Of a DNA stretch of 26,561 nt, positions 1-26,561 are shown piece by piece (position 1 is the stretch's first letter; the number at the start of each line of letters is the position of its first letter). The notes under the pieces were generated by a model. It saw nothing but the letters and a program-made list of their open reading frames with translations, was not told the DNA's origin and searched no databases. Position numbers and translations under genes: made by a program. Source of the stretch: a virus; the IMG/VR virus record IMGVR_UViG_3300011115_000901, positions 1 through 26,561 of that record. One strand, written 5' to 3'.

Positions 1-1
1 C

Positions 2-805
2 AATTTAGGCGGCACTGCTGGAACGTCTACACCAGTTGCAGGCGCTGTTCCTTACGGAACTGGCACTGCATACGCATTTACCGCGGCTGGAACTACGGGT
101 CAGGTTCTTACATCTGCAACTGCCGGGGCTCCAACCTGGACTACGCCGTTTGCCGGAATTACGGTCACAGACGACACGACAACGAACGCAACCAGGTATC
201 CATTATTCACCAGCGCAACAACTGGCACAATTACCGGCAACAACACTAGCTCAACAAAGCTGAGCTTTAACCCTAGCACCGGGATATTAACTGCAACAAG
301 TTTTGCGGGCGCTTTTAACGGCACAGTGGGAGCCACTACGCCAGCGGCTGGAGCATTTACTACTCTGAGCGCAACTGGCGCTATTACCTACGGCGGCGTG
401 ACGCTGACAAACGCGGTCACCGGCACAGGCAAGATGGTGCTGGATACTAGCCCAACCGTTAACAATCCGACCGTAACCAATTACGTCGAATCTGTGGTCG
501 CGATTGGAACGGTAACAAGTTCATCGACTTTGTCGCTTACATCCGGCACAGTTCAGACCGCTACTTTAACCGCATCCACGGCCTGCGCGTTTACCATGCC
601 CACAGCAACCGCAGGTAAATCCTTTGTGCTCTTGCTTAAACAAGCGGCGGCTACCGGCAACGGAACGGCAACATTTACATCAGTTAAATGGGGAACTGCT
701 GGAGCGCCTACGATTACCGCCGCCGCTGGCAAGATGGATATTCTGACATTCATTGCTGATGGCACAAATTGGTATGGTTCAATCGCCCAAGGTTACACAC
801 CATAA
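2..805 (+). CDS. Tail fibre protein, 5' end missing
   Basis: The frame is open from the first bases of the window to TAA at 803-805, so this is the C-terminal 267 residues of a longer protein. The sequence is rich in Gly, Ala, Thr and Ser with short beta-strand-like units and has no charged catalytic motifs, which is typical of phage fibre shafts. The motif GATTPAAGAFTTL (around 332-370) is a common repeat of phage fibre and tail proteins. The C-terminus ends in a G-T-N-W-Y-like strand seen in small trimeric beta-structured tips. It is followed directly by the next fibre gene through a TAATG overlap and lies upstream of the P22-like tail genes, so a role in the adsorption apparatus is inferred. 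The exact receptor or attachment point cannot be seen. Confidence 0.72.
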   Translation, partial: NLGGTAGTSTPVAGAVPYGTGTAYAFTAAGTTGQVLTSATAGAPTWTTPFAGITVTDDTTTNATRYPLFTSATTGTITGNNTSSTKLSFNPSTGILTATSFAGAFNGTVGATTPAAGAFTTLSATGAITYGGVTLTNAVTGTGKMVLDTSPTVNNPTVTNYVESVVAIGTVTSSSTLSLTSGTVQTATLTASTACAFTMPTATAGKSFVLLLKQAAATGNGTATFTSVKWGTAGAPTITAAAGKMDILTFIADGTNWYGSIAQGYTP

Positions 806-1656
806 TGTTTGCTGCTAAAAACTTCTTTCTTGCCGGAACGGCGGCTCCAACTGCGCCAACGGCTGTTGAATACCTTGTCGTTGCTGGCGGTGGTGGTGGC
901 GGCGGCGGGTCTAGCGGCGGCGGTGGCGGCGCTGGTGGTTTCAGAACGGCCACCGGGTTTGCAGTGGCATCAGGGACGCCAATTACAGTAACTGTCGGTG
1001 CGGGCGGGGCTGGCGGTGCTGCGGGTGCTGATGCATCGCAAGGTAACGATTCTGTGTTTTCCACAATCACATCCGTAAAAGGCGATGGCGGCGGCGGCGG
1101 TGCGGCAAACTTTAACGCAAATATGGCCACCACTGGCGGCTCCGGTGGCGGCAAAGGTCTTGTTGTTGGCGGCGTTAATTACACGGGCGGCAACGGCACA
1201 GCCGGGCAAGGTAACAACGGCGGGGCGGCATACGGAACGGCTAACTATGCCGGTGGCGGCGGTGGTGGCGCGAGCGCTGTCGGCGGCAATGGCGCTAATA
1301 ATGTAAACGGCGCTGGCGGCGTTGGAACTGCGTCCAGTATTAGTGGCTCATCAGTAACGTATGCTGGCGGGGGTGGTTCTGGTGCAAACACGTTTAGCAC
1401 GACACCCGGCAACGGCGGCACAGGTGGCGGCGGTAACGGTGGCACAACGTCAGGATCAAACGGGACTGCCAATACGGGCGGCGGTGGCGGTGGTTCACAA
1501 ACCACAACGGGCGGCACTGGCGGCTCCGGCATTGTGATAATCCGCTACGCAGATTCTTTTACTGCGGCAGCATCTACAACGGGTTCTCCGACAATTACCG
1601 TTGCTGGCGGTTACAGAGTCTATAGCTGGTCTGGGTCTGGGAGCATTACATTCTAA
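805..1656 (+). CDS. Glycine-rich tail fibre / receptor-tip protein
   Basis: A 283-residue protein. I chose the ATG at 805 rather than the in-frame ATG at 769 because it forms a TAATG stop-start overlap with the preceding fibre gene. Residues about 19-30 (VEYLVVAGGGGGGGG) begin a long poly-glycine domain of GG(A/N/S)GG repeats up to about residue 240, followed by IVIIRY and a short C-terminal beta domain ending in SWSGSGSITF. The YLVVAGGGGGG entry into a Gly-rich repeat domain is a known pattern in phage adhesins, in which polyglycine helices form a sandwich at the fibre tip. By that analogy it should contact the host surface. The low-complexity repeats produce long proline-rich shadow ORFs on the other strand, which are not genes. 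Confidence 0.78.
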   Translation: MFAAKNFFLAGTAAPTAPTAVEYLVVAGGGGGGGGSSGGGGGAGGFRTATGFAVASGTPITVTVGAGGAGGAAGADASQGNDSVFSTITSVKGDGGGGGAANFNANMATTGGSGGGKGLVVGGVNYTGGNGTAGQGNNGGAAYGTANYAGGGGGGASAVGGNGANNVNGAGGVGTASSISGSSVTYAGGGGSGANTFSTTPGNGGTGGGGNGGTTSGSNGTANTGGGGGGSQTTTGGTGGSGIVIIRYADSFTAAASTTGSPTITVAGGYRVYSWSGSGSITF

Positions 1657-2018
1657 TGGCACATTTTGCTAGAGTAGAAAACGGCCTAGTCACGCAGGTG
1701 ATTGTTGTTGATAACGCAGACACAGCAACCGCTGAAGGCGTTGAAATGGAATCTATCGGCGCTGCGTTTTGCGAGCATCTGCTTGGCGGCGATTGGAAGC
1801 AGACCAGTTACAACGGCAAGATGCGAAAGAACTTTGCAGGGATAGGTTACGCTTACGACTCAGGTCGCGACGCATTTATTGCTCCGCAACCGTTTCCGTC
1901 GTGGGTTTTGAGCGAGCAGTCTTGCCAGTGGGAAGCGCCTGTGCCGATGCCTGTGGACGGTAAAATTTATCAGTGGGATGAAGCTAAAAAGGCGTGGAAT
2001 GTACAACTGGCAAATTAA
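1656..2018 (+). CDS. Conserved phage virion-associated protein (MAHFARVENG family)
   Basis: A 120-residue protein beginning MAHFARVENGLVTQVIVVDN, joined by TAATG to the fibre gene upstream. It carries the conserved blocks GDWKQTSYNGKMRKNFAGIGY (positions about 1791-1852), then PQPFPSWVL, and W-E-A-P-V-P-M-P near the end. I recognise this family from many marine and freshwater phages, where it sits among structural genes and is usually annotated only as a hypothetical or virion structural protein. There is no signal peptide or membrane segment. Its place between the fibres and the tail adaptor suggests a small tail or fibre accessory protein. The biochemical role is unknown. Confidence 0.7.
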   Translation: MAHFARVENGLVTQVIVVDNADTATAEGVEMESIGAAFCEHLLGGDWKQTSYNGKMRKNFAGIGYAYDSGRDAFIAPQPFPSWVLSEQSCQWEAPVPMPVDGKIYQWDEAKKAWNVQLAN

Positions 2019-2280
2019 GAGCATCACGATAAAGGGCGATTTAATAACGTCTGCCCATTATCATGTTGCCGCCGGGGATATTGCTACCGAAGGCCACTGG
2101 ACGTTTAAGAACCCGGTATTGACAAAGCCGCTTGAGGACGTTACGCAACAAGACATTATTTCGTGGATCGACAAGGACTGCGCTCAAGCGATCACAGACA
2201 GGCTAGACGAACAAGCCGTGACGGTTGAAAAGGTTGATCTGCCGTGGATAAAAAACGCATTTAAGCCGTTCAAGGATTAA
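1999..2280 (+). CDS. Small conserved phage protein, unknown function
   Basis: A 93-residue protein beginning MYNWQIKSI. The start at 1999 is preferred over the in-frame ATG at 1978 because it begins the conserved-looking Y-x-W-x-I-K block and has an AAGG-type ribosome site just upstream. Either start overlaps the end of the preceding gene. The protein has an N-terminal beta portion ([16 protein letters not shown]) and a C-terminal amphipathic part containing W-I-D-K-D. The arrangement of a beta domain followed by G-x-W-x-F-x-N-P-V recalls small proteins found next to tail genes in other podoviruses. No enzymatic motif is visible. It is probably a virion or assembly protein by position only. 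Confidence 0.62.
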
Positions 2281-2282
2281 AT

Positions 2283-3251
2283 ATGACAATGCCGATTGAT
2301 ATTATCAGCCGCGCACTGAAAGACATTGGTGCGCTGGCGGCGGGCGAAACGCCTAGTCCTGAAGCCTCGCAAGACGCTTTCGACATGCTTAACGACATTC
2401 TTGACCAGTGGTCAAACGAAAACATGATGGTCTATTACAAGACCGAAATCATTTTCCCGACTACACAGAATCAAACTCAATACACAATCGGACCGGGCGG
2501 GCAGATTGGCGCTAGTTTTACTGGCTCAATATCTGGCACGACGCTGACCGTCACCGCCATTGGATCTGGCGCTATTGCTATCGGTCAAACGCTGTCTGGA
2601 ACCGGAGTCACTGACGGAACGACCATTGTAGGCTTCAATACCGGCGCTGGCGGCAACGTCAACGAGGTCGGAACGTATACCATTACGCCAAGTCAAACCG
2701 CGACCAGCACGACGATTTCTGCTTATTACCAGAGACCGCTGACTTTAACCTCGGCCTTTGTTCGCATTTCTACGACTTCCGGTGGTTACCCGATAATTGG
2801 CGGCGGGCTTGATTATCCTGTCGCTGTTTTAAATTTTGACCAATACAACTCGATCGGTTTAAAAACTCTAAGCGGTCCGTGGCCAAAAGCTATTTATTAC
2901 CAGCCTGCCGAGATTCTTGGCAATATCTTTGTTTGGCCAGCTCCGGCACAGGGCGAACTGCACATATTTACGGATACAATTTTTCGCAGCTACCAGACGC
3001 AGAACGACGTTTTTGCGCTTCCGCAAGGCTACAACATGGCGTTGCGCTGGTGCTTGGCCGAGCGCCTGATGCCCATGTACGGGAAAGCCTCGCAGACGCA
3101 GATCGGCATGATTACAGCCTATGCAGCGCAAGCAAAAGCAACCATAAAACGCACAAATATGAAGCCTCCGATGGTTGCCAGCTATCCTGACGCGATCATT
3201 ACAGGCAGACAAAAAGACGCTGGCTGGATTATGTACGGGGGTTTCCGGTAA
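2283..3251 (+). CDS. P22 gp4-like packaged DNA stabilization / head-tail adaptor
   Basis: A 322-residue protein preceded by AAGGA at 2272-2276. The N-terminus ([13 protein letters not shown] then E-A[15 protein letters not shown]) is the helical signature of P22 gp4, which binds below the portal and closes the head-tail junction. The C-terminal half has the usual [17 protein letters not shown] helix followed by a positively charged tail. Residues about 79-147 do not belong to the core family: they form a beta-rich cassette that also occurs twice in the next gene. The core without this insert is close to the usual size of about 200-250 residues. The next gene, the gp10 homologue, overlaps it by TAATG, as expected for two proteins of the same tail machine. 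Confidence 0.82.
2517..2723 (+). repeat. Inserted beta-domain cassette, copy 1 (in gp4 homologue)
   Basis: It encodes residues about 79-147 of the adaptor. The block runs [14 protein letters not shown], then [10 protein letters not shown], then [11 protein letters not shown]. The same order of motifs occurs at 3650-3835 and 3863-4048. The cassette interrupts the P22 gp4-like core between Y-T-I-G and the later helical half, so it was probably acquired as a unit. Confidence 0.75.
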
Positions 3252-5113
3252 TGCCTGACTTCGGCTTTGTCGGTCCTAGCTACGAAGCGCCTTCAATCTA
3301 TCAGGACGCGCAAGAGTGCATCAATTATTATCCTGAGATAGATCCGCTTAAGCAGCCCGGTGACCGCGGCGTTGTGGCTTTATACCCGACTCCGGGTCTG
3401 ACTTCGCAAGTTGTATTGCAAACCGCGCAGGAAGTGCGAGGAATGCGAACGGTATCGGGCGGGGCGCAGCTCGTCGCTGTTGGCGGTCCTTATCTTTATG
3501 CTTTAACGTCAAACCTAGTCCCGACCATTGTGGGGGTTTTAAACACCAGCACCGGATCTGTCGGCATTACGGACAATGGTCTGAATGTCTATATTGTCGA
3601 CGGAACTTACCGGTATGCCTGGCGCATCAGCAGCCCGGCTGCGGCGGTCTTCACAGGGTCAATTACCGGCACGACTTTGACCGTCACCGCAATGACCAGC
3701 GGCACAATAGCAATCAGCCAGGCGTTGTTTGGCTTGTCAATTTCTGCTGAAACCGTAATTACCGCGCTTGTAAGCGGGACGGGCGGGGTCGGCACTTATA
3801 CCGTCAACAATTCGCAGACAATTGCAAGTGAATTAATGAATTCTGCCACGGTGGGCGCGGTGGTGACCGGCTCGATGTCAACAACTACTTTGACCGTGAC
3901 CGCGGTAACGTCTGGAACGCTCTATGTTGGCCAGACGGTGCGCGGGGCGGGGGTTACTACCAACACGATCATTACGGCGCTAGGAACGGGAACTGGTGGG
4001 GTTGGGACGTATACCATCAACAACTCGCAGACGTTTATCTCTGGAACGCTCTACGGGCTAAATTACACGATTATTCCATCGACTGACGGAGCCTTTACGG
4101 GCGCCAACGTGGTCGACATTGTGGACAACTATTTTGTCTATAACCGGCCAAATACGCAGCAATGGGCTGCCAGCGGGCTTTTGTCTCCGATTACTCAGCC
4201 GTTGAGTTTTGCAAGCAAAGACGGGGCTCCCGATAATCTGGTTTCTCTGATCGTCGATCATCGGGAAGTCTATCTGCTGGGCGAGAATAGCTCGGAGGTT
4301 TGGGTCGATACCGGCAGCGTGCCTTTTGCGTTCCAGCGAATACCTGGAACCTCGACGCAACACGGAATAGCGGCAACTTTCTCAATGGCGCGGGTAGGCA
4401 ATTCGTTTGCTTACGTGTCTAAAAACATCCGAGGTCAAGCTGAAATTGTGATGATGAATGGTTATGTGCCAAACCGCATCAGCACGCACGCGGTAGAAAA
4501 TACGCTGGTCGATCAAACAATCACGGATGCGGTGGCGTGGACTTATCAGTTAGAAGGCCATGAAATATACGTTGTGAGCTTTCCGACGATTGATCTGACT
4601 TGGTGCTATGACGCAACCACGACCATGTGGCACAAGTGGCTTTATAACGATAACTTAAACCAGTATCACCGTTGCCGCGGTAACTGCGCTGCGCTCTTTC
4701 AAGGGCATGTGCTGGTCGGAGACTACGCAAACGGCATCATCTACAAGCTCGACAAGACCAACTACACCGACAACGGGCAGCCAATTAAGCGCCTTAGACG
4801 CGCTCCGCACATTGTGACGGACTTGCAGCGCCAGTATTTTGACGAATTGCAGATCCAGTTCCAGCCCGGCGTGGGGCTTTCTACCGGGCAGGGAAACGAT
4901 CCGCAGGCAATGCTGCGCTGGTCTGACGATGGCGGCAGCACTTGGTCAAACGAACACTGGACAACAATCGGTCTAACGGGTTCTTACAAGAACCGCGCAA
5001 TCTGGCGCAGACTTGGGCAGACGCGGGATCGGGTGTTTGAAGTAACCGTAACCGATCCGATCAAAGCCGTAATTATTTCTGCAAACTTGAAAGCCAGTCA
5101 GGGCAAAAATTAA
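3251..5113 (+). CDS. P22 gp10-like packaged DNA stabilization / tail hub protein
   Basis: A 620-residue protein with a TAATG overlap to the adaptor gene. It begins P-D-F-G-F-V-G-P-S-Y-E and continues QECINYYPEID, the conserved start of the P22 gp10 family, which forms the hexameric hub on which fibres and the tail needle are mounted. Later blocks typical of the family are A-S-K-D-G-A-P-D-N-L, HREVYLLGENSSEVW, G-Y-V-P-N-R-I-S-T-H-A-V-E and MWHKW, followed by the C-terminal beta sandwich. P22 gp10 has about 470 residues. The excess here is largely explained by two inserted beta cassettes at residues about 134-195 and 205-266. The downstream genes continue the virion operon. Confidence 0.88.
   Translation: MPDFGFVGPSYEAPSIYQDAQECINYYPEIDPLKQPGDRGVVALYPTPGLTSQVVLQTAQEVRGMRTVSGGAQLVAVGGPYLYALTSNLVPTIVGVLNTSTGSVGITDNGLNVYIVDGTYRYAWRISSPAAAVFTGSITGTTLTVTAMTSGTIAISQALFGLSISAETVITALVSGTGGVGTYTVNNSQTIASELMNSATVGAVVTGSMSTTTLTVTAVTSGTLYVGQTVRGAGVTTNTIITALGTGTGGVGTYTINNSQTFISGTLYGLNYTIIPSTDGAFTGANVVDIVDNYFVYNRPNTQQWAASGLLSPITQPLSFASKDGAPDNLVSLIVDHREVYLLGENSSEVWVDTGSVPFAFQRIPGTSTQHGIAATFSMARVGNSFAYVSKNIRGQAEIVMMNGYVPNRISTHAVENTLVDQTITDAVAWTYQLEGHEIYVVSFPTIDLTWCYDATTTMWHKWLYNDNLNQYHRCRGNCAALFQGHVLVGDYANGIIYKLDKTNYTDNGQPIKRLRRAPHIVTDLQRQYFDELQIQFQPGVGLSTGQGNDPQAMLRWSDDGGSTWSNEHWTTIGLTGSYKNRAIWRRLGQTRDRVFEVTVTDPIKAVIISANLKASQGKN
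3650..3835 (+). repeat. Inserted beta-domain cassette, copy 2 (in gp10 homologue)
   Basis: It encodes [20 protein letters not shown] onward, ending at V-G-T-Y-T-V-N-N-S-Q-T-I-A-S, residues about 134-195 of the hub protein. It aligns motif for motif with copy 1 in the adaptor gene and with copy 3 immediately downstream. Confidence 0.75.
3863..4048 (+). repeat. Inserted beta-domain cassette, copy 3 (in gp10 homologue)
   Basis: It encodes VTGSMSTTTLTVTAVTSGTL onward to V-G-T-Y-T-I-N-N-S-Q-T-F, residues about 205-266 of the hub protein, in tandem with copy 2 and separated by about nine residues. Both end in the same GTGGVGTYT(V/I)NNSQT block, which points to a tandem duplication within gp10. Confidence 0.75.
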
Positions 5114-5688
5114 TGGCTTCAAACATCTCAAATATCAACATCCCGCGTTCCGCGTTTCTTGATACGTCAAGCAACAGGCCAACGCGGGAATGGTTGCTTT
5201 ATTTGCTAGGTTTGGGTCGAACTGTATTTTACGGCGCATTTTCGGATACGGTATCTCAAACGGCGGTAGCTAATACGCCGACTGCAATAACGCTAAACAC
5301 AACAGATTTATCAAACGGTATTTATTTGGGCAGCGTAACGTCTCAAATTATTTGCCAAGCTACCGGCGTTTATAACTTTCAGTTCAGCATCCAGTTGGAA
5401 AATACTGCGGCATCCGTATCCGACGTTTATGTTTGGATACAGAAAAACGGATCAAACGTAGCAAATACCGCCAGTTTGGTTTCTGTGCCAGCCAAGCATG
5501 GCGGGGACAACGGTCACACTATATTTGCGCTTAATTATGTTTTGAGCTTGAATGCAACGGATTACATAGAATTTTACTGGTCAACGAGCATTGCTACTAC
5601 TTCCATTCAATACTATGCCGCGCAAACTTCGCCATCTATTCCGGCTGTTCCTTCAATCATTGTTACCGTCACGCAGGTAAGCGCATGA
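5113..5688 (+). CDS. Jelly-roll (C1q-like) virion protein
   Basis: A 191-residue protein with a TAATG overlap to the hub gene. After a short N-terminal segment (about 1-45), the rest alternates predicted strands. G-V-Y-N-F-Q-F-S-I-Q-L-E, Y-V-W-I-Q-K-N-G, and Y-I-E-F-Y-W-S are the pattern of C1q/TNF-like jelly-roll domains found in phage structural proteins. There is no signal peptide or catalytic motif. Genes with this fold usually encode small trimeric spikes or decorations. Its position between the hub and the ejection genes fits a tail-attached trimer, perhaps in the place of a needle or side fibre. The fold is read from strand pattern rather than firm identity. Confidence 0.6.
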   Translation: MASNISNINIPRSAFLDTSSNRPTREWLLYLLGLGRTVFYGAFSDTVSQTAVANTPTAITLNTTDLSNGIYLGSVTSQIICQATGVYNFQFSIQLENTAASVSDVYVWIQKNGSNVANTASLVSVPAKHGGDNGHTIFALNYVLSLNATDYIEFYWSTSIATTSIQYYAAQTSPSIPAVPSIIVTVTQVSA

Positions 5689-6125
5689 ACCTAATCGAAC
5701 TGCCGCCGAGTCTGGAGCAGATTAATCGTTTGCAAGCAGAGATGGTCAAAATGCCGCAGATCGATCTGCCGACCGAGCATTATTTCGCTGGCGGCATGTA
5801 TTGCCGGAAAGTATTTAGACCGGCTGGCACAACGATTGTGGGCAAGGTGCACAAGAAAGCGCATCTGTTTTTGTGCGCTAAAGGACAGATCCTTGCATGG
5901 TCAGAAACCGGTATGCGAACGCTAAATGCGGGTGATGTAGTCGAGTCTCAACCCGGCACAAAGCGCGTTACATACGCCGTTGAGGACTCCATAGGCGTGA
6001 CGTTTCATGTGACCGACAAGACCGATCTAGACGATATCGAGAGCGAATTAGTTGAGCCTGACGAGCTTGCGTTGTTTGATGCGACTAACAAATTAAAACT
6101 AAGCAACATTTTGGAAGGAAACTAA
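5685..6125 (+). CDS. Cupin-like phage protein
   Basis: A 146-residue protein overlapping its upstream neighbour by ATGA. The middle part (about residues 36-115) reads as a single double-stranded beta-helix: MYCRKVFRPAGTTIVGKVHK, then H-L-F-L-C-A-K-G-Q-I, L-N-A-G-D-V-V-E-S-Q-P-G-T-K-R and G-V-T-F-H. The spacing of H, G-x-I and P-G resembles cupins. Only one or two of the usual metal-binding histidines are present, so it may be structural rather than enzymatic. Such proteins recur next to tail and ejection genes in podoviruses. The role is not known. Confidence 0.6.
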   Translation: MNLIELPPSLEQINRLQAEMVKMPQIDLPTEHYFAGGMYCRKVFRPAGTTIVGKVHKKAHLFLCAKGQILAWSETGMRTLNAGDVVESQPGTKRVTYAVEDSIGVTFHVTDKTDLDDIESELVEPDELALFDATNKLKLSNILEGN

Positions 6126-6126
6126 A

Positions 6127-6921
6127 ATGACATGGGTCGCAGCAGCGGTAGGCGGGGCATCACTAATCAGCGGTTTTATAAATGCAGACGCAGCTAAAAA
6201 CGCAGCTAATCAACAAGCGCAAGCAGCAGCGGCGGCGGCTGCCCAGCAACAGCGCAATTTTGAGCTAATTCAGCAACAGCAGGCTCCATCTCGTGCGTCT
6301 GGATATAACGCTTTAAACCTTATCGGCGGCATGACAACTGGCACAACGCCGACTTATGACTCGCAGGGTAGGCCAACAGGAACGCAGGAGGGAACCGGTT
6401 ATTTACAGCATCAATTCAACCCGGCAGATCTGCAAGCCGGGCTTGCGCCTAACTATAATTTCCAGCTTCAGCAAGGCCAGCAGGCGGCCAATGCCGCAGC
6501 GAACGTGGGCGGCGGGCTGATTGGCGGCAATGCTTTGCAAGGATTGCAGAATAGAACGCAGGACATAGCCTCTGGCGCTTATCAGAACGCATTTAATAAT
6601 TACCAGTCGCAGCGCACCGGCATTTACAACACGCTGGCCAGTATTGCCGGAATCGGTCAGACCGGGCAGACGCAAACCAATCAAGCCGGAACGAATGCAA
6701 CAAATGCCATAGGGCAGCTAGGTGTAGGCGCGGCAGGCGCTCAAGCATCTGGAACGCTTGGGCAAGCGCAGGCGTATGGCAATGCTCTACAAGGCGCTGG
6801 AAATGCTTATATGCTGTATAGGTATTTGGCTCCTAAAGGTTCTGCGGTTAATCCTATTTCTGATCAACCAGAACAATTAAGCGGTCCCGGCAGCGGATAC
6901 AATCCTCCAATAGAGGGATAA
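6127..6921 (+). CDS. Ejection (DNA transfer) protein, gp7-like
   Basis: A 264-residue protein with a strong GGAAGGA ribosome site just upstream. Residues 1-22 are a small hydrophobic Gly/Ala segment (WVAAAVGGASLISGFI). A Gln/Ala-rich helical stretch follows (about 23-50), then Y-N-A-L, and a repetitive Ala/Gly/Gln C-terminal half. This composition is that of the short ejection proteins packed inside the capsid (P22 gp7 and the so-called DNA transfer proteins), which enter the cell envelope during genome delivery. The two larger genes that follow would be its partners, equivalent to gp20 and gp16. The family match is by composition and order and is strong in context. Confidence 0.72.
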   Translation: MTWVAAAVGGASLISGFINADAAKNAANQQAQAAAAAAAQQQRNFELIQQQQAPSRASGYNALNLIGGMTTGTTPTYDSQGRPTGTQEGTGYLQHQFNPADLQAGLAPNYNFQLQQGQQAANAAANVGGGLIGGNALQGLQNRTQDIASGAYQNAFNNYQSQRTGIYNTLASIAGIGQTGQTQTNQAGTNATNAIGQLGVGAAGAQASGTLGQAQAYGNALQGAGNAYMLYRYLAPKGSAVNPISDQPEQLSGPGSGYNPPIEG

Positions 6922-6930
6922 GGAACAATC

Positions 6931-8382
6931 ATGGCCGACTTTAACTTCACACCAGCAAAATCAAACATAGCCGCACAGCCTGGCATGACGCTGGGCGAGA
7001 TGATGAACATGGCAACGCAAGCGCAGGCGTTGCAGCAAGCGCAGCAGTTGAATCCGTTGCAGTTGCAAGCGGCGCAGCAGACTGTTGAGCAAGCGCGGCA
7101 GATGAATCCGTTGCAGTTGCGCCAGCAAACCGCTGCAACAACCAGCGCTGAATCTAAACTACCATTTGAAATTAGGTCATCTGAAGCTGGCGCAAAAACA
7201 GCGGAACTAAAAACAAGTTCTGATGAATTTGACTTAGCGACAAAAAGAACTAACGGTATTGTCAGCAGACTTACCGGCCTAATTAATAATCCTATGGTAA
7301 TTGAAGCCGAGCGTAATCCTGCATATGCTGAAGCCAATAAAGAACAATTAGCAAAAATCGTAACTGCTTATGGAGGACAGCAGGCAAAAGAATTAAAAAT
7401 ACCGTCTGATGAGGCGAATTTGTCTATTGCTCCATACTTGAGCACAGTTATTCAAACGCCGGGTGAATTCAGGCAATTTTTAAAACAAAAGCTATTAACG
7501 ACCGTTGACCATGCTTCCCGCATTAATGCGTTGCAACCGTCTGGCGTTCAGACCTCTACCGGCGCTGTTAGTCAGTTTGTCTCAACTAACGAATTCGGAC
7601 CATATACAACGGGAACGACAATACCTGGAACTCAGGCAATCCAGCAGGCGGGTCCAGCTACTAAACTTATTGCAGTTGCAGGAGATGGAACAGGACTGGA
7701 ACCAGGAACCGAATATTTAAAAGGCCCACAAGGGCCAATACCAGTAAACGCGCCGCCTCCCGGCAGAATGGTTACTGGGAGTGCCCCAGCAACGCAAGCA
7801 CTGCTAACCGCCGCCGGAACCGTTGCAGGTCCTGATTGGGTGCAGACGGTCAGCGACGCATCGACCGCGCAAGCGCGAATTGGTCTTTTCCAAGACATCA
7901 AGAAATACGCTCCAGAAGCGTTTACCGGCGTTGGTGGCGAACGCAAAGCACTTGCCGCTGGTATAGCGCGAATAGTCGGTATTGATGCGTATATGGCTGA
8001 ACAAACAGCAACAGAGCAATTATCTAAAAATGCTAATCTTCTTGCTCTTGCCGGTGGCAATACTGATGCTGCTCGATCTCTTGCGGAAGCGGCAAACCCA
8101 AATAAAAAACTCAACGAAGAATCAATCAAAAATATTGTTGACCAGTTAATTGGCGTTGAAAAGATGAAGCTGGCCAAACAATCTTATTTGCAACCGTTTA
8201 CTAATAGCGCGCAAGAGTATCAAAAACGCAAATTGCAATTTGACAGAGTTGCAGACCCTAGACTGTTTCAAGAGATGACTCCGGAGTCTGTTGATAAACT
8301 TAAAAAATCTATGTCCCCGGCTGCAATCAAAGAAATGACGGATAAAATCAAAGCGGCACGCGCATTAGGAATATTAAAATAA
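6931..8382 (+). CDS. Internal virion / ejection protein (gp20-like position)
   Basis: A 483-residue protein preceded by AAGGA. The N-terminus (about 20-75) is a Gln-rich helical repeat with two copies of the unit M/L-N-P-L-Q-L. The middle has few recognisable motifs, and the C-terminal 150 residues are strongly helical and charged (Y-Q-K-R-K-L-Q-F-D-R). It lacks a signal peptide and obvious catalytic residues. Lying between the short ejection protein and a 749-residue protein, it occupies the place of P22 gp20 in the ejectosome set. I do not recognise the sequence family beyond this, so the call rests on order, length and composition. Confidence 0.62.
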   Translation: MADFNFTPAKSNIAAQPGMTLGEMMNMATQAQALQQAQQLNPLQLQAAQQTVEQARQMNPLQLRQQTAATTSAESKLPFEIRSSEAGAKTAELKTSSDEFDLATKRTNGIVSRLTGLINNPMVIEAERNPAYAEANKEQLAKIVTAYGGQQAKELKIPSDEANLSIAPYLSTVIQTPGEFRQFLKQKLLTTVDHASRINALQPSGVQTSTGAVSQFVSTNEFGPYTTGTTIPGTQAIQQAGPATKLIAVAGDGTGLEPGTEYLKGPQGPIPVNAPPPGRMVTGSAPATQALLTAAGTVAGPDWVQTVSDASTAQARIGLFQDIKKYAPEAFTGVGGERKALAAGIARIVGIDAYMAEQTATEQLSKNANLLALAGGNTDAARSLAEAANPNKKLNEESIKNIVDQLIGVEKMKLAKQSYLQPFTNSAQEYQKRKLQFDRVADPRLFQEMTPESVDKLKKSMSPAAIKEMTDKIKAARALGILK

Positions 8383-10631
8383 TGTCAACCCTTGCCGAGC
8401 TTTGGAGCGAAACACCTGCTACGCCTGTTCCGGCGGCTAATTTCCCAAGAGTAACGCCGCAAGAACAATCAACGAGGGATGACGCTCGAAGTAAACTACT
8501 TGCACAAGAGTTGGCGCAAGAACGTGCAAAACTTGCTAGCGCAACGACGCAAGATGAAATTAGCAGGGCACAGTCAAATATTAATAGCATAACCCGCGAG
8601 ATGGGCGGCAAAGCGCCCGCATCTACCGTCGGAACGCTTGCCGATCTGTGGGAATCTACGCCTGCTGCCGGAACCGTAAAGACGGAAGATTTAACGACTG
8701 AAAAACCTAAAAGCAATGTCGCAAATATTGCAAGGCAAACCGTTGCTAAAACAGATTATAGCAATCGCACGCCAGAGGTTCTTCGCACGCCAGATTTCCT
8801 TTATGAGGTTCCGCGTGCAGTGATTCAGAATACTGCGGCAGAAATAGCCGCTGGCTATGCCGGAATTGCTGGTTCGCTGCTGCCGGGACCAACAGGGCAA
8901 GGCGCTCAATGGGTTGAAAAAGTTAAACAAAAACTAGGTAATTACGAGCCGTCTTCTGCTGGAGGCAAGGCCGCGATGAATGTTTTGGGCATTCCAGGAG
9001 AATACGTTATAAGCCCGCTCGCAGAAGCATCTGGCAGCGCCGTGGCTAATGTGTCACCAGCCGCGGGCGCTATCGTCAAGGGCGCGATAGAAGCCTCTCC
9101 TTTTGCTTTGGGATTGATTAAAGGCAAAGCCAAACCTGCTGGCGTTACAAAAGAAGTAGCGCCGGGGTCTGAAATAGCACCTCTTGATGTGCCTACCGTT
9201 ATACGTCAACAGTTTGAGGCAAAACGCGGGGAAGCTCCTGCGCCTAGAGGCACGCAGACATTTCCAGAGATGCAAGCCGCACTTGAAAAGAAACGGCTTG
9301 AAGCGCAGGGGGTTAAACCAGCCGCAGAAGCTCCTGTTACACCTGAGATTCCGATAATGCCGGGATTGGGGGCTGCATCTGTAGAGGAAGGTATATTAAG
9401 GCAAGAAAGAGCGCATCAATTGCTTGTGCCCATTGATCTGACCAAAGACATAATCAGCCGCAAACATGAAGATGTGCAATATGCGCGTGAGATGGCAAAA
9501 AATCCGACGTTTGGCGCACCGCTGCGCGAAGCGTACACAGAAATAAATTCACGGTTGCAAAGAAACCTGCAAGCAGAAACAGAATCTACAGGGGCAACAC
9601 AGCAAGGCGTGGCAGCAGAACAGATTGGACAGCAAGCACTTAGCGTAGTTGAAAAACGCAAAGCAGAGCGCAAATCTGAAGTGAAAGCAGATTACGCAAA
9701 AGCAGAAGCCGCAGGAGAACTTGCTGCCCCTGTATCTTATCAGCCTGTGCTTAATTACCTCAATAAAGTTACAGAAAACAGACCTACACGCAAAGCATCT
9801 AATCCTATACTTGCAATAGTTGAAGAAGAATTAAAAGCTAATGACCCATCAAAATCAGGGAAAATCAGTCTTGGTTCTTTAGAGGACATTCGTCAATTAA
9901 TAATCGACGAAACAGATCCCACGCAGAAGGGAAACCTTTATCACGGCAAAAAGATGAAGGACGCTATAGACAAAGCTACAGAGAATGCTGGCGGCGAATT
10001 ATACAAAAAAGCCCGCGCTAATCATTCTAATTTTATGAGCGAGTTTGAAAATCAATCCGCTGTGCGCGATATAACTCGTTTGAAAAAAGGCACAACAGAC
10101 AGGGCTGTAGCGTTAGAAAATATGGTTGAGCATATGACTGCTAAAGGAACTCTAGCGGACACAAAGGCTATCTTTTCTACGCTAGAGAAGGCTGGTCCTG
10201 AAGGGCAGCAGTTAATTAAAGAATTGCGCGGGCAACTAGCTGACAAAATTATGGAAGAATCTTCCAAAGGAATTGCTCTTGACGAGCGCGGCAAACCTTA
10301 TGTATCTGCCGACAAATTAAATAAAATAATTAAAAAACTCGACAAGTCTGGAAAGTTAGATTTTATTTTTGGCAAAGAACAAGCAAACAGATACCGCACG
10401 CTTAATGATGTGGCTAGGGATGTTTTAACTGTTCCCGCGGGCGCTGTAAACACAAGCGGAACGGCTTCTGTATTGGGTGCAATGACTGAGGCTGGCGCAC
10501 AGTTTGCATTAACAGGAATCCCTATTCCTATTGTTAGTATTGCAAAGCAAGGCCATAGGCTAATAAAAGAAAGAGCAATAAAAAAGAAAGTTCAAGAATA
10601 CGCCACCCCTATAAAAGATATGGTCAACTAA
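8382..10631 (+). CDS. Large internal virion / ejection protein (gp16-like position)
   Basis: A 749-residue protein joined by TAATG to its neighbour. The N-terminus starts S-T-L-A-E-L-W-S-E-T-P-A, and nearly the same motif, G-T-L-A-D-L-W-E-S-T-P-A, returns at residues about 84-95. Residues about 145-250 hold several Gly/Ala-rich hydrophobic stretches that could insert in a membrane (AEIAAGYAGIAGSLLPGP and the region around A-S-P-F-A-L-G-L-I). A long helical, charged region follows (about 290-690), and then a last hydrophobic segment near the C-terminus. Such an architecture fits the largest protein of a podovirus ejectosome, which helps DNA cross the inner membrane. There is no visible lytic transglycosylase or peptidase motif. 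Confidence 0.65.
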   Translation: MSTLAELWSETPATPVPAANFPRVTPQEQSTRDDARSKLLAQELAQERAKLASATTQDEISRAQSNINSITREMGGKAPASTVGTLADLWESTPAAGTVKTEDLTTEKPKSNVANIARQTVAKTDYSNRTPEVLRTPDFLYEVPRAVIQNTAAEIAAGYAGIAGSLLPGPTGQGAQWVEKVKQKLGNYEPSSAGGKAAMNVLGIPGEYVISPLAEASGSAVANVSPAAGAIVKGAIEASPFALGLIKGKAKPAGVTKEVAPGSEIAPLDVPTVIRQQFEAKRGEAPAPRGTQTFPEMQAALEKKRLEAQGVKPAAEAPVTPEIPIMPGLGAASVEEGILRQERAHQLLVPIDLTKDIISRKHEDVQYAREMAKNPTFGAPLREAYTEINSRLQRNLQAETESTGATQQGVAAEQIGQQALSVVEKRKAERKSEVKADYAKAEAAGELAAPVSYQPVLNYLNKVTENRPTRKASNPILAIVEEELKANDPSKSGKISLGSLEDIRQLIIDETDPTQKGNLYHGKKMKDAIDKATENAGGELYKKARANHSNFMSEFENQSAVRDITRLKKGTTDRAVALENMVEHMTAKGTLADTKAIFSTLEKAGPEGQQLIKELRGQLADKIMEESSKGIALDERGKPYVSADKLNKIIKKLDKSGKLDFIFGKEQANRYRTLNDVARDVLTVPAGAVNTSGTASVLGAMTEAGAQFALTGIPIPIVSIAKQGHRLIKERAIKKKVQEYATPIKDMVN

Positions 10632-10640
10632 GGATTAAAA

Positions 10641-11360
10641 ATGTCAGTCAACCTCTCCCCGATCGGCAACGGCTTTCAGTTCCTAACCACAACCGGGCTG
10701 CCGCTTAACGGCGGTTTGATCTATACCTACCAGGCTGGCTCCAGCACGCCGCTTGCAACCTATACGGACGTTAACGGCACGACTGCTAACACTAATCCTA
10801 TCGTGTTGGGCACTGATGGCCGACCGCAGAATGAAATCTGGCTGACCTACGGTTACAACTATAAGTTTGTTCTTAAAGACTCCGGTGGCGTGACAATTCA
10901 GTCGTACGACAACCTGTACGGGATTATAGGAACGGCTCCTGCCAGCGGCACGACTTTCCCTGCGGGCGGTATTATTATCTGGTCTGGCGCGATTGGCTCG
11001 GTCCCGTCTGGCTGGTATCTGTGCGATGGCACGAACGGCACGCCGGATCTGCGGAACAGGTTTATTGTTGGCGCTGGCAGCACTTATTCAGTTGGCGGCA
11101 ACGGCGGCTCGGCTGATGCGATTACGGTAACGCACACGCATACTGCAACCGTTACCGATCCCGGACATTTGCACACAGTTCCATTTGCAGACTCCGCAAC
11201 CGGTCAGGGTGGGTCTAATACACGGCCAGCATCCGGCACTAATACAAATTCAGGGTCGCAGGTAACCGGCATTACAGTTGCAAACGCTTCGACCGGAGTT
11301 AGCGGCACGAACGCAAACCTGCCGCCGTACTGGGCGCTGGCTTACATCCAGAAATCGTAA
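10641..11360 (+). CDS. Tail fibre with head-binding-like N-terminus and tail collar domain
   Basis: A 239-residue protein preceded by AAGGA. The N-terminal 95 residues (F-L-T-T-T-G-L-P-L-N-G-G-L-I-Y-T-Y, D-G-R-P-Q-N-E-I-W-L, Y-N-Y-K-F-V-L-K-D) match the small beta domain that starts many podoviral tailspikes and attaches them to the virion. The second half has G-W-Y-L-C-D-G-T-N-G-T-P-D-L-R-N-R-F-I-V (about residues 122-141), which is the phage tail collar (Phage_Collar) motif, then a His-rich repeat (T-H-T-H-T-A-T-V) and the terminal N-L-P-P-Y-W-A-L-A-Y-I-Q-K. It is likely a short fibre or spike. It lies between the ejection genes and the lysis genes. Confidence 0.82.
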   Translation: MSVNLSPIGNGFQFLTTTGLPLNGGLIYTYQAGSSTPLATYTDVNGTTANTNPIVLGTDGRPQNEIWLTYGYNYKFVLKDSGGVTIQSYDNLYGIIGTAPASGTTFPAGGIIIWSGAIGSVPSGWYLCDGTNGTPDLRNRFIVGAGSTYSVGGNGGSADAITVTHTHTATVTDPGHLHTVPFADSATGQGGSNTRPASGTNTNSGSQVTGITVANASTGVSGTNANLPPYWALAYIQKS

Positions 11361-11593
11361 TGGAAAACCAGCACCTGATAAACGGTCTACTCGCTGGCGG
11401 CTTTACGGTCTTGGGCTGGTTTGCGCGTGAGTTGTGGGCTGCGGTCAAAGAGCTAAAAACCGATCTTGCTTCGTTGCGCGAGGAATTGCCCAAAGACTAC
11501 GTTCTGCGGGCTGACTACCGCGAGGACATCCGCGACATAAAAGCGATGCTCGCAAAAATCTTTGAGAAACTGGAAGCTAAAGCAGACAGATGA
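11360..11593 (+). CDS. Small membrane-anchored coiled-coil protein near lysis genes
   Basis: A 77-residue protein overlapping the fibre gene by TAATG. Residues about 7-26 (L-I-N-G-L-L-A-G-G-F-T-V-L-G-W-F-A) form one membrane helix. The rest is a charged amphipathic helix that breaks at L-P-K-D-Y-V, continuing Y-R-E-D-I-R-D-I-K-A-M-L-A-K-I-F-E-K-L. This layout is frequent for small proteins beside phage holins and may modulate the holin or contribute to lysis. It lacks a lipobox, so it is not an outer-membrane spanin. Function is inferred from position only. Confidence 0.6.
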   Translation: MENQHLINGLLAGGFTVLGWFARELWAAVKELKTDLASLREELPKDYVLRADYREDIRDIKAMLAKIFEKLEAKADR

Positions 11594-12027
11594 ATCCGCT
11601 GCTGTTGTCAGGACTATTTGACCTGGGCAAGGGTTTGATAGACCGGCTGTTCCCGGATCCCGCGGCTAAAGCGGCGGCGCAGCTTGAGCTGCTCAAGATG
11701 CAACAGGCCGGGGAGCTGGCTCAGCTTGCGGCAGAGACTGATCTGGCGAAACTGCAAATCCAGACCAACATTGAGGAAGCCAAAAGCACTAACTGGTGGG
11801 TTGCGGGCTGGCGTCCGGCGATTGGTTGGGTGTGCGGCGCGGGGCTGGCATACGCCGCCCTGGTCGAGCCGTTTGCCCGGTTCGCGGCCAAAGTCTGGTT
11901 TGGCTATGCTGGCGACTTCCCAGTCATAGACACCGACTTAACGCTACAAGTGATGATGGGCATGTTAGGGTTGGGCGCTATGAGATCAGTTGAACGCATT
12001 AAGGGCGTTATTCCTCCGCAAAAATGA
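11590..12027 (+). CDS. Holin of the 3TM (GTA-holin-like) family
   Basis: A 145-residue protein overlapping upstream by ATGA. The first part includes a short hydrophobic segment and an Ala/Leu-rich amphipathic helix (A-A-A-Q-L-E-L-L-K-M-Q-Q-A). Then comes the family signature N-W-W-V-A-G-W-R-P-A-I-G-W-V-C-G (residues about 67-82) and two membrane segments, around 78-98 and 118-135. N-W-x-x-x-x-W-R-P and the G-W-x-C pattern are typical of 3TM holins found in many proteobacterial phages. It would permeabilise the inner membrane to release the peptidase encoded by the next gene. Confidence 0.82.
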   Translation: MNPLLLSGLFDLGKGLIDRLFPDPAAKAAAQLELLKMQQAGELAQLAAETDLAKLQIQTNIEEAKSTNWWVAGWRPAIGWVCGAGLAYAALVEPFARFAAKVWFGYAGDFPVIDTDLTLQVMMGMLGLGAMRSVERIKGVIPPQK

Positions 12028-12407
12028 TTACCGTAGACGAGTATCTAGGCCAGCACCTAGCCGGGCATGAGTCGGAACTAACCGACGAGATCCGCGCAAA
12101 CGCAGAAATTATCTGCGGGCGGGCTAATCAGCTAATTGCAGCGTTTGGCGAGGATCGGGGCTTGCGGTCAGGATGGCGTCCTGCGGCTGTAAACCACGCT
12201 GCTGGCGGCGCTACACGCTCCAGGCATATGACCGGGCAGGCTGTCGATATTGAGGACAACGACGGGCTCCTGGACGCGTTCTGCAGGCAAAATATAGGGC
12301 TGTTGGAGCAGCTAGAACTGTGGCTAGAGGACGGTGCGGCCACACCGACTTGGTGTCATGTGCAATGCTTGCCGCCCCGGTCAGGGCGCAGGTTCTTTAT
12401 GCCCTGA
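12024..12407 (+). CDS. Endolysin, M15-type peptidase
   Basis: A 127-residue protein overlapping the holin gene by ATGA. It carries the zinc-peptidase motif S-R-H-M-T-G-Q-A-V-D (residues 66-75) and the later W-C-H-V-Q (110-114). The likely zinc ligands are H68, D75 and H112, as in D-Ala-D-Ala carboxypeptidase-like M15 enzymes that cut the peptide part of peptidoglycan. The protein is a bare catalytic domain without a cell-wall-binding module, as usual for phages of Gram-negative hosts, and it has no signal peptide, which fits release through the holin. Its last 27 bases overlap the end of the leftward operon's final gene. Confidence 0.85.
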   Translation: MITVDEYLGQHLAGHESELTDEIRANAEIICGRANQLIAAFGEDRGLRSGWRPAAVNHAAGGATRSRHMTGQAVDIEDNDGLLDAFCRQNIGLLEQLELWLEDGAATPTWCHVQCLPPRSGRRFFMP

Positions 12408-12755
12408 TTGCTCTTTAGCGTCCATCTCCCGCAGTTCGTTTACAATAGTTAAAACACGATCCAAATCCTTTTGACCAACATTCGCTAGCAGATACTCAAC
12501 CAGTATTTCCATTTCGCGTTTGCTTATCTTATTTCGTATGCCTTTATTTGCTGCCGTTTTAGTCATCGCGTCCTCCTTTTGCAACTCAGGCATCTTTTTA
12601 CGCACCCAGTACAACAACTGAATTAAATCAACAAACGTGCTGGCGTAACCACCCTCGTTGAACGCAATAATCACAGGTCTGCCCTTGTCATACCCAAGTT
12701 TTACATCCATGCCTTCCCCATACTCTGTAACTCCAACCATTACTTTATCTGTCAT
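12381..12755 (-). CDS. Hypothetical protein, last gene of the leftward operon
   Basis: A 124-residue protein starting M-T-D-K-V-M-V-G-V-T-E-Y, coupled to the upstream gene by an ATGA overlap at 12752-12755. The first 50 residues look beta-rich (V-K-L-G-Y-D-K-G-R-P-V-I-I-A-F-N-E-G-G), followed by helices with a Lys-rich linker. No known domain is recognised. Its 3' end overlaps the endolysin gene tail to tail by 27 bases, so the two operons have no room for a normal terminator between them. Confidence 0.62.
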   Translation of the reverse strand: MTDKVMVGVTEYGEGMDVKLGYDKGRPVIIAFNEGGYASTFVDLIQLLYWVRKKMPELQKEDAMTKTAANKGIRNKISKREMEILVEYLLANVGQKDLDRVLTIVNELREMDAKEQSGHKEPAP

Positions 12756-13114
12756 TTCTTCTCCCGTGGTGCGTTTAGCAAGTATTCCATAATGTATTCT
12801 GGATGCTCACACGAAAACTTTGGCGTCGTGGACAACAACCCTGCGGCTTCTCTCAAGGCTATGTATGCCACTGCCTCGCGCTGGCGATACTCTTCCATCA
12901 AGCGTTTAAACTCATTGGCTATTTCCATATTTTCTTTTGCATCAAGCAAAGCGCAGGTGAGCTTGTCGCTCATGACCTGCATCTCCGCTTCAAGTGCATA
13001 CTTGTTAGTTAGGGCTTCAGTAAGGTCTACAATCTCATCCCGCGCAATGGCGAGTTGGACTGCGGCTTCCGTTAATCGCTCTTGTTCAGCAAGTATTTGG
13101 ATACGCTCTTTCAT
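12752..13114 (-). CDS. Hypothetical coiled-coil protein
   Basis: A 120-residue protein. I chose the ATG at 13114, which makes an ATGA overlap with the small gene upstream. A GTG at 13123 is the only longer option. Almost the whole sequence is helical and charged (M-K-E-R-I-Q-I-L-A-E-Q-E-R-L, then L-E-A-E-M-Q-V-M, R-L-M-E-E-Y-R-Q-R-E), consistent with a coiled coil of about 90 residues. A short Cys/His segment near the end (F-S-C-E-H-P-E-Y) follows. No function can be assigned. Confidence 0.6.
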   Translation of the reverse strand: MKERIQILAEQERLTEAAVQLAIARDEIVDLTEALTNKYALEAEMQVMSDKLTCALLDAKENMEIANEFKRLMEEYRQREAVAYIALREAAGLLSTTPKFSCEHPEYIMEYLLNAPREKK

Positions 13115-13239
13115 TTCCCGCACCCAACAGTTAAGGATTGCTTAACAGTTGCCATCTGTATCGTCCCATCGACCACGCCCCACAGGAACGCAAGCGAGGT
13201 GCAAAATGCAACAAACATCACAACATCGACGAATTTCAT
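13111..13239 (-). CDS. Small membrane protein (42 aa)
   Basis: The ORF encodes M-K-F-V-D-V-V-M-F-V-A-F-C, continuing with L-A-F-L-W-G-V-V, one hydrophobic helix of about 20 residues, and a short polar tail ending in V-G-C-G-K. It is supported by ATGA overlaps at both ends, with the gene before it (13239-13236) and the gene after it (13114-13111), in the same pattern as its neighbours. Too short for most gene callers. Function unknown. Confidence 0.6.
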   Translation of the reverse strand: MKFVDVVMFVAFCTSLAFLWGVVDGTIQMATVKQSLTVGCGK

Positions 13240-13391
13240 TTCATCGCCTCCCGATACTGCTGCATCGTCTGGCGAACATCAGTCTTTTCTGCCGGGGTCG
13301 GAACCCACTTGCAACCGTCCAGCAGATATTTGTCCCGGCTACGCAGGTAGGCGATAGCGGCTTTCACTTTCTCTTCGTTTGTCTGAATCAT
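13236..13391 (-). CDS. Hypothetical protein (51 aa)
   Basis: It starts M-I-Q-T-N-E-E-K-V-K-A-A at 13391, where ATG overlaps the upstream stop as ATGA. An ATG 60 bases further upstream is in frame but would ignore this coupling. The protein is soluble and basic with one Cys and a Y-L-L-D-G-C-K-W-V-P-T-P-A-E-K segment. No known family was recognised. It is part of the chain of very short coupled genes. Confidence 0.55.
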   Translation of the reverse strand: MIQTNEEKVKAAIAYLRSRDKYLLDGCKWVPTPAEKTDVRQTMQQYREAMK

Positions 13392-13543
13392 TTCCGTGTC
13401 TCCATGTATTTGTTGTAGGCCAGCGCCAGTTCCAGATCGGCAGCTTTCCACTTTTTTGCTGTCGCGCTGGTTGGCGAGTTCATGTAACGGCTGCGTGCAA
13501 GCATGAATTTTTCCAAGACCACCTTAAACTGCGTCAGCGTCAT
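13388..13543 (-). CDS. Hypothetical protein (51 aa)
   Basis: It starts M-T-L-T-Q-F-K-V-V-L-E-K at 13543 in an ATGA overlap with the Lar-like gene. A longer in-frame version exists but lies inside that gene. The product is a small two-helix, positively charged protein (W-K-A-A-D-L-E-L-A-L-A-Y-N-K-Y). Unknown function. Confidence 0.55.
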   Translation of the reverse strand: MTLTQFKVVLEKFMLARSRYMNSPTSATAKKWKAADLELALAYNKYMETRK

Positions 13544-13791
13544 TTTCTGCGGTTCCATTTCTCGATTGCCAGTTCGACAGACTGGGCGCCGTCCTGGTGC
13601 GGTCCAATCGTCATGCACTCGGGGCAGCAGATCGCAATGATGCCGATCTCGATCTCGTCAACCTCAACGTCATCGTGCCCGCAGAATGGACAGGAATTTA
13701 TTACCGTTTTGCGCTCCTCTGCGCGGTTGGCCAAGTAATCCTCGCGCTCGGTATATTCGCGGTCTAATTGGTTAAACGCGTTGCTGCTCAT
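13540..13791 (-). CDS. Lar-like restriction alleviation protein
   Basis: An 83-residue protein from the ATG at 13791, which overlaps the upstream stop as ATGA. The open frame continues upstream to 14046, but that part is out of frame with two real genes and is not kept. Residues 32-42 read N-S-C-P-F-C-G-H-D-D-V, and I-C-C-P-E-C follows at 54-59, giving a zinc ribbon (C34, C37, C56, C59). The end has A-I-E-K-W-N-R-R. The order CPFCG, C-x2-C, then A-x-x-x-W-N-R-R is the signature of Lar-family phage proteins, which reduce host type I restriction. Lar function here is inferred from the motif. Confidence 0.68.
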   Translation of the reverse strand: MSSNAFNQLDREYTEREDYLANRAEERKTVINSCPFCGHDDVEVDEIEIGIIAICCPECMTIGPHQDGAQSVELAIEKWNRRK

Positions 13792-13958
13792 TTTTCGGCT
13801 CCATCTCTGGTTTTGTGAAAATAGCTGCACCCATCCGTTTTGCAAAAATAGTAAACGCCGATCCCGCCTCCGGCTAACCCGTAGCCAATATCTAGCGTGT
13901 CGTTGCCGCACAGCGGGCAGTTGTCGTTGTCCTGTTCTTCCGGTGAATCTGTTTTCAT
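13788..13958 (-). CDS. Small zinc-ribbon protein (56 aa)
   Basis: The frame gives M-K-T-D-S-P-E-E-Q-D, then C-P-L-C-G-N-D (C14, C17) and C39 and C44 in Y-F-C-K-T-D-G-C, a compact zinc ribbon. The ATGA overlaps at both ends (13958-13955 and 13791-13788) support it. It lies next to the Lar-like gene and shares the CPxCG knuckle, so the two may be diverged relatives. Too short for standard callers. Confidence 0.6.
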   Translation of the reverse strand: MKTDSPEEQDNDNCPLCGNDTLDIGYGLAGGGIGVYYFCKTDGCSYFHKTRDGAEK

Positions 13959-14122
13959 TTTTCAATTCTCCCGTATTGAACCAGTCTATATTTATCCAGA
14001 GATCCACTCTGGCGCCAGATCTGCAAAGCTGTGCGGCCACTCTCACGGCTTAATTTAGGATTGACACATGGATACCAGCATCCTTTGTACAAAACCTCAA
14101 CAACCCATAATATCTTTGTCAT
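13955..14122 (-). CDS. Hypothetical protein (55 aa)
   Basis: It encodes M-T-K-I-L-W-V-V-E-V-L-Y-K-G, then C-W-Y-P-C, and a basic end (S-L-D-K-Y-R-L-V-Q-Y-G-R-I-E-K). ATGA overlaps link it to the genes on both sides. The W-V-V-E-V-L segment and the mixed charge suggest a small alpha/beta protein. I recognise no family. Confidence 0.52.
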   Translation of the reverse strand: MTKILWVVEVLYKGCWYPCVNPKLSRESGRTALQIWRQSGSLDKYRLVQYGRIEK

Positions 14123-14313
14123 TTTTCGGCTCCTGTAACAGAATGGTTGATTTCGTCGGCGGTTATCATGCCGCCTGGTCGTAAGCTGACTACAATTTGC
14201 GAGCTATAGCTCTGAATGATGACTGTGTCGGGAATGCCACCGTTGTCGGCGCAGAAATCCCCCAATGCTTGTTGCAACTCCTTAGTCGATATAATCGCTG
14301 TTTGGATTCTCAT
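14119..14313 (-). CDS. Hypothetical protein (64 aa)
   Basis: It starts M-R-I-Q-T-A-I-I-S-T-K-E-L-Q-Q-A-L at 14313, coupled to the nuclease gene by ATGA and to the next small gene in the same way. A beta-alpha-beta pattern (I-P-D-T-V-I-I-Q, Q-I-V-V-S-L-R) is apparent. There are no motifs that allow a functional call. Confidence 0.58.
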   Translation of the reverse strand: MRIQTAIISTKELQQALGDFCADNGGIPDTVIIQSYSSQIVVSLRPGGMITADEINHSVTGAEK

Positions 14314-15431
14314 TTCGTCACCTTTTTGGCACGTTTAGCTGTAGCGGCTTTCTCCCACGGCAGATCGTCTATCATGTCGGCAAATGGGTCAGCTGCCGGG
14401 GCTTTTATGTTGCAGTCAAATTCAGTTTTGATGGCAGTCAGCCCGGCGTCCCCCAGCATAGTTTTGTCGGCCAGGTTGGTTATGTCTTGCGATGTATAAA
14501 CCGGCTGTTGGAATTCCAAGCCGGTCAGTTTGTGGCGGTAGGTCAGCAGGTTATTGGCGCTGGCGTCCATTAACTCGGCAAACCTGCCTAGCAAGGTTGG
14601 GATGTGCCGGTGTTCACCGCAGCCGGCGCGCTGGGCGGCTACGTCCATGTCGGGTTTACCCTGCGCGCATGACCAGCGGCCGTCCCCATCCATCTCCGGC
14701 GTGCTGTGGGCGCAGGTGCGGCAGCTCACCGCGGGCGCTTCTGTGCCGTAGCATTGTTCCTTAAACCGGCAGAATTTGCAGGTAAACCCGGCTGCGCTGT
14801 CAGCAATCGTGACGGCCGGTTCGGGACTTGTGATGACGCGCTCTGCACGCTGGATTGCCTGGTCGAATGCGTCCTGGTTGAATTCAATGCGTTCGGCGTG
14901 GATCTCGTCCGTGTCCTTGTTGACCATCAGATACATGGCTCTAGTCAGACTAGCCCAGCCCATATAGACTTGCATCTGTAACCAGTGCTGCGGCTTGGAT
15001 TCCTTTACGCCTTTTTTTGTCATGGCTGAAAAAGACTTGCCGTTTGCGGTCTTAAATTCCAGCAAATGCGGCGTCTTTGGCGCCTCCGGCAAGCCCAGCC
15101 CGACGCCATCAAGACTGCCAGCAAAATGCCCGCCAGCGGCTTTGTAGCGCCACTGTTTGCCGTCCTGATCCTTGTCCCACACTTCGACGCCTATCGCGCG
15201 CAGGTCGGCAATCAGGCGCGGTTCCTGGTGGTTGCCTGAGTCAAACAGGCGCAGCATCCTGCCGTCAAAGTCGGCCGGTTTTGCCCATCTGAAACTAAGC
15301 CACAGGTAGCGGTCGCACTCGTGGCCTATCTCGCTGGCGCCAAGATGCGGGCGTCCATGCCGGTCGGCAGCCTGCTCGTAATGCTTAAAAATAGCGGTTC
15401 TGGTGCTGTTTTGCGGTTCTGGCAGTTCCAT
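14310..15431 (-). CDS. Cas4-like PD-(D/E)XK exonuclease with Cys cluster
   Basis: A 373-residue protein with a strong GGAGGA ribosome site (plus-strand 15435-15440). C39 sits in G-H-E-C-D-R-Y-L-W. The nuclease core follows: G-S-L-D-G-V with D108, L-L-E-F-K-T with E125 and K127, and Q-M-Q-V-Y-M around 152-157. Then come C218, C221 and C227 in T-C-K-F-C-R-F-K-E-Q-C. One N-terminal Cys plus three C-terminal Cys is the iron-sulphur arrangement of Cas4/AddB-type nucleases. A second cluster (C237, C240, C255, C271) looks like an extra zinc knuckle. With the Sak4-type ATPase and the DUF669 protein upstream, it would process DNA ends for recombination. Confidence 0.8.
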   Translation of the reverse strand: MELPEPQNSTRTAIFKHYEQAADRHGRPHLGASEIGHECDRYLWLSFRWAKPADFDGRMLRLFDSGNHQEPRLIADLRAIGVEVWDKDQDGKQWRYKAAGGHFAGSLDGVGLGLPEAPKTPHLLEFKTANGKSFSAMTKKGVKESKPQHWLQMQVYMGWASLTRAMYLMVNKDTDEIHAERIEFNQDAFDQAIQRAERVITSPEPAVTIADSAAGFTCKFCRFKEQCYGTEAPAVSCRTCAHSTPEMDGDGRWSCAQGKPDMDVAAQRAGCGEHRHIPTLLGRFAELMDASANNLLTYRHKLTGLEFQQPVYTSQDITNLADKTMLGDAGLTAIKTEFDCNIKAPAADPFADMIDDLPWEKAATAKRAKKVTK

Positions 15432-15445
15432 ACATCCTCCGATGA

Positions 15446-15469
15446 CGCCGGGGCGTTGCCGCCCCAGCG
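15446..15469 (-). promoter_or_regulatory. RNA hairpin with GCAA tetraloop before the nuclease gene
   Basis: In the leftward transcript, CGCUGGGGCG pairs with CGCCCCGGCG around a GCAA loop, ten pairs including one G-U. On the other strand this position would be a C-A mismatch, which points to the leftward RNA as the folded molecule. It lies in the 45-base gap between two genes and ends 5 bases before the GGAGGA site of the nuclease gene. No U-tract follows, so it is not a standard terminator. It may set mRNA stability or translation. Confidence 0.55.
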
Positions 15470-15476
15470 GGTTAAC

Positions 15477-15977
15477 TTACTTGCGAGCTGCCCAGGGTGC
15501 GGCTGATGCTACCTTGCCGGTCGCAAAGCCTGCCGGTGCGGCAGGTTTGGCTTTCGGCGCCGGTTTGCTTGCCGCAGGCGATCCGTCTGCCTGTGCGTAA
15601 CCCTTGATCCGATTGGTCTGCTGCCCGGACATCGGGTTGAGCTCCTGAATCACATCGACGATGAGGGGGCGGTCGTGCAGCTCCTCGGAGTCGGCCGGCG
15701 TGATGATGCCGACGCAGTGACAGATGGCCGACAGCTCGCGCTCGGCAATGCCCACCGCGGTTGCGTTGGGGTTGACCAGGTTAAGCCTAGACCAGAGCTT
15801 GCGCCCGTCGTGCTGGCCATCAATGACGGAGAAGGTCAGCTGCAAATACTGGCCGGTTCCGGCTTTGGTGTCTTTCATCTCCGAATCCGTAATGATGACT
15901 TCGTAACGTCCCGGCGGCAGGGCGTCGAATGACTGTTGCGGTTCTACTGCTGAAGCGTCAAAATTTAAAGAGGCCAT
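15477..15977 (-). CDS. DUF669-family recombination-associated protein
   Basis: A 166-residue protein starting 3 bases after the ATPase gene ends, with AAAGGAAAA before it. The N-terminal 115 residues match the DUF669 pattern: L-P-P-G-R-Y-E-V-I-I-T-D-S-E-M-K, then Y-L-Q-L-T-F-S-V-I-D-G, G-R-K-L-W-S-R-L-N-L and N-A-T-A-V-G-I-A. The rest is an Ala/Pro/Lys tail ending A-A-P-W-A-A-R-K, reminiscent of the disordered tails of single-stranded DNA-binding proteins. Proteins of this family commonly sit beside Sak4-like ATPases and are thought to bind single-stranded DNA for annealing. That role is inferred. Confidence 0.78.
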   Translation of the reverse strand: MASLNFDASAVEPQQSFDALPPGRYEVIITDSEMKDTKAGTGQYLQLTFSVIDGQHDGRKLWSRLNLVNPNATAVGIAERELSAICHCVGIITPADSEELHDRPLIVDVIQELNPMSGQQTNRIKGYAQADGSPAASKPAPKAKPAAPAGFATGKVASAAPWAARK

Positions 15978-15979
15978 GA

Positions 15980-16747
15980 TTATTTTCCTTTAGGTTGGGT
16001 TTTTTTTACTGCGGGTGCTGCGGTGGTCATCATTGCGTCTGCCAATTGTGACCAGTCAAGCGGCAGTGAATCGGGCAAGCTGTAGCGGTTCTTAGCAAGG
16101 TAGGCCGGCTTCTCCGACGTATATAACAAGCGTTCGCCGGTCGATATGCCGCGGCTGACTTTGTTGTTGAAGCCTACGTCTGACGATTTGACGATCGTCT
16201 TGTAATTGGCGAAGCCCACAATATCGCACCATTCCTGCACCAGGGCGCTGCTGCGCGCTTGCAGCTTGGGTTGATACCTTTCGTAAGGTTCAACCTCAGG
16301 GCTGTCGAAACGCTTGATCTCGCAGTGTGCAAGTAAGATGCTAGCCATACCTTTAGCACGCAAGGCGGTCAGATCCTCCAGCACTTTGCGCCAGAGATCC
16401 GCGGCAATCACGGCTCCCTTGCCGTATGCAAGGTCTTTTGCCTCGTATTGGCTGTTGATTTGCTCCCATATCAGATTGTCCAGCCAGTCTAGCGAGTCAA
16501 TCACGACGGTCTGGAAGTCGTGCTCTCCCTTGAGAGATGCCAGTGCCTCCTGCACATCTTTGTAAGACTTGGCGACCGGGAAGTGGTCAACCTCAAGGCG
16601 CCCAAGCCCGTCTTCGGTCAGGATGAAGATCGGGTTAGGGGCGCTGGCGCCGAACGTGGTCTTGCCCAGCCCATGAGGGCCGTAGACCATGATGCGGGGA
16701 GGCGCTAGTGTGGTATTGCGGGATATTGCCTGTAAATTTATAGCCAT
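15980..16747 (-). CDS. Sak4-type RecA-like ATPase / recombinase
   Basis: A 255-residue protein from the ATG at 16747, which has GGAGGA six bases upstream. A longer frame to 16819 overlaps a small gene and lacks such a site. The Walker A motif is G-P-H-G-L-G-K-T (23-30). F-Q-T-V-V-I-D-S-L-D-W gives Walker B, and I-L-L-A-H-C-E-I-K is a sensor-like strand. The short RecA core followed by a C-terminal extension is typical of Sak4, a phage single-strand annealing ATPase that works with a single-strand binding protein. The DUF669 protein and the Cas4-like nuclease downstream complete the module. Confidence 0.8.
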   Translation of the reverse strand: MAINLQAISRNTTLAPPRIMVYGPHGLGKTTFGASAPNPIFILTEDGLGRLEVDHFPVAKSYKDVQEALASLKGEHDFQTVVIDSLDWLDNLIWEQINSQYEAKDLAYGKGAVIAADLWRKVLEDLTALRAKGMASILLAHCEIKRFDSPEVEPYERYQPKLQARSSALVQEWCDIVGFANYKTIVKSSDVGFNNKVSRGISTGERLLYTSEKPAYLAKNRYSLPDSLPLDWSQLADAMMTTAAPAVKKTQPKGK

Positions 16748-16758
16748 AAATCCTCCGA

Positions 16759-16851
16759 TTAAATACTGAACAACAAAACGATAAATACCCAAAATGCCGC
16801 TAGTGTTGCTGCGGCGCACGCGGCGGCGCCGGTGATTTCGAGAAAGTTCAT
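16759..16851 (-). CDS. Small membrane protein (30 aa)
   Basis: The ORF gives M-N-F-L-E-I-T-G-A-A-A-C, then L-A-A-F-W-V-F-I-V-L-L-F, a single membrane helix at the C-terminus. Its ATG overlaps the upstream stop as ATGA (16851-16848), and its TAA falls 6 bases before the GGAGGA site of the ATPase gene. The spacing makes it a real translated leader-like cistron rather than chance. Function unknown. Confidence 0.5.
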   Translation of the reverse strand: MNFLEITGAAACAAATLAAFWVFIVLLFSI

Positions 16852-17225
16852 TCTTCGCTCGCGTCTGCGATTTCTTGCGCCAGTTCTTCTACAAGGTCGG
16901 TGTCGATATAGTGCTTCTTGAGCATTTCCTGCACCTGATCGTAAAGGCGGCCGACGCGTGCTTGCAGTGTGTTTTTGTCAGTGCTCAATACTGCGACCAC
17001 CAGCTCAAATGCGAAACTGGTATCCAAGTGCTCGGCAACGAACTCGTAGAGGTCTACCTGCGCCCGGCCGCTGCGCGGGAAACGGCCGTAGTCCATAACT
17101 TCTTCAACTATGTCGGTAAGCGCGTCGGCGCGGTCGCGCTCGGTGACTTCTGCTTGCTTGCGGCTTAGCGGGTAGCAACGGGGGCAGTCCTCGCTCCCGC
17201 AGTTGCAGCGTTCGGGGGCGGTCAT
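16848..17225 (-). CDS. Hypothetical protein with N-terminal Cys cluster
   Basis: A 125-residue protein coupled upstream by ATGA at 17225-17222. Residues 7-17 read C-N-C-G-S-E-D-C-P-R-C, a dense Cys cluster that could bind zinc. The remainder is acidic and helical (L-T-D-I-V-E-E-V-M-D-Y, E-L-V-V-A-V-L-S-T-D, L-V-E-E-L-A-Q-E-I-A-D). No domain is recognised. It lies upstream of the recombination genes. Confidence 0.6.
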   Translation of the reverse strand: MTAPERCNCGSEDCPRCYPLSRKQAEVTERDRADALTDIVEEVMDYGRFPRSGRAQVDLYEFVAEHLDTSFAFELVVAVLSTDKNTLQARVGRLYDQVQEMLKKHYIDTDLVEELAQEIADASEE

Positions 17226-17641
17226 GCTGCCACCGCTAACGGGGCGACCGCTTGCACCGAAAACTGGGCCGTAAATTTGCTAACTGCAATGTCGCGTTGT
17301 GCAGGGGTCAAGCTTAATTGATCTTTGCTTGCGTTGCCCCAGTTTTGAAATTTGTTTACAGCAATCAAAAACCAATCAGCCGATCCGCGCTCAATGTGAT
17401 AGCTGTTTACGATCCTGTTGTATTTGTAAGCGGTCGGCACATTGCCGCCGGACATGCCGCAGGCGGTTGCACCGCTGCGGTCTTTTTTGGCGATGCTGAA
17501 TTTGTTGAGCCGCACTTCCATGACCTCAGCAAGATCAAAAATGTTTTGTGCGCTGGCGGTATGTGCGATCGACTTGCCGTTAATTTTTTCCAAAAGGGCG
17601 TGGATTTTGAGGCGGTTTGCTTCTGTGATTTTGATTTTCAT
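17222..17641 (-). CDS. Conserved hypothetical phage protein
   Basis: A 139-residue protein with GGAG eleven bases before the start. It reads M-K-I-K-I-T-E-A-N, then I-F-D-L-A-E-V-M-E, V-P-T-A-Y-K-Y-N-R, E-R-G-S-A-D-W-F-L-I-A-V and a terminal S-L-T-P-A-Q-R-D-I-A. I recall similar proteins at the same place in other proteobacterial phages, where they have no assigned function. It is the second gene from the leftward promoter, so an early role in host takeover is plausible but unproven. Confidence 0.65.
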   Translation of the reverse strand: MKIKITEANRLKIHALLEKINGKSIAHTASAQNIFDLAEVMEVRLNKFSIAKKDRSGATACGMSGGNVPTAYKYNRIVNSYHIERGSADWFLIAVNKFQNWGNASKDQLSLTPAQRDIAVSKFTAQFSVQAVAPLAVAA

Positions 17642-17659
17642 TTCTGACTCCGTTTTGTT

Positions 17660-17676
17660 GCCAGACTCGCTCTGGC
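17660..17676. other. Short inverted repeat in early leader
   Basis: GCCAGA and TCTGGC face each other around a five-base loop, in the untranslated stretch between the first and second leftward genes, 18 bases before the start at 17641. It is small and could be chance. Confidence 0.25.
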
Positions 17677-17716
17677 TGCGTATTCCGGAAACCCCGCGTG
17701 GGCAGGGTCAGGGGAA

Positions 17717-17854
17717 TCAGTCCAGAGTAGCCAAGTGTTCTTGAAAACTTTCCCATTCAAACGCTTTGTTTACTTTGTAACCGTCTGCTTTTGCCTCTGC
17801 TTTTAATTCTGCGTAGTAGGCTTCAAATTCTTTTTTCATTTCTGCTTTGCTCAT
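17717..17854 (-). CDS. Small charged protein, first gene of the leftward operon (45 aa)
   Basis: The frame encodes M-S-K-A-E-M-K-K-E-F-E-A-Y-Y, A-E-A-K-A-D-G-Y-K and a final L-A-T-L-D, an almost entirely helical, Lys/Glu-rich protein. A strong AAGGAGA site lies 7 bases before the ATG. The leader from the promoter at 17901-17928 is only about 40 bases, so this would be among the earliest and most highly made proteins. No homologue is recognised. Confidence 0.6.
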   Translation of the reverse strand: MSKAEMKKEFEAYYAELKAEAKADGYKVNKAFEWESFQEHLATLD

Positions 17855-17879
17855 TTTGTTTCTCCTTGTAAATGTTTGT

Positions 17880-17908
17880 TTGCAACTCGGTATGGAAGTG
17901 ATTATAAT
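17880..17908 (+). promoter_or_regulatory. Rightward early promoter (to the cro-like gene)
   Basis: TTGCAA at 17880-17885, a 17-base spacer, and a perfect TATAAT at 17903-17908. The start would fall near 17915, leaving a leader of about 60 bases before the cro-like gene. The -10 box lies inside the palindrome GATTATAATC (17900-17909), which also supplies the leftward -10. Confidence 0.65.
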
Positions 17909-17928
17909 CAGGCCGTATCAATTTGCAA
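17901..17928 (-). promoter_or_regulatory. Leftward early promoter
   Basis: Read leftward, TTGCAA at 17928-17923, a 16-base spacer and TATAAT at 17906-17901. It shares its -10 with the rightward promoter, so RNA polymerase cannot occupy both at once. It would drive the operon starting at 17854. Confidence 0.62.
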
Positions 17929-17976
17929 CAGTTATTTGCAAGTATTTTAATGTTTAACTAAATCAAAGGGTTAGCA

Positions 17977-18153
17977 ATGCTTAAATCAGACGTTATTGCG
18001 TATTATGGGGGCGTTCGGGCGGTTGCCGAGGCGCTAAAACTGAGCACGCAGGCTGTCACCGCGTGGAAAGCGGTCATTCCGGAGGTCAATGCCTGGCGCA
18101 TTTTCTCGCTGACAAAAGGCGAGCTCACAATTGACCAGGCGCTCTATGCTTGA
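17977..18153 (+). CDS. Cro-like repressor (Cro_II type)
   Basis: A 58-residue protein too short for many gene callers, with AAGGG just upstream. It reads M-L-K-S-D-V-I-A-Y-Y-G-G-V, V-A-E-A-L-K-L-S-T-Q-A-V-T-A-W and I-P-E-V-N-A-W-R-I. The helix-turn-helix spans about residues 11-33. This is the size and pattern of phage Cro proteins in which D-V-I-x-x-F/Y-G-G opens the domain. It lies just downstream of the divergent promoters and their TTTGCAA sites, as expected for a regulator of the early switch. No CI-type gene with a peptidase domain is visible in the window. Confidence 0.82.
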   Translation: MLKSDVIAYYGGVRAVAEALKLSTQAVTAWKAVIPEVNAWRIFSLTKGELTIDQALYA

Positions 18154-18517
18154 TCTCAAAGACCAGTTCGCGCTGGCGGCGATGGCTGCACTTTTGCAGC
18201 GCACATCAAACTCATCACCACACTATGCCGATGTCGCAAACAGCGCGTGGCAATGTGCGGAATTTATGATGAGTGAAAGACAAAAACGAATGGACATAGC
18301 TGCGCTCAACGAGCGACGAAACAACAGCGACATGCGAACTCTGAAGCTATCAACGCGGCTGCACTACGCCCTGTTGTCCGAGGATTTGTATACCATTGCC
18401 GACATTTGCGCCTACAGCGAAAACGAGATTTTGAGGATCCCAAATATTGGTCGCACACAATTAAATCATTTGAAAGAAGCTCTGGCTGCGGTCGGAGAAA
18501 CATTGGCGACGGCGTGA
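18146..18517 (+). CDS. Protein with RNA polymerase alpha-CTD-like domain
   Basis: A 123-residue protein. The ATG at 18146 overlaps the cro-like stop by 8 bases. An earlier in-frame ATG at 18131 lies deeper in that gene. Residues 1-50 form a small helical domain (M-L-D-L-K-D-Q-F-A-L-A-A-M). Residues about 66-120 align without gaps to the C-terminal domain of bacterial RNA polymerase alpha: L-S-T-R-L-H, I-A-D-I-C, S-E-N-E-I-L-R-I-P-N-I-G and L-N-H-L-K-E-A-L. R71 falls on the alpha DNA-contact residue R265 and G102 on G296, but N268, C269, K298, S299 and E302 are replaced. It could mimic or compete with alpha at UP elements or activators. That role is inference. Confidence 0.7.
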   Translation: MLDLKDQFALAAMAALLQRTSNSSPHYADVANSAWQCAEFMMSERQKRMDIAALNERRNNSDMRTLKLSTRLHYALLSEDLYTIADICAYSENEILRIPNIGRTQLNHLKEALAAVGETLATA

Positions 18518-19266
18518 ATGAGCTGGCTCTTTTCGCGGGCGCTGGTGGAGGCATACTCGGGGGAAAGCTGCTCGGATGGCGAACCGTTTGTGCAGTCGAA
18601 TGGGAACCCTACCCAGCAAGCGTACTTGTCGCAAGACAGAATGACGGCCTTCTCCCGGCTTTCCCGATTTGGGATGACGTTCGCACTTTTGACGGAAGGC
18701 CGTGGCGAGGAATTGTTGACGTTGTATCTGGCGGGTTTCCCTGTCAAGACATCAGCGCAGCAGGACACGGCGCCGGTATCTCCGGCAGTCGATCAGGACT
18801 CTGGTCGGAAATGGCAAGGATTATTGGGGAAGTACGACCACGTTACGCGTTCGTGGAAAACAGCCCAATGCTCACTTCTCGCGGACTTGGAACAGTGCTT
18901 GGAGATTTGGCCGCGCTGGGGTTTGATGCGCGATGGGGTGTCGTATCAGCAGCAGACGTTGGTGCGCCACATCTCAGAGAACGAATCTGGATTGTGGGCC
19001 ACGCCAATGATGTCGGATTGGAAGCTGGATTGCACGTTACCCGCAATTTATCGGAGGATGGAAGGAGGGCGGCATCCGATATTCCCAACACCGACAACGG
19101 GCGGTGGGGGCGGCGAGAGATCAGCGGAGAGGGCGGGAACGGGCGATTTGAATTTCATGGCGAGGACAAACAAATGGCCGACGCCAAGACTGAACGATTA
19201 CAAGGGGGAAGGGCAGCAGATGATACGCAAGGACGGGAAATCACGGATGGATCAGCTGTGCTTTAA
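18514..19266 (+). CDS. DNA (cytosine-5) methyltransferase
   Basis: A 250-residue protein from a GTG at 18514 that overlaps the upstream stop as GTGA. The frame is open further up, but motif I starts only at residue 4. L-A-L-F-A-G-A-G-G is motif I (SAM binding), V-E-W-E follows, V-S-G-G-F-P-C-Q-D-I carries the catalytic Cys (C77), F-V-E-N-S-P is the ENV motif in its ENS form, and R-E-R-I-W-I-V is motif VIII. The tail is polar and resembles a target-recognition region. Motifs IX and X are not seen, so it is shorter than the usual 300-400 residues. A second ORF covers the same DNA in another frame. Confidence 0.78.
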   Translation: MNELALFAGAGGGILGGKLLGWRTVCAVEWEPYPASVLVARQNDGLLPAFPIWDDVRTFDGRPWRGIVDVVSGGFPCQDISAAGHGAGISGSRSGLWSEMARIIGEVRPRYAFVENSPMLTSRGLGTVLGDLAALGFDARWGVVSAADVGAPHLRERIWIVGHANDVGLEAGLHVTRNLSEDGRRAASDIPNTDNGRWGRREISGEGGNGRFEFHGEDKQMADAKTERLQGGRAADDTQGREITDGSAVL

Positions 19267-19405
19267 CGTGGAATCTCAAGAAACTGGCCGCCTGAACCCG
19301 ACGTGGGTAGAGTGGCTAATGGGGTGGCCGCTAGAGTGGACAGACTTAAAGCCATTGGAAACGGACAAGTGCCAAGAGTGGCAGCAACAGCATTCAAACT
19401 TCTAG
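18518..19405 (+). CDS. Overlapping-frame ORF with methyltransferase-like C-terminus
   Basis: A 295-residue frame starting two bases after the stop of the alpha-CTD-like gene. It shares 749 bases with the methyltransferase in a +1 frame, then continues alone to 19405. It reads S-W-L-F-S-R-A-L-V-E-A-Y, F-S-R-L-S-R-F-G-M-T, L-L-G-K-Y-D and W-P-R-W-G-L-M-R-D-G. Three (W/F)-x-T-P units follow near residues 160, 189 and 220, then L-N-P-T-W-V-E-W-L-M-G-W-P. I recall this family from other phages, and the NPTWVEWLMG block also ends many phage cytosine methyltransferases. It is either a true overlapping gene or the downstream part of a frameshifted enzyme. Confidence 0.6.
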   Translation: MSWLFSRALVEAYSGESCSDGEPFVQSNGNPTQQAYLSQDRMTAFSRLSRFGMTFALLTEGRGEELLTLYLAGFPVKTSAQQDTAPVSPAVDQDSGRKWQGLLGKYDHVTRSWKTAQCSLLADLEQCLEIWPRWGLMRDGVSYQQQTLVRHISENESGLWATPMMSDWKLDCTLPAIYRRMEGGRHPIFPTPTTGGGGGERSAERAGTGDLNFMARTNKWPTPRLNDYKGEGQQMIRKDGKSRMDQLCFNVESQETGRLNPTWVEWLMGWPLEWTDLKPLETDKCQEWQQQHSNF

Positions 19406-19418
19406 CGGGGAAATTCTA

Positions 19419-19577
19419 ATGCACCACAAAACAAAAATACCATTTTCAGTAGTGCAGGAGGCTAGGCACCAGCGGCAGAGGTTCGGCAGGGCGTATAGCG
19501 TGATTGCTGCGTTTTACGATGTCAGCATGTGGACCGTTCGAGACTGGTGCGAGTATCGGACGAGGATTACGCGATGA
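19419..19577 (+). CDS. Small HTH DNA-binding protein (52 aa)
   Basis: The ORF gives M-H-H-K-T-K-I-P-F-S, then Y-S-V-I-A-A-F-Y-D-V-S-M-W-T-V-R-D-W-C and Y-R-T-R. The second block is a helix-turn-helix of the kind found in small phage regulators. The stop overlaps the primase start as ATGA (19574-19577), so the two are coupled. Too short for most gene callers. Confidence 0.6.
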   Translation: MHHKTKIPFSVVQEARHQRQRFGRAYSVIAAFYDVSMWTVRDWCEYRTRITR

Positions 19578-21667
19578 AAGAGAATGATCCCGTAGTTGAG
19601 TTGCATCCTAAAGTCCTACTGGATGCCGCACTGAAATACGCGCTCCGCGGCTTTCGCGTCCTGCCGCTTAACAGCATCCGCGCAGGCGTGTGCACCTGCG
19701 GCGACACCGACTGCCGGTCGCCGGGCAAGCATCCGCTGACTGCTCACGGTGCGACCGAGGCCAGCAGTGACGAGATGACGATTCGTGGCTGGTGGAGCAA
19801 GTGGCCTACCGCCAACATCGGGCTGGCTATGGGTGACGCAGGTTGCGTGGCGCTCGATGTCGACACGCGCAACATGGGGCATCTGTCGTGGGATGCGCTG
19901 ATACATGCTAACGGGGCGTTGCCGGAGACTCCCACACAGCGCAGCGGGAACGGGTGGCACTATCTGGTCAGGATAGATGCCGAGGCTGTAAAACGCTGTC
20001 GTGGCAAGCTAGCGCCGGGTATTGACGTTAAGGCCAACGGCTATATCGTGGCAGAACCCAGCATCCACCATTCGGGGCGCCGGTATGCCTGGGACGACGG
20101 GCTTGATCTGCTGGCCGGGTTCACGCCGGCGCGGGCGCCCGTCTGGTTGGAACGAATGCTCATGGAACCAGCCGACACAGGGGCGGCGCCGAGTTTTCCC
20201 AATCTAGGCAATTACACCCTGCCGGTGCAGCTGGCCGAGGCCGCAGACGCTTTGACGGTGCTCGATGCCGAGGACTATCACCAGTGGATTGAGGCCGGCA
20301 TGGCATTGCACGCGACCGGGCTGGGCGACCTGGCGTATCAGGTTTGGGTTGAATGGTCTGGCCAGTCGGGCAAGTTTGACCACAAGGTGCAGCGGTCAAA
20401 GTGGCTGTCCTTTTCAACCAAGCGGGCAGCCGGCGTGACGATTAAAACCCTATTTTCCCGCGCACAGGCGGCAGGATGGAAAAACCCTATGTCTGGCACC
20501 AGCTCGGCAACACCAGAACCGGAAGTTACAATTTCCGACCTTGAAAAGCAATTATTGGCTTTTAATGCCTTTGCCGACCCATTTACGCCGATAGCGCATT
20601 TCGTCGACCGCTGGATCCCGCACAACGAAGTGACATTGTTTGCCGGCCATGGCGGCAGCGGTAAATCCTATGTGGCCATGTCCCTAGCCATCCACGTTGC
20701 GCTAGGGCGCCCGTTCTGCGGTCTGGATACCGTGGCCGCATCTGTCCTGTTCTTCAGCGGCGAGGACGGCGCACAGGTCATTCTGCGACGCTTCCATAGT
20801 CTATGTAAGTCGCTGTCCGTGGATCCGGCCGAGCTGGACGGCAAGCTGCTGCTCCTGGACGCATCCGATATTGACCCGGCGCTGCACCGCGACGCCCGCG
20901 GAGTGACAGAAACCAAGCTACTCGGCGCCCTGTCCGATCTGGTCGCCAAGCGCAATATCGGGCTGGTGGTAATCGATAACGCTTCTGACACCTTTGACGA
21001 CGACGAGATCAAACGCGCTCGCGTGCGCCAGTTCGTCCGGTCCCTGCGCTCGCGCATTGCCCGGCCTAATCGCGCTGTTCTGCTTCTGGCCCACGTTAAC
21101 AAGGTTTCAGCCATTTCTGGTCGTGAGGCTGGAAAAGAGGATTATTCCGGTTCCACTGCCTGGCACAACTCGGTGCGCTCGCGCTTGTCGCTCAACGTCG
21201 AAAAGGACGAAAACCTGATGACCATTGAGCACCAGAAGGCAAATCTAGGGCCGCGGGCAAAGCCGGTGCGCCTGCGCTGGCACGATGGCGTGCCGCTTCA
21301 AGACGGCACATTTACGGATGCTGGCGCCGCAGCTGCCGCTGAGTTCGTATCTGCCGAACGCGTGCGCGCCAATAATGCAGCAAAGGGCATACTGGTTTCT
21401 ATGCTTCAGGATTTTAATAATAGAGGCGAAACCGTTACCACTTCCAATACCGGCGGCTTCTCGGTTTGGCATCTTTTAAGCAAGCGCGCAGGCTTTCCCA
21501 AAAGCGTTAAATCGGCATCAGACCTGATGGATCTGCTGGCCGAATTACAGGCCGAGGGACGGATATATAGGTCGGTTTTTCGCACCAAAGACCGTAAAAT
21601 GCGTGAGGTGTTTGTAGCCGGAAGTGCGCCAATGCCGGAAGAAAACGACCATAAGGAGGGTAATTGA
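19574..21667 (+). CDS. Primase-polymerase / RepA-like helicase fusion
   Basis: A 697-residue protein. ATG 19574 overlaps the small HTH gene as ATGA, better than the in-frame ATG 45 bases earlier. Residues about 15-200 are a bifunctional primase-polymerase domain: a Cys/His segment (C-T-C-G-D-T-D-C), A-L-D-V-D with D95 and D97, and S-G-N-G-W-H-Y. Residues about 220-305 look like a PriCT domain. The helicase domain starts near 335 with Walker A G-H-G-G-S-G-K-S (358-365), F-F-S-G-E-D-G and L-V-V-I-D-N. A winged-helix-like end follows. It would start and unwind replication forks alone, as in phages lacking separate primase and helicase genes. An iteron cluster follows directly. Confidence 0.85.
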   Translation: MKENDPVVELHPKVLLDAALKYALRGFRVLPLNSIRAGVCTCGDTDCRSPGKHPLTAHGATEASSDEMTIRGWWSKWPTANIGLAMGDAGCVALDVDTRNMGHLSWDALIHANGALPETPTQRSGNGWHYLVRIDAEAVKRCRGKLAPGIDVKANGYIVAEPSIHHSGRRYAWDDGLDLLAGFTPARAPVWLERMLMEPADTGAAPSFPNLGNYTLPVQLAEAADALTVLDAEDYHQWIEAGMALHATGLGDLAYQVWVEWSGQSGKFDHKVQRSKWLSFSTKRAAGVTIKTLFSRAQAAGWKNPMSGTSSATPEPEVTISDLEKQLLAFNAFADPFTPIAHFVDRWIPHNEVTLFAGHGGSGKSYVAMSLAIHVALGRPFCGLDTVAASVLFFSGEDGAQVILRRFHSLCKSLSVDPAELDGKLLLLDASDIDPALHRDARGVTETKLLGALSDLVAKRNIGLVVIDNASDTFDDDEIKRARVRQFVRSLRSRIARPNRAVLLLAHVNKVSAISGREAGKEDYSGSTAWHNSVRSRLSLNVEKDENLMTIEHQKANLGPRAKPVRLRWHDGVPLQDGTFTDAGAAAAAEFVSAERVRANNAAKGILVSMLQDFNNRGETVTTSNTGGFSVWHLLSKRAGFPKSVKSASDLMDLLAELQAEGRIYRSVFRTKDRKMREVFVAGSAPMPEENDHKEGN

Positions 21668-21689
21668 TATGTTAGTGAACGCTAACATA
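21668..21689. repeat. Perfect inverted repeat at the start of the origin-like region
   Basis: TATGTTAG and CTAACATA flank a six-base spacer, immediately after the primase stop codon. It could be a stem in the transcript or a protein-binding site near the suspected origin. Confidence 0.5.
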
Positions 21690-21834
21690 AGTGCGCCAAA
21701 TAGGCCAAAAAGTGCGCCGCGCTCCTCCCCCCATACCCCCCCGCCGCGCTTCGGCGCATTGGCGCACCGGCTGCGGCGATGTGCGCTAATGTTAAGATGG
21801 CGCGCATTGGCGCGCATTGGCGCGCATTGGCGCA
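21689..21834. other. Possible replication origin with iterons
   Basis: The gap of 186 bases after the primase gene holds no gene. AAGTGCGCC occurs at 21689-21697 and 21710-21718 (and inside the primase end at 21622-21630). Its inverse core GGCGCAC lies at 21761-21767. At 21798-21834 the ten-base unit TGGCGCGCAT is repeated three times perfectly, with a partial fourth. The period is one helical turn, the usual form of initiator-binding iterons, and AAAATAACTAA follows. A C-rich stretch lies at 21725-21744. Confidence 0.5.
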
Positions 21835-21853
21835 AAATAACTAAGGAATTACC

Positions 21854-22162
21854 ATGACACCAACGCAGCGCAGTTTGAAGGCTCTCCGCGATCTTGGGTA
21901 TTTGGTTGAGGTTGTTGAAAAATGGAACAGCTTCACCCGGACGCGCAAGGATCTGTGGGGTTGGGCAGACCTGCTAGCAATCAAGCGCGGCGAGGTGATC
22001 GCGGTCCAGGTCACCAGTGAGGGCGTTGCGAACCGTGTTGCAAAGGTTACTAATTCTGAAACCATTGGCCGGGTGCGCGAGGCCGGGATTCGGGTTGAGG
22101 TGCATGGCTGGCGCAAGAACGCAAAGGGCAGGTATATCCAGCGCGTAGTCGACCTGTCCTGA
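21854..22162 (+). CDS. Resolvase-like PD-(D/E)XK-type nuclease
   Basis: A 102-residue protein preceded by AAGGAATT. It reads F-T-R-T-R-K-D-L-W-G-W-A-D-L-L-A-I, then V-I-A-V-Q-V-T-S, N-R-V-A-K-V and I-R-V-E-V-H-G-W. The D39 ... Q52-x-T54 layout follows small phage nucleases in which the E-x-K motif is changed to Q-x-T, and which are often annotated as Holliday junction resolvases or VRR-NUC-like. A role in processing replication or packaging intermediates is inferred from this and its place after the primase and origin. Confidence 0.65.
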   Translation: MTPTQRSLKALRDLGYLVEVVEKWNSFTRTRKDLWGWADLLAIKRGEVIAVQVTSEGVANRVAKVTNSETIGRVREAGIRVEVHGWRKNAKGRYIQRVVDLS

Positions 22163-22167
22163 ACAAT

Positions 22168-22206
22168 ATATTGCAATATGGTAAAAAATATACCCATGAT
22201 TGCAAT
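22168..22206. repeat. Paired TTGCAA palindromes
   Basis: ATATTGCAATAT (22168-22179) is a perfect 12-base palindrome, and ATTGCAAT follows at 22199-22206. Both share the TTGCAA core of the sites in the early control region. Three TTGAC(A/T) boxes follow at 22210, 22218 and 22238, but no good -10 matches them, so promoter activity is uncertain. Confidence 0.35.
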
Positions 22207-22277
22207 GCATTGACACCTTGACTTATAAGCACTAATCTTGACAGGCGTGTATCTCCTTCGAGCGCGCACAATCCCGT

Positions 22278-22330
22278 GTAACCGCGTGCGGCGTTAGCGG
22301 GAGCGCCTAAAGTAGCCGCGGTTACTTTTT
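22278..22330 (+). terminator. Stem-loop with T-tract upstream of the Dps-like gene
   Basis: GTAACCGCG (22278-22286) pairs with CGCGGTTAC (22317-22325), and TTTTT follows directly. Inside, GGCG (22290-22293) can pair with CGCC (22304-22307). A nine-pair stem with a T run is terminator-like, ending the primase/nuclease transcript. The large interior loop could make it a small structured RNA instead. The Dps-like ribosome site begins right after it. Confidence 0.5.
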
Positions 22331-22339
22331 AAGGATCGC

Positions 22340-22699
22340 ATGAGCGACGTTGCCGACTTTGTTCTGGTGCTTTTCCACAGCGGAACAAACGCGCATATCC
22401 TGCATCTGCGGACGGATTCATTCTCTGCGCACTCTGCGCTGAAAAACTATTACAAAGAAATCGTCAAACTCACCGACAGTTTTGCCGAGTCTTATCAGGG
22501 CAAGTTCGGACTGATTACCGATTATTCGTCCGATTATCACGTCCCTATGGATGAGCCCATTGCCTACGTCAGCGGGCTGCAAGCGTTTGTGCAGGAGTCT
22601 AGACAGCATCTGCCGCAGGATTCAGAATTGCAGAACCTGGTTGACGAAATTGCGGATCTCATCAACGAAACACTTTATAAACTGAAGTTTTTAAACTAG
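22340..22699 (+). CDS. Dps/ferritin-like phage protein (DUF5856-like)
   Basis: A 119-residue protein with AAGGA seven bases before its ATG. It is helical throughout, with N-A-H-I-L-H-L-R-T-D-S-F-S-A-H-S-A-L-K-N-Y-Y near residue 17, then E-S-Y-Q-G-K-F-G-L-I and a last helix, L-V-D-E-I-A-D-L-I-N-E-T-L-Y-K-L. H-x(n)-T-x-S-F-x-x-H-x-A-L-x-x-Y-Y is the pattern of a four-helix family related to Dps and DUF5856 in phages. Its role in phages is unproven; DNA or metal handling is a guess. It follows a terminator-like stem, so it may have its own promoter. Confidence 0.62.
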   Translation: MSDVADFVLVLFHSGTNAHILHLRTDSFSAHSALKNYYKEIVKLTDSFAESYQGKFGLITDYSSDYHVPMDEPIAYVSGLQAFVQESRQHLPQDSELQNLVDEIADLINETLYKLKFLN

Positions 22700-22708
22700 G
22701 AGAAAAAA

Positions 22709-22900
22709 ATGTACGGAACCGATGGTGCAAAAATCCCGGCGGCAACTTCGTCGGATAAAAGCGGCGAACGCAACGAATCAATGCGCGGTGGTGTTGCGAT
22801 GGGCAAAGCAGACGCAGTCGGCAAAGATAATCAGTGCAACACCGGCAAGACCGCTGGCATTTGCTACACGCACGACCGCAGCAAGAATTATCCCAAATAA
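22709..22900 (+). CDS. Small hypothetical protein (63 aa)
   Basis: It has a good AGGAGA site. The sequence is polar and Gly-rich (M-Y-G-T-D-G-A-K-I-P-A-A-T), with E-R-N-E-S-M-R-G-G-V-A-M-G-K-A-D and C-Y-T-H-D-R at the end. I recall similar short proteins near structural or packaging genes in other phages, without known function. A terminator-like stem starts five bases after the stop. Confidence 0.55.
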   Translation: MYGTDGAKIPAATSSDKSGERNESMRGGVAMGKADAVGKDNQCNTGKTAGICYTHDRSKNYPK

Positions 22901-22905
22901 ACGAA

Positions 22906-22934
22906 AGCCCGACGCGGGAAGGTGTCGGGCTCTC
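22906..22934 (+). terminator. Intrinsic-terminator-like hairpin
   Basis: AGCCCGAC (22906-22913) pairs perfectly with GTCGGGCT (22924-22931) around a ten-base loop, followed by CTCTCTAA, a poor T-tract. It sits between two genes with only 61 bases between them and is likely a partial terminator. Confidence 0.55.
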
Positions 22935-22961
22935 TAACCATCACAATAGGGAGGTATTGCA

Positions 22962-23189
22962 GTGGCTGATTCAGATTCTACATGCAAAAGTTGTCGATTT
23001 TATTCGGCAGGGCACGTGCTAGGGCAATGCAGGCGGTATCCGACGTTTGTAAACCGGCATCAAAATGAATGGTGCGGCGAACATTCCGAGCCTGAGGTGA
23101 TGGAAAGCATTTACGCACCGCTGGCGGTTAAATTTGTGGACAAGCACCAGGACGAACCTAGGAAACGCGGGAGGCCGAGAAAATCATGA
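22962..23189 (+). CDS. Small zinc-finger protein with AT-hook-like tail
   Basis: A 75-residue protein from GTG at 22962 with GGGAGG seven bases before. C-K-S-C-R-F-Y, G-Q-C-R-R-Y-P and E-W-C-G-E-H give four Cys in the spacing of small phage zinc-binding proteins. The C-terminus P-R-K-R-G-R-P-R-K-S is a minor-groove AT-hook-like stretch. It couples to the GroES-like gene by ATGA (23186-23189). It probably binds nucleic acid. Confidence 0.65.
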   Translation: MADSDSTCKSCRFYSAGHVLGQCRRYPTFVNRHQNEWCGEHSEPEVMESIYAPLAVKFVDKHQDEPRKRGRPRKS

Positions 23190-23485
23190 GATTGCAACCT
23201 CGCGCCGACAAGATTGTAGTTTTGCCGTTGCCGCGTATTAAAAGCTCAATCATCGAAGTCGTGATGACCGAGAACGATAACATGGGCACCGTCGTGGCCG
23301 TAGGGCCGGGCGGGTGGAACGCCAAAGGTAAGATCGAACCGACGCCGGTTGCAGTAGGCGATCTTGTGCGGTTCGGCACAATGGGCAAGGATGAATACCT
23401 GAAGTATTCAGAGTATATCGAAGATGGTGTGAAGTATTTGATCATGTCGTGGAAGGACATTTGCTTTGTCCAAGAAGCGGCTTAA
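23186..23485 (+). CDS. GroES-like co-chaperonin
   Basis: A 99-residue protein, close to the usual GroES length of about 95. It opens L-Q-P-R-A-D-K-I-V-V-L-P-L, has G-T-V-V-A-V-G-P-G, V-A-V-G-D-L-V-R-F-G and ends Y-L-I-M-S-W-K-D-I-C-F-V, in the order of the Cpn10 fold. The loop that should contact GroEL is short (S-S-I-I-E-V-V-M). No GroEL gene is in the window, so it would use the host's chaperonin, perhaps to fold a coat protein. Its neighbours are virion-type genes. Confidence 0.78.
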   Translation: MRLQPRADKIVVLPLPRIKSSIIEVVMTENDNMGTVVAVGPGGWNAKGKIEPTPVAVGDLVRFGTMGKDEYLKYSEYIEDGVKYLIMSWKDICFVQEAA

Positions 23486-23498
23486 CTAAGGAAATAAA

Positions 23499-23942
23499 AT
23501 GGCAAATTCAATTGCAATAGGCGTGGCATATAAAGATCAAGAGATTGTCGGCGGCACTGTTGATAACACCGTCATTGGTGCTACCACTAAGGCTGCGGGT
23601 TCGTTCACGACGGTAACGTCAACGGGTGGCTTTGTAATGCCGAGTGCGACCGTTGCCGCTGCTGGATCGACACAAGCAAATGCAACGCAAATCGCTACGG
23701 GTTTTACGCTGGTAAGCGGCGCAGACGCAACTAAGGGCATTCTGCTGCCGGTAGCATCCGCTGGCGCAACCTGTGTAATTAAAAACAACGCCGCGGCTGT
23801 GCTAAAAGTTTGGCCGAGCAGTGGTGATGCGGTCAACGCTATTGCGGTCGATTCTAACTACGTGCTGGCAAGTCTGACCAGCACCGTGTTGGTTGCGTAC
23901 GATGGCACTACTTGGTATTCCGTCCCGCTGCTGGCTAGCTAA
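23499..23942 (+). CDS. Small fibre-like virion protein
   Basis: A 147-residue protein with AAGGAA before it. It starts with A-I-G-V-A-Y, and N-T-V-I-G-A-T-T-K-A-A-G-S-F-T-T-V matches the GATTPAAGAFTT motif of the fibre at the window start. The second half is a beta-rich domain with L-P-V-A-S-A-G-A-T-C-V-I-K-N and a D-G-T-T-W-Y end. The composition suits a capsid decoration or trimeric tail protein. Its position before the terminase genes differs from the fibre genes. Confidence 0.65.
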   Translation: MANSIAIGVAYKDQEIVGGTVDNTVIGATTKAAGSFTTVTSTGGFVMPSATVAAAGSTQANATQIATGFTLVSGADATKGILLPVASAGATCVIKNNAAAVLKVWPSSGDAVNAIAVDSNYVLASLTSTVLVAYDGTTWYSVPLLAS

Positions 23943-24241
23943 TGAGCGCCGCCTGGACTAAGAAGGCAGGCAAAAACCCGGCTGGCGGTCTCAACGCCAA
24001 AGGCCGCGCCAGCTATCACGCTGAAACAGGCGGCACTCTCAAACCACCGGTTAAGGCTGGTGACAATCCTAGACGCGCCAGCTTTCTAGCAAGAATGGGC
24101 AATATGCCGGGACCGGAGCGCAAGCCTAACGGCGAGCCGACGCGGTTGTTGCTGAGTTTGCAAAAATGGGGTGCGAGTTCTAAAGCTGACGCTAAAAGCA
24201 AGGCGGCGGGCATCAGCCAGAGAAACAAAAAGACGAAATAA
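23942..24241 (+). CDS. DUF6321-like small basic protein
   Basis: A 99-residue protein with a TAATG overlap. A-W-T-K-K-A-G-K-N-P-A-G-G-L-N-A-K-G, then A-R-M-G-N-M-P-G-P and T-R-L-L-L-S-L-Q-K-W-G are the conserved blocks of a small, very basic phage family (DUF6321 type), also common in environmental phages. The Lys/Arg-rich composition suggests nucleic-acid binding. The function is unknown. Confidence 0.7.
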   Translation: MSAAWTKKAGKNPAGGLNAKGRASYHAETGGTLKPPVKAGDNPRRASFLARMGNMPGPERKPNGEPTRLLLSLQKWGASSKADAKSKAAGISQRNKKTK

Positions 24242-24516
24242 TGTCTGATCAACAAAGAGACGAAAAAGGAAGGTTTGCTTCTAATCCGGGCGGGAAAACA
24301 GAATATAGCCACACAACATCTTCGACAAACGTTTCTTTATTAAAAGCTAAAACTGGAGAAATTAAGAAAAAAGCATTAGAGCATGCGCAATATTTAAAAG
24401 GTTTGGGATATGAACCTGTCAAAGTAACATCAATGTATACGGCGCACACTATTCCGGGACAGGGTATAGGCGGAACTAAAAGTTTTTTTGTTTATCACGG
24501 TCATCCTAAAAAATGA
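24241..24516 (+). CDS. Hypothetical protein (91 aa)
   Basis: A 91-residue protein joined by TAATG on one side and by ATGA to the methyltransferase gene. It starts M-S-D-Q-Q-R-D-E-K-G-R-F-A-S-N-P-G-G-K, a DNA-binding-like head often found in phage proteins (E-K-G-R-F), and ends F-F-V-Y-H-G-H-P-K-K. No known family is recognised. Confidence 0.6.
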   Translation: MSDQQRDEKGRFASNPGGKTEYSHTTSSTNVSLLKAKTGEIKKKALEHAQYLKGLGYEPVKVTSMYTAHTIPGQGIGGTKSFFVYHGHPKK

Positions 24517-25925
24517 ATATTGAGCAGGTAAAGCTCGATGCGCTGATTCCTTATGCCCGGAACAGCCGAACGCACTCTGAAGCGCAGGTTGCTCAGATTG
24601 CAGCCAGCATTAAAGAGTTTGGCTTTACCAATCCCGTCCTGATCGACGAGACCGGCAGCATCATTGCCGGCCATGGCAGGGTCATGGCGGCGCGAAAGTT
24701 GGCGATTGCTGACGTTCCGAGCATCAGGCTCACTCATCTGACCGACGCGCAGAAAAAAGCCTACGTTATTGCCGACAACAAGCTGGCGCTGAATGCGGGC
24801 TGGGATGACGAGATGCTGGCGGTGGAGCTCACCGACCTGAAGGACATGGGCTTTGACTTAGACTTGACGGGCTTTAGCACCGAGGAAATTGAAGCGTTGC
24901 TAGATGGCAATAATGAAATTAGTGGCGAATTAAAAGGTAATTTATCCGACCGTTTTATGATACCTCCTTTTTCTGTTTTAAATGCCCGCGAAGGCTGGTG
25001 GCAGGATCGCAAACAAACCTGGTTGGCGCTTGGTATTAAAAGCGAAGAAGGCCGAGGGGGGGGGCTAATGATGCAGAACCAAGAGGGTCTGCATAGCATT
25101 ATGAAAACTGGAAAATCAAAAGCAACGGCTGCGCCGGGTGGCAGTAATATGGTTGCCGGTTATAAAAACGGGCAAAGAGAAACTGGCTTAATTGTCGAAA
25201 GCGGAACAAGCATTTTTGACCCTGTGTTATGCGAAATTGCTTACCGTTGGTTTTCGCCTGTTGGCGGGCTAATCCTTGACCCGTTTGCCGGTGGATCGGT
25301 GCGCGGCATTGTTGCCAGCAAGCTAGGGCGGCAGTATATCGGGCATGAGCTGCGCCCGGAACAAGTGGAAGCTAACCGCGTGCAGGGCGGCGAGTTGTGC
25401 GGGGATAACGAGCACCCGCCTGCGTGGATAGCCGGGGATAGTCGCAACATTGATCAAACGTGCGCCGATGTAGACGCTGACATGGTGTTTAGCTGCCCAC
25501 CATATGCTGATTTAGAGGTTTACAGCAATGATCCAAAAGATTTGAGCACAATGCAATATGCTGAATTTCGGGCGGCATATTTTGAAATTATAAAAAAATC
25601 GTGCGACCGGCTTAAGCCTGACAGTTTTGCCTGCTTTGTAGTGGGCGAGGTTCGGGACAAAAAAGGCAATTACATTGATTTTGTGGGCGATACTGTTCAG
25701 GCTTTCCGCGAAGCCGGTTTGCATTATTACAATGAAGCAATTTTGGTAACCATGGTTGGCTCATTGCCAATAAGGGCAGGGCGGCAATTTAGCGCAGGCC
25801 GCAAGCTAGGCAAAACCCATCAAAATATACTGGTTTTTGTCAAAGGCGATGGCAAAAAAGCCGCCAACAGATGCGGAGAAGTAGAAGTCGATGAATCATT
25901 GTTTGATACCGTAAGCGTCCACTAA
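24513..25925 (+). CDS. ParB-domain DNA methyltransferase (adenine-N6 or cytosine-N4 type)
   Basis: A 470-residue fusion. Residues 1-130 are a ParB/Srx-like domain (L-I-P-Y-A-R-N-S-R-T-H, I-I-A-G-H-G-R-V-M-A-A-R, V-I-A-D-N-K-L-A). The methyltransferase part has motif I L-D-P-F-A-G-G-S-V-R-G (about 255-265), Y-I-G-H-E-L, and motif IV S-C-P-P-Y (327-331), the catalytic motif of N-methyltransferases. The order I then IV differs from the beta class. It should methylate adenine or cytosine amino groups, presumably on phage DNA to avoid host restriction. Its 3' end overlaps the opposite-strand gene by 30 bases. Confidence 0.82.
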   Translation: MNIEQVKLDALIPYARNSRTHSEAQVAQIAASIKEFGFTNPVLIDETGSIIAGHGRVMAARKLAIADVPSIRLTHLTDAQKKAYVIADNKLALNAGWDDEMLAVELTDLKDMGFDLDLTGFSTEEIEALLDGNNEISGELKGNLSDRFMIPPFSVLNAREGWWQDRKQTWLALGIKSEEGRGGGLMMQNQEGLHSIMKTGKSKATAAPGGSNMVAGYKNGQRETGLIVESGTSIFDPVLCEIAYRWFSPVGGLILDPFAGGSVRGIVASKLGRQYIGHELRPEQVEANRVQGGELCGDNEHPPAWIAGDSRNIDQTCADVDADMVFSCPPYADLEVYSNDPKDLSTMQYAEFRAAYFEIIKKSCDRLKPDSFACFVVGEVRDKKGNYIDFVGDTVQAFREAGLHYYNEAILVTMVGSLPIRAGRQFSAGRKLGKTHQNILVFVKGDGKKAANRCGEVEVDESLFDTVSVH

Positions 25926-26126
25926 AGCGGATTTGCCAGCTTCTATGCACAATTCAATATTTTTGCCAATTTGCACTGCAAACCGTGGGTTTGTATACGC
26001 CATATGCGCGTCAAGCACTTGCGCCCGTATATTGCCCAATCGTGGGAATCTTGCAGCAATGGCAATGGCTTTTTGCCAATCTTTATTCATTGCCGCGGTC
26101 TTCAATTTACTTAGTTTTGTGTCCAT
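25896..26126 (-). CDS. Small conserved protein next to the terminase
   Basis: A 76-residue protein from the ATG at 26126 (M-D-T-K-L-S-K-L-K). It reads W-Q-K-A-I-A-I-A-A-R-F-P-R-L-G, A-Q-V-L-D-A-H-M-A-Y-T-N-P-R-F and I-E-A-G-K-S-A-L. I recall this family beside terminase genes of proteobacterial phages. It is the only leftward gene in this part, with its own promoter-like sequence, and converges on the methyltransferase gene with a 30-base overlap. Function unknown. Confidence 0.68.
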   Translation of the reverse strand: MDTKLSKLKTAAMNKDWQKAIAIAARFPRLGNIRAQVLDAHMAYTNPRFAVQIGKNIELCIEAGKSALVDAYGIKQ

Positions 26127-26132
26127 ACGTAG

Positions 26133-26160
26133 ACTATATATGAACAAACTTTATTTGCAA
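26133..26160 (-). promoter_or_regulatory. Leftward promoter with TTTGCAA site
   Basis: TTGCAA at 26160-26155, a 16-base spacer and TATAGT at 26138-26133, ahead of the gene starting at 26126; the leader would be very short. TTATTTGCAAGT at 26151-26162 is identical to 17932-17943. Confidence 0.5.
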
Positions 26161-26194
26161 GTTTATTTGTCCATGGTTGGCGCAATAAAAGAAA

Positions 26195-26542
26195 ATGCCA
26201 CAAATCGCACATAAACCGACCGATGATTCTAAACGTCGGGTCGAGCAATCTTCCGGGATGGGGCTGCCGCACGATCAAATTTGCGCTCTTATTGGAATTA
26301 GCGATGAAACGCTTAGAAAATATTACAAGGCTGAGCTTGGTGTAGGCAAGGCTAAAGCATCGGCACAAATTGCCAAAACTTTGTTTAACAAAGCGCAGGG
26401 CGGCGATACCACTGCTCTAATTTGGTGGACGAAGGCGCAGATGCGGTGGTCGGAGACAAACACCACTCAATTTGCAAACGCTGATGGCACCAAAATTAAG
26501 GGCATCAAGGTCATATTCGTTGATCCCAAGCCGCGGGCATGA
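26195..26542 (+). CDS. Terminase small subunit
   Basis: A 115-residue protein. It has an N-terminal helix-turn-helix (L-P-H-D-Q-I-C-A-L-I-G-I-S-D-E-T-L-R-K-Y-Y), then A-K-T-L-F-N-K-A-Q-G-G-D-T-T-A-L-I-W-W and a basic end, the pattern of small terminase proteins that recognise the packaging site. It is divergent from the gene at 25896-26126, and its stop overlaps the next start as ATGA, as expected before the large subunit. There is no strong ribosome site (AAAAGAAA only). Confidence 0.72.
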   Translation: MPQIAHKPTDDSKRRVEQSSGMGLPHDQICALIGISDETLRKYYKAELGVGKAKASAQIAKTLFNKAQGGDTTALIWWTKAQMRWSETNTTQFANADGTKIKGIKVIFVDPKPRA

Positions 26543-26561
26543 ACCTCGAGTCAGTCTTTGC
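26539..26561 (+). CDS. Start of the next gene, probably large terminase subunit (partial)
   Basis: An ATG at 26539 overlaps the small-subunit stop as ATGA, and the frame runs M-N-L-E-S-V-F to the end of the window. The large terminase ATPase normally follows the small subunit. Only 7 codons are present, so the product is inferred from order alone. Confidence 0.4.

Follow-up and report, generated by a model that had tools for sequence, protein, structure and literature searches.

A phage gene read in two frames that probably encodes both polypeptides of a C5-cytosine DNA methyltransferase

The methyltransferase M.EcoHK31I recognises YGGCCR and consists of an alpha and a beta polypeptide. The beta polypeptide, about 176 amino acids long, starts well inside alpha and, as Lee et al. 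reportedly described in 1995, is encoded within the alpha gene in a different frame. To our knowledge, long genes that overlap on the same strand with both products under constraint are rare in bacteria and their viruses. M.EcoHK31I is a naturally split methyltransferase (PMC3439449), in which the large subunit holds motifs I to VIII, motif X, and the recognition domain and the small subunit holds only motif IX (PMC3404938); both polypeptides are needed (PMC3404938 and its reference 18). In M.AquI, the small subunit carries motifs IX and X together with part of the variable region (PMC3404938).

Here, we analyse a locus in a stretch of viral DNA of 26,561 nucleotides (the window), in which a cytosine methyltransferase gene (frame A) shares most of its length with a second open frame (frame B). 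The locus resembles M.EcoHK31I in that (i) the large polypeptide has motifs I to VIII and X without IX (in 94 of 105 relatives, frame A is uninterrupted from motif I through motif X, GNGQV; in the window, X is cut off), (ii) motif IX lies in a second polypeptide (LNPTWVEWLMGWP in frame B), and (iii) the second polypeptide occupies an overlapping frame of the first, as is said of EcoHK31I. It differs in that B is as long as A and starts 4 nt after it, which makes the overlap nearly complete, and in that the gene is phage borne, with no restriction enzyme seen beside it. This likeness concerns the division of motifs as described. M.AquI shares with the locus the two-polypeptide C5 architecture, but its type of split (IX and X in the small subunit) differs from the one seen here, X staying with motifs I to VIII in A. 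Because the motif division is the same as in M.EcoHK31I, a two-protein enzyme is the best reading, and we put at about 85% the probability that a single gene, read in two frames, encodes here a C5-cytosine DNA methyltransferase made of two polypeptides like M.EcoHK31I.

The split of the motifs is itself already known. What is new is that the frames overlap almost entirely, from start codons only 4 nt apart, that this arrangement is conserved in many phages and prophages, and that a second phage clade shares it. In the literature covered, which included few subscription papers and did not extend to REBASE, we found neither a near-complete conserved double coding of both subunits nor a description of its spread over phages and prophages or of the contrast with ordinary enzymes. 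On overlapping cytosine methyltransferase genes in phages and on Mte8, this literature yielded nothing relevant beyond the M.EcoHK31I citations and PMC11855218, and a search of plasmids returned only seven records.

Division of the methyltransferase motifs between two frames

The features of the locus are as follows.

18131..18517, plus strand: upstream ORF with an RNA polymerase alpha C-terminal-type domain (Pfam PF03118, E 2.4e-9)
18514..18520, plus strand: twin start GTGAATG, the GTG starting A and the ATG, 4 nt on, starting B; overlaps the TGA that ends the upstream ORF
18514..19266, plus strand: frame A, C5-cytosine DNA methyltransferase catalytic polypeptide (alpha-like); GTG start, 250 aa, motifs I to VIII
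18518..19405, plus strand: frame B, second-frame polypeptide (beta-like); ATG start, 295 aa, +1 relative to A, matches phrog_1008
18532..18549, plus strand: motif I, FAGAGG, frame A (from sequence)
18730..18747, plus strand: motif IV, GGFPCQ, with the catalytic Cys, frame A (from sequence)
18853..18867, plus strand: motif VI, (V)ENSP, frame A (from sequence and alignment)
18976..18990, plus strand: motif VIII, RERIW, frame A (from sequence and alignment)
18992..19186, plus strand: variable region with three (W/F)-x-T-P units in B, at 18992, 19079, and 19172
19264..19266, plus strand: premature stop TAA in frame A; a sense codon in relatives such as L050
19292..19330, plus strand: motif IX-like block LNPTWVEWLMGWP, frame B (from sequence)
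19354..19395, plus strand: DNA of motif X, IGNGQVPRVAATAF, frame A, behind the premature stop; in the A protein of 94 of 105 relatives

Both open reading frames lie where the initial annotation had placed them, B running for 295 codons directly after the upstream TGA, and the four motifs that it had read in the GTG frame (I, IV, VI, and VIII) are all present. Frame A matches Pfam PF00145 (E 6.7e-31, confined to residues 5-170) and phrog_363 (E 8e-61) and follows the PF00145 motif order I, IV (PCQ), VI (reading ENS), and VIII; in the alignment of A, G73-C77 are invariant and Q78 is kept in at least 90% of sequences. The polypeptide of frame A does not also hold IX and X, IX being in B and X behind the stop in the window, though within frame A in relatives. 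The claim that A lacks both motifs thus holds for the 250-residue product of the window, from which IX and X are absent, but motif X exists in the DNA, in frame A behind the TAA; the initial annotation had missed it, along with the M.EcoHK31I precedent. Since frame A behind the TAA still reads through motif X, the stop looks recent. The copy in the window may be inactive, with A ending before motif X: without this motif the enzyme is expected to be weak or inactive, barring suppression of the stop or an error in the sequencing. Several copies in bacterial genomes likewise have a single stop in A with B open. A second methyltransferase, with a ParB-like N-terminal domain and an N6/N4 DNA methylase domain, is encoded elsewhere in the window (24513-25925).

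Frame B matches a family labelled "DNA methyltransferase" in PHROG (phrog_1008); when its sequence was compared with Pfam, NCBIfam, and the PDB, B fell into no family, and no known family or fold was found for its N-terminal 135 residues. The (W/F)-x-T-P units and the string LNPTWVEWLMG that had been reported from the +1 frame are both found in B. The latter had been taken for a block associated with the ends of phage methyltransferases; it is indeed there, but its identity as the missing motif IX had not been recognised. Motif IX is the best conserved block of B, and its sequence, LNPTWVEWLMGWP, is read from DNA that in A encodes the stretch preceding motif X. Thus, motif IX is in B, and motifs I to VIII and X are in A. 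The three units of B (LWATP, IFPTP, and KWPTP) all correspond in A to (A/P)-(N/D)-(A/T) units, and the region containing them (18992-19186) is probably the target-recognition region.

Relatives were collected by searching viral contigs with B and with A, which gave 129 loci. A motif IX within frame A was seen in just two loci, L062 and L046, in both of which the frames are joined by indels. The stretch between motifs VIII and IX holds a variable number of units in both frames (median spacing, 32.5 codons), reading (W/F/L/Y)-x-(T/S)-P in B and commonly (A/S)-(N/H/D)-(A/S/T) in A; this unit-bearing stretch is likely to be the target-recognition region in the relatives as well. Acinetobacter phage ABMM1, Pseudomonas phage phPA-G, and Vibrio phage 1.236.O belong to the same clade as the window and have A and B in the same frame register.

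A second clade is represented by Escherichia phage K1ind1 (GU196279), in which a C-specific methylase with motifs I to VIII and X occupies the outer frame and a nested "Mte8-like" protein in the +1 frame carries motif IX (LNPAHSRWLMGYP). It differs from the window in that the inner ORF begins 88 nt after the start of the outer one, and the A-type proteins of the two clades are distant. Among K1ind1-type genes, motif IX is in the +1 frame in 75 of 80 and in A in none of the 80. The B profiles of the two clades are related over B residues 71-291 (probability, 98.8%; E 1.1e-16), a match to which the shared ancestry of the underlying DNA contributes. As a control for ordinary phage C5 methyltransferases, we used the group of Gordonia phage Baddon, which has the same catalytic domain and a similar IX block (EWMMGLP); ordinary enzymes carry such a block, e.g., LSPVFVEWMMGLP, in their own frame. 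These genes, in contrast, keep IX and X in the frame of motifs I to VIII, and their +1 frame has on average about ten stops per gene; motif IX is in A in 71 of 80 and in the +1 frame in 0 of 80. Phages PS-1, SOVA965, and Alfacinha3 were considered as controls and rejected because of their long +1 frames, two of the three matching the motif IX pattern. The more distant C5 methyltransferase of Acidovorax phage Alfacinha3 (L139:1400-2572) has a 391-codon open +1 frame with LNPAFGCWLMGWP, which suggests that the layout reaches the Peduoviridae.

Both frames are under protein-level constraint

In nearly all viral loci, no stop interrupts the +1 frame over A residues 2-165, while the +2 frame has many stops. 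In most genomes A and B are of near-equal length, about 230-400 codons, and end close together, so that their overlap is almost complete in the relatives too. Searches of bacterial genomes with B gave 181 confirmed matches, of which 80 were kept; presumably, these lie mostly in prophages. The expectation of the initial annotation that similar second-frame proteins occur in other phages was thus borne out.

Could B be open by chance, merely because A is conserved and the base composition favours open frames? Relatives are 73-97% identical to A in its catalytic part, and the similarity among viral relatives by itself limits stops in the +1 frame. However, when A was recoded synonymously, the +1 frame stayed open in only 2.8% of trials, whereas all 84 divergent relatives (more than 5% different in sequence) have it open, and about 123 codons of variable sequence are open in both frames, for which the expectation is 3.6%. 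We also counted stop-making contexts, in which a Leu, Val, or Ile codon of A creates a stop in B (NTA followed by A or G, or NTG followed by A). The 84 divergent relatives of the window clade show 0 against about 538 expected, the opportunities falling in 38 codon columns, and the K1ind1 clade shows 3 against about 234; the control enzymes with IX in their own frame show 297 against about 600. Since the relatives share ancestry, the loci in all these counts are not independent. Together with the presence of motif IX in B, these observations leave a chance ORF with a negligible probability; the initial annotation had judged it unlikely.

In a sample chosen by A (74 relatives fetched with A alone), B is open for at least 200 codons in 72, and 67 combine motifs I to VIII and X in A with a B open through motif IX. 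A broken B beside an intact A (I to VIII plus X), the situation which, it had been proposed, would mark B as a chance ORF, was searched for and occurs in none of the 74; in the two relatives with a broken B, motif X is missing from A too.

A comparison of synonymous sites between the frames, likewise proposed earlier, indicates purifying selection on B: changes that are synonymous in A are rarer when they alter B. In the N-terminal half of B, SN/SS is 0.38 (0.26-0.63) for transitions and 0.22 (0.17-0.31) for transversions, i.e., such changes are 2.6-fold and 4.6-fold rarer, respectively, than those silent in both frames. A second estimator, NN/NS on B, is weaker (transversions, 0.54 [0.35-0.96]; transitions, 0.88 [0.49-1.45], a range that includes 1).

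The ATG of B is retained in 106 of 108 loci, while the start of A varies between ATG, GTG, TTG, and positions further upstream. Of 17 loci with an upstream A start, 11 have a separate Shine-Dalgarno sequence 6-8 nt before the ATG of B; twin-start loci usually have one, 4-5 nt before the A start and hence 8-9 nt before that of B. In the window, the upstream ORF (18131-18517) is in frame with B and stops at the TGA just before its ATG, and its translation is possibly coupled to that of B. Both frames are thus under constraint at the protein level, and B has a conserved start of its own. At this level of sequence constraint, the earlier proposal that both frames are translated and that their overlap is conserved is strongly supported.

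A two-polypeptide enzyme and the alternatives

We propose that frame A would yield a large polypeptide for AdoMet binding and catalysis (motifs I to VIII), with motif X in intact relatives, while frame B, translated from its own ATG shortly after that of A, would yield a partner whose C terminus supplies motif IX, a conserved element that organises the small DNA-recognition domain. Together, A and B would form a single active enzyme, whose most likely role is to modify the phage DNA and thereby evade host restriction. That both are translated, form a complex, and are both needed for activity we infer; the anti-restriction role is suggested by what is generally known of phage methyltransferases. 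Several points were counted against the two-polypeptide reading: the stop in A of the window, the low-confidence model of B, the weaker NN/NS values, and the unexplained N-terminal half of B.

AlphaFold2 folded A alone only as the catalytic large domain, which superimposes on M.HhaI and M.HaeIII with a TM-score of about 0.48 over 166-168 columns, in the large domain only. Confidence is very low over residues 192-267 of A, a region that belongs to the variable part and has little alignment depth; this would be expected if a partner were needed and may be a faint hint in that direction. B alone was modelled with a mean pLDDT of 54, low except around the motif IX block.

The initial annotation had also considered that a frameshift joins the catalytic half to the C terminus of B, which would require that a fraction of ribosomes pass from A to B after motif VIII. 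Such a fusion would account for the location in B of the motif IX that A lacks, and in rare loci (L062 and L043-L046) the N terminus of A is indeed continuous with the C terminus of B through indels. However, because motif X lies downstream of IX and back in frame A, one frameshift would not give a complete enzyme: it gains IX and loses X. Moreover, B keeps its own ATG, in several loci with its own Shine-Dalgarno sequence, and its N-terminal half, for which a fusion would have no use, is constrained. We therefore regard a programmed ribosomal frameshift as very improbable.

Somewhat less remote, though still improbable, is that B is an independent accessory protein, for instance with an anti-restriction function, and that A works without motif IX or with some other substitute. 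It would fit the N-terminal 135 residues of B, to which no known family or fold was matched, and the several prophage copies in which B is open and A has a stop, a sample that was itself chosen by B. Against it, the best conserved block of B is exactly the motif that A lacks, the same exchange of IX is seen in two distant clades and not in ordinary enzymes, and M.EcoHK31I, as cited above, requires its two polypeptides.

If the two-polypeptide reading is correct, the loss of either A or B could be read out by a simple methylation assay, and cloning of A without B should yield an inactive enzyme. It would also explain an annotation problem, namely, that such methyltransferases are recorded without motif IX, their B partner being left out, labelled hypothetical, or itself labelled a methyltransferase (phrog_1008). 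In the public records examined, both frames are annotated only in K1ind1; elsewhere one frame is kept, e.g., A in ABMM1 and B in phPA-G and 1.236.O. A broader proposal, to which we give even odds, is that these loci form a large and old class in phages and prophages, in which a single gene, read twice over nearly its whole length, supplies both subunits of a heterodimeric enzyme, the ratio of the subunits is set by two start codons 4 nt apart, and the N-terminal half of B is a new, overprinted domain.

Frame swaps and insertions in individual loci

Some loci depart from the common layout. L062 has nine copies of a 5-bp repeat (CCAGA; L062:3494-3538) between motif VIII and the variable region, and its frame A runs into the C terminus of B across this repeat; L062 is possibly phase variable, a change in copy number switching the frames. 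In L007 (near a G run) and L043-L046 (near A codon 86), apparent small indels swap the A and B frames and leave motif X or IX in the wrong frame.

Phage methylases with inserted HNH endonucleases that lie hidden out of frame have been described (PMC11855218). B as a whole was considered as such an element and rejected, as it is no insertion and carries motif IX. L055 and L101 contain an HNH endonuclease-like ORF inserted at the motif IX block (PF01844, E 1.9e-4 for L055), in frames +1 and +2 after the block, with a second copy of LMGWPLGWTDL after the insertion in both, and these insertions resemble the hidden ones of PMC11855218.
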